This document shows, in pieces, positions 1 through 64,000 of a stretch of 64,000 nt of DNA. The notes under the pieces are model-generated. The model made no database searches, had not been told where the DNA came from, and was given only the letters and a program-made list of their open reading frames with translations. Made by a program: the position numbers and the translations under genes. Each line of letters starts with the position of its first letter. Positions within the stretch are counted from its first letter, which is position 1. Source of the stretch: an uncultured Desulfobacterium sp. (GTDB taxonomy: Bacteria; Desulfobacterota; DSM-4660; Desulfatiglandales; Desulfatiglandaceae); contig LT984854.1 of NCBI GenBank assembly GCA_900258555.1, positions 2,086,975-2,150,974 on the forward strand. The letters are read 5' to 3'.

Positions 1-2
1 TC

Positions 3-60
3 AAGGCAAGCCATGCTTTGGATCTCTTGTTTAACGGCAAATTACCAGATTTCCTTACGT
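3..60 (+). CDS. Possible C-terminal end of an antitoxin (partial at window edge)
   Basis: An open frame enters from the left edge and ends in TAG at 58-60, reading KASHALDLLFNGKLPDFLT. The length and position, just before a PIN toxin gene, would fit the tail of an antitoxin. Only 19 residues are visible, so the family cannot be named and the frame could be chance. Confidence 0.2.
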
Positions 61-116
61 AGTTTTTAGGCACTTTTGAAATAACGCTGAATAGTTACAC
101 GGAAAGAAAAGATAAG

Positions 117-521
117 GTGATAATAGATACCGGTGTAGTCATTTCTGCATTTGCCTTTGGCGGTACACCCAAAAAGTCTTTAACAAAGGCGATTGAAGAT
201 GCCCGCATTTTTGTGTCACCGCCACTTCTGAATGAATATCGTTACGTACCTCTTGAGCTTTTAGCAAAAAATAAAATTGATAAAGACCAATTCAAGGCAT
301 TAATTTCTGGAATAGCCGCCTTTGTTTCTAAGGCTGTTGTTGTTTTTCCAAAGGAAAAATTATTTGTCTGTCGTGATCCGCAAGACAATATTGTTCTTGA
401 ATGCTGCCTTCAAGCCGAAGCAGATATCCTTATTACCGGCGACAAGGATCTCCTGGAGATAAAAAACCTGCCCTTCAGACTCAACATATTGACACCCAGG
501 ATGTATTTGAAAAAGGCTTAA
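117..521 (+). CDS. PIN-domain toxin (putative endoribonuclease)
   Basis: A 134-residue protein of the PIN fold, the group often labelled putative toxin-antitoxin system toxin component. Visible family features are the N-terminal MIIDTGVVISAF with the first acidic residue, a central acidic residue in the LLNEY segment, and the C-terminal CRDPQDN and ADILITGDKDLL motifs that complete the metal-binding acidic cluster. PIN toxins cleave RNA with Mg2+ or Mn2+ and are held inactive by a cognate antitoxin. The start is a GTG. An ATG start is not available in frame, and a GGAAAG sequence about ten bases upstream could be the ribosome site. The antitoxin would lie to the left and is only hinted at by a partial frame. 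Family assignment is fairly sure; target and activity are inference. Confidence 0.8.
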   Translation: MIIDTGVVISAFAFGGTPKKSLTKAIEDARIFVSPPLLNEYRYVPLELLAKNKIDKDQFKALISGIAAFVSKAVVVFPKEKLFVCRDPQDNIVLECCLQAEADILITGDKDLLEIKNLPFRLNILTPRMYLKKA

Positions 522-616
522 TCCAAATTTATCGTGACTAGCCATGTAAAAGGATGAGTTGTCACGCCCATCTTTTCATTTTCTGGTATCTTCATTACGG
601 AGATCAATCCTCACAC

Positions 617-1069
617 CTACCACACTTCGGGAAAGGCCATATTTGTGTATAGGTCTTCAAGCTTTGTTTTATGCCCCTGCTCCATCCTGGAAAGTGAAAG
701 GAACATCTCCTTCTGTTCGGAGTCGCTGCTGGCGTTGGCCAATTCAGCATATAGACGCATGGCATCCTCTTCATTTTTCATCGCCAGCCCTATGGCATCG
801 GCAGGCTTCATGGTCAGAGAGAGCTTGGGTCTGTCAACCGTTTCTGAAACCTTATAGTCTGCTGACTCATTAAAGTGGAAATCTTTCGGACGAGAAAGAA
901 GGCCTTCAAGGAGATGGCGGTGTTTTTTTTCTTCATCGGCAAGTTCCCTGAAGATGGCCTTTAAATTAGAATCAGCCGTCTTGTCGCAGACACCCTGATA
1001 AAAATCATAGGACTCAATTTCTTTTTCAACAGCAAATGATATTATTTTATTGTATTCTTCTGTTTTCAT
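617..1069 (-). CDS. Ferritin-like diiron protein (rubrerythrin family, no rubredoxin tail)
   Basis: A 150-residue four-helix-bundle protein. The repeated pattern of Glu and Glu-x-x-His (helix one with EKEIESYDFY, helix two with ADEEKKH, helix three with MKNEEDAMRLY, helix four with RMEQGHK) is the diiron ligand set of rubrerythrin/ferritin-like domains. There is no C-terminal CxxC rubredoxin module, so it is a stand-alone erythrin-type domain. Such proteins reduce peroxide or store iron in anaerobes. It is the last gene of the minus-strand cluster after fdhE with a 22-base gap. Its position behind cytochrome bd and formate dehydrogenase genes suggests an oxidative-stress role, which is inference from context. 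Confidence 0.8.
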   Translation of the reverse strand: MKTEEYNKIISFAVEKEIESYDFYQGVCDKTADSNLKAIFRELADEEKKHRHLLEGLLSRPKDFHFNESADYKVSETVDRPKLSLTMKPADAIGLAMKNEEDAMRLYAELANASSDSEQKEMFLSLSRMEQGHKTKLEDLYTNMAFPEVW

Positions 1070-1091
1070 GCTTAGGTCTCCTTCTTTAGTT

Positions 1092-2012
1092 TTATCTAAA
1101 CAAGTTCCATGGAGTCCGAGCGAGAGGCGAGTAACCTCTTTCCTGGGCCAAAATATCGAGATGGATCAGGCCGATCGGCGCCATATCAGGATCGAGCTTT
1201 TCGTTGCTGCCTACCAGATCAATCACCAACACATAGCGTTTGCAATCCCGGCAGGCGTGAATCCGTTCTTTTTCGCGACCTTGTGCGGTGAACACGTCCA
1301 GTCGCTCATGATCGGTCTGGCCGCATGACGGGCACACCAGCCGGACAAACCGCCAAATATGCCCGCAGAGCGAGCAATGAGGCCAAAGTTGCCCTGTCTT
1401 TGAAATCAGAAATTCAGAAGGATCTCGTTTATCCTTGAGAAAGCCGATGTCCGGGCCTCCGCCGCATACGGGACAATAGCCCTTATACCAAAGCTCGTTA
1501 TCGGCCAGATGAGCAAATTTTACTGCCGCCTGTCGAAGACATGGTTTGACGATCTCCAAAACGAGAAATGACAAAACTTCTACCGCAACCCCGGCAGCCT
1601 GGGCCGTCGCTTCCAGGACTTTCAGATCACCTGTAAGGATCATTTCTAAACAACGGTGCGCAAGGTCGGGTCGCTCAATTAACCCAGATTGCAGGCTGGC
1701 CGCGCTTGAACCTATACTGGGAAATGCCCGTTCAAGTACAGGCAAAAGCTTCTCAGCAGAGGAAAGATAGCATCCCTGCAAACCGGAGAGGTCTTGATTG
1801 GCTAAGAGCGGCACACCACTTGAGAATGCCGTAGCATCGAAATCAACAGCCTTAGGCCACTGAACGCCATCCAGGACCAGGCTGCGGCGTTCATCAATCA
1901 AAATAGCAAACGCCCTGGCAACATCCTCCAGCTCTGGAATTCGACTACGGATGCCCGCCAACGCCACATTGACGTCCATCGTCAGGTTTTCGGCGAATAA
2001 ATCCGGGATCAT
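1092..2012 (-). CDS. fdhE: Formate dehydrogenase accessory protein FdhE
   Basis: A 306-residue protein, close to the 309 residues of E. coli FdhE. The central and C-terminal parts carry four CxxC pairs (CPVCGGGP, CSLCGHIW, CPSCGQ, CRDCKRY) that bind iron in this family. FdhE is a cytoplasmic protein that acts on the catalytic subunit of respiratory, Tat-exported formate dehydrogenases before export. It starts 19 bases after the fdhB stop and so is probably cotranscribed with fdhAB. Its presence fits the Tat-type signal on the catalytic subunit upstream. Identification is strong from the Cys pattern, length and neighbourhood. Confidence 0.92.
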   Translation of the reverse strand: MIPDLFAENLTMDVNVALAGIRSRIPELEDVARAFAILIDERRSLVLDGVQWPKAVDFDATAFSSGVPLLANQDLSGLQGCYLSSAEKLLPVLERAFPSIGSSAASLQSGLIERPDLAHRCLEMILTGDLKVLEATAQAAGVAVEVLSFLVLEIVKPCLRQAAVKFAHLADNELWYKGYCPVCGGGPDIGFLKDKRDPSEFLISKTGQLWPHCSLCGHIWRFVRLVCPSCGQTDHERLDVFTAQGREKERIHACRDCKRYVLVIDLVGSNEKLDPDMAPIGLIHLDILAQERGYSPLARTPWNLFR

Positions 2013-2031
2013 TCGTTAAAAACTCTCGTTG

Positions 2032-2679
2032 TTAAATCTGCGCGGAGTACATCTTGCGCGGGTGTGTGATCAAGAAGACCACCCCCACGCTGTCCTCGTC
2101 AACAAGCTCGGCCTGCGGGTACGATTCCTTCAACACAGCGAGCCTCTTGTTCGCGAAATCCAGCATTTCCTGGCTATCGCCAAAGTTCATGGTTCCCGTA
2201 CAGCAGGTCTTTACGCAGGCCGGCAGCATGTTTGCCTGAACCCGATCAATGCACATGTCGCATTTTGACAGGAGGCCCGTCTTCTCGTCGCGCCGTGGAA
2301 TGTTATACGGACAAGATTCCCTGATGTCTTCGTACTGTTCGACGGTCAATTGCTTGGTTTTTTCTGTATAGATAACTGCGCCGGTCGGTTCATCAACAAT
2401 AATTGCGCCTTCAATGTAACTGTCGGCGGTATCCTTACATGGCGGCTCTACACAGTGGCGGCATTGGTCGGGGAAAAAAAGCCAACTCACCTTTCCGTTG
2501 ATCTTATGCTCGTCGAATCTAACGAGCTTGTAGTTAAATGGATTGAGGTCCGGGGGATTCTGATGTGTTCCCTGCTGCTTCGTAGTCACAGGCGGCAGGC
2601 CATGCCATTCCTTGCAGGCCACCTGGCAGCCGCGACATGCGGTGCAGCGTGAAGTATCTATAAAAAATGCCTTGGCCAT
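2032..2679 (-). CDS. fdhB: Formate dehydrogenase iron-sulfur (beta) subunit
   Basis: A 215-residue ferredoxin-type electron-transfer subunit. Cys groups for four [4Fe-4S] clusters are visible: CTACRGCQVACKEW near residue 12, CRHCVEPPC, the CPYN segment, and CDMCIDRV with the ACVKTCCTG group. It carries electrons from the molybdenum/tungsten subunit. Unlike E. coli FdnH (about 294 residues) it has no C-terminal transmembrane anchor, and no gamma cytochrome b gene follows. It therefore resembles the soluble periplasmic FdhAB of Desulfovibrio, which passes electrons to periplasmic cytochromes c3 (family knowledge). It is separated from fdhA by 214 bases that hold an inverted-repeat element. Confidence 0.93.
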   Translation of the reverse strand: MAKAFFIDTSRCTACRGCQVACKEWHGLPPVTTKQQGTHQNPPDLNPFNYKLVRFDEHKINGKVSWLFFPDQCRHCVEPPCKDTADSYIEGAIIVDEPTGAVIYTEKTKQLTVEQYEDIRESCPYNIPRRDEKTGLLSKCDMCIDRVQANMLPACVKTCCTGTMNFGDSQEMLDFANKRLAVLKESYPQAELVDEDSVGVVFLITHPRKMYSAQI

Positions 2680-2714
2680 AAGATATCTCCCTTTTCCTTC
2701 CTTCTACATTCATA

Positions 2715-2832
2715 CCAAGTCGCATTCAAATTCTAGCCGTGTTGGCTTCGTCGGTTCTGTCCTCGACGTATTGTATATACGCCTGCGGGAAAACCTCCTT
2801 GCCGCTTTGCTATCTCTTTGAATGCAACTTGG
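2715..2832. repeat. MITE-like element between fdhA and fdhB with 16-base inverted ends
   Basis: CCAAGTCGCATTCAAA at 2715-2730 is mirrored by TTTGAATGCAACTTGG at 2817-2832, 15 of 16 positions pairing. The 118-base unit includes an internal near-palindrome CGTATTGTATATACG. It sits inside an apparent operon, so transcripts would carry it as a folded RNA. No coding potential is seen. Confidence 0.7.
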
Positions 2833-2893
2833 AATCATTATTCCTTGTTCGATACTCGATATTAAAGTTAATGCGTAACTGCCGATACCCGGC

Positions 2894-5800
2894 TTAGACG
2901 AAGAGCTCTGTTACCTTGCCTGCTTTGTATATGTTTACCAGGCAGGCCTTATATTCCGGGATGGTCACATTGGGATCGGCCACAGACGCCATAAGGCGGT
3001 TGGTGGCGTCACCCACGCCGGGAGTCATCCAGCCGAAGCAGAACGGCATGCCCGCCAGGTGCACGGTCTTACCCTGCACCTTGAAGGGGGTCATGCGCAC
3101 AGTAACCATAGCTATGGCCTCTGCCTTTCCTCGAATACTTTCAACAATCACCGGATCGCCGTTCCTGATGCCCTTTTCCTTGGCCAATTCGTGACTGATC
3201 TCCACGTAAAGCTGCGGCTCGGCCTCCAGCAGGACCGGAGTGTTTCTGGTATCGGCGCCTCCACACCAATGCTCGGTAAGCCCATAGGTGGTGAGCACGA
3301 TGGGAAAGCGCGGGTCTGCCGGGTCGGCCAGGAGGTCCAGATCACTTGTTGCCCTTTTCATGCATGGATTGTGGAGCTGCTTGGAAAAGGGATGCGACCT
3401 GATCGGGGTTTCAGCAGGTTCATAATGCTCAGGAAACGGCCCGTCCACGCGACCGGGCCCGTAAAGCTGTCCATGTCCTTCAGTCTGCATGATGAATGGA
3501 TATTTTCCATCGGGCATGGCCATTGGCGGCCAGGGCCCATCAGGCACATCGCCTACCCACTTTCCGTCTTCCCATGCGATTACTGCCTTGTCAGGATTGA
3601 AGGGTTTTCCCTTTACGTCCACTGATGCGCGGTTGTAGATGATTCGCCTGTTGACCGGCCACGCCCAGGAGAAGTTCGGAAAGATCCCGATCCTGGCCTG
3701 CATCGGCGTCTGGGTTCGGTCGCGACGCTTGGAGAGATTTCCCGTAGGCCCGTAGCAGTTGCAATAGAGCCAGTTCAGGCTCACAGTGGAGCCGTCGTCC
3801 TGCAGGAAGGCGAAGCTCGCCACCTGTTCGCCCTTTTTGTAGATCTTCTCATTAATTGTAACGTCCCTGGTGTACCAGCCGTTTATCTTTTTTGCGAGCA
3901 CATCGGGATCATAAGTTTCCGGCCAGTCCATGTTCATGATGGGCTCAGGAAATGCACCCTGTTCCTTTTTATAGAGATTGCGGATTCGATTAAAGATCTC
4001 CACAATCATCCAGCCCATGGCCTTACTCTCACCCATGGGCTCCATGCCCTTATAGTGCCACATGTGCCATCGGCCGCTGTTGGAAATGGTACCGTCCTTT
4101 TCGCCGCGCTGACAGGAGGGCAACAGAAATACCTCTGTCTTGATCTTTTTAGGATCAACTCCGGGACGATGCCAGAAGTCACTGGTTTCCGTGTGGTGAA
4201 TCTCACCGACCACCAACCATTCAAGCTTGTCCATGGCCTTGCGGACTTTGTTGGAGTTGGGCATGCTCTGTGCCGGATTGTGGGCGAAGATAAAGCCGCC
4301 GCGGACCTTGCCCTGGTACATCCGGTCAAAAAGAAAAAGACTTGCGTAATCCACACCGCGGTCCACCTTAGGGAGCCAACTGTAGCCGAATCCGTTTTCG
4401 TTGTTGGCTGCATCTCCCATCCATCCCTTCAGTAGGCTCACCATGTATTTGGGACGGTTGCCCCACCAGTTGGCGCTCTTGGGATCTTGTGTTTTTGGCG
4501 TGTTGGCCTTCTGGTAGTCTTCCAGGGTCGGCCAGTCCGCCCTGGGCATGGGAAGGTAGCCGGGAAGAACATTCCAGAGGATGGCGTGATCGGTAGACCC
4601 TTGCACGTTAGGCTCGCCGCGCAGGGCATTTATGCCGCCGCCTGCCACACCGATGTTGCCCAGCAAAAGCTGGACAATAGCCGAAAGGCGGATGTTCTGC
4701 ACACCTACAGTGTGCTGTGTCCAACCAAGCGCATACATCACGGTGCCGGCCTTGCCAGGCGCGCCGGTAGCTGCATATGTCTCGTATACCTTCAGCAGAT
4801 CTTCCCTGGTAACACCGGTGACCGCGGAAACCCTATCCAACGTGTAGCGTTCATAATGCTTCTTTAAGAGCTGGTACACGCATCGTGGATGCTTGAGAGT
4901 CTTGTCAAGTTTCGGCACACCATTTTCATCCAAGGCAAAGGCCCATTTCTTCTGGTCATAGCTCTTCTTTCCCGGATCATAGCCAGAAAACAGGCCGTCC
5001 TTAAACTCGTAACCGTCACCGACAATGAATGAGGCATTGGTATACTCGACCACGTAATCGTGGTGATATAGGTTCTTATCAAGAATGAACTTGACCATGC
5101 CGCCCAGCATGGGAATGTCTGTGCCGCTCCGTATGGGAACATGCATATCACTTCTTGCCGAAGTCCTGGAGAATTTCGGGTCAATGTGGATAACCGTGGC
5201 GCCTGCATCTTTGGCCTTGAGCACCCATTTAAAAGAAATCGGATGGTTTTCGGCGGCATTGCTGCCCATGATCAGAACTACATTGGCGTTTTTAATATCA
5301 ATCCAGTGGTTGGTCATTGCGCCGCGTCCGAACGACTCTGCCAGAGCCGCAACAGTGGCGCTGTGTCAGACGCGGGCCTGATGGTCTATGTAGACAACGC
5401 CCAACCCGCGCAGCATCTGATGTGAAACAGCACATTCCTCATTGTCCATCTGTGAACTGCCAAGCTGAAATATAGTCTCTACCCGATTGACCTGTTGCCC
5501 CACGCCGTTTTTCAACAAGAAGTCCTGGTCGCGGTTGTCCTTGACTCGCCTGGCAATACGTTCCAGGACAAAGTCCCAGTCCTTTTCTTCCCACTTATCG
5601 CTTCCGGGGGCACGGTACTTCGGCCTTTGGAGCCGGTGCTCGTTGTTGTGCATGGACAGAAATGCAGCACCTTTAGAGCACAGGGTACCTTCGCTCACCG
5701 GATAATCCGGATCCCCTTCCGAACTGACCATCCTCCCATCCCTTACTGACATGATAATGTTGCACCCGCACGAGCAAAAACCGCAGATAGAGAGAATTTC

Positions 5801-5938
5801 CTTGGATCCCTCAATCTTCAGCCCTGCAGCGTAAGCCCTGACAGGCCTAAGATTAAACCCCAGCCCGGAAAGACCCAGGCTAGCCAGGCCCATTCCCGTA
5901 AGCTTGATGAATCCCCTCCGTGAAATGTACATACTCAC
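2894..5938 (-). CDS. fdhA: Formate dehydrogenase catalytic subunit, selenocysteine-containing, Tat-exported
   Basis: One gene of 1014 residues read through an in-frame UGA at 5366-5368 (residue 191); conventional calling would split it into pieces of 190 and 807 codons. Residues around the UGA, DHQARV-Sec-HSATVAALAESFGRG, match the active-site segment of FdnG-type enzymes, where Sec ligates Mo or W. The N-terminus has a twin-arginine signal (SRRGFIK followed by a hydrophobic stretch), then a [4Fe-4S] site CGFCSCGC with a later CSKG. The remainder is a molybdopterin oxidoreductase with a C-terminal dinucleotide-binding domain (TTYGLTEHWCGG region). It oxidises formate to CO2 in the periplasm with FdhB. 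It follows cydB by 63 bases. Length is the same as FdnG (about 1015). Confidence 0.96.
5338..5368 (-). promoter_or_regulatory. Selenocysteine UGA codon and candidate SECIS hairpin of fdhA
   Basis: The UGA is at 5366-5368 (minus strand). Ten bases after it, a hairpin at 5338-5355 can form: CUGUUG pairs with UGGCAG (some G-U pairs) around a CGGCUC loop that has G in its first positions. Bacterial SECIS elements sit directly after the UGA with an apical loop containing G, recognised by SelB. The codon call is strong from protein conservation; the exact fold is my manual estimate. Confidence 0.75.
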
Positions 5939-6001
5939 CCCTTTTCTTACGTTTTCCTTTTAGTTCGGATTAGACTCTTGTATCAAGATGAGAGAAATAT
6001 T

Positions 6002-7030
6002 TCAATACGCTTCCTCGTAGGCTAAATCATCTTTGGTTACCTTGTGCTTGAAAAGATTATAGGCCCAGATCTGGTAGGACAGAACGATCGGAACGAAAAT
6101 TACAGCCACAACCAGCATGATCTTCAGGGTCAGAGGACTAGAGGATGCGTTATGTGCCGAAAGACTGTATGCGGGATCAATGCTTGATGGGAACATGTTG
6201 GGGTAAAGGCCTATGACTCCGTAGAATGTTGCACCGATTATGGTTAATGCCGAAGAAAACCAGGCCTTCCAAAAATGACCTTTTGTCACAAATACCTTGA
6301 TGCCCAAAAGGGCCAGCACGGTGATCACAATGACAATAAAAAGCATCGGGTTGGCCAGGTAATTTTTATACAACGGTGTATACAATGCCGAGGCTATCAG
6401 GAATATCACCGCCACCACCAACAGCAACCACCAAATTATTCCGGCAGTCCGGGCCGCTCGCGTATGAAGATCTCCGTCGCTTTTGATGGACAAAAAGATT
6501 GCTCCGTGCACAAGGAACAACATCAAAAAAAGTAGGCCTCCCAAAAGCCCGTAAGGATTGAGGAGGGTAATCAATGTTCCCTGGTAAACCCCGTTTCCAT
6601 CAAAAGGAATTCCCCTGAAAATATTAGCAAATGCCACACCCAGAAGAATGGCGGGAAGGAGACTGCCTGCGAACATGCATGTATCCCATAGCCTTCTCCA
6701 TCCTGGATGATTTACTTTGCTTCTGAACTCGAAGCAAACGCCTCGCAGAATAAGGGAAAAGAGCAGCAGCATCAACGCGGAATAAAGTGAGCTGAACATC
6801 ACCCCGTAGACCTTGGGAAAAGCGGCAAATGTCACCCCGCCTGCTGTTAGCAACCATACTTCGTTGCCATCCCACAGCGGCCCCATGGAGTTAAACATGA
6901 TTCGCTTTTCTTCATCGGTCTTTGCCAGGACCGGCAAAAGGCATCCGATTCCCAGATCAAAACCGTCCGTTATAAAATAGACGGCCCACAACAATCCCCA
7001 TAAAAAAAACCATATATCTTGCAGTATCAT
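6002..7030 (-). CDS. cydB: Cytochrome bd quinol oxidase subunit II
   Basis: A 342-residue membrane protein with about eight to nine hydrophobic helices and the CydB N-terminal signature (WFFLWGLLWAVYFITDGFDLG, here residues 6 to 26, including the conserved DGFDLG and the GPLWDGNEVWL segment near residue 50). It forms the heterodimer with CydA in the inner membrane that oxidises quinol and reduces O2 to water without proton pumping. It lies 39 bases after cydA. In strict anaerobes this oxidase is a high-affinity oxygen scavenger (family knowledge). It precedes fdhA by only 63 bases on the same strand, so cotranscription is likely. Confidence 0.95.
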   Translation of the reverse strand: MILQDIWFFLWGLLWAVYFITDGFDLGIGCLLPVLAKTDEEKRIMFNSMGPLWDGNEVWLLTAGGVTFAAFPKVYGVMFSSLYSALMLLLFSLILRGVCFEFRSKVNHPGWRRLWDTCMFAGSLLPAILLGVAFANIFRGIPFDGNGVYQGTLITLLNPYGLLGGLLFLMLFLVHGAIFLSIKSDGDLHTRAARTAGIIWWLLLVVAVIFLIASALYTPLYKNYLANPMLFIVIVITVLALLGIKVFVTKGHFWKAWFSSALTIIGATFYGVIGLYPNMFPSSIDPAYSLSAHNASSSPLTLKIMLVVAVIFVPIVLSYQIWAYNLFKHKVTKDDLAYEEAY

Positions 7031-7069
7031 AGTAACCTCCGTTTTTTATAATAGAAGGAAATTAAAAGA

Positions 7070-8374
7070 TTATGCCGGATTGGGCCCTTGTTTGGCATTC
7101 TTGATGATCAGATAAAATCCCACTGCACCGAGAAGACCGTATACAAGGATGAAGGCCACCAAGGATGTAAGCACCTGTGAAGTGGCAATTGGCGAAAATG
7201 CATCGGCGGTCTTCATCAACCCGTATACAATCCATGGCTGACGGCCGACTTCGGCGACAGTCCAGCCCAATTCACAGGCAATGTAGGGAAGCGGTATGGA
7301 ATAGAGCATCAACTTGAGATACCACGGTGATTCCATAAGTTTGTTTCTCTTCAGCCATCCGATAAGAGTTACCAGGACAAAATAGAATCCCAGTCCCACC
7401 ATCAGATTAAAGGACAAATACGTGATTAATACAGGCGGCCTGTCCTCTTTCGGGAAGTCCTTAAGACCCTTCACCTCGGCTGAAGGAGTATGCTTGGCAA
7501 GAAGACTGAGAACCCCTGGGATCGGGATGATCTCAATGGAATTTTTTTCCATTTGCTGATCGGGCCATGCAAACAGATACTTGGGGGCATAAGTCATGGT
7601 CTGCCAATGGGCCTCCATAGCCGCAAGTTTTGTAGGCTGTTTTTCCGCCAGATCGGAACCATGTAAATGGCCTTCAACGACTTCCAGCACCGAAAAGATC
7701 AGCCCAAAGACCAGGGCCATCCTGAATGACTTGCTGAAAAATTCCACATGCTGTTTCTTTAACAGGTGATAGGCGCTTATTCCCATGACAAAAAATGCGC
7801 TCAATATATATGCGGCGCTGGCAGTATGGATAAACTCCAGCACGGCGAATCCCTGAAAGACCACATCGGCAAAGCTTTCCAATTCAGCCCGACCGTTTTT
7901 CAACACATATCCGACAGGGTGCTGCATCCAGGCATTTGCAGTCAGAATCCAAATTGCGGACAGTGTAGATGCAAAGGCCACCAGCCACATGACGAAGGCA
8001 TGGGCCTTGGCAGAAAGCTTTTTCCATCCGAATACCCATACCCCGATAAATGTGGATTCAAGAAAAAAGGCCGCTGTAGCCTCTATAGCCAAAAGAGAGC
8101 CGAATATGTCCCCTACAAAAGAGGAATAGCGCGACCAGTTGGTGCCGAATTGGAACTCGAGTGTTATACCGGTAACTATGCCCACAGCAAAATTGACGAG
8201 GAAGAGCTTACTCCAGAACTTGGTCATCCTGAGGTAGATCTCCTCGCCGGTCCTGGCATACTTGGTTTCCATGATTGCAACAAGAATGGAAAGCCCCAAG
8301 GTTAAAGGAACAAACAGGAAGTGAAAAAACGTGGCTGCAGCGAATTGCAGCCTGGATAAAAACAAAACATCCAT
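7070..8374 (-). CDS. cydA: Cytochrome bd quinol oxidase subunit I (short Q-loop type)
   Basis: A 434-residue, multi-helix protein beginning MDVLFLSRLQFAAATFFHF; His18 corresponds to the axial heme b595 ligand at the N-terminus of CydA proteins. The GRQPWIVYG segment near the C-terminal third and a WTVAEVGRQPW motif are typical of the family. It is shorter than the E. coli protein (522 residues), placing it in the short Q-loop type usual outside enterobacteria. Its ATG has a good AGGAGG ribosome site (RNA sense). It is the first gene of the cydAB-fdhAB-fdhE cluster. Confidence 0.95.
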   Translation of the reverse strand: MDVLFLSRLQFAAATFFHFLFVPLTLGLSILVAIMETKYARTGEEIYLRMTKFWSKLFLVNFAVGIVTGITLEFQFGTNWSRYSSFVGDIFGSLLAIEATAAFFLESTFIGVWVFGWKKLSAKAHAFVMWLVAFASTLSAIWILTANAWMQHPVGYVLKNGRAELESFADVVFQGFAVLEFIHTASAAYILSAFFVMGISAYHLLKKQHVEFFSKSFRMALVFGLIFSVLEVVEGHLHGSDLAEKQPTKLAAMEAHWQTMTYAPKYLFAWPDQQMEKNSIEIIPIPGVLSLLAKHTPSAEVKGLKDFPKEDRPPVLITYLSFNLMVGLGFYFVLVTLIGWLKRNKLMESPWYLKLMLYSIPLPYIACELGWTVAEVGRQPWIVYGLMKTADAFSPIATSQVLTSLVAFILVYGLLGAVGFYLIIKNAKQGPNPA

Positions 8375-8468
8375 ACTGTCCTCCTTAAATAAAGGTTTTA
8401 TATAGAGTTATGCCTTGATCCTTTGTGGCCCATCGGCCACATGGTTATTTATTAGGAGAAGAAAGAAT

Positions 8469-8496
8469 ATTATATGAATATGGGAGGAGATGTCAT
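8469..8496 (-). promoter_or_regulatory. Candidate sigma70-type promoter for cydAB-fdh cluster
   Basis: On the minus strand ATGACA (8491-8496) and TATAAT (8469-8474) are separated by 16 bases, leaving a leader of about 90 bases before cydA. The rest of 8375-8701 shows no gene; it holds a short GTGGCCCATCGGCCAC palindrome near 8425. Manual match only. Confidence 0.45.
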
Positions 8497-8701
8497 CGTT
8501 CAGAGTGTGCATTGCATCCCTTCCAAATGATTTTGATTTATATAAGCTTTAAGCTAGGATACATAAATTTCAATAGAAATCAAGCTGTTCTTTTATCAAA
8601 GGGACCCTCAATGAGTTCAAAATCCAGTGGTGTTCAATCAAGCCACCAAGAACACAACGGGTTTTGCTGTTGATATTTTTAAGGCGTCTCGGATACCAGC
8701 A

Positions 8702-8731
8702 TTGACTTCTCGTATATTTGTTTGATATAGA
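8702..8731 (+). promoter_or_regulatory. Candidate promoter of the cobalamin operon
   Basis: TTGACT at 8702-8707 and TATAGA at 8726-8731 with an 18-base spacer lie just upstream of the riboswitch, placing the transcript start near 8738. Match is by eye. Confidence 0.45.
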
Positions 8732-8751
8732 CTGTGGTCGCAAAAATATAG

Positions 8752-8935
8752 TCTGTAAAGGTGTTCAGCATACGGAACACGGTTAGAATCCGTGACGGTC
8801 CCGCCGCTGTAACCCCGCCATTTTAATAATGGAACCCTGTTGGCGTTTTTCGTCACTGTCCCGGAAAACCGGTATGGGAAGGCGGCCAAATGGGGCGGGG
8901 AAGTCAGAAGACGAGCTGAATGGCCTTGATGCAAG
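8752..8935 (+). promoter_or_regulatory. Adenosylcobalamin (cobalamin) riboswitch
   Basis: The conserved pieces appear in order: AAAGGTGTTCAGCATACGG, the GTTAGAATCCGTGACGGTCC strand, the B12-box GCCGCTGTAA near 8803, a variable arm, GGGAAGGCGG near 8877, and the GTCAGAAGAC element near 8903. This is the class found ahead of B12 synthesis and transport genes. Binding of the cofactor lowers expression. The downstream genes cobT-cobS-cobD-cbiB complete the same pathway, and a strong terminator follows at 8949-9008, so control is probably by transcription termination. Confidence 0.93.
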
Positions 8936-8948
8936 AACTTGATGGTAA

Positions 8949-9008
8949 AGGGTTCTGATAGGATGAGGCTATAAAAGCCTGTGGTTTCCTGTCGGAGCCC
9001 TTTTTTTA
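8949..9008 (+). terminator. Riboswitch-controlled intrinsic terminator
   Basis: AGGGTTCTGATAGGA at 8949-8963 pairs with TCCTGTCGGAGCCCT ending at 9001, about 15 base pairs including G-U pairs, followed by a run of T at 9001-9007. It lies between the riboswitch aptamer and cobT, as expected of the expression platform. Confidence 0.85.
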
Positions 9009-9100
9009 TTTCCGGCGGGCCAAATATTAAGGTCGCGAGGTTAAACATTATGAAGACCCAGCTCGAACTGGCAACCAGAAACTCGTAAAAGGACTTGGTT

Positions 9101-10165
9101 ATGGAAAAACTTTATAAGACAATAGACTCTATCTGTCCTCCTGATGCGGAGGTTTTTAATGCGGCACTTAAGCGCCTGGCCGAGCAGGCCCGGCCGGCAG
9201 GGAGTCTTGGCGTGCTTGAAGGGTTATCCGCCCGGCTTGCAGGCATTGCAAAGACACTTGATGTTAAGTTGAATAATAAGGTGATTGTCATATGCGCGGG
9301 CGACCACGGGGTGGTGGCTGAGGGTGTCAGCCTCTTTCCGCAGGAGGTAACTGCTCAGATGGTATACAACTTTGTTAATGGCGGAGCCTCGATAAATGTG
9401 CTCGCCCGCCATGCAGGGGCACGTGTAAAGGTTGCCGATCTGGGTGTAAATCATGACTTTCAGCAGGATTTGCCCATATTTCACAAAAAGGTAAGAAAAT
9501 CTACATCAAACATGGCCATCGGTCCTGCAATGTCGCGGGAAGAGGCTGTGCAGTCTGTTGTCGCAGGAATTGAGATTGTAGAGGAACTCCTTGGTAAAGG
9601 CCCTGTAGATATCCTGGGGACAGGGGATATGGGCATAGGTAACACCACTCCGTCTTCCGCTGTTATCGCGGCGATCTCAGCCATTGAAGTGGAAAAGCTC
9701 ACCGGCCGCGGGACAGGGATTGATGATCAGGCGCTCAGCAACAAGATTAAGGTTATTGAAAGGGCGCTTGCTGTAAACCGGCCTGATCCTGACGACGCCC
9801 TCGATGTCCTTACAAAGGTGGGGGGTTTTGAGATAGGCGGCCTTGCAGGGCTCGTATTGGGCGCTGCGGCGCATTTCATCCCTGTGGTATGCGACGGGCT
9901 GATATCCACGGCAGGGGCAATGATTGCCTGTCAGCTTGCCCCTGCAGCAAAGGCGTATTTATTTGCAAGCCACAGATCTGTTGAGACGGGGCACCGGTAC
10001 ATGCACGAGCATCTCGGTCTTGATCCCCTGATTGACATTAAGTTCCGTCTGGGTGAGGGTACAGGTGCAGCCCTAGCCATGGAACTTCTGGATGCGGCGA
10101 CCAGAATACTTGCAGATATCAGGACATTTGACGAGGTTGCAATCGTAAATGCCCAGTTGCAGTAA
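9101..10165 (+). CDS. cobT: Nicotinate-nucleotide--dimethylbenzimidazole phosphoribosyltransferase
   Basis: A 354-residue protein, the usual length for CobT. It makes alpha-ribazole phosphate from dimethylbenzimidazole and nicotinate mononucleotide for the lower ligand of cobalamin. Family motifs visible are the ARPAGSLGVLE segment, CAGDHGVVAEGVS, the GTGDMGIGNTTPSSA stretch, and the late FRLGEGTGAALA containing the catalytic Glu. The ATG at 9101 is preferred to a TTG at 9095 because AAAGGA ends eight bases before it. First gene after the riboswitch. Confidence 0.96.
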   Translation: MEKLYKTIDSICPPDAEVFNAALKRLAEQARPAGSLGVLEGLSARLAGIAKTLDVKLNNKVIVICAGDHGVVAEGVSLFPQEVTAQMVYNFVNGGASINVLARHAGARVKVADLGVNHDFQQDLPIFHKKVRKSTSNMAIGPAMSREEAVQSVVAGIEIVEELLGKGPVDILGTGDMGIGNTTPSSAVIAAISAIEVEKLTGRGTGIDDQALSNKIKVIERALAVNRPDPDDALDVLTKVGGFEIGGLAGLVLGAAAHFIPVVCDGLISTAGAMIACQLAPAAKAYLFASHRSVETGHRYMHEHLGLDPLIDIKFRLGEGTGAALAMELLDAATRILADIRTFDEVAIVNAQLQ

Positions 10166-10198
10166 ACGTGAACATATTAAGCAACCTGATTTTCAGAG

Positions 10199-10981
10199 AT
10201 GCCGATTATGAAAGGATTCATATCCGCTGTCAGGACCCTGACCATTATCCCTCTTCCTGGGAAAGAGGATGAAGACCTGTCAAAGGCCATCCCGTGGTTT
10301 TCCCTTGTGGGTGTCATCCTGGGCCTTATCATTTACGCTGCCGGCCGCTTGTGGCTTTTTCTCCCCATAAGCCCGTGGCACGCAGGAGGTGCTCTCCTGA
10401 TCTTGATCCTACAAACCTGGCTTACAAGGGGTCTTCACCTGGACGGCCTCGCGGACTGGGCGGACTCAATAGGCGGTTTTGAGCGGGAAAGAAGGCTTGC
10501 CATTATGAAGGATGTTTCCCTGGGCGCCTTCGGGGTCCTTGCCCTGATATTGGCCCTGATGGCCAAATGGCTTTTGTTTGAAAGGCTTCTGGCATCAGGT
10601 TCTTTTGTGTGGATTATTGCAATTATTGCTGTATCACGGGGTATGCTGGTTGAACTCCAGGTCACCCTCCCCTATGCAAGAAAACATGGCGAAGGTATGG
10701 CAGGGGCCTTTATCAATGGGGCCTCCAAAAGACACAGACTGATCTCTTTTATACTGACCTTTGCAATATGTATTGCATTTGGACCTGTTGGTATCGGTCT
10801 CTTCTTTTCTGCCTGGCTTATCACAAGGCTTTATGCGGCGCGCATAAGAAGTCAGTTCGGGGGAATAACCGGAGATCTGTTGGGGACTGCCAATGAGATA
10901 CTGGAAATATCCCAGCTGGCATTATGCGCCTTGCCGGGGCATGCTATGGTCTGTTATACAGGCTGGGGTTGGGTGTTGTGA
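10199..10981 (+). CDS. cobS: Adenosylcobinamide-GDP ribazoletransferase
   Basis: A 260-residue integral membrane protein of the CobS family, which joins adenosylcobinamide-GDP to alpha-ribazole (phosphate), the last step of the nucleotide loop. The conserved acidic motif LDGLADWADSIGG followed by RRLAIMKDVSLGAFG is clear, as are several hydrophobic helices. It ends with TGA overlapping the ATG of the next gene by one base, indicating translational coupling. A gene for cobinamide kinase (cobU/cobP) is not in the cluster. Confidence 0.95.
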   Translation: MPIMKGFISAVRTLTIIPLPGKEDEDLSKAIPWFSLVGVILGLIIYAAGRLWLFLPISPWHAGGALLILILQTWLTRGLHLDGLADWADSIGGFERERRLAIMKDVSLGAFGVLALILALMAKWLLFERLLASGSFVWIIAIIAVSRGMLVELQVTLPYARKHGEGMAGAFINGASKRHRLISFILTFAICIAFGPVGIGLFFSAWLITRLYAARIRSQFGGITGDLLGTANEILEISQLALCALPGHAMVCYTGWGWVL

Positions 10982-12072
10982 TGAATAAAGATAATGCGTA
11001 TGTTCACGGCGGAAATCCTGTTAAAGACATGGCGAGGCTGGGCGTTGCTGCCCGACCGGTGTTGGATTTCAGTGTCAACCTCAATCCATCAGGTTCTCCT
11101 CCAATAATTCGGGATAAGTGGCAGGAATTATTCAGCGCAATTGAGGGATACCCCAGTGTCGAAGGTACTGGCATTGCCCGTTATTATCAGGAAAAATTCA
11201 ATATCGCCCATGAAAATATCCTTGCAGGAAACGGCTCCACAGAGATGATATATCTCCTTCCGAGGGCTTTGGGGCTTAAACGTGTAGTAATCATAACCCC
11301 GTCATATCATGATTATGAGAGGGCCTCTTTTCTTGCAGGGGCCAAGGTTTCAAGACACCCTCTAATATCTGATGACGGATTCTCAAAGCTCAGAGCAGAT
11401 CAACTGATTACAGCCCTCAAAAGTGCAGATGCCTTGTGGCTGGGGCGACCCAACAACCCTACCGGCACTCTGCCGGACAAGGGGTTTATACTGGAAATTG
11501 CATCACAGTTTCCTGAAAAATGGGTGATCATTGATGAGGCCTTTATCCAGTTTGTAGAGGATTGGAGGGATGAGAGTTTTATTACTGGAAAATCCTTGCC
11601 CAATATTATTGTTATCCATTCCCTGACCAAGATATATGCACTGGCAGGTATAAGGATGGGGGCGCTGGTGGCAAACAGCGATGTAATATCGCGTATTAAA
11701 AAAGTCAAAGAACCCTGGTCAGTAAACGGCATGGCCGAGCGCATCGCACCCATGCTTCTTGACTGTGATGATTATGAGAGGAAGAGCTGTCTGGAGGTCT
11801 CAACAGAGCGCTCCAGGGTGATGAGACTGTTACAGAAAATAAATGGAATCAATCCTGTTTCCTCCGCTGCCAATTTTATCCTCTGTCAATGGACGAGGAC
11901 CGGCAACCTAGACGATCTACTGCGCCATCTGCTTTTTAACGGCGCATATGTAAGGGATTGCAGGAATTTCCCCGGCCTGGAAAAAAATTATTTCCGTGTG
12001 GGCCTGCGAAAAGAAAAAGACAACGACCGTCTGCTTAATATCCTTTCCGCCTTCAGAGATAATCCGGTCTGA
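10981..12072 (+). CDS. cobD: Threonine-phosphate decarboxylase / CobC-like aminotransferase
   Basis: A 363-residue class I/II PLP enzyme. The N-terminal VHGGNP and DFSVNLNPSG motifs are characteristic of CobD/CobC, which makes (R)-1-amino-2-propanol phosphate for the corrin side arm. The PLP lysine lies in HSLTKIYALAGIRMG and the cofactor Asp/Tyr region in GRPNNPTGTLP and IDEAF. The ATG at 10981 overlaps the cobS stop; an in-frame start further upstream would overlap cobS by nearly 60 bases and is less likely. It is followed by cbiB, which uses its product. Confidence 0.93.
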   Translation: MNKDNAYVHGGNPVKDMARLGVAARPVLDFSVNLNPSGSPPIIRDKWQELFSAIEGYPSVEGTGIARYYQEKFNIAHENILAGNGSTEMIYLLPRALGLKRVVIITPSYHDYERASFLAGAKVSRHPLISDDGFSKLRADQLITALKSADALWLGRPNNPTGTLPDKGFILEIASQFPEKWVIIDEAFIQFVEDWRDESFITGKSLPNIIVIHSLTKIYALAGIRMGALVANSDVISRIKKVKEPWSVNGMAERIAPMLLDCDDYERKSCLEVSTERSRVMRLLQKINGINPVSSAANFILCQWTRTGNLDDLLRHLLFNGAYVRDCRNFPGLEKNYFRVGLRKEKDNDRLLNILSAFRDNPV

Positions 12073-12075
12073 CAG

Positions 12076-13071
12076 ATGAATCATCCTGAACTGCCTGCTG
12101 TCATTTTGGCGGCCTTTATCTTAGACATGCTTATAGGCGATCCCCGTTACAGATGGCACCCTATAAGGATTATCGGCAACAGCATATCATCTCTGGTCGG
12201 TATACTGAAAATGACCGGGCTTACGGGAAGGGCCGGAGGGATCATTCTTGCCACAACAGTCGCGACTATTTTTGTTGCGGCCTACCTGCTCATGCAACTT
12301 GCCTTGGAACAGATCCACCCTCTGCCGGCCATGCTACTGGACCTGTTTTTGTGCTATTCCTTTCTTGCTGTAAAGGATCTGTCAAACCACACCAGACCGG
12401 TGATCGCCTGTCTTGAACAAGGAGATTTGCCAGGGGCCAGAAAGGCCGTATCAATGGTAGTGGGCCGCGACGTCAATTCTCTTGACCATACAGGTGTAAT
12501 AAGGGCCTCAGTGGAAACCCTGGCGGAAAATTTTGTGGATGGATTCCTATCCCCCATTTTTTGGTATGTTATTGCAGGATTGACAGCCTGCCTTGCGGGC
12601 CTTGATCCACTTCCCGCAGCGGTCTGCCTGATGCTGATATTCAAGGTTGCAAGTACGCTTGATTCAATGGTCGGCTACAAGAATGATGAGTTTTCCGGTA
12701 TCGGCTGGGCCGGTGCAAGACTGGATGACCTTATGAACTTTATCCCTGCGCGCCTGTGTCTTGTGATTCTTTCCCTAGGGGTGGCAATGACAGGGCTTGA
12801 CCCTGTCACGGGCTTTAAGGTTGCAATGAGAGACAGGTTAAAACATGACTCGCCAAACGCAGCCCACGCAGAGAGCTTTGTGGCAGGAGCTCTGGGAGTC
12901 CGTCTCGGAGGACCTACAGTATATTCTGAAGGACTTAAGAATAAACCCTGGCTGGCCGAGGATTACCCTGACCCAGGAATTGAAGACATACGCAGGGCCA
13001 CTAATATGCTCAATGCATCCGCATGGATCTCCGTTATTCTATCAGTTGCGGTCCTTGCCGTAAAAAACTAA
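12076..13071 (+). CDS. cbiB: Adenosylcobinamide-phosphate synthase
   Basis: A 331-residue membrane protein of the CbiB/CobD(P. denitrificans) family that amidates adenosylcobyric acid with aminopropanol (phosphate). Family hallmarks are DMLIGDPRYRWHPIRIIG at the start, SMVVGRDVNSLD, ETLAENFVDGFLSP and the SPNAAHAESFVAGALGVRLGG segment. It begins three bases after the cobD stop and closes the cluster cobT-cobS-cobD-cbiB. A GC hairpin with four T residues at 13076-13101 lies just after its stop and could end the transcript, though it is also the end of an insertion element. Confidence 0.95.
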   Translation: MNHPELPAVILAAFILDMLIGDPRYRWHPIRIIGNSISSLVGILKMTGLTGRAGGIILATTVATIFVAAYLLMQLALEQIHPLPAMLLDLFLCYSFLAVKDLSNHTRPVIACLEQGDLPGARKAVSMVVGRDVNSLDHTGVIRASVETLAENFVDGFLSPIFWYVIAGLTACLAGLDPLPAAVCLMLIFKVASTLDSMVGYKNDEFSGIGWAGARLDDLMNFIPARLCLVILSLGVAMTGLDPVTGFKVAMRDRLKHDSPNAAHAESFVAGALGVRLGGPTVYSEGLKNKPWLAEDYPDPGIEDIRRATNMLNASAWISVILSVAVLAVKN

Positions 13072-13072
13072 A

Positions 13073-13349
13073 CCACCCTCGACTATAAGTCGAGGGGTTT
13101 TATGAGGGGTCGATTTCAAATCGACTATCATCAGGAATCGGCTCCCCTTCTTGCTTTTGAAAATATTGCTGGATCATTTCGTCCGTGCAAAACATCACGA
13201 GTCCGTATCGCCACCGCACCAGCCATTCCGCGCTTCAGATATTTGTGAAGCCAGATTTGGTGGACTTTGAGGTCTGTTTTGGTATGGGCACCCAGTTGAT
13301 AACGTCGCATAGCGACATGTATTAACTTTTCTTCGCCTAAAGGCGAGGG
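13073..13349 (-). mobile_element. Internally deleted IS200/IS605-type element (non-autonomous remnant)
   Basis: The segment is bounded by two hairpins, CCCTCGAC/GTCGAGGG at 13076-13096 and TCGCCT/AGGCGA at 13333-13346, as in IS200/IS605 elements that are recognised through subterminal hairpins and lack inverted ends. Between them the minus strand encodes the head and the tail of a TnpA transposase with the middle missing. At about 275 bases it is a decayed or MITE-sized derivative. It lies just downstream of cbiB. Confidence 0.8.
13100..13310 (-). pseudogene. tnpA: IS200-type TnpA fragments: N-terminus and C-terminus fused out of frame
   Basis: From the ATG at 13310 the reading MRRYQLGAHTKTDLKVHQIW...KYLKRGMAGAVAIRTRDV matches the start of Y1 transposases (GAHT...L..H.VW..KYR..VL.G.VA.R.RD). 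It then runs out at a stop at 13131-13133. In a second frame the text DEMIQQYFQKQEGEPIPDD SRFEIDPS, ending at TAA 13100-13102, is a typical TnpA C-terminus. The central HUH and catalytic Tyr region is absent, so an internal deletion joined both ends out of frame. The protein cannot be active. Confidence 0.82.
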
Positions 13350-13369
13350 ATTTCAACCATCCCTGAAAG

Positions 13370-13490
13370 GGACATTAAATGTTAAATTTTTAATGTTTAA
13401 TGTTGAATGAAAGGAAGTTCCATCAATAATTAAGCATTAAGCATTCAAAATTTAGCATTAAACATTAAGCATTCAAAATTAATAATTATC
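13370..13490. repeat. AT-rich tandem/palindromic repeat cluster (TTAAGCATT units)
   Basis: Short units such as ATTAAGCATTCAAAATT occur twice and variants (TTAAACATTAAGCATT, AACATTAAGC, inverted AATGTTTAATGTTG) fill the stretch between the IS remnant and the acyltransferase stop. No reading frame is supported. It may fold or simply be low-complexity expansion. Confidence 0.6.
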
Positions 13491-14394
13491 TTTTCTCCTT
13501 CCTCCATGGCCTCTCAGGTCCGAACTGGCTGTCACACCACTTTGTCCCCTGATTCAACCGCTCTTCGAGGATCAGCCGGTATTCCTCCAGATCCTTTTTC
13601 TTTGCCGATATTGGAACCGTTATCGGCTCACCGTAATAAAACACTAACCGTGAAAATGGCTTTGGTATCATGTAACGGTCCCAGGAATTGAGAATCCAGC
13701 AGCGGTCCGTACTCCACAAAATCGGAATCAAAGGGGCTTGGGTGTCTCTGGAAAGAATGATGGAGCCTATCTTGGCGACGCGCGCAGGTCCGCGGGGGCC
13801 GTCAGCCAGCATCCCGCCCGTATCTCCATGTCTTATTCGCCCCGCCAATTCCCTAAGGGCATCCATGCCTCCCCGTGTAGAAGAGCCCCGGACATTCTTA
13901 AAACCAAGCCATTTTGCCACCCTGGCGGCGTACTCGCCGTCCCTGCTTTGACTGATCATTACGGTCACATGTCTCGCGCCAAAGTAATGAAAATGGTATG
14001 ACATCCGCTGGTGCCAGGTCACATATATGGCGGCGCCGCATGAATTTTCAATTGCTTCCGTCTCCCTTTGCCTCCCCTCCACCCTTATCACACGGCATGA
14101 GAGCATAAGGAGCTTTATAAACATCGCAACAATGGGAGGCAACACACGCAACAGGAAGGCGTCATACCATTTAAATGGAAATTTCGTCTTTTTTCCGGCT
14201 ATTGGTCTCACCTCGATTTGCAGTTCGGGAATATTAGACAATATCTTACAATTAAGCAAGGCAGTGTTTGTGTGTCTTGACTTTTTTATAACTTTTGTGT
14301 GATAGTGCCTGAACATTTTGCCGCAATCAATGGGGCTTGCCGCAGAAACAAAAAATGCGGGTCCGAATAACGGCGATAGTGAAACAAAATGCAA
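13486..14394 (-). CDS. Lysophospholipid acyltransferase family protein (DUF374 type)
   Basis: Up to 302 residues; the recognisable domain covers roughly residues 80 to 285. It has a hydrophobic segment (AMFIKLLMLSC), the acyltransferase block with VTWHQRMSYHF (His as the catalytic base), SQSRDGEYAARV, the RGSSTRGGMDAL motif, and the ADGPRGPARVAKIG block that is typical of the DUF374 branch related to lipid A acyltransferases. It probably transfers acyl chains to a lipid at the inner membrane. The first 75 residues have no family match that I recognise, and the true start may be one of several internal Met codons. Stands alone on the minus strand. Confidence 0.82.
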   Translation of the reverse strand: MHFVSLSPLFGPAFFVSAASPIDCGKMFRHYHTKVIKKSRHTNTALLNCKILSNIPELQIEVRPIAGKKTKFPFKWYDAFLLRVLPPIVAMFIKLLMLSCRVIRVEGRQRETEAIENSCGAAIYVTWHQRMSYHFHYFGARHVTVMISQSRDGEYAARVAKWLGFKNVRGSSTRGGMDALRELAGRIRHGDTGGMLADGPRGPARVAKIGSIILSRDTQAPLIPILWSTDRCWILNSWDRYMIPKPFSRLVFYYGEPITVPISAKKKDLEEYRLILEERLNQGTKWCDSQFGPERPWRKEKR

Positions 14395-14398
14395 ACTT

Positions 14399-14542
14399 TG
14401 AGACCTTTGAAAAATGGTCCATTTTATGCCAAATCAAGAAAGACGAAAATTTTAACCACAGGAATACATGGAGTATTTCGAGGATTAAAATTTGAGTCTG
14501 ACGCCGAGTTGGCTCAAAAGGGGGCGTTTTTCAAAGGTCTCA
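14399..14542. mobile_element. MITE with 18-base inverted ends resembling the nearby IS5-type end
   Basis: TGAGACCTTTGAAAAATG at 14399-14416 is matched in inverted orientation by CGTTTTTCAAAGGTCTCA at 14525-14542, 17 of 18 positions. No coding frame lies inside the 144 bases. The terminus TGAGACCTTTG recurs at 17889, in front of a broken IS5-family transposase, suggesting this MITE was mobilised by such an element. Confidence 0.75.
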
Positions 14543-14594
14543 CTTTGCGGCTTGGGCCGCGCAACTGTTAATACTTAAATAAAGAGGTGAACTT

Positions 14595-14882
14595 ATGCTG
14601 GCAAATTATGGATATAAAGATGGATCAGGAGATTTCTTTATCACTATTGACACTGATAAATGTGACGGTTGCGGAAAGTGTGTAACCGCTTGCCCAAACC
14701 AGGTCTTTGCAGTGGTTGACGAGGACCCTAATGATCCCCTTAGGGAGGAACCGGTAGCAATAGTTGCCGACAACAAAAAAAAGAAGATAAAATACGAATG
14801 TGGCCCCTGTAAACCGTCATCGAAACCCCCTCTGGCTTGCGTGGAGGCATGCCCTACAAGGGCAATCTCTCATTCCTGGTAA
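14595..14882 (+). CDS. Small 4Fe-4S ferredoxin-like protein
   Basis: A 95-residue protein with two Cys groups. The first, CDGCGKCVTACP near residue 25, is a classic [4Fe-4S] motif. The second, CGPCKPSSKPPLACVEACP near residue 75, has an eight-residue insert between the second and third Cys, so cluster geometry is atypical but known in some ferredoxin-like subunits. A lysine-rich linker separates them. A GAGGTG ribosome site precedes the ATG. It stands alone, so its redox partner cannot be named. It could be a general electron carrier or a subunit whose partner genes are elsewhere. Confidence 0.8.
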   Translation: MLANYGYKDGSGDFFITIDTDKCDGCGKCVTACPNQVFAVVDEDPNDPLREEPVAIVADNKKKKIKYECGPCKPSSKPPLACVEACPTRAISHSW

Positions 14883-14914
14883 AATCAGCTACCACAGGCT
14901 GAAGCCGATGGCTT

Positions 14915-15006
14915 GAGGGTCCAAGGTTTCTAGGTGTCAAGGGGCAAGTGAACAACGGGAAACTTCCTGCTATCGGACCCTTGAACCCTCGACCCCTTGA
15001 ACCCTT
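14915..15006. repeat. Dispersed intergenic repeat (CCCTTGAACCCT family), copy 1
   Basis: The stretch carries GAGGGTCCAAGG on the left and the partly complementary CGGACCCTTGAACCCTCGACCCCTTGAACCCTT on the right. A second copy of the same wording is at 56906-56980. Both lie just downstream of plus-strand genes, so they could form hairpins at transcript ends. Confidence 0.6.
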
Positions 15007-15053
15007 AAATGGATTGGGTTAGGCGCAACGCCTGACGCAATCCATTTATTATG

Positions 15054-15566
15054 CTAATTCTCTTTAATATATTCTTCAAAATCCCTTACAAAATCATCAT
15101 CCATAATTCCCATCTCTTGGATCGTGGCAGGGGGAAAATAGGAAAATTTCCCTGTTGCCTTTGCGCACAGTTCCCCTCGTCCGTTATGGATGGTTCCACA
15201 GATTGTAACTTCCCCGGGATTATCGAATTTAGTCACCCGCCCCTCGGCCTTTAATTCTTCGTTCACAAAGACGGGTCTGACAAAATCAATGCTCATGTTC
15301 TTTGTCAATACGATTATTTTATACAAATGAATGGCTGACCATCCCATTACCTCATCCAGTATTGTGGATATCACTCCACCATGAACAAGCCTGTTCCACC
15401 CGCAAAGATGTTCGGGGACCTCAATCCACGAAAACACCGATTTTTCGTCAGTATAAAATTTCATCTGAAGACCGAATCGGTTTGTAGGGCCGCAGCCGAA
15501 ACAGTGCTGATCCCAACTCCTCGTTGGAAGAAATCTGTATTCCTCTTTATCTCCCCTATTCCTCAT
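15054..15566 (-). CDS. Hotdog-fold thioesterase (PaaI family)
   Basis: A 170-residue protein with the motif order of PaaI-type thioesterases: HCFGCGPTNRFGLQM near residue 20, then WNRLVHGGVISTILDEVMGW near residue 55, where the HGG and the acidic residue of the following helix form the active site. These enzymes cleave acyl-CoA thioesters, in most cases of unknown physiological acyl group. It is alone on the minus strand, 43 bases beyond the cyclase gene. Function beyond thioester hydrolysis cannot be set from sequence. Confidence 0.85.
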   Translation of the reverse strand: MRNRGDKEEYRFLPTRSWDQHCFGCGPTNRFGLQMKFYTDEKSVFSWIEVPEHLCGWNRLVHGGVISTILDEVMGWSAIHLYKIIVLTKNMSIDFVRPVFVNEELKAEGRVTKFDNPGEVTICGTIHNGRGELCAKATGKFSYFPPATIQEMGIMDDDFVRDFEEYIKEN

Positions 15567-15577
15567 TTAACCTTCCT

Positions 15578-15609
15578 CAACTCGTAACTCGCAACCCGTA
15601 ACCCGTCCC
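15578..15609. repeat. Short dispersed repeat (AACTCGTAACTCGCAACCCGT family), copy 1
   Basis: AACTCGTAACTCGCAACCCGTAACCCGT sits between two minus-strand genes. Closely similar text, CGTAACTCCTATCTCGCAACCCGT, occurs at 58421-58444, together with inverted ACGGGTAACTACG pieces. It has no coding role. Confidence 0.5.
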
Positions 15610-17445
15610 CTACCACACTACATTATAAATCCTTATAGGATCATGTATCCCTTTAACTTTTATAGTGCCAATCTCCTCCGTCTTTATCATATCCTTTAAC
15701 TTGCTGTAGGTGCGCTGGGTGATCAATATCTGACCCGCTTTTGCCAGGGCTTCGAGCCGGGCAGCAACATTAACCTGGTTTCCTATTACCGTGTAATCCC
15801 TGTGCATGTCCGAGCCGATATTTCCTACAGTCATGAAAGCGGAATTGATACCGATTCCCACCCCAAGTTCATGGCCATATTCACGCCATTGGTCTTTAAG
15901 ATCTGCGATCTTTTTTTGCATGTCAATTGCCATATTAACGGCCCTCTCCCAGTGATCCTCCATCTGGATGGGATCTCCAAAGAAGACAACAAGCCCGTCA
16001 CCTACAATCTTATTCAACGTCCCATCGTATTGGTGGATGATCCTGATCATTTCCGACATGTAATTATCCAGAAGATGGAACAGTTCTTCAGGCTCCAGGC
16101 TGTCCGTCAGGGCTGAAAACCCCCTGATATCAGTAAAGACCACCGTCATCATCCTCCGCTTCGGCCCTGTGTCAAGACCATACCCTCCCTCAAGAATCCT
16201 GTCGGTCAGCTTGGGGGAAAGGAAACGTCTCAGCTCCTTGTATCTTTCCAGTTGGACAACCTGGGTTTTGACCTTTGCTTCAAGATTCTGGTTTAACTTC
16301 ATCAACTCGTCTTTCGCATTCTGAAGTTCCAGGGTCCGCTCTTCAACATTTTTTTCAAGCTTCCTTGCATAGTCATCCAGCATGGTCTTTGCAGATATCA
16401 GATCCAGATTGGTCTTTTCAAGGGTGAGATATGCAGTATTTTTTGCCTTGATGGTCCTTCTCAACTGATCAATTGTCTCTGCCATTTCTCTGCCTGAATC
16501 CCCTTGTTTTTTTGGGGAATTGAAGACATGCCGCAAGCGCTGAAAAAATGACAGATTATCATAAGTAACGATGAGGATAAAATAAGGCGCCTTGAATATC
16601 TCACCGGCAGTCAACAGAATCTGGCTTCCGGCCTGAACGCACCGAGTGATGAGAATAGCCTCTCTTTTGTCCCACGGACCAGGAGAATAATCCCGCGAAG
16701 GCCTGGAATATTTGCCCAAAAAGACCATCTTACCGTTGACTATCTCTGACTCCAACAGGATCCTTTCGCCTACCACCACGCGCCGGTCATCTGTCGGATC
16801 TTTAAGTGTCATAAAACCGTCTTCGATCTTCACATCGAGCCTGTAGGGCATAAAATCAGGGTCATTATTTAACAACACCACCGGGTCATAAGAATTAAGG
16901 GGCTGCTCTATCACGGCAGGCGCCAGGCCCCACATTGTAGGGATATATGAAATGATGCCCCTAAGATAGGGATCACCCATATAATTCCTGTTGGGACTAA
17001 AATCTTCGTGATATTGAACCTTCAATATGGCCTTAAACTTTCTTGCCCTCTTATCGTATACTGGGGGAAGAACAACTTCTATCTCTTTTGTATCATTAGA
17101 ATTGTTATTGAAAAACGGAAGCCTTTTTATCACATCTGCTGGCGTGGCAAAAAGCCTCATGAAATAATGGAAGCGCCCCCAGGCCTGAAGCTTGATAGAA
17201 GATGCACCGCAATTATAATAAAAATCAGGCTCGTCTATTAACCCCCTGGCCCTTCTGAATATCTGTTCATGATTTTCAAATGTGGTCCACTCATCTTCAT
17301 TTAAATAGAAGGCTTCCGCAGATGCATACTCCTCCGTAGGATATGAAAGACCATCAAAAAGCCCCTGAAAGCTGCCAATTTTGCTCTCCACATAAGTGGC
17401 GATGATCTTTGTATTGCGATTGCTTACACAATCAAGGCGGCTCAT
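15610..17445 (-). CDS. Class III adenylate/guanylate cyclase with N-terminal sensory region and coiled coil
   Basis: A 611-residue protein. Residues about 1-310 form a globular region I do not recognise (no membrane helix seen); about 325-400 are a long heptad-rich coiled coil; the class III cyclase domain occupies about 425-611. The metal-binding aspartates are present in FTDIRGFSALTD and in VGDGLVVFFGDP, and the DYTVIGNQVNVAARLE block supplies the transition-state Asn and Arg. It should therefore be an active homodimer making cAMP or cGMP in the cytoplasm. The N-terminal region presumably senses a ligand; a relation to acetoacetate-decarboxylase-like beta cones is possible but unproven. Confidence 0.88.
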   Translation of the reverse strand: MSRLDCVSNRNTKIIATYVESKIGSFQGLFDGLSYPTEEYASAEAFYLNEDEWTTFENHEQIFRRARGLIDEPDFYYNCGASSIKLQAWGRFHYFMRLFATPADVIKRLPFFNNNSNDTKEIEVVLPPVYDKRARKFKAILKVQYHEDFSPNRNYMGDPYLRGIISYIPTMWGLAPAVIEQPLNSYDPVVLLNNDPDFMPYRLDVKIEDGFMTLKDPTDDRRVVVGERILLESEIVNGKMVFLGKYSRPSRDYSPGPWDKREAILITRCVQAGSQILLTAGEIFKAPYFILIVTYDNLSFFQRLRHVFNSPKKQGDSGREMAETIDQLRRTIKAKNTAYLTLEKTNLDLISAKTMLDDYARKLEKNVEERTLELQNAKDELMKLNQNLEAKVKTQVVQLERYKELRRFLSPKLTDRILEGGYGLDTGPKRRMMTVVFTDIRGFSALTDSLEPEELFHLLDNYMSEMIRIIHQYDGTLNKIVGDGLVVFFGDPIQMEDHWERAVNMAIDMQKKIADLKDQWREYGHELGVGIGINSAFMTVGNIGSDMHRDYTVIGNQVNVAARLEALAKAGQILITQRTYSKLKDMIKTEEIGTIKVKGIHDPIRIYNVVW

Positions 17446-17459
17446 TATGCATCATCTCC

Positions 17460-17477
17460 GATTAGTGTTTACTAATC
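17460..17477. promoter_or_regulatory. Palindrome upstream of the cyclase gene, possible operator
   Basis: GATTAGT-GTTT-ACTAATC is a perfect 7-base inverted repeat with a 4-base centre, 15 bases upstream of the cyclase ATG on the minus strand. Such spacing suits a repressor site or a leader hairpin. No regulator can be named. Confidence 0.4.
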
Positions 17478-17587
17478 CCTCGATTAAACGGAACATAATA
17501 TCCTTGCAGCCGCACTATCGTCAAGCTGCTTCACCCCTCTAAATACATCTTGACATGGCGGAACAAGGGACTAAAATGGCCCAAAAT

Positions 17588-17664
17588 CGGGACGTAGCGC
17601 AGTCTGGTAGCGCACCTGAATGGGGTTCAGGGGGCCGCTGGTTCAAATCCAGTCGTCCCGACCA
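17588..17664 (+). tRNA. tRNA-Pro (anticodon GGG), CCA encoded
   Basis: A full cloverleaf is visible: acceptor CGGGACG/CGTCCCG, D arm GCGC..GCGC, anticodon stem CCTGA/TCAGG with loop ATGGGGT giving anticodon GGG, T arm GCTGG/CCAGT with TTCAAAT loop, then ACCA. The gene is intact. The tract to its right is rich in mobile and toxin genes, but I found no second copy of the tRNA 3' end that would mark an attachment site. Confidence 0.95.
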
Positions 17665-17674
17665 GATAAATTAA

Positions 17675-17705
17675 GGGCTTATAATAAATTTTAAGTCCTT
17701 TTTTT
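17675..17705 (+). terminator. Terminator downstream of tRNA-Pro
   Basis: GGGCTTATAA and TTTTAAGTCC form an imperfect hairpin, followed by a run of T at 17699-17705. From 17706 to 17888 no gene is seen. Confidence 0.6.
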
Positions 17706-17888
17706 AAGCCTTTTTTTGACGGAATTCAAAACGGGGTACAAGTTTGACTACCCTTTAAGAAAAAAATATTGACACCTACCACTTGCTCAGACCATAAAAA
17801 ACCTCCCGAAAAAGGTTCCAAAAGATCCTTTTAGCAGAAAAACGTAATCCTGAATGAACATGTCTTTCATACGATATCTTGGACCTTC

Positions 17889-18559
17889 TGAGACCTTTGC
17901 ACAACCATGCCAAAGAGGCTTTCTGAAGATATAGTAATTAGACTAAATATGACCATATAAAGTAATATTTATTGACTATAAAAAGCCAATATATATTGAC
18001 ATTAAATATGTTTTGCTGTATTTTTTGCCCATCAATAAGATATGGGAGAAAGACAGATGGGATACAAGCGATGGAATGAGAATATGAGCTTTGGAGAGGT
18101 GGCACTTTCGAGATCTCTGGAGAAAAATAGAAGCCTAAAGACCATGGCCTCCGGCTCATAGAGCCTACGGCTCGGAGAGAGAGAATCAATAAAATCATTG
18201 ACTGGATAGATGTTGAAGAGCGGTTAATGGATTATTAAACCATAGGCCGAAAGGAAGAAGGTGCTGATGCCTACCCGCCTTTGGTATTGTTAAAAGGGCT
18301 TCTGCTGCAGAAGTGGTTTAGGATTCCATCTGATCCTGAGTTGGAAAATCAGATTAATGACCGAATATCATTTAAGAAGTTTTTAGGCATTCCCCTTGAA
18401 CAGCCATTACCGGGCCACTCCACCTTTTCTCGATTTAGGAGTCGGTTATCAAAGGATGCAATGATCTGGATCAACAACGATGTGTTACAGCAGTTTTCGC
18501 GAAAGGGATTAACAATCAATGAAGGGGGTGATGAATTTTATCGCCCGCATATTTTATAA
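17889..18559 (+). mobile_element. Truncated IS5-family insertion sequence (left end plus transposase fragment)
   Basis: The left end TGAGACCTTTGCACAACC at 17889 resembles the termini of many IS4/IS5-type elements and the MITE at 14399. It is followed by the N-terminal portion of a transposase that ends at about 18559. No right end or catalytic DDE domain was found, and a minus-strand ATPase gene starts immediately after. The element is dead. Confidence 0.75.
18057..18559 (+). pseudogene. IS5-family transposase, N-terminal fragment with internal stops
   Basis: Beginning MGYKRWNENMSFGEVALS, the frame is interrupted by stops, then continues as YPPLVLLKGLLLQKWFRIPSD and the characteristic FKKFLGIPLE..LPGHSTFSRFRSRL segment (DUF772 region of IS5-type transposases). 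The reading is lost near 18535, before any catalytic Asp, Asp, Glu residue. The gene is broken by at least two stops and a 3' deletion. Confidence 0.78.
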
Positions 18560-18651
18560 CCTTATTTGCAGATCGCACAGATTCCAATTCAATGTTGTGA
18601 CCTCAAAACAGAATCTTTCTTTAGGGATACTCAAGTTATCCATCTTTCATC

Positions 18652-20028
18652 TCAATGGGAGTTTTCGTGGGAAGACCCGGTTCCCTGGCCCTGAGGCCCC
18701 TCGGTCTTTGTATGCTGCAAAAGAAAAACAGCCGTTGGAATGGCCTCGACCATGCGCTCTCCAATCTCAACCCTATCCCATACCGTGTTGTTCAAAAAAA
18801 GCGCATGAGAAGGTGTGTACTTTGAAAGAAATGAGCGATAACCCCGGCTTATGGTCATAGATTTTAATTTTCCAGCTTTGACCTCAACACCTTGAACCGG
18901 CTGAACAGCCGAAACCACAAAATCAACTTCAGCCCCGGATTTGGTCCGCCAGTAATGGACTCTGTGGGACTCTGAACGATTTTGAACCATATGAGAGGCC
19001 ACAATCCCTTCTAATATTTGACCGGCGTCGGATCGGGAGTGCAGTTCGCTAAAATTTCCCATGGCCAGGTTTCGCAGGCCCGGATCCGTGAAATATATCT
19101 TGGGCATTTTACTCAATTCGGTTCTCGGGTTTGAGAAAAAAGGCGTCAATTTTTTTACGACAAAGGTTTCTTCAAGATAGTATATGTAGTTTGAAACGGT
19201 CTCGCGATGCAGACCAAGTGTGGATGCCAGTTCTTGAATATTAACGAGTCCGCCCTGTTGCGCGGATAAGAGTGTTGTCAGATTTCGAAACGCAGGGATA
19301 TTCTCCACCTTTAAAAATCCCGCAATATCCTTTTCCAGATAGCTGGAAAACAGTTCATTGAGTCTCATTAATTTTTTTTCACGATCCGGGGTCAATACTA
19401 GCGCGGGGTAGCCACCATAAAGGCCGTAGTCATATAGGGCACCATTCAGCGCATTTATGTAAAACCTGTAGTTTTCGGGATTAAGGACAGGTAAAGAAGA
19501 CAAGTCTGGTATGGTCTTGAGGTATTCAGAAAATGACAAAGGCTCAATACGGAATACCTGTTTTCGTCCTGTCAGGGGCTCCTGTGTCTTGGTCCGAATA
19601 TCCAGCGAAAACGAACCGGTAAGTATGAATTTTATCGGCAGGCGAAGGTCCTGGAGAGACTTGATAAACCGGCCTGGATCAGCAAGTCGCTGAACTTCAT
19701 CGATAAAAACAAAGGTCTTTTTTCCTTTTTCAGCATGAATGAAGCGGAGAAAAACGCCTTGATCGGTTATAAACTCAGAAATAGCCAAAAAATCCAGATT
19801 GAAGTAATAGATCTCCTCCGGTCCGGCAAGTTTGGATTTCAGTAATCGGTCGATAAGCTGATACAGGATGCTCGTTTTTCCCACTTGACGGGCGCCCGCA
19901 AGGATCAGAATTTCCGGTTCGTCCAACCATTTTATCAATTCTGCGGTTGCGTCACGTTCAATGATGGGGATATCCCACTTTCGTCCTGTTCGCCAGGGAT
20001 TTGAAAGATTAAATGAGGTGATATCCAT
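18652..20028 (-). CDS. AAA ATPase with DUF4143 C-terminal domain
   Basis: A 458-residue protein of the widespread AAA_14/DUF4143 group. Walker A is LAGARQVGKTSIL near residue 42, Walker B is FVFIDEVQRL near residue 112, sensor LTGSF near residue 145. The DUF4143 part includes the winged-helix-like LASTLGLHRETVSNYIYYLEE and the nuclease-like VHYWRTKSGAEVDFVV with VEVKAG near the end. The biological role of this family is not established; members are common in genomic islands. The last 30 residues (TKTEGPQGQGTGSSHENSH) look like a read-through extension rather than conserved sequence. It lies between an IS fragment and hipBA. Confidence 0.88.
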   Translation of the reverse strand: MDITSFNLSNPWRTGRKWDIPIIERDATAELIKWLDEPEILILAGARQVGKTSILYQLIDRLLKSKLAGPEEIYYFNLDFLAISEFITDQGVFLRFIHAEKGKKTFVFIDEVQRLADPGRFIKSLQDLRLPIKFILTGSFSLDIRTKTQEPLTGRKQVFRIEPLSFSEYLKTIPDLSSLPVLNPENYRFYINALNGALYDYGLYGGYPALVLTPDREKKLMRLNELFSSYLEKDIAGFLKVENIPAFRNLTTLLSAQQGGLVNIQELASTLGLHRETVSNYIYYLEETFVVKKLTPFFSNPRTELSKMPKIYFTDPGLRNLAMGNFSELHSRSDAGQILEGIVASHMVQNRSESHRVHYWRTKSGAEVDFVVSAVQPVQGVEVKAGKLKSMTISRGYRSFLSKYTPSHALFLNNTVWDRVEIGERMVEAIPTAVFLLQHTKTEGPQGQGTGSSHENSH

Positions 20029-20202
20029 AAACTAACCCTGTTAAAATTACAATATACTATAAATTTGACAGGATTATGGACTATTGTCAAGTCTTTTAGA
20101 ACGCTGGCCGAGAGAAAAACTTCCAGCGGTGTCTCAGTCTATGCTTTCTATAGAATGTATTTTATTCTTGACAATAAGTAATGCATTGCATATTAATCAA
20201 TT

Positions 20203-20448
20203 ATGCTTTTTGATATTGGTCAAAAAATAAGAGAGGTGCGCAAGAGCCGTAAGATCTCTCAGGCAGAACTGGCAAAAGCCCTGGGCATGAGCCGCACCAC
20301 TATCGGGCAGATTGAGAACGGCACAGTACAGGAGATAGGCGTGCGGAAACTGATCCGTGTGCTCGAATTCCTGGGCCTGGAATTGAGTGTCAGGCAGGCA
20401 GGCAGCCCTCCGACATTGGAAGAACTCCGTGAAGAGGAAAATTTCTAA
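20203..20448 (+). CDS. hipB: HipB-type HTH antitoxin / transcriptional repressor
   Basis: An 81-residue XRE-family protein. The helix-turn-helix spans about residues 7-60 (GQKIREVRKSRKISQAELAK, GMSRTTIGQIENG). HipB proteins bind operators in their own promoter and bind HipA. The gene stop overlaps the hipA ATG by one base, supporting coupled translation. The region just upstream (20050-20200) has TTGACA near 20170 and a TGCATT repeat (AATGCATTGCAT) that may contain promoter and operator. Confidence 0.85.
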   Translation: MLFDIGQKIREVRKSRKISQAELAKALGMSRTTIGQIENGTVQEIGVRKLIRVLEFLGLELSVRQAGSPPTLEELREEENF

Positions 20449-21644
20449 TGCCGGACGTATCTTCACTTGCCGTATGGGTTGCAGACACTCGGGCAGGCAT
20501 TCTAGCCCGTGAACAGCGACAGGAGTATGTGTTCGCCTACTCTCCTGGTTCCGAGGCAGGTTCTCAGGTATCCCTGACCATGCCGGTCCGCCTGCAGAGT
20601 TGGGTGAGCAGGGATCTCCACCCCATATTCCAGATGAACCTGCCAGAGGGGGCGCTTCTTGAAGCGATCCGCCGGGCTATCGCCAAGGTGATCGGTGCGG
20701 ATTCTCTGACTATTCTCAAGGTGACCGGTGGAAATCAGGTGGGTAGGAACCGGTTTTCCCTCCCTGACGAAGAATCGCCCCATAGTGCAGAACATCCTGA
20801 ATCCCTCGAACAACTACTTACGTATCCCGACACCAAGGACCTTTTCCACGAACTGGTGAATAAATATGCGCTGCGTTCCGGCATATCAGGAGTCCAACCA
20901 AAGGTCTTGTTGGAGGCCACAGAGCGAGCGACATTGGCCTCCTCCTGTTATATCGTAAAGAGTTGGGGCACTGATTACCCAGGCCTGGCCGCGAACGAGT
21001 ATTTCTGTATGACAGCGGCAAGACGGGCCGGACTTCCGACACCGGAATTCTTTCTTTCTGATAACGGTGGGCTCTTTATCATGCGTCGGTTCGATATTGC
21101 CCCTGACGGCGCCTTTATCGGCTTCGAAGATATGTGCAGCCTCCAGGCCCTTGGAACCGCGCAAAAATATTTAAGCAGCTATGAGCGGGTGGCAAAGAGC
21201 ATCCGGGACTTTGTATCAGGCGAGCATTTATTGAAGGCAAGGGAACAGTTTTTTTCAACACTGGTATTGTCGGTTATGGTGCGAAACGGTGATGCGCACC
21301 TTAAAAATTTCGGTGTACTGTACTCCTCAACACCGGGCACTGTGACGATCGCGCCGGTTTATGATGTGGTGACTACAACCGCATACATTAAAAATGACGT
21401 GCCCGCGCTCTCCCTGGCAGGGACAAAAAAGTGGTGGCTGCGCAAGATCCTGGAGCGCTTTGCAATATCTTATCTCTCCTTGCCACCGGCCTTGGTTTCA
21501 ATTACTTTTAGCCGCCTGGCCGACGCAGTAACGGAAACACGGCAGTTGATCCCTGGTTACATAGCCGACCACCCTGATTTCCGCGAAACCGGTGAACGAA
21601 TGATGGCAGAGTGGGACCAAGGGGTCAACGGACTAATTGAATAA
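20448..21644 (+). CDS. hipA: HipA-type serine/threonine kinase toxin
   Basis: A 398-residue HipA family protein: an N-terminal couple domain (roughly residues 1-110) and a C-terminal kinase domain. Motifs visible are the GISGVQPKVL loop with the Ser/Gly-rich activation segment, YIVKSWG with the nucleotide-binding Lys, NGDAHLKNFGVLY (catalytic Asp and Asn) and APVYDVVTT (metal Asp). HipA of E. coli phosphorylates GltX and induces persistence; targets vary among homologues. All key residues are present, so it should be active. It pairs with hipB directly upstream in the island next to tRNA-Pro. Confidence 0.9.
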   Translation: MPDVSSLAVWVADTRAGILAREQRQEYVFAYSPGSEAGSQVSLTMPVRLQSWVSRDLHPIFQMNLPEGALLEAIRRAIAKVIGADSLTILKVTGGNQVGRNRFSLPDEESPHSAEHPESLEQLLTYPDTKDLFHELVNKYALRSGISGVQPKVLLEATERATLASSCYIVKSWGTDYPGLAANEYFCMTAARRAGLPTPEFFLSDNGGLFIMRRFDIAPDGAFIGFEDMCSLQALGTAQKYLSSYERVAKSIRDFVSGEHLLKAREQFFSTLVLSVMVRNGDAHLKNFGVLYSSTPGTVTIAPVYDVVTTTAYIKNDVPALSLAGTKKWWLRKILERFAISYLSLPPALVSITFSRLADAVTETRQLIPGYIADHPDFRETGERMMAEWDQGVNGLIE

Positions 21645-22208
21645 ACCCCCAGGTTGCATAAAAAACACGCAGAGGATGCGGGGAACTGCATGGATAAGGC
21701 ATTGAAGTTCATTTCCAATCCTGAGTTAAAAGCCCACTGGGGGTTAAATCCTGAACAGCACAATATTTCTATGTGTTTTTTACCCCTGCGGAAAGCCGAG
21801 GATAGCGCATCTCCTTTGCTGTAAAGGGCTCGCGGTAAGGTACTACAGCAAGATAGCAGCTGCCCAATTTTTTTGCCTTAAAGTCTTTTTTTCCAAATTT
21901 GTACCCTTTTGTACCACACTACAAATCAAGGCCCCGGCCAGAAGCCGTTTTTTCACTGAGTTTTGGCGAAAAAGCTTTTTACTGGATACCAGATGGGGCA
22001 AGATCAAAAAATGAAAGGCTTAAGAGAGATTGTCAAAATACAGCGGAAGAAAATTAAGGATTAACAACGTAAAGATCAGTTTATCAAGCAATGGCAGGAA
22101 GAGAGGCATAAGAATACACTTATCAATCAGTCGTGCACCAAATGCCCCTCGATAATGCTGCTTGATTTCCGGTGAGCCGGTTTCAAGACATCTGAAACCG
22201 CCTAAACC
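21645..22208. other. Gene-poor stretch with degraded inverted repeats
   Basis: No intact gene is seen in these 564 bases. An inverted pair TAAAAAACAC (near 21659) and GTGTTTTTTAC (near 21772) brackets about 110 bases. A short frame at 22011 (MKGLREIVKIQRKKIKD, then stop, continuing QRKDQFIKQWQEERHKN) looks like a relic of a lost gene. A hairpin GGTTTCAAGACATCTGAAACC at 22179-22200 stands downstream of the lipoprotein gene on the minus strand. Confidence 0.5.
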
Positions 22209-22568
22209 TCAATACCCTTGGTGGTGCTCGTTGTCGTGATCATGATCATGTTCACGCGAACGCTCTTCCTCATACCTTTTTCTTTCTTTGTCCTTGAATT
22301 GGACCTTCTTGGGATAGTGGTCTTTGGGCAATTTGTGCCAGGGCCCTTTTTTTGATTTGGAATAGTACCAGCGATCCTTTGTGTAATGATAATAATAACC
22401 GCTGTGGTGATAGTAAGGTTCTGCCTCCAAAACGACGACAGAAGGAAGGGCGGGCACCAAAACTACTGCATCTTGGCTATGCCTGCCGCGTTTTCGTGAA
22501 TCAGACATCACCATACACGAGGTCAGCATAAACGCTGCGATCAGAATCAAAAGCAATGTTCTTTTCAT
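22209..22568 (-). CDS. Small His/Tyr-rich lipoprotein of unknown function
   Basis: A 119-residue protein from the ATG at 22568, which has a strong AAAGGAGG site upstream; a further Met six codons earlier lacks one. Residues 1-18 are a lipoprotein signal with lipobox LTSC. The mature part contains a Tyr/His cluster (PYYHHSGYYYHYTKDRWYY) and the segment KKGPWHKLPKDHYPK, followed by a charged tail with alternating His, Asp and Glu (EHDHDHDNEHH). The tail could bind metal. I do not know a characterised homologue, and a structural or metal-buffering role at the membrane is only a guess. Confidence 0.65.
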   Translation of the reverse strand: MKRTLLLILIAAFMLTSCMVMSDSRKRGRHSQDAVVLVPALPSVVVLEAEPYYHHSGYYYHYTKDRWYYSKSKKGPWHKLPKDHYPKKVQFKDKERKRYEEERSREHDHDHDNEHHQGY

Positions 22569-22642
22569 GTTTCCTCCTTTCATCAATTAGAATTTTTATT
22601 TAAAAACATAGCACATTAACGGCCGAGCAGTCTATAAAAATA

Positions 22643-25318
22643 TCAAGGTTCATCTACTTCAACCATTTTGCGCGAAGGCACATCATCCAAAACCATCTTA
22701 ATTCCGGATGGATAAGTCACGGTAATCTTAAAAGGCCCCTTCTCATCTCCAAGGCCAAAATGCGCGATGGCCTCATCCTGATTGCCCGTGCCCCTGCCGG
22801 CGGTTATCTCTCTCAGCCAGGCCTTCTTCCCTTCAGTATCTGCTACCATCACCTTAGCCCCGATATAGCAAGCGGGGTTTCTCTTTCCCTTTATTTTGAC
22901 TTCAATCCAGTTTCTGTGGAGGCTCTGGGCCTCATTTCTCAAGAGCTTCAGTACTCCTTCAGAAGACACCGCCAGATCCATATCTCCATCCCTGTCATAG
23001 TCCGCCCATGCGGCACCCCAGCCGTTTAAGACCCTCGTACCTGAAGCCCACGCAATATCACGGAATTTTCCTCCCTCGTTCAGATAAAGGACAGAGGGAC
23101 AGCCCCTGTATATGGATGTAATGAATAGGTCAAGATCACCGTCAATGTCTACATCAACAAAAGAGGGATCAGAATATGTCTCTTGATAAAAAAGGCCCAT
23201 ATCTTCAAAATGCCGCTCAAAACCTTTTTCTTCAAGTGAAGGCAAATATAAGGCGCTGGTGTCGGACAGGCCGAGCAGCCTCGGGTGTGCGAGGGATGCG
23301 ACAAACAGGGCTGGTCTGTCTCTATCCATATAACCCCATGCCCCACCTATTGAATGACCATAGGAGCCCATATAATGGTGTCCTCTGACGCCACACTCTT
23401 CGGCCATGTCTGCATACATAAACCCCTGTTGGCCTAATTTTGCTCCTGTGTTTATCAGTAAAAAATCCGGATCAAGCCTGTAGTTTGCTACAAACAGGTC
23501 CGGCCTGTTGTCATTGTTTACATCTGCAAAGGATGCACCCCTTCCGCACATGGCCTCCTCGCTTGAATATTTTATCCTGTTGGTTGCATCCACAAATCTT
23601 CCGTTTCCGGTATTTAAGTAAAACACATCCGGAGCACCCCTACCCCGTTCAGGGCCGGGCCTCTCAAAACCGGCAAGATAAATGTCAACAAACCCGTTAC
23701 CGTCAACATCAGCACAAGCTGCTGCTTCTGTGGGTGCATCATTTAGGCGCCAGGGAGGCAGTGCAGACTCCGTTACATCTTCGAACACAGGGTCTCCTCC
23801 CAGCCTGCCCCTGTTAATATACAATCTGGGTCCATTCCTGCTGGTAAAGGCAATAAGGTCGGGTAGACCATCGTTATCAAAATCTGCAAGTATGCCACCT
23901 GAGGCAAATTCATGTCTTATACCTGATTTCTCTGTTACATCCTCAAAGACGTCATTACCCTTGTTTAAAAACATATTTCTTCCATTAGTAACAACATCAG
24001 GAAGTCCATCCATATTAATGTCTGACCAAGAAATGCGGCCTGACTTTACGCCCTCCAGACCCGCCTTTTGTGTTACATCCGTAAAACGCGGCAATCTTTC
24101 AATCACAGCGTAATACTCTGCCGGATCAAAAGCAACTTCCGTGGAATTCAAGATCCCCTTCATGCGTTCATCGGCTGTGGGAGAGCCTCCAAGCTCGGCA
24201 GCCTTCCTGTAGTGCATCATGGCCTCAGCAGAAAGCCCTTGATGTTCAAGAACTTCACCATACCACAGGTGTAGATTTTGGCTGCGTGAGCTGTGTTTAA
24301 GTCCATCAATAAACAATTTCGCAGCACATTTACTGTTTCCCTTAAGTGCGGTTATTCTGCCATATATTGCATAATATTCCGCCCTGGTCTCAGACATCAA
24401 CCTGTTCCATGTCTTATCATCCACAAACTGATATCGGTCTTTTGGGTCCGGATTAACAGCCGCCTTTATCGCCCTTTTAATGTATTTGGCGGCCACATCA
24501 AGATCACCGTTTACATTCAAGATAGCCCTGGCGCACAGATAATTGAGCACCCTGTTATTGCGTTGTCCTTTTAGAATCTCTTTGGCCTCCGCCTCTACTG
24601 CCTTTGACCCATCATTTACGCGTCGGGCAAGGACAATGTTTGTCATATCGTACCTCAGACGATTTGAGGGGAATTCCTGCATGAAAAATCTTGCCTTCTC
24701 AATCAATTCATCTCCCTTTGCCCCCAAAGTATCATAAAAGTATTGCTCGGCCAGTTCATCACGCAATGAGGGATCTTTTACGATATGGCAATATTGCTCA
24801 ATCACCATGGTCTTTTCGGCAGCAGCCCTTACCCCCTCAAGCCCCATTACAGCCGCATAGACTGCATCAGGATCATCAGGGTGTGCGCTTAGGAACTCTA
24901 AAGACTTATTTTTAAGTTCTTCTTTTGCCTTTTCATCAAAGCCCTTCTCAAGGCTTGATATATACCAGAGCCTGACGGTCGCGTTATAGTTTTTGGGATT
25001 GATACATAAGGCCTTTTCAAATTCAGCCCTTGCCTCCTGCCATTTTTCAAGGATGTAATAGATCTCACCGCGAAGCATCACGGCTCCAATGCAATCGTCA
25101 GAGGGGATATGGGCATCATCGAGCAGTTCGAGTGCAGGTTGATAGCGGCGTTCCCATACCAGTTTTTGCGCTTGTTCAACGAGCTGATCACACAAAGATG
25201 GCTTAAGAGCGGCAGGTGGACCCAGGCTCTTCAAGTATGAGCAGCCGGTACCAAAGCAGGATACCGCCCAGCAAAGGAAAAGGAGTAATACTGAGGGTCT
25301 TGTTCGCAGGGAAATCAA
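22643..25318 (-). CDS. TPR, FG-GAP/VCBS repeat and UnbV/ASPIC-domain lipoprotein
   Basis: An 891-residue exported protein. An N-terminal hydrophobic signal ends in a lipobox-like GTGC. Residues about 30-370 are tetratricopeptide-like helices (YQPALELLDDA, WQEARAEFEKAL, AEAMMHYRKAAELGG). Residues about 420-790 hold repeated calcium-type propeller blades with DxDxDG motifs (DINMDGLPDVVTNG, DFDNDGLPDLIAF, DVDGNGFVDIYLAG, DVDIDGDLDLFI, DYDRDGDMDLAVS). The C-terminal 80 residues match the ASPIC/UnbV domain (NWIEVKIKGKRNP, GRGTGNQDEAIAHFGLG). Such CRTAC1-like proteins are extracellular, with unknown roles. Stands alone. Confidence 0.85.
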   Translation of the reverse strand: MISLRTRPSVLLLFLCWAVSCFGTGCSYLKSLGPPAALKPSLCDQLVEQAQKLVWERRYQPALELLDDAHIPSDDCIGAVMLRGEIYYILEKWQEARAEFEKALCINPKNYNATVRLWYISSLEKGFDEKAKEELKNKSLEFLSAHPDDPDAVYAAVMGLEGVRAAAEKTMVIEQYCHIVKDPSLRDELAEQYFYDTLGAKGDELIEKARFFMQEFPSNRLRYDMTNIVLARRVNDGSKAVEAEAKEILKGQRNNRVLNYLCARAILNVNGDLDVAAKYIKRAIKAAVNPDPKDRYQFVDDKTWNRLMSETRAEYYAIYGRITALKGNSKCAAKLFIDGLKHSSRSQNLHLWYGEVLEHQGLSAEAMMHYRKAAELGGSPTADERMKGILNSTEVAFDPAEYYAVIERLPRFTDVTQKAGLEGVKSGRISWSDINMDGLPDVVTNGRNMFLNKGNDVFEDVTEKSGIRHEFASGGILADFDNDGLPDLIAFTSRNGPRLYINRGRLGGDPVFEDVTESALPPWRLNDAPTEAAACADVDGNGFVDIYLAGFERPGPERGRGAPDVFYLNTGNGRFVDATNRIKYSSEEAMCGRGASFADVNNDNRPDLFVANYRLDPDFLLINTGAKLGQQGFMYADMAEECGVRGHHYMGSYGHSIGGAWGYMDRDRPALFVASLAHPRLLGLSDTSALYLPSLEEKGFERHFEDMGLFYQETYSDPSFVDVDIDGDLDLFITSIYRGCPSVLYLNEGGKFRDIAWASGTRVLNGWGAAWADYDRDGDMDLAVSSEGVLKLLRNEAQSLHRNWIEVKIKGKRNPACYIGAKVMVADTEGKKAWLREITAGRGTGNQDEAIAHFGLGDEKGPFKITVTYPSGIKMVLDDVPSRKMVEVDEP

Positions 25319-25396
25319 AATATTTGCATTATTAATATTATTTGGATAAAATCATTCAAGCTCAACGACAACTTAATTGGTCTGGGGGTGCATTAT

Positions 25397-25711
25397 ATGA
25401 ACTGGTTCAAGATAAAGGCATATTTCATAATCGTTATAATGGTATTTGCCTCAACAACCATAACCTTTCCCGTCTGCGCCCAGGATGCCGGTCAAAATCC
25501 CTATAAAGATTTCCCTGCCGAGGCCATGGCTGCTGATCTTTTGGTAATCAGGCCGCTTGGCATTGTAAGCACTACACTGGGTTGCGTCCTCTTTGTGGCA
25601 GCCCTGCCCTTTACTGCCTGGAATGCAGAATATATTAAAAAGGCTGGAAGGAATTTCGTAGTTGAGCCTGCAATCTATACCTTTATTCGTCCCCTAGGCG
25701 AATTCGAATAA
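25397..25711 (+). CDS. Small exported hydrophobic protein of unknown function
   Basis: A 104-residue protein from the ATG at 25397 (a GTG three codons earlier is also possible). A signal peptide ends near PVCAQDAG. The mature part has one further hydrophobic segment (IVSTTLGCVLFVAALPFTAW) flanked by two copies of an RPLG motif (VIRPLGIVSTT and FIRPLGEFE). Related short proteins are common in Desulfobacterota and are sometimes given misleading transporter names. It converges on nifS. No function can be assigned. Confidence 0.6.
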   Translation: MNWFKIKAYFIIVIMVFASTTITFPVCAQDAGQNPYKDFPAEAMAADLLVIRPLGIVSTTLGCVLFVAALPFTAWNAEYIKKAGRNFVVEPAIYTFIRPLGEFE

Positions 25712-25727
25712 CCGATTTATATCTGGC

Positions 25728-26903
25728 TTACTGGCAGCTTTGGGCCGCCGGTTTCCAAAACGGCGAAATCGCCCTCAGCTTTTCTATAATTGACGGAACC
25801 TTCTCGATAACAAAGTCTATTTCTTCTTCATTATTATAAATGCTTAGACTGAAGCGGATGGAGCCGTGCGACATGGTAAACGGGACCCCCATCGCCCGCA
25901 GGACATGGGAAGGCTGAAGAGAGCCGGATGTGCAAGCGGAGCCGGAAGAGGCACATATGCCGAATTCATCCATCATCAGCAAAATCGCCTCTCCTTCCAC
26001 AAATTCAAAACTGATATTGGTGGTATTTGGAAGCCTCTTTACCGGATTGCCGTTTACCCTGCTGTTGGGAATAACTTTTATTATCTCCTTTTCCAGTTTG
26101 TCTCTGAGTCCTTTTACCCGGCTGTTTTCTTCATCCATATGTCTGGCCGCAAGTTCAGCGGCCTTGCCAAGACCAACGATGCTTGCAGTATTTTCCGTAC
26201 CGCCGCGCCTGCCGTTTTCCTGATGGCCTCCGATAAGAAATGGGGAAAATTTTGTCCCCTTCTTTACGTAGAGAACACCCACTCCCTTTGGTGCATGGAG
26301 TTTGTGGCCGGAAAGCGATAGCATGTCAATCTGCTGTGCCTTGAGGTTGATAGGGATCTTACCGACCGCCTGGACCGCATCTGTGTGAAAGAGTATCCCC
26401 TTTTCCTTTGCCATTGCTGCCGCCTCTTCAATAGGGAAAATGACGCCGGTCTCATTATTGGCCCACATGAAACTGACAATGGCAGTATCGGAAGTGAGGC
26501 TTTCCTTGTACTGGTCCATGTCCAGGTTCCCTTCCCGATCCACCTGGATTTCCGTTATCCTGACGCCCTTTCTGGTCAGATGATTACACAGAGACCTGAT
26601 GGCCGGGTGTTCAACGCGGCTTGTAACAATATGCCCCTTTCCCCTCTCCGTATTTAGTGCTGAGAGGATTGCGGTGTTGTCGCTTTCCGAACCGCAACTG
26701 GTGAATATGATCTCCTCGGGCATGGCGCCCAACAGGGAGGCAACGCTTTGCCGGGCCGCCTGAATCCTGCCCGCCACCTGGCCCCCGAATTTATGTGCGC
26801 TGGATGGGTTTCCGTAAAGGTCGCAGTAATAGGGCATCATTGCTTCAAGCACCTCAGGTGCGACCTGGGTGGTGGCATTGTTATCAAGATAGATAGTTTT
26901 CAT
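25728..26903 (-). CDS. nifS: Cysteine desulfurase NifS
   Basis: A 391-residue PLP enzyme that removes sulfur from cysteine for Fe-S cluster assembly. Motifs: YLDNNATTQVAPEV at the start, CGSESDNTAI, the PLP lysine in SLSGHKLHAPKGVG, and the persulfide Cys in SSGSACTSGSLQPSHVL. Its ATG overlaps the nifU stop by four bases (ATGA), so the two are coupled. The motifs and the NifU-type partner place it with NifS/IscS group I enzymes. Despite the name no nitrogenase genes are present here. Confidence 0.95.
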   Translation of the reverse strand: MKTIYLDNNATTQVAPEVLEAMMPYYCDLYGNPSSAHKFGGQVAGRIQAARQSVASLLGAMPEEIIFTSCGSESDNTAILSALNTERGKGHIVTSRVEHPAIRSLCNHLTRKGVRITEIQVDREGNLDMDQYKESLTSDTAIVSFMWANNETGVIFPIEEAAAMAKEKGILFHTDAVQAVGKIPINLKAQQIDMLSLSGHKLHAPKGVGVLYVKKGTKFSPFLIGGHQENGRRGGTENTASIVGLGKAAELAARHMDEENSRVKGLRDKLEKEIIKVIPNSRVNGNPVKRLPNTTNISFEFVEGEAILLMMDEFGICASSGSACTSGSLQPSHVLRAMGVPFTMSHGSIRFSLSIYNNEEEIDFVIEKVPSIIEKLRAISPFWKPAAQSCQ

Positions 26904-27724
26904 TCGATTACCTCCTCTACCACCAGTTCAGGCCAGACCAATTCACGAAGCTTCCATTCTACAAAATTTTTGAGAGTCTGCTGAGATGCCTTACACACGG
27001 CGCAAGTCCCCCTGGTCGCCACCAATACACGGTTACCTATAACATCAATCAGGGCAATGTCTCCGCCGTCGTTTTGCAGTGACGGCCTGATTTCTCTTTC
27101 AAGCGTCTCTTCAATCTTTCTGATCTTCTCGATATTAGTCAGCTTCGGTCTTACAACGGGCCTTTCAACTTCTTTGATCTTCGCAATAATTTCTCGAATT
27201 CTATCATGGCACTTTTCGCACCCGCCTCCCGCCTTTGTATAATTGGTTATCTCCTCGACGGTGGTAAGGTGGTTTTCCCTTATGGCTCGTTCGATCTCAA
27301 GATCTGTTACCCCAAAGCACTCGCAGATTATCTCGCCTTCCTGCTCCTTTTGAGGCTCCCCACGGTAATGGGCCAGTGCCTTTTCCAGGGCCTGGCGGCC
27401 CAGCACAGAGCAGTGCATCTTTTCCTTGGGAAGACCACCCAACGAATCCGCGATGTCCTGGTTTGTGATTTTTTCCGCCTCATTTATGCTTCTTCCCTTC
27501 AGCATCTCTGTCAGGGCAGAGGCAGAGGCAATAGCGCTTGCGCATCCGAATGTCTGGAATTTTGCGTCTTCAATGATCCCGTTATTGTCAATTTTCAGGG
27601 TCAGTTTCAAGGCGTCCCCGCATGCCATGCTTCCAACTTCTCCAATGGCGTTTGCATTGTCCACCTCTCCCGAGTTACGCGGATTAAGGAAGTGTTCTCT
27701 TACCTTGTCCGTATATTCCCACAT
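26900..27724 (-). CDS. nifU: Fe-S cluster scaffold NifU (IscU-like, BFD-like and Nfu domains)
   Basis: A 274-residue three-domain scaffold. Residues about 1-125 are IscU-like with conserved Cys in ACGDALK, TFGCASAIASA and HCSVLGRQAL. Residues about 130-185 are the [2Fe-2S] BFD-like domain (CECFGV and CEKCHDRI). Residues about 200-274 are the Nfu domain with CAVCKAS. The domain order is that of Azotobacter NifU, used as the general assembly system in many anaerobes. It is immediately upstream of nifS and 31 bases after the glycosyltransferase gene. Confidence 0.95.
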   Translation of the reverse strand: MWEYTDKVREHFLNPRNSGEVDNANAIGEVGSMACGDALKLTLKIDNNGIIEDAKFQTFGCASAIASASALTEMLKGRSINEAEKITNQDIADSLGGLPKEKMHCSVLGRQALEKALAHYRGEPQKEQEGEIICECFGVTDLEIERAIRENHLTTVEEITNYTKAGGGCEKCHDRIREIIAKIKEVERPVVRPKLTNIEKIRKIEETLEREIRPSLQNDGGDIALIDVIGNRVLVATRGTCAVCKASQQTLKNFVEWKLRELVWPELVVEEVIE

Positions 27725-27755
27725 AATGTTCCTCCGTTAGTTCATATGAAAAAGT

Positions 27756-28787
27756 CTATATCTTTTCAATCAATGCCAGGACATCCTCGACGCTGATATT
27801 TTCAAGACACCTTTGTCTTCGGCACGCACGTTGTATCTCTCGATCGCAGGGGCTGCATCCTGTCTCAGCCATTAACCAAAATGCCTGTCTTCCCCTGGGC
27901 CCCCAGACCATAGGATCAGTAGGTCCGAAAATGGCCACAGTGGGCAGGCCCAAAGCGGCCGCCAGGTGTGTTACACCGGAATCATTACCTATAAAAAGTC
28001 CTGCATGACTCAACAGTGCGGCTAACCTCGTAACGGGCAGGTCATGGATAATATAAGGGGATATCCCGCATAAACCGTCCAATGTCTCCCGCACGGTCTT
28101 ATCATCGGCCGGCCCCTGTACAATTAAGAGCGTTTGTGATTTCCCCGCGAGTATCCTTCCCAAGTCCGAAAACCGAGGCCAAACCTTTTTGCTTCCCCCT
28201 GCCCCCGGGTGAATCGCTATTATATCTTTATCGCGCCACCCGTTTGAAAAAACAAGTTCCTGAGCCCAATTTTTTTCTTCCTCTCGCAGAAAGATGCCGG
28301 GTTCAGAGACGGAGGTGAAGATACCTATATCAGACAATGACCTAAGATGATGGTCTGTTACATGAATCCTTGTCACCGGAAACGGGGCCAATTGAAAAAC
28401 CCTTTTTACTCCGGCCCTTAAAAGGTTTCCATAAAAAATTCTTGAGCCTAAGAAGACAAAGGCCGCATCAAAGCCCTCAAAATATTTAATCAGTCTTTCC
28501 GGTAATGGAGCATCCTCCACAAAAAAAAAGGCCATATCAGCCTTGTTTATGTCGCATATCCTGTCGGCATATTGGGGACAATCGGCCAGTGACAGCACCC
28601 ACGGCTGCCCCATAAGCTCTAGCCACTTGGGATCGAGCGTCTCTTTTATGGCGGCGATGGCCGGAAGGGTGAGGATAAAATCTCCAAGCGCCCCCTGATG
28701 AATCACCAGTATCCTGCCGCCTCTGACATCCTCCCTTAAGTATGCTCTTGCATCGTACACTTTTGCCGCCATATTCCGACTGGCCAA
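27756..28787 (-). CDS. Glycosyltransferase family 9 (heptosyltransferase-like)
   Basis: A 343-residue GT-B glycosyltransferase of the ADP-heptose:LPS heptosyltransferase family. Landmarks are ILVIHQGALGDFILTLPAI near residue 27 (the family's GxLGD start), IAIHPGAGGSKKVWP in the middle, and GNDSGVTHLAAALGLPTVAIFGPTDP near residue 285 for sugar-nucleotide binding. It probably adds a heptose or related sugar to LPS core on the cytoplasmic side. The late CSPCDREIQRACRRQRCL Cys cluster is common in this group. It leads the gene set glycosyltransferase-nifU-nifS. Confidence 0.9.
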   Translation of the reverse strand: MASRNMAAKVYDARAYLREDVRGGRILVIHQGALGDFILTLPAIAAIKETLDPKWLELMGQPWVLSLADCPQYADRICDINKADMAFFFVEDAPLPERLIKYFEGFDAAFVFLGSRIFYGNLLRAGVKRVFQLAPFPVTRIHVTDHHLRSLSDIGIFTSVSEPGIFLREEEKNWAQELVFSNGWRDKDIIAIHPGAGGSKKVWPRFSDLGRILAGKSQTLLIVQGPADDKTVRETLDGLCGISPYIIHDLPVTRLAALLSHAGLFIGNDSGVTHLAAALGLPTVAIFGPTDPMVWGPRGRQAFWLMAETGCSPCDREIQRACRRQRCLENISVEDVLALIEKI

Positions 28788-29216
28788 CTGAACATACGAA
28801 ATCCTTTCGCTTAAAGCAAGGAATTCTAATACATTCAGGATTAAATTGTAGATGGAAAATTAATAATCAGCTCTGCGATTTCAATGATCATGAAAAGAAT
28901 AGACATGTAAATTTTTTGGCCGCAATAGACAAAAAATGAAAACATTTAAAAAGAACCCTCTGGGATTTCACCGTAGGGCAAAACCCCAGAGGCAGAGGAA
29001 GGAGAAAAGAAGGAACACTTATATACACTGCATAGAAACCACATCTGAAATCCGATGTAAATAGGGCGAACAGCTCATTTTGACAGGCGTTTTTATTGTA
29101 TTCTTGGGACGAGCGGGACATATTCCCGGATTTAATTTTTAAAAAGACGTGAGGCTAAAACAAACGCCTAAAAATTCGAATATTTGTAACCCCTCAATAT
29201 TTTCTGGCTGGCCAGA
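28788..29216. other. Intergenic region with a GC hairpin, no gene recognised
   Basis: A hairpin CCTCTGGG (28957-28964) / CCCAGAGG (28985-28992) is the only clear structure. A minus-strand frame of 77 codons overlaps it but has unusual composition, no ribosome site and no family resemblance. The promoter of the glycosyltransferase-nifU-nifS set should lie in its left part. Confidence 0.5.
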
Positions 29217-29726
29217 TTACTTTTTTGCTTCCCCCAAGATTCGGCGGCCGGTCCAATAATACTTGTCCCAATAATATTCATCAATTTGGGAAACAATAAT
29301 TCCTTTTAGTTTCGAGACATGTACAAACCGGTCTTTACCCAGGAGGATTCCTACGTGACATGTATAATCCGGCGGCTTAAAGAAAACCAAATCACCGGCC
29401 CTAAGATCAGCCCTGTCAACCTCTGAGCCCTCCAACACCTGTTCTTTCGCAGTGCGGGGAAGCTCAATATTAAAGAGGTTTTTATAAACCTCCCTAACAA
29501 GGCCGGAGCAGTCAAAATAATTATCCCCTTCTTGATTGCATTGAGTCTTTTTCAGCCTCATACACTCTTCTCTGATCAGACTTTCGGCCTCAACACCAGG
29601 ATGATACCTTGGGGCGGGCGCCTTATGACGTGCACAAGAAACTGTAAAAATAATGGAAAGAAAGATTATTATTACATTAAGATGACCTTGGGCCTTGAAC
29701 CTTGAGCGATAAGAAAAGGCATTCAT
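29217..29726 (-). CDS. NlpC/P60 peptidoglycan endopeptidase lipoprotein
   Basis: A 169-residue protein with a lipoprotein-type signal (IIFLSIIFTVSCARH). The NlpC/P60 domain covers about residues 50-165, with the catalytic Cys in YFDCSGLVREVY, the first His in CHVGILLG and a third polar His in FVHVSK. The RAGDLVFFK segment is typical. It should cut peptide stems of peptidoglycan in the periplasm, anchored to a membrane. It is divergent from the FHA gene, with AmpG-like permease two genes away, so a link to wall turnover is possible. Confidence 0.88.
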   Translation of the reverse strand: MNAFSYRSRFKAQGHLNVIIIFLSIIFTVSCARHKAPAPRYHPGVEAESLIREECMRLKKTQCNQEGDNYFDCSGLVREVYKNLFNIELPRTAKEQVLEGSEVDRADLRAGDLVFFKPPDYTCHVGILLGKDRFVHVSKLKGIIVSQIDEYYWDKYYWTGRRILGEAKK

Positions 29727-29888
29727 TCTCGGACAACCTCTCAGGTTGTGGAAATGATTATAGCTTCACTCTTGACACAATGTGTAAATTGTAAGTTAAT
29801 ATAGACTTTAATGCAAGGTAGACATATTTTTCCACTTATTCCATCTTGCACACAAGATGGACCATGACACAATTGCTCGGTAAGCCTT

Positions 29889-30962
29889 ATGAAAAGCGCA
29901 CCTGTTATAATTGTACAGCTTATCCACATTGAGGGGCCCATGAAAGGCCGGATTCATGAGTTTTCCGAACCGGAGATCTCCATCGGAAGGCACCCGTCAT
30001 GCAACGTTCAGTTTCCAAAGGACCTTGTCACTATCTCACGGAAACATGCCAGCATTGTCCGGGAAGGCAATCGGTTCAAACTCATAAACCACGGCGCCAA
30101 TGGAACTCTGGTTAACGGGAAGAGGGTTGAGGAAGAATATCTTAATGACGGAGACGTCCTGACTATTGCAGAAGGCGGGCCAAAAGTCAGTTTTTTAACC
30201 GAAATCAAAGAGGGCGAATTCATGCCTCCTCTCTCTTTACGCGAAAGTCCTGTTGTTAAACCTGAGCCGCCGCCGATAATGCCTGAAATGCCCCGAGAGC
30301 CGCAGCCCGTGCGCAAACCCTTTAGCCAACCGGTTGAGCCCCGGTTCTATGAACCCCTGTCGCAAGTTAACGCACCTGATCCGCAGTTTCAGCAGAAGGA
30401 ACCTTTCCCCCCAGCAGGACGTCACGAGCCGACAGCCCACAAGGAGCAGCGAACTGACGCGCCTGTTCAAATACCACCAGACGAGTTTGGGCAAGAAATA
30501 GCCATACAAAAGGTAAGCGTTCCTCTTATTATACAACTTGGGCCGACACTTCGGACTTTCAAGGAGTTGCCCATAACCATCGGAAAAAGACCAGGCTGTG
30601 ATTTTACCATTGATAATCCAGCGATTTCTGACCTCCATGCGCAATTTTTTTTCAGCAAAGATCGCTATTGGATAAAAGATCTTACCGGTAAACAGGCAGT
30701 CTCGATCAACGGCCGACCGATAAAAGTTCAGGCGCCTCTCAATAACAATGATCATCTGGCCCTGAGCGCCTCCGGGCCTCATTTGCGGTTTCTGGGCGGC
30801 GGACGTCTCGCTGAAATCGAAGAATCATCTCAACAAGGACTCGATCAGCAGGATCATGCCCCTAACGGTGAACGTTCCTCTTCTTCTCCCAAAGATCAAC
30901 CTGATAAGGCCGTCAAGGGAGCCAAGTCCATACTCAGTAAATTCTTTCAGAGGGAAAAATAA
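29889..30962 (+). CDS. Protein with two FHA domains
   Basis: A 357-residue cytoplasmic protein. FHA domain one covers about residues 10-95 (GRIHEFSEPEISIGRH, ISRKHASIVREGNRF, NGTLVNGKRV), with the phosphothreonine-contacting Arg, Ser, His and Asn in place. A proline-rich linker of about 100 residues follows. FHA domain two (about 205-300) has ITIGKRPGCDF and ISDLHAQFFF, with partly altered contacts. FHA domains bind phosphothreonine, which fits the Ser/Thr-kinase-like gene at the other end of the window and the FHA-HD-GYP gene. Partner unknown. Confidence 0.88.
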   Translation: MKSAPVIIVQLIHIEGPMKGRIHEFSEPEISIGRHPSCNVQFPKDLVTISRKHASIVREGNRFKLINHGANGTLVNGKRVEEEYLNDGDVLTIAEGGPKVSFLTEIKEGEFMPPLSLRESPVVKPEPPPIMPEMPREPQPVRKPFSQPVEPRFYEPLSQVNAPDPQFQQKEPFPPAGRHEPTAHKEQRTDAPVQIPPDEFGQEIAIQKVSVPLIIQLGPTLRTFKELPITIGKRPGCDFTIDNPAISDLHAQFFFSKDRYWIKDLTGKQAVSINGRPIKVQAPLNNNDHLALSASGPHLRFLGGGRLAEIEESSQQGLDQQDHAPNGERSSSSPKDQPDKAVKGAKSILSKFFQREK

Positions 30963-30979
30963 AAAATCCGATACTAAGA

Positions 30980-32185
30980 GTGATTTTCAGCGGCCGGATG
31001 CTGGTCGCATTTATCATGGGGTTTGCCTGCGGACTGCCGCTTCGTTTAACAATGGGGGTATTGCAGGCATGGATGAAGGAGGATGGCGTTTCACTGACCG
31101 TCATCGGCCTGTTCAGCCTTGTTCAGATCCCCTACGCCTGGAAATTCCTTTGGGCACCTGTTCTTGATTGTTACACTCTGCCGTTCCTCGGCCGCAGAAG
31201 GGGTTGGCTGCTGTCAGCTCAGATCGCCCTTATAGCGGCTATTGCCTGCCTTGGACTTTCAGATCCAAAAAATCATTTCAATATAACGGTTATTTTAGCC
31301 ATAATCGTCGCCTTCTTTAGCGCTACACAGGATATTGTAGTAGACGCGTACAGGCGGGAAGACCTTGCGGATGAAGAATTGGGGCTGGGCTCATCGATGT
31401 ATATGTATGGTTATCAGCTTGGGACACTGCTTGCCTATGGAGGGGGGCTGATTATGGCCGACTATATGACATGGACATCGGTATATATGATCATGAGCGC
31501 CTGCATGCTCCCATGTATTCTGACAACACTTCTGTGTCCTGAACCGGTGATACCAGATGGGACTCCCAAGACAATAAAACAAGCGGTTTTTGATCCCCTG
31601 AGTGATTACTTCAGACGTTCGGGCGCATTATGGGTGCTTGCATTCATTTTTTTTTATAAGATCGGCGACACCATGGCAGGGGCGATGACAACACCCTTTT
31701 ATCTTGATGTTGGATTTTCTAAGTCTCAAATAGGCGCAGTAGCAAAAATCTTCGGAGCGTGGGGCATCTTTGCAGGAGCCTTTGTCGGGGGGCTGATTAT
31801 GCTCCGGCTGGGGATAAACAACAGTCTCTGGATATTTGGGATTCTCCAGGCCGTTTCGACGGCCTGTTTCGCCATCTTGGCTGTGTCTGGCCCTAATGCG
31901 GCCTTATTGGCCGGGGTGGTTTCGTTTGAAAACCTGACAAGCGGTATGGGCTCAGCGGCGTTTATCGCCTTTATGGCAAGCATTACCAACAAGAGATTTA
32001 CCGCAACGCAGTATGCCCTATTAACAAGTTTTATGGCCTTTCCCCGGGTAGTAGCCTCAGCGCCGACCGGGATACTTGCAAAAGGACTTGGGTGGGAGGG
32101 CTTTTATATCTTATGCACCCTGGCTGCTATCCCAGGCATATTGCTGTTGCTCAAGTTTGCGCCATGGGAGATCAAAAAAGCCTAA
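30980..32185 (+). CDS. ampG: AmpG-like major facilitator permease
   Basis: A 401-residue MFS protein with about twelve hydrophobic helices. The N-terminal LPLRLTMGVLQAWMKEDGVS and LVQIPYAWKFLWAPVLDCY, and the SATQDIVVDAYRREDL motif, are characteristic of AmpG, which imports anhydromuropeptides for cell-wall recycling. The start is taken as GTG at 30980, 17 bases after the FHA gene; an internal ATG at residue 7 is also possible. It converges with the small selenoprotein candidate, their stop codons overlapping on opposite strands at 32182-32185. Confidence 0.87.
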   Translation: MIFSGRMLVAFIMGFACGLPLRLTMGVLQAWMKEDGVSLTVIGLFSLVQIPYAWKFLWAPVLDCYTLPFLGRRRGWLLSAQIALIAAIACLGLSDPKNHFNITVILAIIVAFFSATQDIVVDAYRREDLADEELGLGSSMYMYGYQLGTLLAYGGGLIMADYMTWTSVYMIMSACMLPCILTTLLCPEPVIPDGTPKTIKQAVFDPLSDYFRRSGALWVLAFIFFYKIGDTMAGAMTTPFYLDVGFSKSQIGAVAKIFGAWGIFAGAFVGGLIMLRLGINNSLWIFGILQAVSTACFAILAVSGPNAALLAGVVSFENLTSGMGSAAFIAFMASITNKRFTATQYALLTSFMAFPRVVASAPTGILAKGLGWEGFYILCTLAAIPGILLLLKFAPWEIKKA

Positions 32186-32340
32186 ACCCGGTCGCAGCTG
32201 ATATAAGCCAACTGAGCTTCTATCTCATCAGAGATGTCCTCTATTCGCAGGCGCCTTTCTGATCCGCATGACCTGCAGACCATAAAAATCCCTGATCATT
32301 TTCTTACAAGAACGAGCCTCGAACCGCATTGACATTTCAT
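32182..32340 (-). CDS. Candidate small selenoprotein with paired Cys motifs (in-frame UGA)
   Basis: From ATG 32338-32340, 52 codons end at TAG 32182-32184, reading MKCQCGSRLVLVRK-UGA-SGIFMVCRSC and GSERRLRIEDISDEIEAQLA then YISCDRV. Cys lie at positions 3, 5, 22, 25 and 49, resembling a small zinc-ribbon or redox protein with CxC, CxxC and a terminal CDRV. A GGAG ribosome site is 8 bases upstream. The UGA at codon 15 (32296-32298) is followed after 13 bases by a 9-bp hairpin with a GGUCA loop, as expected of a SECIS element. From memory, small dual-CxxC proteins with Sec-containing members are known in Desulfobacterota, but I cannot confirm the match. The alternative is a gene broken by a nonsense mutation. 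Confidence 0.65.
32260..32298 (-). promoter_or_regulatory. Candidate SECIS element after UGA codon 15
   Basis: In RNA sense UGGUCUGCA (from 32282) pairs fully with UGCGGAUCA (to 32260), nine pairs including two G-U, closing a five-base GGUCA loop. The loop begins 22 bases after the UGA. The GCAGGUC apex equals that of the E. coli fdhF SECIS, in which GGUC and nearby bases contact SelB. Found by manual folding. Confidence 0.65.
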
Positions 32341-32577
32341 TATTATTTCTCCAGATGATTTCAAGTGGTGGCTTTTTGCAACAGATTTATTACACCATAA
32401 GATCAATACTATCAATATCGTCATAATGATAATAAAAATGACTTAACAGAAAGGACGATTGATTTGGTTTTCAAATTCTGATATGTACAGCTCTTCTTTT
32501 GCGAATTGGTTAGTTTAGTGGTGGTGCTCTATCGCTGAAGGGGATGCATGTTTAATTGCTAAATCCGGACCTTGAAT

Positions 32578-33456
32578 ATGAACAGAATCGGCCGAAATGA
32601 TCCTTGCCCTTGCGGAAGCGGTCTCAAATACAAAAAATGCTGTCTTGCCAAAAAGACCTCTGAAGAGATCGGCGATGTGAAAAACTTATATTATCAGAGA
32701 CATAAAATACAATTGAAGGATAACGGGGCGATTGAGGGAATCAGGGCTGCCGGTCTACTGGCACTGTCTACCCTGGATGTGGCTGAAGCGATCATTAAAC
32801 CCGGAATCACTACGGATGAAATAAACACCATGGTTCATGACTTCACTGTGTCACACGGCGCTGTCCCCGCCCCCCTGAATTATCGCGGTTTTCCAAAGAG
32901 TGTCTGCGTCTCCATCAATGAGGTGATCTGTCATGGCATCCCAGGCAAAAGGGTATTGGCTGACGGCGACATAGTGAACGTGGATGTCACACCTATCCTG
33001 AACGGATTTTATGCTGATGTCAGCAAGACCTTTTTCGTCGGATCCCCCGGAGATGATGCAAAAAAAATTGTAAGCGTTGCAAAGGAATGCCTCAGGTTAG
33101 GAATATCCATGGTAAGACCCGGCAACACCGTAGGGGATATCGGGTGGATAATTCAAAAGTATGCCGAGGGACAAGGCTGCTCTGTTGTTAGGGAGTTTGT
33201 CGGGCACGGAGTGGGCCTTGGCTTTCATGAGCCGCCGCAGATTCCCCATTATGGTCGCAAGGGAAACGGCATCAGGCTGGTGCCTGGCATGGTCTTTACC
33301 ATCGAGCCCATGATAAATCTGGGAGACAGCACTCTCCGTATACTGGAAGACAACTGGACCGCTGTAACCGCCGACGGATCACTGTCGGCGCAGTTCGAGC
33401 AGACCATCCTTGTGACAGAGGATGGCTGTGAAAGCCTTACACCATTTGACCTTTAA
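32578..33456 (+). CDS. map: Methionine aminopeptidase type I with N-terminal SEC-C motif
   Basis: A 292-residue protein from the ATG at 32578 (a TTG two codons earlier is less likely). Residues 1-25 are a SEC-C zinc motif ([16 protein letters not shown]) as in the SecA tail. The rest is a type Ia methionine aminopeptidase that removes initiator Met. The five metal ligands are visible: Asp in [18 protein letters not shown] (two), His in [14 protein letters not shown], Glu in FTIEPMI, and Glu in FEQTILV. The SEC-C extension may aid ribosome or protein docking, as in MAP variants of other bacteria. Confidence 0.94.
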
Positions 33457-33468
33457 GAAATTCCATCC

Positions 33469-34404
33469 ATGATCTCAGATCTTATAGAAAAGGCCAAGGG
33501 TCTTGGATTCATATCCTTAGGCGTTTCAAGGGCTGAGACACCCCCTTTTTTTGATCAATTTTCCAAGTGGATTTGCGCCGGCAGACATGGTGAAATGAGC
33601 TGGCTTGAAAGGCACATGGAGATAAGACAGCATCCGCGCAGGTTGCTTGAGGGCTGCAACAGCATAATATCACTTGTCTATCCCTATACCAAAATCAAAC
33701 CATGCACACCCGACGGGTTTACCATAGCCAGGTACAGTGAACCAAAAAAGAACGACTATCACAGGCGCTTGAGGCAGATGTGCCTGGCACTTGCAGAATC
33801 CATATCTGAGCGGTATCCGAAGACAAACTCCAGGATCTGCATTGATTCAGCCCCATTACTGGAGCGAAGTTTTGCATATGCCTCGGGCATTGGATTTATC
33901 GGCAAAAACAATAGCCTTATTATTCCAGGGTACGGATCATATTTTTTCCTTGCGGAAATACTCACAACTGCGCCCCTGCCTGCATATGAAACTTCCCCTA
34001 TGGAAAACCTGTGCGGTCAGTGTAAAAGTTGCATCGAGGCCTGCCCTTCAGGGGCGCTTGAGGCACCCTTCAACCTGGATGCTGCAAAGTGCCTCTCCTA
34101 TCTTACCATTGAGCATAAAGGTCCCACCGACAGATCTGTCGCCATGAAAATGGGCCGTTGCTTCATCGGATGCGATATATGCCAGGAGGTCTGTCCTTAC
34201 AACCATGTAAATGCCCAGGCTGAATCTGAAGAGATCATGTTGCCTTCCACCGAAGAGATACTGAATATGGATGATAGGCAATTTTCGGACACATTTGGTG
34301 ATACCGCCCTCAGCAGGCCCGGCTTATGCAAAATAAAGCAGAATATCCTTGCCATAAGGTCTTTGCCCTCCCGTGATCCAGGTCAGGAAAAAACAATATA
34401 TTAA
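33469..34404 (+). CDS. queG: Epoxyqueuosine reductase QueG
   Basis: A 311-residue cobalamin-dependent reductase that finishes queuosine synthesis in tRNA. Typical segments are MSWLERHMEIRQHPRRLL, the RYSEPKKNDYH stretch, DSAPLLERSFA with the catalytic Asp, GFIGKNNSLIIPGYGSYFFL and two [4Fe-4S] groups, CGQCKSCIEACP and CFIGCDICQEVCPYN. It lacks the C-terminal HEAT repeats found in some family members. It begins 12 bases after map and uses cobalamin, which the cob genes in this window help to make. Confidence 0.94.
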   Translation: MISDLIEKAKGLGFISLGVSRAETPPFFDQFSKWICAGRHGEMSWLERHMEIRQHPRRLLEGCNSIISLVYPYTKIKPCTPDGFTIARYSEPKKNDYHRRLRQMCLALAESISERYPKTNSRICIDSAPLLERSFAYASGIGFIGKNNSLIIPGYGSYFFLAEILTTAPLPAYETSPMENLCGQCKSCIEACPSGALEAPFNLDAAKCLSYLTIEHKGPTDRSVAMKMGRCFIGCDICQEVCPYNHVNAQAESEEIMLPSTEEILNMDDRQFSDTFGDTALSRPGLCKIKQNILAIRSLPSRDPGQEKTIY

Positions 34405-34471
34405 AGCTCCGAATGATCATTGCCGATATCCTGATTAATAAAAAAAAGTCCTATCCCAGGGGTATCATTAT

Positions 34472-35659
34472 ATGGATACAATGTTTAGCGCTCTTTCAGA
34501 TGCGCTGATGTCTTCAACATATACGACCCAGGCCAGTCTGGACGGTCTGTCACAGAATGCGCTCTCACACGGCATTGAGTTATATATGAATGGAGATTAC
34601 CAGGGAGCGGTCAAGGAGTTCAGGCGATCAATAGGCCTTTCCCCGAACTCGGATTATTCTGTTGATGCCGGTAATTACCTTGCAAATGCATATCTCCAGC
34701 TGGATGATGTCGAAAAGGCCATCAGCACTTATCAAAAAAGCATTAGGCTCAATCCCCTAAGGGATGACATCCATGTATCCTTGGGAAACCTCTATTTCGG
34801 TCTCAACCGGTTTGAAGATGCAGAGCAGGAATACAAGGAAGCGGCAAGGATATATCCCGACGCCAACAACTGCTTTTCCCTGGGACAGGCCTATCTTTAT
34901 GGTGGCAAATTAAACGAGGCCGAAACCACATTTGGTAAAGTTAAGTCCATTGCGCCCGGGAGTGCAATGGGCGATTATGGTCTTGGCCAGACATATTCAA
35001 AACAAGGCCGATATGAAAAGGCCATAGAACATTTTCAGCAGGCAATACAAAAAAAGGATGATTTATATGACGCTTACGTAGAAATGGGTTATGCGTATGC
35101 GGATATGGGCAAATACGATGAGGCGAATGAAATAAAAAAACTACTGAATGAAAAAGACCCCTCCCGCGGACTTACCCTGGGAATATATATGTATCAGGTT
35201 AAGAAACCAGGTTTTTCCCTTGCTTATTACCCTGAGGCCTTTGGCTCTTACCCTGCGCGTACGCCCCTGTCTTTCCTCAACTCCTATCTGAAAACTGCAA
35301 ACGCCTCTAAGACATTAAACATAGAGATAGTGTTTGACAAGGAGATGGACAGGGCCTCTGTTGAAAACCTCGCAAACTGGCAGATCACCAGGCAGTATGG
35401 AAGCGGACCTGGAGAGACATATAATTTTGGACTGCCCTTACCATCAACAGAAGTAACGATTCCTTTTATCCCCACCAATGTCTATTATGATAAAGATACA
35501 CTTTCAGCAACCGTTAGATTCAAGGTGACACAAAACAGCACTGCCGATGGGACCATAGATCCTGCACACATCCAGTTTAAATTTCTGGGTAAGGACCTGT
35601 ACGGCCTGTCAATGGACCCTGCCGCAGATCAATACAGTGCCTTTTCAGGTATAGCTTGA
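34472..35659 (+). CDS. TPR protein with C-terminal Ig-like domain
   Basis: A 395-residue protein. Residues about 30-235 contain five to six tetratricopeptide repeats (ALSHGIELYMNGDYQGAVKEF, YLANAYLQLDDVEKAI, HVSLGNLYFGLNRFEDAEQEY, YGLGQTYSKQGRYEKAIEHF, YVEMGYAYADMGKYDEANEI). The C-terminal half has a beta-rich segment with VFDKEMDRASVENLANWQI, the wording of SbsA-like Ig domains in secreted proteins. No signal peptide is seen, so export, if any, would be unusual. Function unknown; it probably acts as a scaffold. Precedes the signalling gene run with a 433-base gap. Confidence 0.72.
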   Translation: MDTMFSALSDALMSSTYTTQASLDGLSQNALSHGIELYMNGDYQGAVKEFRRSIGLSPNSDYSVDAGNYLANAYLQLDDVEKAISTYQKSIRLNPLRDDIHVSLGNLYFGLNRFEDAEQEYKEAARIYPDANNCFSLGQAYLYGGKLNEAETTFGKVKSIAPGSAMGDYGLGQTYSKQGRYEKAIEHFQQAIQKKDDLYDAYVEMGYAYADMGKYDEANEIKKLLNEKDPSRGLTLGIYMYQVKKPGFSLAYYPEAFGSYPARTPLSFLNSYLKTANASKTLNIEIVFDKEMDRASVENLANWQITRQYGSGPGETYNFGLPLPSTEVTIPFIPTNVYYDKDTLSATVRFKVTQNSTADGTIDPAHIQFKFLGKDLYGLSMDPAADQYSAFSGIA

Positions 35660-35804
35660 ATATCCCCCGTTTCAACTGATCAGAGCCTACCTTTCCGCAG
35701 ATTTTCCGTGTCATTAAAGTGACATCGCCGTTGACTTCAGTGTCAAACTCATCTATTCATTTACATTATTTTTTTGCACGAATTACAACACTCAATAGAA
35801 TTAA
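35660..35804. other. Intergenic stretch left of the MITE, no gene
   Basis: No frame or RNA is supported. Short TGACA/TGTCA-type palindromes (CATTAAAGTGACATCG, TTGACTTCAGTGTCAA near 35735) are the only structures. Confidence 0.35.
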
Positions 35805-35954
35805 CCAGGAGGCTGTCCGGGAATAGCAATTTTTTCCAAGATCGAGGCATGCCAGAAAAAATTATCGGAGGCATATGGTTGATATGTTGAGGATAATTTT
35901 TTCGGGCATAACAAAGAGTTTGGGGGAAAGGGCATTCTCGGACAGCCTCCCGGG
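35805..35954. mobile_element. MITE-like hairpin element (AGGAGGCTGTCCGGGAATAGC ends)
   Basis: AGGAGGCTGTCCGGGAATAGC at 35807-35827 is complementary to GCATTCTCGGACAGCCTCCCG near 35932-35952 with a few mismatches. Inside, GAAAAAATTATC (35855-35866) pairs with GATAATTTTTTC (35892-35903). The 150-base unit can fold into one long hairpin and has no gene. Such short inverted-repeat units are typical of MITEs; the parent element is not in the window. Confidence 0.72.
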
Positions 35955-36092
35955 ATTTTACTGCAGATATAAACCGGCATAATTCATGCATAATTCAGAG
36001 GATCATAAGGCGCTATGTCCGAATAATCATAATGACATAACGACAATATTTAAGTATTTTTAAGATGTTAAGAATCATTTCAGGCTGTCAGA

Positions 36093-37310
36093 ATGACAAT
36101 TGTACACAGTGATGATCTGCGCGAAGATATGATCCTGTCTGAAGACGTAAAAGATGTCGGGGGCAGGCTGCTTCTTAAAAAGGGTCAGAAAATCCACCAG
36201 AATCATGTTAATATTATTAAAAAATGGGGTGTAACAGAGGTAAATGTCGTTGGTGTCCCTGCTGAAGAACAGGACACCGAGGAACCCGAAGCCCGCCGTT
36301 CTGAGGAAATCGAGCGGGAAATAACCCGCATATTCAAACACACAGACCTTGACCACCCTGCAATAAAGGAACTGTCCAGATTAGCCGTCCCACTAAGGCT
36401 GGAACGACCGGCCACAGAAACGGCGGCCAAAATGGCCCCTGCCAAACTCAAGGATACCAGGGATAATGTTACTGTTAATGTGCTGAAAAAGATTAGGGCA
36501 AGAAATTTCAAACTGCCTGAAATACCAAAGATCGCTTTCGAACTCAATGACATACTTGCGGACCCCTTGAGCACTGCTGACGAACTGGCGCGGGTAGTGT
36601 CAAAAAGCCCAAGCCTTACAACAATTCTGTTGAAGATAGTCAATTCTTCATTTTACGGTTTTTCATCTAAAATAGACACCATATCCAGGGCCGTTACAAT
36701 AATCGGCACCAGAGAAATAAGCAGCCTGGCTATTTTGATATGCGAAGTAACTGTGTTTAAGAATATCCCTAGTCATGTCCTGGACATGAATCTCTTCTTA
36801 AGACACAGCTTTTTTTGCGGACTGATATCCAGGATGCTGGCCGCAACAAAGAATATTGAAAAGACAGAACAGCTATTCATCGGTGGACTCCTGCATGATA
36901 TCGGCAGGGTCATCATTTATAAGCATTTTTCTGAACAGGCGGAATCCCTTCTGAGAAGGTGCATTGAGTCTGAAAATATCCTCTACAGAGAGGAAGATAT
37001 TTTCCTCGGATGCAGGCATACGGACATCTCCAGGTTAATGCTGCAGGAATGGCACTTTCCCCCTGAGCTGGAGGACATGGTTTTTAGTCACCATGATCCA
37101 ATGTCGGCCCGAAATCCGGTCGAGGCGTCAATTCTCCACCTGGCGGATATAATTACCAACGGGCTCGGCATGGGCACCAGCGGAGAAAGACTTGTTCCTC
37201 CATTAGATTATAAGGCGTGGGAACTGCTCGGGCTTTCACCAGGCTGTTTCGATGTGGTGATAAGACAGGCAATTCACCAGCTTTCCATAATTGAACCATT
37301 TTTACAGTAG
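36093..37310 (+). CDS. HDOD-domain signalling protein
   Basis: A 405-residue protein. The first 60 residues (DLREDMILSEDVKDVGGRLLLKKGQKI) resemble the small beta domain that often precedes HD-GYP or HDOD modules. Residues about 140-340 are the HDOD domain: LPEIPKIAFELNDILADPLS, LARVVSKSPSLTTILLKIVNSSFYG, then the degenerate HD region LFIGGLLHDIGRVIIYKHF. HDOD proteins are non-catalytic adaptors that control chemotaxis, c-di-GMP and cell-cycle outputs. It leads a run with a histidine kinase and a diguanylate cyclase, suggesting a shared circuit. Confidence 0.88.
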   Translation: MTIVHSDDLREDMILSEDVKDVGGRLLLKKGQKIHQNHVNIIKKWGVTEVNVVGVPAEEQDTEEPEARRSEEIEREITRIFKHTDLDHPAIKELSRLAVPLRLERPATETAAKMAPAKLKDTRDNVTVNVLKKIRARNFKLPEIPKIAFELNDILADPLSTADELARVVSKSPSLTTILLKIVNSSFYGFSSKIDTISRAVTIIGTREISSLAILICEVTVFKNIPSHVLDMNLFLRHSFFCGLISRMLAATKNIEKTEQLFIGGLLHDIGRVIIYKHFSEQAESLLRRCIESENILYREEDIFLGCRHTDISRLMLQEWHFPPELEDMVFSHHDPMSARNPVEASILHLADIITNGLGMGTSGERLVPPLDYKAWELLGLSPGCFDVVIRQAIHQLSIIEPFLQ

Positions 37311-37322
37311 TGGACGTATCAT

Positions 37323-39083
37323 ATGGAGAAAACCAGCGCATCAAGACAACTCCAACTCAGAATTGACCATCTTGAACAGAACAACCGTTTCATCAATGAG
37401 GCATTGGAAATGGCCCTTTCCCTGGGAGACTTCCAGGCGGATATCAATGAAAATCATAACCTGAATCACATCCTTGAAGAGACCGAAAGACGCATCAATC
37501 GTCTTATCCCATTTAGCGTGCGCGCCATTTATCTTGTAGATAATAAAGATTCTGATATAAGACTTGCGCTGTGTAATCCTGATAATAGAAGGAAGATGCT
37601 TGAAGATGAAATGGATTTCATGACTGATAAAGGTCTCTTTGCATGGGCATTGCGTGAAAGGAGAGGGGTCTTTATCAAATCAAAGGATCACAAAAGGGAG
37701 TTTTTTTTCCACGTAATCTCAACGCGCTCACAGATAAAGGGCCTGTTTGTCGGGAAGTTGCCTCCGATAAACCGCAGGATCCCGGACACCTCAATCAGCC
37801 TGTTATCAATCATCCTTCTCAATACTGCAAACGCTATTGAAAGCATTGAGACCTACAATTTTATCTCTGAACAAAATGCCTTGCTTGAAGCAAAGGTTGA
37901 AGAAAGGACCAGAGAGCTTGTTGACTACGAAAGGCGGCTGCAGAGGGCCAAAAAGATGGAGGCCATCGGGACCCTCGCAGGAGGTGTAGCCCATGATCTT
38001 AATAACATTCTTTCAGGTCTGGTAAGCTATCCTGAACTGTTGTTGCTTGATATCCCTGAAGACAGCCCATTAAGAAAACCAATAAAGACCATACAAAAAT
38101 CAGGAGAAAAGGCGGCCACGATCGTGCAAGATCTCCTCACACTGGCAAGAAGAGGCCTTGGTGCAAGGGACATATTAAACCTAAACGATATTATTTCTGA
38201 CTACCTGAAAAGCCCTGAATTTGAGCGCCTAAGGCAATACCACGCTAATGTAAATGTGGAAACAGCCCTTTCCCCGAATTTGTTGAGGATATCCGCTTCA
38301 TCCGTCCATATCTCAAAGACAGTGATGAACCTGGTTTCCAATGCGGCAGAATCCATGCCAAATGGAGGAACTGTCTTGATATCAACAGCAAATCAATATG
38401 TTGACACTCCGATTGCAGGCTATGATAATGTTGCGAAAGGCGACTATGTAACACTCACAATTTCAGATAACGGCGCGGGCATCTCCCCTGGTGATCTTGA
38501 AAGGGTTTTCGAGCCATTCTACTCAAAAAAGGTAATGGGCAGAAGCGGGACGGGACTGGGCATGGCTGTGGTCTGGGGGACAGTCAAGGACCATGACGGC
38601 TATATTGACGCAAAAAGTGTTGAAGGGGAAGGGACCATATTCACTGTCTATCTTCCTGCTACAAGGCAGGAACTGACCAAGAGCATTCAGGGCCATAGAA
38701 TTGAAGACTACCATGGAGCAGGAGAAAATATCCTGGTAGTAGATGACGTGGAAGAGCAGAGAAGGATTGCAACCGGCATGCTGGAAAAGCTTGGCTATTC
38801 TGTTTCATCTGTAGCAAGCGGAAAAGAAGCTGTTGAGTACATGAAGAACAATTCGGCTGATCTGCTGATCATGGATATGATCATGGATCCTGGCATTGAT
38901 GGACTGGACACTTATAAGAACATACTTAAGATTCATCCAGGCCAGAAGGCAATTATTGCCAGTGGATTTTCCGAATCAGAAAGGGTCAAGGAGGCCCAGA
39001 GATTGGGTGCCGGTCGGTTCATCAGGAAGCCCTATTCGCTCGAAAAGATCGGCCTGGCGGTAAAGGCTGAACTGGGACGATAA
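37323..39083 (+). CDS. Hybrid sensor histidine kinase with C-terminal receiver
   Basis: A 586-residue cytoplasmic protein. N-terminal coiled coil (1-30) and GAF-like region (about 40-185), a second coiled coil with EERTRELVDYERRLQRAKK, then the dimerisation/phosphoacceptor helix with AGGVAHDLNNILSGLVSYPEL (His about 222). The ATPase domain has MNLVSNAAESMPNGG, ISDNGAGI, and SGTGLGMAVVWG boxes. The receiver (about 465-586) carries the DD pair in ILVVDDVEEQR, Asp in LLIMDMIMDPG and Lys in RFIRKPYS. No membrane helix is seen, so it senses a cytoplasmic signal. Twelve bases after the HDOD gene. Confidence 0.93.
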   Translation: MEKTSASRQLQLRIDHLEQNNRFINEALEMALSLGDFQADINENHNLNHILEETERRINRLIPFSVRAIYLVDNKDSDIRLALCNPDNRRKMLEDEMDFMTDKGLFAWALRERRGVFIKSKDHKREFFFHVISTRSQIKGLFVGKLPPINRRIPDTSISLLSIILLNTANAIESIETYNFISEQNALLEAKVEERTRELVDYERRLQRAKKMEAIGTLAGGVAHDLNNILSGLVSYPELLLLDIPEDSPLRKPIKTIQKSGEKAATIVQDLLTLARRGLGARDILNLNDIISDYLKSPEFERLRQYHANVNVETALSPNLLRISASSVHISKTVMNLVSNAAESMPNGGTVLISTANQYVDTPIAGYDNVAKGDYVTLTISDNGAGISPGDLERVFEPFYSKKVMGRSGTGLGMAVVWGTVKDHDGYIDAKSVEGEGTIFTVYLPATRQELTKSIQGHRIEDYHGAGENILVVDDVEEQRRIATGMLEKLGYSVSSVASGKEAVEYMKNNSADLLIMDMIMDPGIDGLDTYKNILKIHPGQKAIIASGFSESERVKEAQRLGAGRFIRKPYSLEKIGLAVKAELGR

Positions 39084-39142
39084 TAAGAATTCTTCCTTTT
39101 AAAATTGTCATTCATAAACAAGCATTTTATTCAAGGTAGATC

Positions 39143-40171
39143 ATGAATCAGAAAGAAACAGCCCTCTGGGAGCTGATTGACAAGATGGAGCAGCAACTCA
39201 GTCAGTTCCAGGATAAAATGGATATCAGCCAGATATGGGAAATCTTTCTTGATGACATTAAAAACCTGATTAATATTGAATTCTCCGCCTTGTTCCTTGA
39301 GAATGAAAACACCCACGAATTTATTTTACACCAGGTCACGCCTTCTGCAAGAAAGGATATTTGTAAAGAAGAACAATTGCTCCAGATAGAATGCGGTATG
39401 TTTGCATCCATAATAAAAAGGAGAAGACCGGGACTTGTTCCTTCCCTTGCATATAAGGGCAATAAGAAATTGATGCTTTTTATACTGCCGTTTTCCACTG
39501 TCAAGAGGACTAGGGGGGTGGCCTTTCTTTTTACCCAGATAGAAGAAAGCTCCCTGACGAAAGAGGATGACAGGCATATGGAAATATCCACAAAGCTCTG
39601 CTCCCTGGTAATTGACAACACACTTCTATATGAAGAAAAAAAGTCCCTTTCTATAACCGACTCCCTTACCGGCAGCTATAATCGCACATATCTGATAGAG
39701 CACCTGCCGCAGGAAATAAAAAGGGCCACAAGATATGGCCGGCCACTGTCATTGGTGCTGTGTGATATTGATCATTTTAAAAATATTAATGATAAATACG
39801 GCCACCAGATCGGAGATCGAGTCTTGAGGGAATTTGTCCAATGCCTGACCGATCTGATCAGGTCCGACCTGGACTGGCTTGCCCGTTACGGTGGAGAGGA
39901 ATTTCTATTGGTTCTGCCTGAAACAGACGTAAAGAGCGCGGTCAGCCAGGCTGAAAGGCTTAGAAAGAATCTCTCCAAACGCGTAATTGAAACCCCTGAA
40001 AACAGACTCCATATCACCGCAAGCTTTGGGGTTACAGGTTTTTCACCTGTCTCCCCGGAGGATAAAATCCATTATGAGGCCCTGATTAATTGCGCCGACA
40101 AGTATATGTATCAGGCCAAGCATGAAGGAAGAAACAGGGTGATAGGAGGACCGTTTGCGGCTCAGATATGA
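39143..40171 (+). CDS. Diguanylate cyclase (GAF-like sensor plus GGDEF)
   Basis: A 342-residue protein. Residues about 20-160 resemble a GAF sensor; residues about 170-335 are a GGDEF domain with ITDSLTGSYNRTYL, CDIDHFKNINDKYGH and the active-site RYGGEEF. It should make cyclic di-GMP. The inhibitory-site position just before the active site reads RSDLDWLARYGGEEF, where the usual RxxD arginine is shifted or replaced by Ser, so product inhibition may be weak. The gene end overlaps the start of the next gene by 17 bases. Confidence 0.92.
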   Translation: MNQKETALWELIDKMEQQLSQFQDKMDISQIWEIFLDDIKNLINIEFSALFLENENTHEFILHQVTPSARKDICKEEQLLQIECGMFASIIKRRRPGLVPSLAYKGNKKLMLFILPFSTVKRTRGVAFLFTQIEESSLTKEDDRHMEISTKLCSLVIDNTLLYEEKKSLSITDSLTGSYNRTYLIEHLPQEIKRATRYGRPLSLVLCDIDHFKNINDKYGHQIGDRVLREFVQCLTDLIRSDLDWLARYGGEEFLLVLPETDVKSAVSQAERLRKNLSKRVIETPENRLHITASFGVTGFSPVSPEDKIHYEALINCADKYMYQAKHEGRNRVIGGPFAAQI

Positions 40172-41372
40172 CATCGAGGTTTTTTTCAGATCCTGCTTCT
40201 CATTAGTTCTGGGTACCTCTCTGTTATCTTTCATCCTCCAAGACGCCTGGGCCATTGAAAATAAAGGCTGCAGGGATGCAGCTTCATCCCGCATCTGCAA
40301 TAAGACCCTGGAAGGGATAGACCTTGTATATGATCTTCACTTTGACGAGGCAGAAAAACTCTTTCAGGAGCTCGTCAGCGAATCCCCTGACAGGCCTGCC
40401 GGATACTTTTATATGGCGATGGTCACATGGTCAAAAATGGTCGCAGGTTTCTGGACGCCTCAGATAGTATCAGAGTACAGGATGCGAATCGAACGCACAA
40501 TTCAGGTGGCCCGGGCCCGGGTAAAAAACAAGGCAGCAGACAGCTACGACTACCTCTATCTGGGCGGCGCGCTGGGTTTTATGGGCCGCTATGAAATGAT
40601 GAAGGGAAAGTGGCTTTCATCATTTCTGCTTGCAAAAAAGGCCATGACCGCCCTCAAGACCTGCCACAAAATGGATCCGAATAACAAAGATGTGCTGTTG
40701 GGTATCGGGACATATGATTATTACACCGCCAGGTTCTCAGGCGTCCTGAAGTTTCTATCCTATCTACTGCTCCACAAGGGTGACCGCAATGAAGGGCTTA
40801 GGAAGCTCCACCTGGCCGCACAAGAGGCGGTATATTCCGCTACAGAGTCAAAGAGCCTTTTACTCCATATCTACCTTTTTTCTGAACAGGACTGCACAAA
40901 CGCCCTGCCCCTTGCAAGAGAATTGAGCAGGAGGTATAATCACGACCCGACCTATAAACTCTTTGAAGGGGTGGCCTGCATCAGGCTGGGGTTCGAGGCT
41001 GATTATGCCGAAACGGTTGCATATATGGGCGCAAGGGCACAAGAGGCCTCTTCAAGGAATGAGGCCTTGATTTGGCGGAGGCGTGAACTCTATCTTGAGT
41101 CAACCAATTGTCTTTTTAATGGCCGCTACACTGAGGCGAGATCAAAATTGAACGAGATATTAAGTCTTTCAGACCCTGAAAATGACCCCGCGATGATCGC
41201 CTGGCCCGTTGTAAAGATAGGGATGACCTATGACCTTGAGGGAGACAGAAATGAGGCCGGCAAATACTATCTTAGGATACTGAAGATGCAAAACGGATCA
41301 GGGGCTCAATTCATGGCGGAAAAATGCCTGGAGGATCCCCCTGTGGCTAAGGAGCCGATCATCGGGTATTAG
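40155..41372 (+). CDS. Exported TPR-like protein of the TRAP gene group
   Basis: A 405-residue protein with an N-terminal hydrophobic signal (FRSCFSLVLGTSLLSFILQDAWA). The rest is helical with tetratricopeptide character (VYDLHFDEAEKLFQELVSESP, YDYLYLGGALGFMGRYEMM, IGMTYDLEGDRNEAGKYYLRIL). It overlaps the diguanylate cyclase gene and ends 8 bases before the TatT gene, so it likely belongs with the TRAP transporter unit. No enzymatic motif. It could be a periplasmic partner or adaptor; this is inference from position. Confidence 0.75.
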   Translation: MRLRYDIEVFFRSCFSLVLGTSLLSFILQDAWAIENKGCRDAASSRICNKTLEGIDLVYDLHFDEAEKLFQELVSESPDRPAGYFYMAMVTWSKMVAGFWTPQIVSEYRMRIERTIQVARARVKNKAADSYDYLYLGGALGFMGRYEMMKGKWLSSFLLAKKAMTALKTCHKMDPNNKDVLLGIGTYDYYTARFSGVLKFLSYLLLHKGDRNEGLRKLHLAAQEAVYSATESKSLLLHIYLFSEQDCTNALPLARELSRRYNHDPTYKLFEGVACIRLGFEADYAETVAYMGARAQEASSRNEALIWRRRELYLESTNCLFNGRYTEARSKLNEILSLSDPENDPAMIAWPVVKIGMTYDLEGDRNEAGKYYLRILKMQNGSGAQFMAEKCLEDPPVAKEPIIGY

Positions 41373-41380
41373 GAGTACAG

Positions 41381-42250
41381 ATGAAAAAGCTCGTAACAGT
41401 ATCATCCGCCGTGTTGATGCTCTGTCTGGCTTTAAGCGGCTGCGTAAAAATGGCCTTAAGATCCGCACCCTCTTTTATCCCTAATCTCTCCCAGGCCTTT
41501 TTTGAGGAATGCGATCCAAATCTTGCCAAACAAGCCTTGCCTGCCGCTTTGAAGCTTATGGAGGGGCTTTTAAAGAATGACCCGGAAAACAGGCAGATCC
41601 TGACAAACCTTTGCATGGGCTATACCGGATATGCAATGTTGTTCATTGAAGATGATAACCCGGATGAGGCCTCGCAGCTTTATCTGCGCGCAAGGGATTA
41701 CGGGTTAAAGGCCCTTGGGAAAAAATCACCATTGTTAAATGAAGTAAATGTTGAAAATAAGATTGCAGCCGACCGCATCAGCTCAATAAAAGATGACGGC
41801 CTTGAGACACTCTTCTGGACGACAGCGGCTTGGAATGCATGGATAAACCTCAACCTCAATGACCCGAAAGCCATCGGGCAGGCGCCTGTTGCCAAGGCGT
41901 GCCTTGAAAGGGTTCAGGAGCTTAACGCAAATTATTTTTTTTGTATGCCTTATATCCTGGATGCCATCATCGCCTCTGCCATGCCGGGCCCTTTAAGCGC
42001 CGAGAGGGAAAAGGCGAAGGCGGTTTTTGAAAAGGCTATTGATCTGACTGACGGCAAGTTTTTTCTAGCCCACTATTCATTTGCCCGCTACTATGCAGTG
42101 CGTGCGCAGGACAAGGAATTGTTCTTAAGGCTTATTAATGCTGTAGAGCACACTCCTGCAAGTGAAATCAAAGAAGTCTGCCTTATTAACGCCGTAATGA
42201 AGCAGAAGATGCAAAGGCTTAAGGAGAGATTAAATGATCTGTTTCTGTAA
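41381..42250 (+). CDS. TatT-like lipoprotein of a TPR-associated TRAP transporter
   Basis: A 289-residue lipoprotein: signal with lipobox LALSGCVKM near residue 22, GGAG ribosome site, and helical TPR-like content (LAKQALPAALKLMEGLLKNDPENRQ, NLCMGYTGYAMLFIEDD). It matches the TatT component known from Treponema pallidum (Tp0956), a trimeric TPR protein that docks with the substrate-binding TRAP P protein. The following gene encodes that P protein and overlaps it by 17 bases. Substrate is unknown; hydrophobic or anionic organic acids are suggested for the family. Confidence 0.88.
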   Translation: MKKLVTVSSAVLMLCLALSGCVKMALRSAPSFIPNLSQAFFEECDPNLAKQALPAALKLMEGLLKNDPENRQILTNLCMGYTGYAMLFIEDDNPDEASQLYLRARDYGLKALGKKSPLLNEVNVENKIAADRISSIKDDGLETLFWTTAAWNAWINLNLNDPKAIGQAPVAKACLERVQELNANYFFCMPYILDAIIASAMPGPLSAEREKAKAVFEKAIDLTDGKFFLAHYSFARYYAVRAQDKELFLRLINAVEHTPASEIKEVCLINAVMKQKMQRLKERLNDLFL

Positions 42251-43271
42251 AGTGAAACCATTTGAAATGCCTCTGCTACTGTCTCTTCTTCTTATTTTTC
42301 TCTTCCTGATGCTGATCCCGACTCAATCCAAGGCCTTGGAGCCGCAGTATCTTATAAAATTTGCCACTGTTGCGCCTGAGGGCTCTACATGGGTCAGACA
42401 AATGGAGGCGCTGGATAAGGATCTGAGGACAAAAAGCAATGGCCGGCTCGGATTCAGGATATATGCAGGGGGTATCGCCGGAGACGAGCTTGATACACTC
42501 AAGAAGATCCGGATCGGACAGATCCATTGTACCGGGTTTTCAGGTGTCGGCTTCGGCCAGATACTACCCATGGTAAGGGTCCTTGACCTTCCCTTCCTGT
42601 TTAACGACTATAACGAGGTAGGTCTGGTCCACAGCAGGATGCGTCCGTTTTTCGCTGATCAATTCAGGAAAAACGGCTTTGAACTCCTTGCCTGGTCGGA
42701 AGTCGGGGATGTATATCTTTTTTCAAAAAAGCCCGTCAGCAATATTGCGGATCTATCGGGTTGCAAGGTATGGGTCTGGGCAGGAGACCCGATCGCAAAA
42801 GAGACATTCGCCGCAATGGGGATAAACCCCATACCGCTTGCAATAACGGATGTCACCACCGGCATAAACACAGGTATGATTGACACGGTTTACGCCCCTC
42901 CTTTGGGTGCCCTGGCACTGCAATGGTATACATCCATGAAATACATGCTGCAACTGCCCATTGTGCATTCCACCGGTGCCGTGCTTATTGCACGAAAGTA
43001 TTTTGATTCACTGCCTTCAGAGCTGTCCACACTTCTTTCAAAGGAAACGGAAAGGGCAATGGCCGAGCTGACCGTAGAGCTTAGAAAACAGAACGATGAG
43101 GCCATAAAGGTTATCAGGGAAAGCGGTGTTACAATAACCCCTGCACCCACCGGAGACAGTCTGAGAGAATTCAAGGACATTCATGACAAGGTTGCGAAGA
43201 AGCTTGAGGGGACAATCTATCCCAGAGATGTTTTGGACATGATCTACCGATTGCTGAAAAAAAACCAATAA
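42234..43271 (+). CDS. dctP: TRAP transporter substrate-binding protein (DctP/TatP type)
   Basis: A 345-residue periplasmic binding protein with signal peptide (about residues 1-34, LLLSLLLIFLFLMLIPTQSKA). DctP landmarks are IKFATVAPEGSTWVRQMEALD, the YAGGIAGDELDTLKKIRIGQIH segment, LPFLFNDYNEVG, and DLSGCKVWVWAGDPIAKETFAAMGINPIPLAITDV, where the Arg/Asp pair contacting carboxylates in other TRAP proteins is replaced by Trp and Ala. Start may be a later Met (residue 12). Acts with the Q and M genes downstream. Confidence 0.93.
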   Translation: MICFCKVKPFEMPLLLSLLLIFLFLMLIPTQSKALEPQYLIKFATVAPEGSTWVRQMEALDKDLRTKSNGRLGFRIYAGGIAGDELDTLKKIRIGQIHCTGFSGVGFGQILPMVRVLDLPFLFNDYNEVGLVHSRMRPFFADQFRKNGFELLAWSEVGDVYLFSKKPVSNIADLSGCKVWVWAGDPIAKETFAAMGINPIPLAITDVTTGINTGMIDTVYAPPLGALALQWYTSMKYMLQLPIVHSTGAVLIARKYFDSLPSELSTLLSKETERAMAELTVELRKQNDEAIKVIRESGVTITPAPTGDSLREFKDIHDKVAKKLEGTIYPRDVLDMIYRLLKKNQ

Positions 43272-43283
43272 TCTTCTACAATC

Positions 43284-43811
43284 ATGACCTTCCTTAAACG
43301 GCTTGACAAACTGCTCGCCCGAATTGAAGGATGGCTTATAGCCCTGTTTTTCGGTCTGATGGTCGTCTTTACCTTTATACAGGTATGCCTTAGAGGTCTC
43401 TATACACACGGCCATATACAGTGGGCGAATTCTGTTATGGGCATGCTGGATTGGTCTGAGCCTTTTACCAGGCTCCTGGTTCTGTGGCTGACCTTTCTGG
43501 GCGCATCCCTTGTTACAGGGGAAAACAGGCACATAAAGATTGATCTTATCTCCGCTGTGCTCCCTGCAAAGTGGCTTCCCCTTCTTGAATTGATCATGGC
43601 GATTGCATGTGTTATCATTTCTGCGATCATGCTTAAGGTCTCTATGTCATACGTCAGGATGGATATGTCTTACGGCGGAACAATGTTTGACAATATTCCT
43701 GCATGGCCATTTGAGACGATCATCCCCTTTGGTTTTTCTCTGATCATGTTTCGTTTCTTCATAAGGGCCGTAGACCAAGGGACTGAATTTTTCACAGGGA
43801 TGAAGAAATGA
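43284..43811 (+). CDS. dctQ: TRAP transporter small membrane subunit (DctQ)
   Basis: A 175-residue protein with four hydrophobic helices, the size and layout of DctQ. The segment RLLVLWLTFLGASLVTGENRHIKIDLI is the family signature. It forms the inner-membrane complex with DctM. The ATG lies 12 bases after the binding-protein gene and its end overlaps the DctM start (ATGA). Confidence 0.93.
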   Translation: MTFLKRLDKLLARIEGWLIALFFGLMVVFTFIQVCLRGLYTHGHIQWANSVMGMLDWSEPFTRLLVLWLTFLGASLVTGENRHIKIDLISAVLPAKWLPLLELIMAIACVIISAIMLKVSMSYVRMDMSYGGTMFDNIPAWPFETIIPFGFSLIMFRFFIRAVDQGTEFFTGMKK

Positions 43812-45094
43812 TCCTTATAACAGTGATCCTGATTATCATCCTGATGGTTATGGGCCTGCCCCTTTTTGCCGGCATACTTGCAGTCACCCTCATCGGTCTT
43901 CATGTGAGCGGGGTAGATTTCATGGCCATACCCATAGAAATCCTGCGCCTTGCAAATGCGCCGGTGCTCCTTGCTGTCCCCCTTTTCACATTCGCCGGGT
44001 ATCTGATGGCCGAGGGCGGCACTTCAAAGAGGCTTGTCAGGTTTTCAAGGAGCCTCTTCGGCTGGATCCCGGGCGGCCTGGGCATAGTTGCGCTTGTAAC
44101 ATCGGCCTTCTTCACGGCCATTACGGGCGCAACTGGTGTTACCATAATAGCCTTGGGTGGACTGCTCCTGCCCGCCCTTTTAGCTGAAAAATATGAAAAT
44201 AATTTTTCCTTGGGCCTTGTGACCACATCAGGGAGCATCGGGCTTCACTTTCCCCCGAGCCTCCCCATAATATTCTACGGCTTTGTTTCAGGCGTGAGTA
44301 TTGAAAAGCTCTTTATGGCAGGCCTGTTGCCGGGGGCCGTTATAGTTTTTGTTTTGTGCCTTTATTCTATGTACATGGGCTCAAGATGGAGACTCAAGAG
44401 ACCCCCTTTTTCAAGCAGGGAATTTTTCCCGGCCTTAAAAGAGGCTGCCTGGGAGCTCCCGATTCCCGTCCTTATTATTGCAGGCATCTATTCAGGCTTC
44501 AGCACCGCCACGGAGGCCGCGGCCCTGACGGTTGTATATGTCCTTTTCGTAAAAATTTTCGTCTTTCGCGAACTGAACATAAAAAACGATGTGCCACGGG
44601 TGATGAGGGACAGTGCAAAAATGGTGGGAAGTATCATGATCATCCTGGGCGCCGCACTGGGTTTTACAAACTACCTTGTAGACGCCCTTATCCCGTTAAA
44701 GATCCTGAAACTGATGGAGGGTATGATATCGTCAAAGATCGTTTTTCTGCTGGTCTTAAATGTATTTCTTATCATTGTAGGCTGCATGATGGATATATTC
44801 AGCGCGATCCTTGTCGTAGTGCCGCTGATCATACCTTTGGCCTCCAGGTTCGGTGTTGAGCCCCTCCACTTGGGGATTGTCTTTCTCACCAATCTTGCAA
44901 TCGGATACAATACGCCGCCTGTGGGTCTGAGCCTGTTTATTTCAAGCTCAAGGTTCAATCAACCAGTCACCAGGATCTACAGGGCAACTCTGCCGTTTCT
45001 GATTTTGCTCCTGCTGACACTTCTGCTGATTACATACTGGCCGAATTTGAGCCTGTTTCTGCCGAGGCTTTTAGGAAAAATGACATTGGCTTGA
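43808..45094 (+). CDS. dctM: TRAP transporter large membrane subunit (DctM)
   Basis: A 428-residue protein with about twelve hydrophobic helices. Typical DctM segments are PLFTFAGYLMAEGGTSKRLVRF, FFTAITGATGVTIIALGGLLLPALL, the SGSIGLHFPPSLPIIFYG loop, STATEAAALTVVYVL, and NLAIGYNTPPVGLSLFISS near the end. It moves substrate across the inner membrane using the Na+ or H+ gradient. Overlaps dctQ by four bases and is followed by malQ four bases after its stop. Confidence 0.95.
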   Translation: MILITVILIIILMVMGLPLFAGILAVTLIGLHVSGVDFMAIPIEILRLANAPVLLAVPLFTFAGYLMAEGGTSKRLVRFSRSLFGWIPGGLGIVALVTSAFFTAITGATGVTIIALGGLLLPALLAEKYENNFSLGLVTTSGSIGLHFPPSLPIIFYGFVSGVSIEKLFMAGLLPGAVIVFVLCLYSMYMGSRWRLKRPPFSSREFFPALKEAAWELPIPVLIIAGIYSGFSTATEAAALTVVYVLFVKIFVFRELNIKNDVPRVMRDSAKMVGSIMIILGAALGFTNYLVDALIPLKILKLMEGMISSKIVFLLVLNVFLIIVGCMMDIFSAILVVVPLIIPLASRFGVEPLHLGIVFLTNLAIGYNTPPVGLSLFISSSRFNQPVTRIYRATLPFLILLLLTLLLITYWPNLSLFLPRLLGKMTLA

Positions 45095-45098
45095 GAAC

Positions 45099-46589
45099 AT
45101 GAAAACGCGATCAAGCGGCATACTGCTTCACCTTTCGTCCCTCCCCTCCCCTTTCGGCATAGGAGACATGGGGCCTTGGGCTTACAGGTTTGTAGATTTT
45201 CTCGCCAGGGCCGGGCAGAGATACTGGCAGATCCTCCCATTAAATCCGACAGAGACTACCTATCAGAACTCCCCATACCACAGCACCTCAGCCTTTGCCT
45301 CTAATCCTCTTTTTATCAGCCCTGAGCTTATGGTTGAAGGAGGGCTCTTAACCAATGATGATATCAAACCCTTCAAGACAAACTCAAAGGGGGCTGTAGA
45401 ATATGGTGATGTCTCAAGACGCAAGAAAATAGTCTTTTTGAAGGCGTATAAACATTTTAAAAATGGAGTCGCAAGAGATGGTTTTGACGAGTTCTGTACC
45501 AGAAATGCCTTTTGGCTGGATGATTTTTCTCTTTTTTCTTCCATAAGATCACACCTTCGGAAAAGGCCATGGAATCAATGGGACAAAGGGCTGAGGCATA
45601 TGATTCCAAGAGACCTGACTGCCGTAAAAAAAAGGCTCAGGGAATCAATAGACCTTGCAATGTTTCTCCAGTATGAATTTTATAAACAATGGAGCGCCCT
45701 TAAGTCCTATTGCAATGACAAAAAAATCTTTGTCATAGGAGACATGCCCTTCTATGTCCCATACAACAGCACTGACCTCTGGGCCTGTCGCAGGTATTTT
45801 AAGCTCAATAAGGATTTGAGACCATCTGTGGTCTCAGGTGTGCCTCCGGATTATTTCAGCCGGACTGGACAACTCTGGGGAAATCCCATATACAAATGGG
45901 ATGTGATGAAAAAGGATGGTTACGGATGGTGGATAAAACGGGTGACCCACAACCTCAGTCTGTTCGATTTCCTGAGAATAGACCACTTTCGGGGTATAGC
46001 CTCCTACTGGGAGGTGCCGGCGGGTGAAAAAAACGCAGTAAATGGAAAATGGGTTAAAGGGCCTGGGGAGGATCTGTTTCGTGCGATTTACAGGAAGATC
46101 CCCGATCCTCCTATTATCGCAGAGGATCTCGGGTTTATCACACCGGATGTGACAAGACTGGTCAATCAGTTTAAAATTCCCGGGATGAAGGTGCTGCAGT
46201 TTGGCTTTGACGAGCCTTCAAGCATTTATGCGCCGCATAATATTGGAAAGAATTATGTTGTCTACACCGGCACACATGATAATAATACGACAAGGGGCTG
46301 GTTTGAAAATGAGGCCACCTTGCAGGCCAAAAAGAGGTTATTCCGTTATATAGGAAGAAGAATCCGCGCCAATGAGGCGGCCCACGAACTGATACGGCTT
46401 GCCATGATGTCCAGGGCAGCCACGGCCATCATTCCCATGCAGGATATCCTCAATCTCGGTCAGGCCGCCCGGATGAACCTTCCTGCAACAAGGAAGGGCA
46501 ATTGGCGATGGCGGCTTAAGCCTGAGGGGATTTCACCCGGTGTGGCCGACAGGCTGCTTGAATTGACTGAGACTTTTGGGAGGGCTTAG
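45099..46589 (+). CDS. malQ: 4-alpha-glucanotransferase (amylomaltase)
   Basis: A 496-residue GH77 enzyme of usual length that transfers maltooligosyl groups in glycogen metabolism. Motifs: RSSGILLHLSSLPSPFGIGDMG at the start, YWQILPLNPT, SPYHSTSAFASNPLFIS, IGDMPFYVPYNSTDLW, the nucleophile in FLRIDHFRGIASYWEVPA, the acid/base in PIIAEDLGFITPDV, and YTGTHDNNTTRGW. Cytoplasmic. Its place between TRAP and signalling genes is odd, but the four-base spacing after dctM suggests the same transcript. Confidence 0.95.
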   Translation: MKTRSSGILLHLSSLPSPFGIGDMGPWAYRFVDFLARAGQRYWQILPLNPTETTYQNSPYHSTSAFASNPLFISPELMVEGGLLTNDDIKPFKTNSKGAVEYGDVSRRKKIVFLKAYKHFKNGVARDGFDEFCTRNAFWLDDFSLFSSIRSHLRKRPWNQWDKGLRHMIPRDLTAVKKRLRESIDLAMFLQYEFYKQWSALKSYCNDKKIFVIGDMPFYVPYNSTDLWACRRYFKLNKDLRPSVVSGVPPDYFSRTGQLWGNPIYKWDVMKKDGYGWWIKRVTHNLSLFDFLRIDHFRGIASYWEVPAGEKNAVNGKWVKGPGEDLFRAIYRKIPDPPIIAEDLGFITPDVTRLVNQFKIPGMKVLQFGFDEPSSIYAPHNIGKNYVVYTGTHDNNTTRGWFENEATLQAKKRLFRYIGRRIRANEAAHELIRLAMMSRAATAIIPMQDILNLGQAARMNLPATRKGNWRWRLKPEGISPGVADRLLELTETFGRA

Positions 46590-46596
46590 GAGTCTA

Positions 46597-48261
46597 ATGG
46601 CAATTCAACAAATTATAGTTGTAAACGGTCCTGAGGCAGGTCGAGGCTTTGTCATAAACCAGGGGCTTTCAATCGGCCGCGGGGTTGAAAACGACCTGAG
46701 TCTTGCGGACCACAGTGTGTCAAGGCGCCATGCCGTCATTAGATCCGAGCATGGAATGGCCGTCATTTATGATATGGGCGCGGCAAACGGGGTTATTGTA
46801 AACGGCAGGCGCGTGGACAAACAAGCGCTTAAACCCGGAGATGAAATAGGTCTGGGAAAGACCCTGCTTCGTTTTGAGGAATCAGCCACAAGACTGGAGA
46901 CTGAAGCGACCTCAACAGGAATAATTGTTGAACCTGATCTGACCCAGACAGTGATCAGCGCCTCATCTGTTCATGATATTTCAGCCTCCTTTTTGAGCGC
47001 CCCAGAGACTGCCCGCGGCCAAGATCTTGCCAAGGCCAGGGAGCGTCTCGCTGCCGTATACAGGGCCAATCAGGTAATCTCCAGGGAAAGGAACCTCAAC
47101 AAACTGCTTGAGCAGATCGTCGAGCAGGTCTTTTCACTTGTTACAGTCCACAATTGCGCTATTCTGTTAAGAGATGAAAAAACAGGAGCAATCTCCATTT
47201 CATACGCGAGGTCCAGCTCAAAAAAAGATGATATTGTCATCAGCTCGACGATTGTCGAGCGGGCCGTTGAAAACTCTGAGGCGATAATTACAAGTAACGC
47301 CTTGGATGATACGAGATTTGACGGGGCCAAAAGCATTATACTGCACAATATCAGTTCTGCCATGTGCGCGCCCTTAATGTACCTGAATGAGGTGCTAGGG
47401 GCCATTTATGTTGACGTCAGGGGACTGATCAATGTGTTTAAAAATGAGGACCTGGAACTCCTTGTCGCACTGGCCGGTCCTGCAGCCATAGCCATTAAAA
47501 ATGTATCATATGTCAATCAACTGGACCGGTTCTATCGAGACACCCTCGTTGTCCTCGCCAATGCCATTGAATTGAGGGATCATTATACCGCAGGTCATAT
47601 CTGGCGTGTAACCAACTTTGCCATTGAGATGGCACGTGAACTGGGCTGGGATGAGGAAAGGGTGAAAATGGTTGAAATGGGGGGCGTGCTGCACGACATC
47701 GGCAAGATCTCGGTTGACAACGCCATACTGAGTAAATCCGGGATGCTCACCTCTGAGGAATATGAAAAGATCAAGCTTCACCCTGAACGGGGCGCATGGC
47801 TTATGAGGGATTCCTTCATGCTGAAGCCCCTTATCCCCTACTGCCTTTATCATCACGAGCGCTATGACGGAACAGGTTATCCGTTCGGCCTTGACGGAGC
47901 TGCTATTCCGGCCGAGGGAAGACTGATTGCCGTAGCCGATGCATTTGACGCGCTTACCAGCAACCGTCCCTATCATGATGCGCTTCCCATTGAAGAGGCG
48001 GTTAAAAGAATTGTTGCCTCAAGGGGCAAACACTTTGATCCGAAATGCGTTGATGCACTAGTACGGTGCTATCACGACCGGAGGCTTGACCATATCTTTC
48101 AGGAATACATGAAAAACCAGAAGAGCATAATATGCCCATTTTGCAGCACCTTCATCAGAATCCCTGAAAAAGATGATCAAACATTTCAATGCCCCGTATG
48201 CCGGAGAAAAATCAAATTGCACCGCGATTCAAAAGGATATTCCGGGGAGTTGGCCGTATAA
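46597..48261 (+). CDS. FHA-GAF-HD-GYP c-di-GMP phosphodiesterase-like protein with C-terminal zinc ribbon
   Basis: A 554-residue protein from the ATG at 46597 (TAGGAG site); an upstream start would overlap malQ. FHA domain about 1-95 (GLSIGRGVENDLSLADHSVSRRHAVI, NGVIVNGRRV), GAF about 165-320, HD-GYP about 330-500 with HDIGKISVDNAIL, HHERYDGTGYPFGL and DAFDALTSNRPYH. The GYP triad and HD residues are present, so it should degrade c-di-GMP. The tail has a CPFCSTFIRIP...CPVCRRKIKL zinc ribbon. It balances the diguanylate cyclase in the same run and could be recruited by threonine phosphorylation through the FHA domain. Confidence 0.92.
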   Translation: MAIQQIIVVNGPEAGRGFVINQGLSIGRGVENDLSLADHSVSRRHAVIRSEHGMAVIYDMGAANGVIVNGRRVDKQALKPGDEIGLGKTLLRFEESATRLETEATSTGIIVEPDLTQTVISASSVHDISASFLSAPETARGQDLAKARERLAAVYRANQVISRERNLNKLLEQIVEQVFSLVTVHNCAILLRDEKTGAISISYARSSSKKDDIVISSTIVERAVENSEAIITSNALDDTRFDGAKSIILHNISSAMCAPLMYLNEVLGAIYVDVRGLINVFKNEDLELLVALAGPAAIAIKNVSYVNQLDRFYRDTLVVLANAIELRDHYTAGHIWRVTNFAIEMARELGWDEERVKMVEMGGVLHDIGKISVDNAILSKSGMLTSEEYEKIKLHPERGAWLMRDSFMLKPLIPYCLYHHERYDGTGYPFGLDGAAIPAEGRLIAVADAFDALTSNRPYHDALPIEEAVKRIVASRGKHFDPKCVDALVRCYHDRRLDHIFQEYMKNQKSIICPFCSTFIRIPEKDDQTFQCPVCRRKIKLHRDSKGYSGELAV

Positions 48262-48483
48262 GAGCTGCACCACATCCCTTCGGCCTTCGCACTTCAGCCT
48301 ATCCACCTGAGTACTTGCAATTTATGGTCCCCATTTCTTCCAGGTTAAAAATCAAGTGGCCTTTTGGCCTCTTTCAAGGTCCTGATGAATAACGGAAATC
48401 AATAAAAACATAATTTGAAACAATTTGTTTCCCCCTCAATCCTTTGATATAGTCTTATCACCTTAAATAGTCGAGGAGAGGTT
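48262..48483. other. Intergenic region, no gene seen
   Basis: Short stretch after the HD-GYP gene. A rightward promoter for the broken antitoxin could include TTGAAA/TATAGT near 48415-48460 (by eye). No RNA or repeat was recognised. Confidence 0.3.
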
Positions 48484-48708
48484 ATGGATTATAAAGATAT
48501 TATTACGATTTAGTCAGGTAAACGAGGCGGTAAACCGTGTATCCGAGGGATGCGGATAACGGTCTACGATGTTCTTGAGTATCTTGCGTCTGGAATGGAT
48601 TATCAGGAAATCTTAGCCGATTTTCCTTATTTGACCCAGGAAGATATTTTGGCGTGTCTGAAGTATGCGGCTGAACGAGAACGATATACCGTAGCAATTG
48701 CGGCATGA
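48484..48708 (+). pseudogene. DUF433-type antitoxin interrupted by an amber codon
   Basis: The frame reads MDYKDIITI-TAG-SGKRGGKPCIRG then MRITVYDVLEYLASGMDYQEI and ends ERERYTVAIAA, the full pattern of DUF433 (VapB-like) antitoxins, where the usual residue at the stop is a hydrophobic or basic residue followed by PxxxGGKPCIRG. The TAG at codon 10 (48511-48513) breaks an otherwise intact gene. Restart at an internal ATG is possible (MRITVYDV), which would omit the N-terminal part. Paired with a broken toxin. Confidence 0.75.
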
Positions 48709-48877
48709 AGTTACTGCTAGGCCAAAATCTACCCCTCGTTTGGTACGTAGTCTCGCTGATCTGTTTCCTAACTCAAGCCACGTTTTCGAGTCCCCTTCCT
48801 TCGAAGGGGATTACATTTTGTATCCATTTATCTTCCTGCTTACCACCTTCAGCTCAGCCTCACGTTGCTGCCACTAG
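48705..48877 (+). pseudogene. DUF5615-type PIN-like toxin, frameshifted and truncated
   Basis: The ATG overlaps the antitoxin stop. MKLLLGQNLP matches the start of DUF5615 toxins (MKLLxDQNLSPRLV); the conserved continuation PRLVRSLADLFPNSSHVFE is present in a neighbouring frame, so one or two bases were gained or lost near 48738. The usual Asp in DQNL is changed to Gly and the C-terminal two thirds are missing. The module is dead. Confidence 0.72.
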
Positions 48878-49107
48878 ATAAAAGAAGGTTCGTCATCACC
48901 TTTATGATACTTAAATGATAGGGCAACCCTGGAACGGTAAGCCGTGACCTTCCCATTTGTGACAACCATATCAAGTTTGGTTATTTCAGCAATTCTGAGA
49001 TCCTTGAGGCTCTCTCCTGCGGTTTCCACCGCAGTCTGTGCTGCTTCTTCCCAGGATTTGTCACTGGTTCCCACGAGTTCGATGATTTTGTATGCGCTAC
49101 CAGCCAT
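48874..49107 (-). CDS. Dodecin family protein
   Basis: A 77-residue protein, slightly longer than typical dodecins (about 68). YKIIELVGTSDKSWEEAAQTAV and the AEITKLDMVVTNGKVTAYRSRVALSFKY strand pattern are the family signature. Dodecins assemble into hollow 12-mers that bind flavin or CoA. The riboflavin-stacking Trp is present in KSWEEA, though not at the W36-equivalent position of the halobacterial protein that I can verify. The ATG has an AGGAGG site. Stands alone. Confidence 0.9.
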   Translation of the reverse strand: MAGSAYKIIELVGTSDKSWEEAAQTAVETAGESLKDLRIAEITKLDMVVTNGKVTAYRSRVALSFKYHKGDDEPSFI

Positions 49108-49156
49108 CTTATACCTCCTTCCTGTTATTCAAGCGTCTAAAAAAAACAGCAGGGTC

Positions 49157-49558
49157 TCAAACAAGGCTATTGTGTGGAATAAAGGGGTCAGTCAAGCCCC
49201 GTATTCCATAATACAGTCCATCCTGCCATCTCCCTTCGATTCTTTCGCCGGATGCCCACGTGAATATTCCCATACCGTTCGGTCTTTTGTTCTTGAGTCC
49301 TCCCACGTACGTATTGCCATTTGCGAAATGACATTCGACCTTCCCATCCAAGACGCCCTCTTTCCAGTTCCCTTGATATGTTGTGCCTGTAGGAGTCGTT
49401 AATGTCCCATATCCGTTTGGCCTTCCGCCATTGAACCCTCCGACATAGGTAATTTTTTCATAAGAAAATAGAATGCCGACCCCATGACCATTGCTGCCTA
49501 TGCTCTTGCCTGTATATCCGCTTCCTGCAGGCGACAAAAAACAACTTTTCTCAGTCAT
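49157..49558 (-). CDS. MORN-repeat protein
   Basis: A 133-residue protein made almost wholly of about four MORN repeats: YVGGFNGGRPNGYGTLTTPTG, YQGNWKEGVLDGKVECHFANG, YVGGLKNKRPNGMGIFTWASG, IEGRWQDGLYYG. MORN repeats form beta-hairpin sheets, in bacteria often of unknown role and sometimes adjacent to membrane or secreted proteins. No signal peptide. Upstream on the minus strand lie a MITE and a candidate RNA. Confidence 0.85.
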   Translation of the reverse strand: MTEKSCFLSPAGSGYTGKSIGSNGHGVGILFSYEKITYVGGFNGGRPNGYGTLTTPTGTTYQGNWKEGVLDGKVECHFANGNTYVGGLKNKRPNGMGIFTWASGERIEGRWQDGLYYGIRGLTDPFIPHNSLV

Positions 49559-49581
49559 ATGAACCCCTTTCTAAAAGTATT

Positions 49582-49746
49582 AAATTTGATGATCTCGTAA
49601 AAAGTCAGAAATCGATTTTTACTTGGTTTTAAGTTTCAGGTGTTATGTTTTAACAGGTTAAAATCAAAAGACAATTTGAGCATAAAACTTAATACTTAAA
49701 ACCTAAAACCCGGATGAATTCGACTTTTTAGGAATTTATCAAATTT
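49582..49746. mobile_element. MITE-like element with AAATTTGAT ends
   Basis: AAATTTGATGATCTCGTAAAAAGTC at 49582-49606 corresponds in inverted orientation to GACTTTTTAGGAATTTATCAAATTT at 49722-49746, about 20 of 25 positions. The inner part is AT-rich with paired fragments (TTTTAAGTTTCAGGTGTTATGTTTT and AAAACTTAATACTTAAAACCTAAAAC). No coding frame. Length 165 bases. Confidence 0.72.
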
Positions 49747-50154
49747 AGACATCAAATGCACAAATCCTTTTCAGGGGATATTTGATTAGCATTTTCCCCT
49801 GTAAACAAGAGACGGGCTTGCTCGCCCTTAAGACCGCCTGGAATTTGGCTGCCGAAGCAGCCAAAATAACTTTCAGCATCCTTAATTTATCAGGTTGAGG
49901 GAAAGTGCTTTTTCCTGCAGTTCTTTCACCTTAATTGATACGGGCACTCTGAAAAAACTGAGGCTTCGGAGCAATTTTTAAGTGTAGCAGCAATATTGTT
50001 TGTTTTACTAGATTTGTAAATAGGTTGATGAGCTCATTTTATCGGGCAGAAATCCCAAGAAGTAGGGATATTTTCCCAAATGCTGTGGGAAGAAGAACAG
50101 GTGAATCGCAACATTTTAGCAAATGACCCCGGTGCCTCTCTTCGGGGTTATAGA
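49747..50154. other. Intergenic region with short hairpins
   Basis: No gene is supported. Two small hairpins are seen: TTCCCAAATGCTGTGGGAA near 50074-50092 and ACCCCGGTGCCTCTCTTCGGGGT at 50128-50150. They lie just beyond the terminator of the candidate RNA. Confidence 0.35.
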
Positions 50155-50199
50155 TAAAAAAACCTGTCGGGAATTCATCTCAAAGTGACACCGACAGGA
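50155..50199 (-). terminator. Intrinsic terminator of the candidate RNA
   Basis: In RNA sense CCUGUCGG (50191-50198) pairs with CCGACAGG (50162-50169), followed by seven to eight U. There is no gene directly upstream on this strand, which is why a non-coding transcript is suspected. Confidence 0.7.
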
Positions 50200-50473
50200 A
50201 TCATTTCCTTTAATGATTAGGAGAAATTCTCCAGGATTCAAAGACCGCCTGCTATTCATGCGCTCTTATTCCGAGTCACTTTCACCTCCTTCTGCGGACA
50301 GGGCTAGTACCCATATCCGCGGTCATGAGACGTCTTTTGACAGGCTTTATAATTAGTGGAATTACAGTTTCTTGTCCAGTACACCTTGAATAAGTGAGGC
50401 TTGGCTCATAAAATATTTTTTCGACCGTCTCTTAGGACGATAAAAGTTGACCCTTAGGAGTTGAATCTGTTTA
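50155..50473 (-). ncRNA. Candidate structured small RNA or leader (minus strand)
   Basis: A minus-strand -10 box TATAAT (50480-50485) and a strong terminator at 50155-50199 frame about 320 bases. Inside, GACC(GC) at 50319-50324 and (GC)GGTC at 50243-50248 enclose a hairpin GCGGATATGGG/CCCTGTCCGC (50294-50320) followed by an exposed perfect Shine-Dalgarno AGAAGGAGGTGA. Downstream are two tiny coupled frames (a GTG start with VTRNKSA, stop, then ATGA). No known family was recognised. It may be a regulatory RNA, a leader peptide with attenuator, or a riboswitch-like element. Confidence 0.45.
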
Positions 50474-50653
50474 TATGCTATTATATAATTATGGGAAAAA
50501 AGTTAGTTTTATTTTCAAGTTATTTTCTTAACAGCGTGCCCGCTTCAATATTGATCATTAAGTGCGGTACAATCTTTTGACACTGGTTTTCGGACCTGAG
50601 TTTATCAGCCCTATGATCACTCGACCATGATCTGTAAAGGATAAAAATAACAA

Positions 50654-51007
50654 ATGACGAGGGATGAGATACTGGCTTTGGCAGCGGGGAGGAGTTTGAA
50701 TGTCTGCGTATCAGAGGAAATTATGGGAAACAAGGTGGTTTGTGATGCCATATTCGGCGATACAGAGATACATACTACTATGAAGGGTGAAACCGTATAT
50801 GACCGGTTAACCCCATATTCTGAAAACTTAACCGCTGCTCAGCTTGTCATAACAAGGATGGCGAATCTGGGATTCATTGAGGCAAAACTTTGGGAAAATG
50901 AAAACCGCCCTGATGTGATTTGCAGGGCAGCATTATTGACCCTGTTTAAGAAGAATCCGGATACGAAAAGCAAACAAAACAAGCCGAAACTGTGGATAGT
51001 CAAATGA
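50654..51007 (+). CDS. Phage-type ABA-sandwich domain protein
   Basis: A 117-residue protein. The opening MTRDEILALAAGRSLNVCVSEEIMG and the late PDVICRAALLTLFKK match the pattern of the small ABA-sandwich domain proteins found in phages and prophages, in which the text between is variable. No other phage gene is near. The gene follows a 180-base leader with a possible TATAAT box at 50484. It may be a domesticated or stranded phage gene; function unknown. Confidence 0.65.
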   Translation: MTRDEILALAAGRSLNVCVSEEIMGNKVVCDAIFGDTEIHTTMKGETVYDRLTPYSENLTAAQLVITRMANLGFIEAKLWENENRPDVICRAALLTLFKKNPDTKSKQNKPKLWIVK

Positions 51008-51039
51008 CCCTGTACTCTTGCAGTTTTTTCATTAAATAA

Positions 51040-51381
51040 ATGGTTCTCAGGAACATCTTTCAAGAAATCGGCCTTCACTCAGAAGAGGAACTGATCGAAT
51101 CCATTTCAGGCGGCAGAGGGATAAGGATTGAACGCATTGTATCCTATGGACATTCTTCCCCGCCGGGCTTCTGGTATGTTCAGGACAGCAATGAATTTGT
51201 GCTGCTGATTAGCGGAAGCGCAGGCCTTTTATTTGAGGGGGAAGATGAGATAGTCGTCATGCAGCCTGGGGATTACCTGGATATTCCCGCTTACAAAAAA
51301 CACCGGGTCGAGTGGACAGACCAACGACAACCCACCATATGGCTGGCAGTGCACTCTTTTATACCTGACTTTAGCGAATAG
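51040..51381 (+). CDS. Cupin-domain protein
   Basis: A 113-residue single-domain cupin. The second cupin motif is visible in QPGDYLDIPAYKKHRVEWT, and the first as GHSSPPGFWYVQDSNEFVLLISGSAGLLFEG, where one or more metal-binding His are replaced, so metal binding may be partial. Proteins of this type (often annotated phosphoribosylaminoimidazole carboxylase-like by error) lack a known reaction. It lies 32 bases after the ABA-sandwich gene on the same strand. Confidence 0.85.
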   Translation: MVLRNIFQEIGLHSEEELIESISGGRGIRIERIVSYGHSSPPGFWYVQDSNEFVLLISGSAGLLFEGEDEIVVMQPGDYLDIPAYKKHRVEWTDQRQPTIWLAVHSFIPDFSE

Positions 51382-51500
51382 CAGTTATTAAACATAAATT
51401 TGAGATATGGTATTGTATTTTGATTTAAAAATCGTAACCACTCAGACAGGTGGGCTGAAGACTTTATCTTGGAGTGAAAGCAAATTTTCAACATATTCCA

Positions 51501-51529
51501 GGGCGGCGGTTATAAATCAACCGCCGCCC
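51501..51529. terminator. Strong GC hairpin downstream of dnaK
   Basis: GGGCGGCGGTT and AACCGCCGCCC form an 11-base perfect stem with a 7-base loop, 18 bases after the dnaK stop. No T-run follows on either strand, so it may work as a transcript-stabilising hairpin or a weak bidirectional terminator. Confidence 0.6.
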
Positions 51530-51546
51530 GCCATCAGGAAAAACCG

Positions 51547-53469
51547 TTAGCCGTTTGAGACATCCTGATATTCCGCATCAACCACATCATCATCAGCCAT
51601 GTGAGATGATTGTTGCCTGTAACCTCCTCCTGAATTGCATGTCCCATTGCCGCAACCCGATTGAGCAGACTGCTGGTAAATTGTGGAGGCCAGACTGTGC
51701 GAGGCATGGGTCAAAACCTCTGTGCACCTTTTTATTTCGGATACGTCTTCCCCCTCCATGGCCCGCTTAAGGTCACTTATTGCATTGCTCACTTCGGCCC
51801 TGGCGTTGGCATCAATTCTATCTACCATCTCTGCAAGTGTCTTTTCTGTTGTGTAGATCAAGCCGTCCGCAGCATTTCTGGCTTCTACGAGCTGTTTCTT
51901 TTTCTTGTCTTCCTCAGCGTGAAGCTCAGCATCCTTAACCAGCTTTTCGATTTCGTCCTTTGTTAATCCTGAAGATGCGGTTATGCGTATGGATTGCTGC
52001 TTTCCTGTAGCCATATCTTTTGCTGAAACATCTACAATACCGTTTGCATCAATATCAAAAGTAACCTCTATCTGCGGCATCCCCCTGGGCGCCGGCGCAA
52101 TCCCTGTGAGTTCAAATCTGCCGAGGGTCTTATTGCCTGCAGCCATCGGCCTTTCACCCTGGAGCACATGAACCGTCACTGACGGTTGGCTATCTTCGGC
52201 AGTAGAAAACACCTGGCTCTGCCTTGCAGGGATAGTGGTGTTTTTCTCTATCAGCTTTGTCATGACCCCTCCCAGGGTCTCGATGCCAAGAGAAAGAGGG
52301 GTGACATCAAGGAGCACCACATCTTTTACCTGACCCTTTAATACCGCGCCCTGAATGGCTGCGCCTAGGGCCACAACCTCATCCGGATTCACCCCCTTGT
52401 TGGGCTCCTTGCCGAAAATCTTCCTAACCCTTTCCTGAACCGCCGGCATACGGGTCATACCGCCAACCAATATCACCTCAGCAATATCTGCTGAAGAAAG
52501 CCCCGCGTCGCTCATCGCTGTCCGGCATGGACCTTCAAGCTTATCAAGAAGATCAGCCACAAGGGCCTCGAGTTTTGACCGGGTTATCTTGAGGTTCAAG
52601 TGTTTTGGCCCGCTCGCGTCGGCGGTGATAAACGGCAGATTGACATCGGTCTCCATGGATGACGAAAGCTCCATCTTTGCCTTTTCCGCCGCCTCCTTAA
52701 GCCGTTGGAGTGCCATCTTGTCAGTCCTTAAGTCAATGCACTGGTCTTTCTTGAATTCGTCGGCCAGATAGTTGACTACCCTTAAGTCAAAGTCTTCTCC
52801 GCCAAGGTGGGTATCCCCGTTTGTAGATTTCACCTCAAATACACCATCGCCTATCTCCATAATAGAGATATCAAACGTCCCACCCCCTAAGTCAAACACC
52901 GCAATCCTTCCCTCTCTGGTCTTGTCAAGACCGTAGGCAAGGGAGGCTGCGGTCGGTTCATTTATGATCCTCAACACATTAAGTCCAGAAATTCTTCCGG
53001 CGTCCTTTGTCGCCTGTCTCTGACTGTCGTTAAAGTAAGCCGGCACAGTTATCACTGCATCCGTTATCTTCTCTCCAACATACTCTTCTGCATATTTTTT
53101 GATGTTTGCAAGTATATAAGATGATATCTCGGCAGGGCTGTACTGCTTACCCCTTATAATGATCACCGCATCACCGTTTGCCGCCTTTCCTATCTTGTAA
53201 GGCAACACCTTGATATCATCCTGTACCTCCCTGAAATCATACTTCCTTCCGATCAGACGTTTTACACCAAACACGGTGTTTTCCGGGTTTGTAATCGCCT
53301 GTCTCTTGGCGATCTGGCCGACCAGTCTTTCACCGTTTTCAGACACTGCCACAACTGAAGGTGTGGTGCGTCCTCCCTCTGCATTATTAATCACTATAGC
53401 CTCGCCCCCTTCCATGATAGAAACGCATGAATTGGTGGTTCCGAGGTCAATTCCTATTATCCTGTTCAT
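51547..53469 (-). CDS. dnaK: Chaperone protein DnaK
   Basis: A 640-residue Hsp70, usual length. Opening [18 protein letters not shown], phosphate-loop [17 protein letters not shown], and [16 protein letters not shown] for the ATPase; substrate domain with [31 protein letters not shown] and the lid helices after. The tail has a Gly/Gln-rich stretch followed by [12 protein letters not shown]. Works with DnaJ and GrpE, whose genes are not next to it here. AAGGAGGTG precedes the ATG. Divergent from the small heat-shock gene. Confidence 0.97.
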
Positions 53470-53650
53470 AATTACACCTCCTTATAATAAGCTCTGTTTA
53501 ATATCAGTTGGTATCAGGTTTCCAGCACCGTTTGTTAAACAAAATAACCACGTCAATGTCTGCGTCAATAGCCAACTCTTATTTTTTATGATACATTACT
53601 TTTTTTATTATAGTTTTAATAGTAATATTTTTATTTTATCATAATACTGC

Positions 53651-53678
53651 TTGACAGCATGTATCGAATGCTTATTGT
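53651..53678 (+). promoter_or_regulatory. Candidate promoter of the small heat-shock gene
   Basis: TTGACA at 53651-53656 and TATTGT at 53673-53678 with a 16-base spacer lie about 50 bases before the ATG. No CIRCE or sigma32-type sequence was recognised in the 257-base divergent region, which is otherwise AT-rich and empty. Confidence 0.45.
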
Positions 53679-53726
53679 TTGATCAAAGAATAAGGCGACT
53701 CAAAGCCGCAGAACATATGAAAGGAG

Positions 53727-54182
53727 GTGTTAATCATGACGTTAGCATTATCAAGAAGGCTTGGTAGACCTTGGTGGATGACTACCTTCGGCCGTGAACC
53801 TTTTGGAGACGTATTCTTTGACAGACTGTGGCCTGAATGGACCGGGGAAACAGGTGAAAAACTTGCCCCAAGCCTGGATTTCAGCGAAAAGGACGGCAAT
53901 TATATCCTGACCGCTGAACTACCCGGCATGAATAGAGAAGATATCTCTATCAACATCGAGGACGGTTATGTCACTGTCAGCGGCAAGAAGGAAGAAAAGA
54001 TCGAGGAAAAGGAACCAAACTATTATCTGAAAGAAACGAGGACCGGTTCATTCAGCAGAAGCATCAAGCTCCCTGGCAAGGTGATGGAAGACAAGGTAGA
54101 GGCTGTTTATAAAGATGGAGTACTTACCGTAACGATGCCCCATGAGGAAGAGACTAAAGTCAAGAAAATTGAAATCCACTAG
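53727..54182 (+). CDS. Small heat-shock protein (Hsp20 family)
   Basis: A 151-residue Hsp20. The alpha-crystallin domain spans about 45-140: PSLDFSEKDGNYILTAELPGMNREDISINIEDGYVTVSGKK with the A-x-x-x-N/D-G-V-L motif seen as AVYKDGVLTVTMP, and a short C-terminal tail with KIEIH. It holds unfolded proteins for DnaK. Ribosome site AAAGGAGGTG. Transcribed away from dnaK. A terminator follows at 54194. Confidence 0.95.
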   Translation: MLIMTLALSRRLGRPWWMTTFGREPFGDVFFDRLWPEWTGETGEKLAPSLDFSEKDGNYILTAELPGMNREDISINIEDGYVTVSGKKEEKIEEKEPNYYLKETRTGSFSRSIKLPGKVMEDKVEAVYKDGVLTVTMPHEEETKVKKIEIH

Positions 54183-54193
54183 GATCAACCGGA

Positions 54194-54230
54194 AAAGGCC
54201 GGGGCCACATGGCTCCGGCCTTTGTTTTTT
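54194..54230 (+). terminator. Intrinsic terminator after the small heat-shock gene
   Basis: AAAGGCCGGGGCC and GGCTCCGGCCTTT form a 13-base-pair stem with ACAT loop, then TTTGTTTTTT. Confidence 0.92.
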
Positions 54231-54270
54231 CCAAGCTACAAATCAAGACATTTTCTGTTACAAGCCAACC

Positions 54271-55395
54271 CTACCTGAACGATTCCTGAAAATGGCCCCA
54301 CAGCCTTGAGAAATGCATATCAGGATCAGAGACATAGTCTTTCCTGCTGATGTCTATGAAATCCGTCCGGGTTGGTTTTTGTTCATATCTTTGGATCGCC
54401 TTTAACCATGGTTCAAAATTCTGTTTCGGCTCAAGGCCTTGATCCAGGATACCAATACGTTCAAGCCCCGGCACAAGCCCCCAGGGAGGTGTTGACTTAA
54501 GCCTGTTTTCAGGATCTATCAGGCTCAACCAGTTTATTCCGGATGCCCCCTGATCGACCAAATGCATGGCCGCCCTAATTGCCTCCTCCATGTCCCCCAT
54601 ATCCGCTGTCATGGACCATCCTATCTCAACCTCTGCCTGCGATCCGAAAAAAAACTTTGCCAAGGCGCACAGATATGCGGATACAAATATCTCATTTGCC
54701 GGATTCAAGGGTTTATAAAATCTGTTAAAATCCCCTTCCAGACCACGCAAACACAAACCGTCTGCCTGACCGGCAATAATGCTGAGAATACCCGGGGCCA
54801 GGAATTCAGAAACACCTATACTAAGAAAAATGGGGCAGGTTTCATCCCTGTCCTTTATTTCTGCGCAATAAGCATTCAGGACCAGATCCGCCACCTGAGG
54901 CTCCGGCCTGGGCCACTCCAGCACCCTGTCCATAACTATCCATCCCCTTATTGCGGGATGCCCTGCGACGGCCGAGACCAACTCCCGAAAAAGCCGTATA
55001 CGTCTCTGGACTAACGAGGGATCGGACCACCACTGATAAGACCCGAGATTCCTGAGCCTTCCCTCAACAAATATCCGGGCTGCTCTTGAATCAATCGAGC
55101 CGGCCGCCAAAAAAGGTGGCGTAAAGTCTAAACCCAGTATCCGTTGGGCCGGTGCAATTAACGATACCCCACATCCCGCATCCAGGACATGATCCAGTGC
55201 CTGCACAAGGCCATCCAAGAACGCCACCTTATGCCTGACAGACCCGGTTAAAGACTCCTCAAGCACAGGTATCCTCAATTGTTCTATACCCAGGCTTCTG
55301 GCTATCCTGGCTGCCTTTTCCAATACATCCGGTTCAGGCGGCTCAAGCCCTGCAAGGCCCCTGACAGGACAAATATATGTAGCTGAAATCATCAT
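54271..55395 (-). CDS. Conserved hypothetical protein, probably a beta/alpha barrel
   Basis: A 374-residue soluble protein with alternating hydrophobic strands and helices (RIPVLEESL, HVLDAGCGVSLIAPAQ, AIRGWIVMDRVLEWPRPEPQVAD, CPIFLSIGVSEFL, VEIGWSMTADMGDMEEAIRAAM, GASGINWLSLIDPE), reminiscent of glycoside-hydrolase-like TIM barrels. Glu and Asp sit at strand ends but no catalytic pair can be assigned. No signal peptide. Neighbours give no clue; it is divergent from the FAD-dependent oxidoreductase gene. Confidence 0.6.
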   Translation of the reverse strand: MMISATYICPVRGLAGLEPPEPDVLEKAARIARSLGIEQLRIPVLEESLTGSVRHKVAFLDGLVQALDHVLDAGCGVSLIAPAQRILGLDFTPPFLAAGSIDSRAARIFVEGRLRNLGSYQWWSDPSLVQRRIRLFRELVSAVAGHPAIRGWIVMDRVLEWPRPEPQVADLVLNAYCAEIKDRDETCPIFLSIGVSEFLAPGILSIIAGQADGLCLRGLEGDFNRFYKPLNPANEIFVSAYLCALAKFFFGSQAEVEIGWSMTADMGDMEEAIRAAMHLVDQGASGINWLSLIDPENRLKSTPPWGLVPGLERIGILDQGLEPKQNFEPWLKAIQRYEQKPTRTDFIDISRKDYVSDPDMHFSRLWGHFQESFR

Positions 55396-55536
55396 GTCCT
55401 TGATTTCTCCAGTAATAAAATTTTCTCCTTTTAGGTTGAACTAAGACCTTTGAGGGTGTAAAAATAACAGAAGCAGAAGAAAGTTTCCACCTAGAAGTAA
55501 TCTCCCGGTTATCTCATACAGCTTAGGAGCACCCCT

Positions 55537-56895
55537 ATGGACTATGAAATAGTAATAGTCGGAGCAGGACCTTCCGGCATCTTTACTGCCCTGACTTTGG
55601 CTGAATTAGGCATAAAGGATGTGCTATTGATTGAGCAAGGAAAGGACCTTGAACATCGCAGGCGTTCTAATCCTGAAGATATGCTCTGCGGTTGGGGAGG
55701 CGCAGGCGCTTACAGTGACGGGAAACTGACTTTATCAACCGAGGTCGGCGGTATTTTGGGGGAATTTATTGAAGAAGGTCCTCTTTACCAACTGCTTGAA
55801 GAAACCGACAGAATATACGCCGCACACGGCGCGCCGGACCGGATATTCGGTGAAACTTCTTATCAGCTGGATATACTTGCCACCAGGGCTCGACTGGCAG
55901 GTCTTGAATTGATACCCACCAGAATACGCCACATCGGCACGGAGAACTGCCCGGCGGTTTTGTCCGGGTTTCACCAGGCACTGAAGAACAGTGTTGAGAT
56001 TCGCACAGGAGTAAAAGTCCAGGGGCTCTTGTCAGAAGAGGGCCAAATTAAAGGGGTAAGCCTTTCCGACGGTCAGACAATTCAATCCAGGTTTGTTGTA
56101 GTCGCACCGGGCCGTTCCGGGGCCTCATGGATGAAAAGACAGGCTGAATCACTTAGGTTAAAGACAACATCCAGCTCCGTTGACATCGGGGTGCGTGTTG
56201 AATTGCCGGCAGTAGTTTTAAGCCAAATTACCGACATGAGCTACGAATCAAAACTCATACACTATTCCAGGACATTCGATGAAAAGGTCCGCACCTTCTG
56301 CATGAACCCCTACGGTGAGGTTGTAGCGGAGGAAAACGCCGGAATCATTACGGTAAATGGTCACAGTTACGCAAATAAAAAGAGTGACAACACAAACTTC
56401 GCCATACTGGTCAGCAGCGCCTTCACCGAGCCTTTTGATGACCCCATAGCCTATGGCCATTACATTGCACGGCTTGCTAACCTTTTAGGAGGCGGAATCA
56501 TTGTCCAGAGACTGGGGGATCTGCTGGCCGGCAGGAGAAGCACCAGGGATAGGATCAGCAGGTGTCTTACCAGACCGACTTACAGCAGGGCTACACCCGG
56601 GGATTTGAGCTTTGTATTCCCTTATCGTCATCTTCTAAGTATTATTGAAATGCTCGAGGCACTGGAAAAACTGACCCCAGGGGTATATTCGCGAAATACC
56701 CTGCTTTACGGGGTTGAGGTGAAATTCTATTCCAACAGGATCGAGGTATCCTCAGAAATGGAGACCAGGATAAAAAATCTCTTTGCAATCGGCGATGGCG
56801 CAGGCATAAGCCGCGGGCTCCTACAGGCCTCTGCAAGCGGGATACTCGCGGCCAGAGCGATTGCCGGGAGGGTGAAATCAAACACCATCGGATGA
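55537..56895 (+). CDS. FAD-dependent oxidoreductase of the COG2509 type
   Basis: A 452-residue flavoprotein. Rossmann motif IVIVGAGPSGIFTALTLAELG at residue 4, the segment CGWGGAGAYSDGKLTLSTEVGG near residue 60, a middle VVVAPGRSGASWM and a C-terminal FAD motif LFAIGDGAGISRGLLQASASGILAAR. These proteins bind FAD and are conserved in many anaerobes, but the substrate is not known. Length is normal for the family. The 3' side holds the dispersed repeat at 56906. Confidence 0.85.
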   Translation: MDYEIVIVGAGPSGIFTALTLAELGIKDVLLIEQGKDLEHRRRSNPEDMLCGWGGAGAYSDGKLTLSTEVGGILGEFIEEGPLYQLLEETDRIYAAHGAPDRIFGETSYQLDILATRARLAGLELIPTRIRHIGTENCPAVLSGFHQALKNSVEIRTGVKVQGLLSEEGQIKGVSLSDGQTIQSRFVVVAPGRSGASWMKRQAESLRLKTTSSSVDIGVRVELPAVVLSQITDMSYESKLIHYSRTFDEKVRTFCMNPYGEVVAEENAGIITVNGHSYANKKSDNTNFAILVSSAFTEPFDDPIAYGHYIARLANLLGGGIIVQRLGDLLAGRRSTRDRISRCLTRPTYSRATPGDLSFVFPYRHLLSIIEMLEALEKLTPGVYSRNTLLYGVEVKFYSNRIEVSSEMETRIKNLFAIGDGAGISRGLLQASASGILAARAIAGRVKSNTIG

Positions 56896-56905
56896 AGCCA
56901 ATAGA

Positions 56906-56980
56906 TCGAGGGTTCAAGGATTCAAGAGGCCAGGGGAACAAGTGGAAATATATCATAATCCCTCGAACCCTTGAACCCTT
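56906..56980. repeat. Dispersed intergenic repeat (CCCTTGAACCCT family), copy 2
   Basis: TCGAGGGTTCAAGG on the left and CCCTCGAACCCTTGAACCCTT on the right form an inverted pair around about 40 bases. Wording repeats that at 14915-15006. Sits between convergent genes, so it may act as a terminator for both. Confidence 0.6.
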
Positions 56981-56996
56981 ACGATGTAAAGTGTGA

Positions 56997-58446
<1,450 letters not shown>

Positions 58447-58447
58447 C

Positions 58448-59611
58448 TTACTTTACCGCACTCTTAAGTGCATTGACCATGTCTGTCTTCTCCCAGCCAA
58501 ACTCGGGCAGTTCCCTTCCAAAGTGTCCGTAGTTACAGGTCTTCCTGTATATCGGTCTTAAAAGGTCCAGCCTTTCAATGATTGCTGCGGGCCTTAAATC
58601 AAACTCTTTTTTTACTATCTCCGTCAATTCCTGGCTTGGAACCACACCTGTACTGTATGCGCCAACCAGAAGGGAAACCGGTTGCGCCCTGCCGATGGTA
58701 TAGGCAACCTGGATCTCGCATCTCTCTGCCAGTCCTGCTGCCACAATGTTCTTGGCAATGTAACGGCACATATAGGAAGCGCTCCTGTCCACCTTGGACG
58801 GGTCTTTCCCGGAGAAGGCCCCTCCTCCGTGATAACCAAAGCCGCCATAGGTGTCCATAATTATCTTGCGTCCTGTCAACCCGCAGTCGCCCAATGGGCC
58901 GCCTACAACGAATCTACCGGTTGTATTAATGAAATATTGGGTTTTGTTATCCAGCATATCCTTAGGGATAACCTCCCTGATCACCTGTTCAATGATCGCC
59001 TCTCTGATGGTATCGTAGTCCACATCCGGGCTGTGTTGCGCGGCGATGACTATGGTGTGAATCCTTGTAGGCCTTCCATCAACATATTCCACTGTCACCT
59101 GGGATTTTCCATCAGGTCTCAGCCAGGGCAGCTGCCCGGATTTACGCACATAAGACAATCTCTGTGTGAGCCTGTGGGCGAGATAAATGGGCATGGGCAT
59201 AAAGACATCGGTATCCCTGCATGCATAGCCGAACATGAGCCCCTGATCACCTGCGCCCTGTTCCTTGAAAAGCCCCTGGCCGTCCACACCCATTGCAATG
59301 TCAGGAGACTGTTTGTCTATGGTTGAAATCACAGCACAGGTCTCCCAGTCAAATCCCATGGATGAATTGCTGTAGCCGATATCCTTGATGGTTTGCCTGA
59401 CCACCTCAGGCATATCCACGTATGCGGTGGTGGTGATTTCACCCGCTATCATGGCAAGACCCGTTGTTACCAGTGTCTCGCAGGCAACTCGTGATCTTGG
59501 ATCCTGTTCCAGGATCTTGTCCAGTATATGGTCTGATATCTGATCTGCGATCTTATCAGGGTGTCCCTCTGTCACCGACTCTGAAGTAAATAGAAAATTT
59601 GCTGATTTCAT
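58448..59611 (-). CDS. metK: S-adenosylmethionine synthetase
   Basis: A 387-residue enzyme of normal length that makes SAM from ATP and methionine. Motifs: [20 protein letters not shown] at the start, [31 protein letters not shown] and the P-loop-like [21 protein letters not shown]-terminal [14 protein letters not shown] is typical. AAGGAGAT precedes the ATG. Lies just upstream of ahcY on the same strand, 125 bases apart, separated by a repeat. Confidence 0.97.
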
Positions 59612-59637
59612 AAGATCTCCTTATGTCCGGAAAAATG

Positions 59638-60480
59638 TTAGCGGATCAAACAATTATCAATCAACCTTGTCTTTCCGACCCTGACTGCAAGGGCCAGAAG
59701 GGTTTCGTCTTTAAGTATTTCAATCTCTTCAAGCGTCATGGGATCGCAGAGAGAAACATAGTCAATACGGGTAAAGGGGTGCGCCTTGATAAGCGATTCA
59801 ATGGTCTCCTTGATAATGCGGGCATCTTTGGTTCCTTCTTGGAACATCTTATTGGCCAGATCCAGGGACTTCTTGAGGCAAAGGGCAGATTGCCTCTCCT
59901 CGGGATTCAGATAGCTGTTGCGGGAACTCATGGCAAGTCCGTCCGGCTCCCTTACAGTTGGTACACCGATGATCTTGATATCCATGTTGAGATCCATCAC
60001 CATCCTGCTGATGGCGGCCAGTTGCTGATAGTCCTTTTGTCCGAAAATCGCCAGGTGCGGTTTTGTGCAGTTGAATAACTTGTTCACAACAGTGGTGACG
60101 CCATCAAAATGTCCGGGCCTTGAAAGGCCGCAAAGGGGTTGAGTGATTCTTTCCACCCTAACGGTTGTCTGACAACCCTCCTGGTACATCTCTATTGCAT
60201 TCGGCATAAAGACAATATCAACACCCAGGCTTCGGGCCTTTTCAAGGTCCCCCTCAGTATCTCTCGGGTAAGCCTCAAAGTCTTCGGCTGGGCCGAATTG
60301 GGTTGGATTGACAAAGAGGGTCATCACCACCTTGTCAGAATGCCTTTTTGCAACACGCATAAGCTCCAGGTGGCCCTCATGCAAAAAGCCCATGGTCGGG
60401 ACAACGGAAATGATATCACCCGCCATGCGCATACTGTCAGACTCCCTCTGCATCTCGCCGATGGTCTCAATAATCTTCAT
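59638..60480 (-). CDS. panC: Pantothenate synthetase
   Basis: A 280-residue enzyme that joins pantoate and beta-alanine. Start chosen at 60480 (MKIIETIGEMQRESD), which matches the family; a longer frame upstream adds 14 unconserved residues. Motifs: VPTMGFLHEGHLELM (HxGH), FVNPTQFGPAEDFEAYPR, FGQKDYQQLAAI and GLAMSSRNSYLNPEERQSA. Standard length. Confidence 0.95.
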   Translation of the reverse strand: MKIIETIGEMQRESDSMRMAGDIISVVPTMGFLHEGHLELMRVAKRHSDKVVMTLFVNPTQFGPAEDFEAYPRDTEGDLEKARSLGVDIVFMPNAIEMYQEGCQTTVRVERITQPLCGLSRPGHFDGVTTVVNKLFNCTKPHLAIFGQKDYQQLAAISRMVMDLNMDIKIIGVPTVREPDGLAMSSRNSYLNPEERQSALCLKKSLDLANKMFQEGTKDARIIKETIESLIKAHPFTRIDYVSLCDPMTLEEIEILKDETLLALAVRVGKTRLIDNCLIR

Positions 60481-60504
60481 GGAAAATCCCCGCATCCTAA
60501 AAAA

Positions 60505-60648
60505 GCTGTCAGCTATTAGCAATTAGCCTTTAGCTTAATGATTTAAAGATATTGTGTATTGATATATTCACTCAATGGGTGCATCTATAGAAGTTCTTAA
60601 TATGTCCAAGTTCCTGACCTAATAGCCAAAAGCTAACCGCTAACAGCC
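60505..60648. repeat. Inverted repeat of GCTATTAGC/TTAGCTTTTGGCTATTAG type
   Basis: GCTGTCAGCTATTAGCAATTAGCCTTTAGCTT (60505-60536) is largely complementary to AATAGCCAAAAGCTAACCGCTAACAGCC (60621-60648). The 144 bases upstream of panC hold no gene. The leader of panC would have to pass through it or start inside it. Confidence 0.6.
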
Positions 60649-60705
60649 TTCTTAAGTTTATTGAAACGCGCGCTAGTCAGGAAATTGAAATGAGCGGTGA
60701 ACTTA

Positions 60706-61542
60706 TCACCAACCCTGCGGCCCTGTCAATTCCAAGAAAGAATTAAGACGCAAAAAATCATCAATACTCAATTCCTCTGCTCGGCTCATAGGATTAATCC
60801 CGCTCTGATTAAGACAGTACAGGATCAGATTACGATCCAACAGTGGCAAAGAACCGGCAAGAGAATTAACGATCGTCTTTCGCCTGTGGGAAAAGGCCGC
60901 CCTGACCACCCTCTTAAAGGCGATATCATCTGAAGCCCTTATTGGGTATGGAGCTTCAAAGTCCAGCTCCACCACCATGGAATCAACCTTTGGTCTAGGG
61001 AAAAATGCCGCCCTTGACACCTTAAGAAGCCTTACGGCCTTCGCATAATACTGAACCAGCACAGACATAGCCCCATATGTCTTATTGCCTGGAGGTGCGG
61101 TCAATCTTTCTGCTATCTCCAGTTGAAACATCAGGACAGCCCTGCCTATGCGGTCGCGGTGATCAATCAGTCTTTCCAGAAACGGTGTCGAGATATTATA
61201 TGGCAGGTTTCCGATCATATTCATAGTGGTTTGAGAATATAACCCTGTTTCGCTGAAATCCCAGGCGAGGACATCTTGATTTACCACAGTTACGTTTGAA
61301 ATTCCTTCCCCTGCCAGCCTGTTACTTAGGAGGACAGCAAGCTGGTCGTCTTTTTCTATAGCGATCACGCGGGAAACCATTCCGGCCAAAGGCAGTGTCA
61401 ACTCACCGTGTCCGGGTCCGATCTCCACTACCAAATCAGAGGGTCCGAACCCTGAATGCAGGATAATCTGATCTATGATTCTGCGATCACGGAGAAAGTG
61501 TTGGCCGAGTGACTTTTTGGGTCTCAATTTTTGCGTGGTCAA
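60706..61542 (-). CDS. rsmA: 16S rRNA dimethyladenosine transferase
   Basis: A 278-residue methyltransferase that dimethylates A1518 and A1519 (E. coli numbering) of 16S rRNA. Motifs: KKSLGQHFLRDRRI at the start, VVEIGPGHGELTLPL for SAM binding, catalytic NLPYNISTPFL, and FFPRPKVDSMVV. Length typical. Directly after the DUF2062 gene (stop and start adjoining) and probably in an operon with tsaD. Confidence 0.96.
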   Translation of the reverse strand: MTTQKLRPKKSLGQHFLRDRRIIDQIILHSGFGPSDLVVEIGPGHGELTLPLAGMVSRVIAIEKDDQLAVLLSNRLAGEGISNVTVVNQDVLAWDFSETGLYSQTTMNMIGNLPYNISTPFLERLIDHRDRIGRAVLMFQLEIAERLTAPPGNKTYGAMSVLVQYYAKAVRLLKVSRAAFFPRPKVDSMVVELDFEAPYPIRASDDIAFKRVVRAAFSHRRKTIVNSLAGSLPLLDRNLILYCLNQSGINPMSRAEELSIDDFLRLNSFLELTGPQGW

Positions 61543-62046
61543 TTATTGATCCCTGGGCTTTTTTCTTTTTTCCCGCCAAACTCTTATATATTTAAAGACC
61601 CTTAAAAAGATAAAATAGGACGGAATGCCTGAGGCGATACCCATTATAAGCCCTCCTACAAGGAAGGCTGCCAGGGTCATCCCACCGGCCCCGAGGATTT
61701 GTTTCATAACCACAATGGATTCCCCGTCGGATTTGACTGCGCAGATTACTGAGGCGATAAGGCTCTCTTGCTCGGGAATCCCCAAACAGAAAGACCCTAA
61801 TTTATAGTTCAAATAATAAAGGATACACCAGTTTAAGGGATTACTCACCCATGTGCCCAAGGCGGCGGTTATCTTGCTGGCCTTTAAAAAAACCGCAAGC
61901 GCCACCGCAATTACAGTATGAAACGGGAGCGTCGGCATCATGCCGCTAAACACCCCAAGCGCCATGCCCAGGGCCAGATCGTGCGGATCGCCCCTGAGGC
62001 GCATAAGTCGCAGATAATAGTATCTGATCTGTCTTTGAATTACCAT
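61543..62046 (-). CDS. DUF2062 membrane protein
   Basis: A 167-residue membrane protein. GDPHDLALGMALGVFSGMMPTLPFHTVIAVALA and the WVSNPLNWCILYYLNYKLG segment are the DUF2062 signature. Three to four hydrophobic helices. The function of the family is unknown. Its start adjoins the tsaD stop and its stop adjoins the rsmA start, so all three are translated together. Confidence 0.88.
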   Translation of the reverse strand: MVIQRQIRYYYLRLMRLRGDPHDLALGMALGVFSGMMPTLPFHTVIAVALAVFLKASKITAALGTWVSNPLNWCILYYLNYKLGSFCLGIPEQESLIASVICAVKSDGESIVVMKQILGAGGMTLAAFLVGGLIMGIASGIPSYFIFLRVFKYIRVWREKRKKPRDQ

Positions 62047-63084
62047 CTAACACGCCTCAATAAGGGGAAGATCTTTAATGGGATATTTTGATCTCACATC
62101 GGTTGCAAGATCTGCAAATTCCCCTGCAAGGTATCTTTGATATCCTGCAAGAGCAATCATGGCCCCGTTATCAGTGCAATATTGCGGCGAAGGGATATAC
62201 ACCCTAAGATCATGGGCCTCGGCCTCCCTAAAAAGGCGCTCCCTTAGCGCCCTGTTGCACGCAACACCACCGGCAATAACTATTGTGGAGATACCTGTTT
62301 TATCCCTAGCCATCATCACCTTGCGAACAAGAACATCTACAACCGATTCCTGAAACGATGCTGCAATATCGGCCTGTGTAATATTATTGTTTTCAATACC
62401 GTCTTCACGCCATTTCTTTATATACAATGCCACAGCGGTCTTTAGGCCGCTGAAACTGAAATTCAGGGAGTCATTAGAAAGATATACCCTGGGGAAATTG
62501 ATCCTGTCTTTGCAGCCAGAAAGAGCCTGCCTTTCAATCGCCACCCCACCGGGATAGCCGAGCCCCAGAATTTTTGAAACTTTGTCGAATGCCTCTCCAG
62601 CCGCGTCATCAAGGGTCTGGCCCAGTTGGGTGTATTGCCCATATCCCGTTACATGATACAGACTGGTGTGACCGCCGGATACAGTAAGTGCAATGAATGG
62701 AAATGAAGGTGAAGTTTCCTCAAGAAATATTGACAATATATGCCCTTCCAGATGGTTGACGCCGATCATTGGAATGCCATGTGTATAAGCAATTGCTTTT
62801 GCATAATAGAGGCCCACCAACAAAGATCCGACAAGACCCGGACCGACAGTGACAGAGACAGCATCCAGGTCGGGGAACTCCAGATGTGCACGCAGGAGGG
62901 CCTCCCTGACGACCGGCATAATGTTTCTTAAGTGCTCCCTTGATGCAAGCTCAGGCACAACGCCTCCGTAGGGCGAGTGAATCCTGATTTGGGAATGAAC
63001 CACATTGGACAAGACCAGTCGTCCGTCTGCAATTATTCCAGCGGATGTATCATCACAGGATGTATCAATTCCCAGGATATTCAT
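62047..63084 (-). CDS. tsaD: tRNA N6-adenosine threonylcarbamoyltransferase
   Basis: A 345-residue ASKHA-fold protein, standard length, that adds threonylcarbamoyl to A37 of ANN-decoding tRNAs with TsaB and TsaE. Motifs: LGIDTSCDDTSAGII, PGLVGSLLVGLYYAKA, the metal-binding VNHLEGHILS, and CTDNGAMIALAGY near the C-terminus. It starts 17 bases after the kinase-like gene and overlaps nothing. Confidence 0.97.
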   Translation of the reverse strand: MNILGIDTSCDDTSAGIIADGRLVLSNVVHSQIRIHSPYGGVVPELASREHLRNIMPVVREALLRAHLEFPDLDAVSVTVGPGLVGSLLVGLYYAKAIAYTHGIPMIGVNHLEGHILSIFLEETSPSFPFIALTVSGGHTSLYHVTGYGQYTQLGQTLDDAAGEAFDKVSKILGLGYPGGVAIERQALSGCKDRINFPRVYLSNDSLNFSFSGLKTAVALYIKKWREDGIENNNITQADIAASFQESVVDVLVRKVMMARDKTGISTIVIAGGVACNRALRERLFREAEAHDLRVYIPSPQYCTDNGAMIALAGYQRYLAGEFADLATDVRSKYPIKDLPLIEAC

Positions 63085-63101
63085 TAAGGTGCCGACAACA
63101 A

Positions 63102-63992
63102 TTATTTTTTCTTAATGGCTATAATCTCGTCCATCCGAGCGACGATCATGTCCAAATGCCCTGCCATTTGACCCGCACCCTGATACCTCTTTTCCCTGTC
63201 CTTTTCAAGGGCCTTATAAATAACCTTTTCAATAACACCAGGAATTTTTGGGTTAATGGATTTTGGCGGTAGAGGTCTTTCCCTGGAGATCTTAAGCATA
63301 AGAGTTGCCAGATCCTCGCCTTCAAAGGGTCTTACTCCTGTCAGCATCTCATAGAGTATAACACCAAGGGAAAATATATCTGATCTTCCGTCCAATTTTT
63401 TGCCTGCAATCTGTTCAGGAGACATGTAATAGGAATGTTCAGGTATTTTACCATGATCGGTCATCAAACAGGCTGACACCGCGGCGGAACCGAAATTGGT
63501 TATCTTCGTTACCTTATCCCCTTGTGTTATTATGATATTGTCTGGCATGATATGCTTGTGAATGATATTCTTCTTATGTGCAAAGTCCAATGCGTGCGAT
63601 GCATGGGCAATGACGTCCAAAGCGTCCCTTATCGGGAGAGAAACACCCTTTGTAATGTAATTGCTAAGGCAGCATCCTTCAAAATACTCATTAATAGTAT
63701 ATATAAGTCCGTCTTCTTCCCCATATCCTTCAACATGGGCAATATTTGGATGGGTCAATAGGCCGCAATCCTTTATTTCATCAAAAAAACGACTCCTCAT
63801 GTCATTCAGATTCTCTTTACCCGGCTCCGACAACCCTGTGGTCTTAATCAATACCTTACGCTGTGTATTCAAATCCTCTCCAATAAAGACCCTCCACACT
63901 GATTCACGCCCTATCTCTTCGCACACACGATATTTATAAATGGTCAACGGGAAAATGTCTTTTACAGGCAAATCCCTGTTTCTGTCAGGCAC
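63102..63992 (-). CDS. Protein-kinase-fold protein, likely pseudokinase (possibly continuing beyond the window)
   Basis: A 296-residue serine/threonine kinase fold. The N-lobe has EEIGRESVWRVFIGE in place of a GxGxxG loop and Lys in RKVLIKTTG. The catalytic loop reads HKHIMPDNIII where HRDLKPDNI is usual, so the catalytic Asp is His and the Lys is Met. The metal motif DFG reads NFG. The activation-loop end (SYYMSPEQIAGKK) and helix F (DGRSDIFSLGVILYEML) are normal. It is therefore predicted to bind partners and perhaps nucleotide without phosphotransfer. The start used is a GTG 8 bases from the edge; the frame stays open upstream. FHA proteins elsewhere in the window could be related. Confidence 0.85.
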   Translation of the reverse strand: MPDRNRDLPVKDIFPLTIYKYRVCEEIGRESVWRVFIGEDLNTQRKVLIKTTGLSEPGKENLNDMRSRFFDEIKDCGLLTHPNIAHVEGYGEEDGLIYTINEYFEGCCLSNYITKGVSLPIRDALDVIAHASHALDFAHKKNIIHKHIMPDNIIITQGDKVTKITNFGSAAVSACLMTDHGKIPEHSYYMSPEQIAGKKLDGRSDIFSLGVILYEMLTGVRPFEGEDLATLMLKISRERPLPPKSINPKIPGVIEKVIYKALEKDREKRYQGAGQMAGHLDMIVARMDEIIAIKKK

Positions 63993-64000
63993 AAGCCCGA

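Follow-up and report, generated by a model that had tools for sequence, protein, structure and literature searches.

A 52-codon gene on the minus strand between ampG and map, in a window of 64,000 nucleotides from an uncultured Desulfobacterium sp., very probably encodes a small selenoprotein of the NF041197 / OS_HP3 family, with selenocysteine (Sec) predicted at an in-frame UGA in codon 15. The selenoprotein reading was settled by comparison across the phylum; the single hairpin of the window sequence is weak evidence. In the comparative set, the Sec column holds either UGA or a Cys codon, and the pairing of the hairpin appears to be under selection in the UGA-containing genes only.

Locus and reading frame

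The first-pass annotation, made from the raw sequence, had described a minus-strand frame of 52 codons between the two neighbouring genes, with a GGAG ribosome-binding site, five cysteines and one UGA at codon 15, followed after 13 nt by a nine-pair stem that closes a GGUCA loop. All of these features were found (Table 1). The predicted product is MKCQCGSRLVLVRK-U-SGIFMVCRSCGSERRLRIEDISDEIEAQLAYISCDRV, which has 52 residues with U at codon 15 and cysteines at positions 3, 5, 22, 25 and 49. The gene and ampG are arranged tail to tail and overlap by 4 nt at their 3' ends, and a promoter scan found no sigma-70-like promoter upstream of the 52-codon gene.

Table 1. Features of the window that are discussed in the text (positions are those of the window).
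Feature	Position	Strand	Remarks
52-codon putative selenoprotein gene, NF041197 (OS_HP3) family	32340..32182	-	TAG stop included
In-frame UGA, codon 15, predicted Sec	32298-32296	-	column with only UGA or Cys (90/90 loci)
GGAG ribosome-binding site	32352-32349	-	8 nt 5' of the ATG
bSECIS-like hairpin	32282-32260	-	9-bp stem, GGUCA loop, stem 13 nt after the UGA
ampG, AmpG family muropeptide MFS transporter	30980-32185	+	convergent neighbour
map, type I methionine aminopeptidase, SEC-C-like N-terminal motif	32572-33456	+	divergent neighbour
fdhA, formate dehydrogenase-N alpha subunit	2894-5938	-	TIGR01553, 1365.6 bits; UGA (predicted Sec) at codon 191, 5368-5366

Family identity and conservation across the phylum

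The product was compared to the NCBIfam model NF041197, "dual CXXC motif small (seleno)protein" (CxxC_Se_CxxC), which has a profile of 53 positions and a curated cut-off of 40 bits. When residue 15 was read as Cys in place of Sec, the score was 41.5 bits, which barely exceeds the cut-off, and the match covered residues 4-52 of the protein and positions 3-53 of the profile. When the same residue was read as Trp, the score fell to 34.8, and the part of the protein past the UGA scored 26.8 bits (E = 4e-6) by itself. All 63 of the 63 members of our alignment match the model, and the Pfam search gave no family for the window protein.

We aligned 90 loci, which come from about 85 genomes within the phylum. 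They were collected by a family-model search that reads through stop codons and scores the whole 53-position profile. Among these loci, which are the better-scoring matches to a model that itself expects a Cys-like residue at the Sec column, that column contains UGA 65 times and Cys 25 times, and no other residue. The second CxxC follows it at a distance of exactly 7 residues in 90/90 loci. The sister genome, which is the closest relative and from the same genus (genome G001, locus L002), encodes a protein that is 85% identical, with frame, UGA and hairpin all kept. Between this gene and that of the window, 22 of the 33 base changes are at third codon positions, with 4 synonymous and 3 non-synonymous codon changes before the UGA and 13 and 5, respectively, after it. 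Both parts of the support that the first-pass annotation had looked for were thus recovered: the homologs have U or C at position 15, and sequence is conserved on either side of the UGA. A scan of the genome contigs with the single window protein recovered the sister genome only, and a tblastn search of plasmids with the same query gave no match.

The window protein carries the motif R13-K14-U15 (RxU), by which it is of the OS_HP3 type; Arg is found at position -2 in 44/65 UGA loci and in 25/25 Cys loci. The second Cys pair is a CxxC (positions 22 and 25), and the first is a CxC (positions 3 and 5), as in 12 of the 65 UGA loci, all of which come from the window organism's own family and order and still match NF041197. 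The equivalent of C49, which stands before D-R near the C terminus, is Cys in 35/65 UGA loci and Val, Leu or another residue in the rest, and the family therefore has no universal resolving residue. The gene had been called hidden in the first-pass annotation, which is true for generic ORF callers, by which it is truncated, but not for annotation based on NCBIfam, where the family is already described. The locus is one more, CxC-knuckle member of a catalogued family and not a new family.

The neighbouring genes are lineage-specific, and clustering of the neighbourhoods gave no universal partner for the family, for which reason we draw no functional link from ampG or map. Two of the neighbour clusters we take from their sequences to be pyrE (upstream, 7 Cys loci) and truA (downstream, 6 UGA loci), assignments that a Pfam search of 120-residue fragments left unconfirmed. 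Pfam confirmed a fabD-like acyltransferase gene at 5 loci and, beside copies with a GxU motif, an iron-containing alcohol dehydrogenase gene (PF00465), which lies within about 200 bp downstream of the DW-like members L118, L123 and L127.

Selection on the hairpin downstream of the UGA

The loop of the hairpin starts 22 nt past the UGA. The bacterial SECIS consensus has a loop of 3-9 nt whose first two positions include a G, a stem of 4-16 bp, and a loop located 16-37 nt after the UGA (PMC13188914). The GGUCA loop, the 9 bp stem and the 22 nt distance fit this consensus. The GCAGGUC apex had been equated with that of E. coli fdhF, and a 45-nt query that contains TTGCAGGTCTGC indeed maps to fdhF and is present in 5,388/5,426 E. 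coli genomes. The protein motif accounts for part of the likeness, because the codons for C-R-S-C (UGC AGG UCN UGC) largely dictate the apex. An Rfam scan of the region gave sub-threshold chance matches only and no SECIS family. Compared to dinucleotide shuffles, the hairpin has a stability of z = -2.3, with 6/200 shuffles equally stable, and 49% of the synonymous recodings of the window peptide also yield a hairpin in agreement with the published model of the bacterial SECIS. By itself, the hairpin of the window sequence is moderately unusual and weak evidence for a SECIS element.

We compared the UGA genes to the Cys genes, which serve as a contrast because they need no SECIS, using a codon-preserving null in which synonymous codons were reshuffled between sequences within each column. 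In the UGA genes, pairing at the nine stem positions reaches 75.9% as compared to 71.7 +/- 0.9% under the null (z = 4.5, 0/1000), while in the Cys genes the pairing of 56.9% equals the null of 56.9% (z = 0); likewise, the folding energy relative to the synonymous null is lower in the UGA genes (mean z -1.61) than in the Cys genes (mean z -0.61; Mann-Whitney p = 2e-4), where the p-values of all hairpin tests are optimistic for related sequences and the contrast between the two groups carries the weight. A model-conforming bSECIS-type hairpin was identified in 50/65 UGA genes (23.4 expected) and in 7/25 Cys genes (5.0 expected). The comparison strongly supports selection on SECIS pairing beyond the codon constraint in the UGA genes only, as judged from the aligned sequences.

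Selenocysteine machinery in the genome

The first-pass annotation had argued from fdhA in the window that the organism must insert Sec. This gene has one in-frame UGA (Table 1), which is an independent sign of Sec insertion, and the genome encodes SelA (627 bits), a main SelB (382 bits, C1:2609930), which is one of two SelB proteins above the cut-off, and a main tRNA-Sec(UCA) (72.4 bits, C1:1570842). SelB is present in 353/395 genomes of the phylum, and its co-occurrence with the family is therefore expected and adds little. Of those UGA-bearing genomes that were compared by eye with the list of SelB genomes, only two were without SelB, both of them incomplete assemblies (G101, 67%; G170, 76%). 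Given homology and the selected hairpin, SelB with Sec-tRNA(Sec) would bind this hairpin, which closely follows the UGA, and direct the insertion of Sec at codon 15 to give the full-length 52-residue protein. The locus is very probably a functional stand-alone gene.

The second SelB (303 bits, cut-off 242) is encoded at 6912-8996 (-) in region L129 (G000:C1:1445000-1461000), and a second tRNA-Sec(UCA) gene (57.8 bits, C1:1453893-1453980, minus strand) lies 57 bp upstream of it. Downstream of this SelB come genes for an XdhC-type maturation factor (5744-6919), a SufS-type cysteine desulfurase (4493-5734) and a SufU-like protein (4034-4492), each of which scores below its own NCBIfam cut-off. 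Counted by eye, more than one SelB is encoded in roughly 25-30 of the 395 genomes of the phylum. Some genomes are known to carry several tRNA-Sec genes (PMC5330540), and a limited literature search found no description of such a second SelB/tRNA-Sec operon. Also, a gene that resembles a tyrosine integrase by sequence lies about 200 bp downstream of the 3' end of the main tRNA-Sec gene (L061 / L131, G000:C1:1570842), and selC has probably served as an integration site.

Alternative readings of the UGA codon

That the locus is a pseudogene, in which a nonsense mutation to UGA disrupted a gene that formerly coded for Cys, could be suspected from the mere 14 codons before the UGA and from the existence of Cys-coding homologs. 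It is nevertheless highly improbable, as the same UGA recurs in 65 loci across many families, the sister genome keeps the frame on both sides of it with mostly synonymous change, and the excess of stem pairing is confined to the UGA genes. Just as improbable is a true stop, with a short peptide or a 42-residue frame as the product. An ATG at 32424 does initiate such a 42-residue ORF (32424..32296, minus strand), which ends at the UGA, but the homologs begin at or near MxC, the upstream extension is outside the family, and the conserved second CxxC is located past the UGA. We give almost no credence to decoding of the UGA as Trp or any other standard amino acid: with TGA=W the frame does stay open, but Trp brings the NF041197 score below the cut-off, sense homologs carry Cys only, and SelA, SelB and tRNA-Sec are found in the organism. 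Insertion of Sec at codon 15 is thus the preferred reading.

Predicted structure and function

An AlphaFold2 model based on 63 sequences (mean pLDDT 85, pTM 0.60) contains strands at residues 8-14 and 17-22, a short strand at 28-30 and a helix at 38-44. From the Cys pattern and this model we assign the protein to the zinc ribbons, and Cys 3, 5, 22 and 25 presumably bind one zinc in a ribbon fold. Searches with PDB profiles and Foldseek gave weak zinc-ribbon matches only (best E about 0.8). Residue 15 is placed by the model at the turn of the beta-hairpin that lies between the two Cys pairs, away from the Cys4 cluster in both sequence and topology, which suggests that Sec15 would be exposed at the hairpin tip rather than at the metal.

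A tentative proposal, which is a guess from chemistry and geometry and somewhat short of an even chance, is that Sec15 is a solvent-exposed selenol, which this small protein of the cytosol would use for redox chemistry or for reaction with electrophiles. Sec15 could instead be a metal ligand or a structural residue, which concerns the function only and is compatible with the identity as a selenoprotein. The four other invariant cysteines, which would already form a metal site, and the variable C49 position, which leaves the family with no conserved resolving Cys, both speak for such a role, but the modelled location at the hairpin turn and the rarity of Sec at non-catalytic positions in characterized selenoproteins make it unlikely. 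Some zinc ribbons of RNA polymerase factors dock into their partner with acidic tips. A long shot is that the ribbon presents Sec at the exposed tip as a reactive finger, by which the protein would dock into a larger partner, and that the second SelB/tRNA-Sec pair serves a subset of the selenoproteins.

Implications and comparison with known systems

A tool-free reading of the raw sequence can find a gene that is truncated by generic ORF callers. The locus adds a CxC-knuckle member to the NF041197 family, and the 65 Sec and 25 Cys loci provide a comparative set that separates SECIS constraint from codon constraint. The operon that pairs the second SelB with a tRNA-Sec gene of its own may merit separate attention.

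Small zinc ribbons such as ZifS, the Rpb9-type ribbons and LysW resemble the window protein in having two Cys pairs on two knuckles with a beta-hairpin between them, although the matches are weak; to our knowledge, none of these is a selenoprotein. The E. coli fdhF SECIS has the GCAGGUC apex and a hairpin soon after the UGA in common with the locus, but the proteins are unrelated and the apex arises here from the C-R-S-C codons.

In a 2026 review, NF041197 is given as the selenoprotein "hypothetical protein OS_HP3" with the motif RxU, and OS_HP3 is attributed there to Zhang & Gladyshev 2007, who described it in the Olavius symbiont (PMC13188914). The same review also assigns the GxU-type "hypothetical protein DW" to NF041197. 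DW was introduced in a study with deep-Sep, which also mentions OS_HP3 in Desulfosarcina widdelii (PMC12013277). DW matches NF041197 and has Sec at the same column as the window protein, but differs in its G-x-U motif and in a longer, divergent C terminus. GxU-type copies are present in several relatives (e.g., L112, L122, L123, L127), and the family-model search detected no second NF041197 copy in the window organism's genome. With NF041197 / OS_HP3, the window protein shares its length, the two Cys pairs, Sec in R-x-U at the same place and the C-terminal C-D-R. It differs in the CxC instead of CxxC first knuckle and in having two residues fewer before the C-terminal helix, and its close relatives within the family and order share both of these differences.
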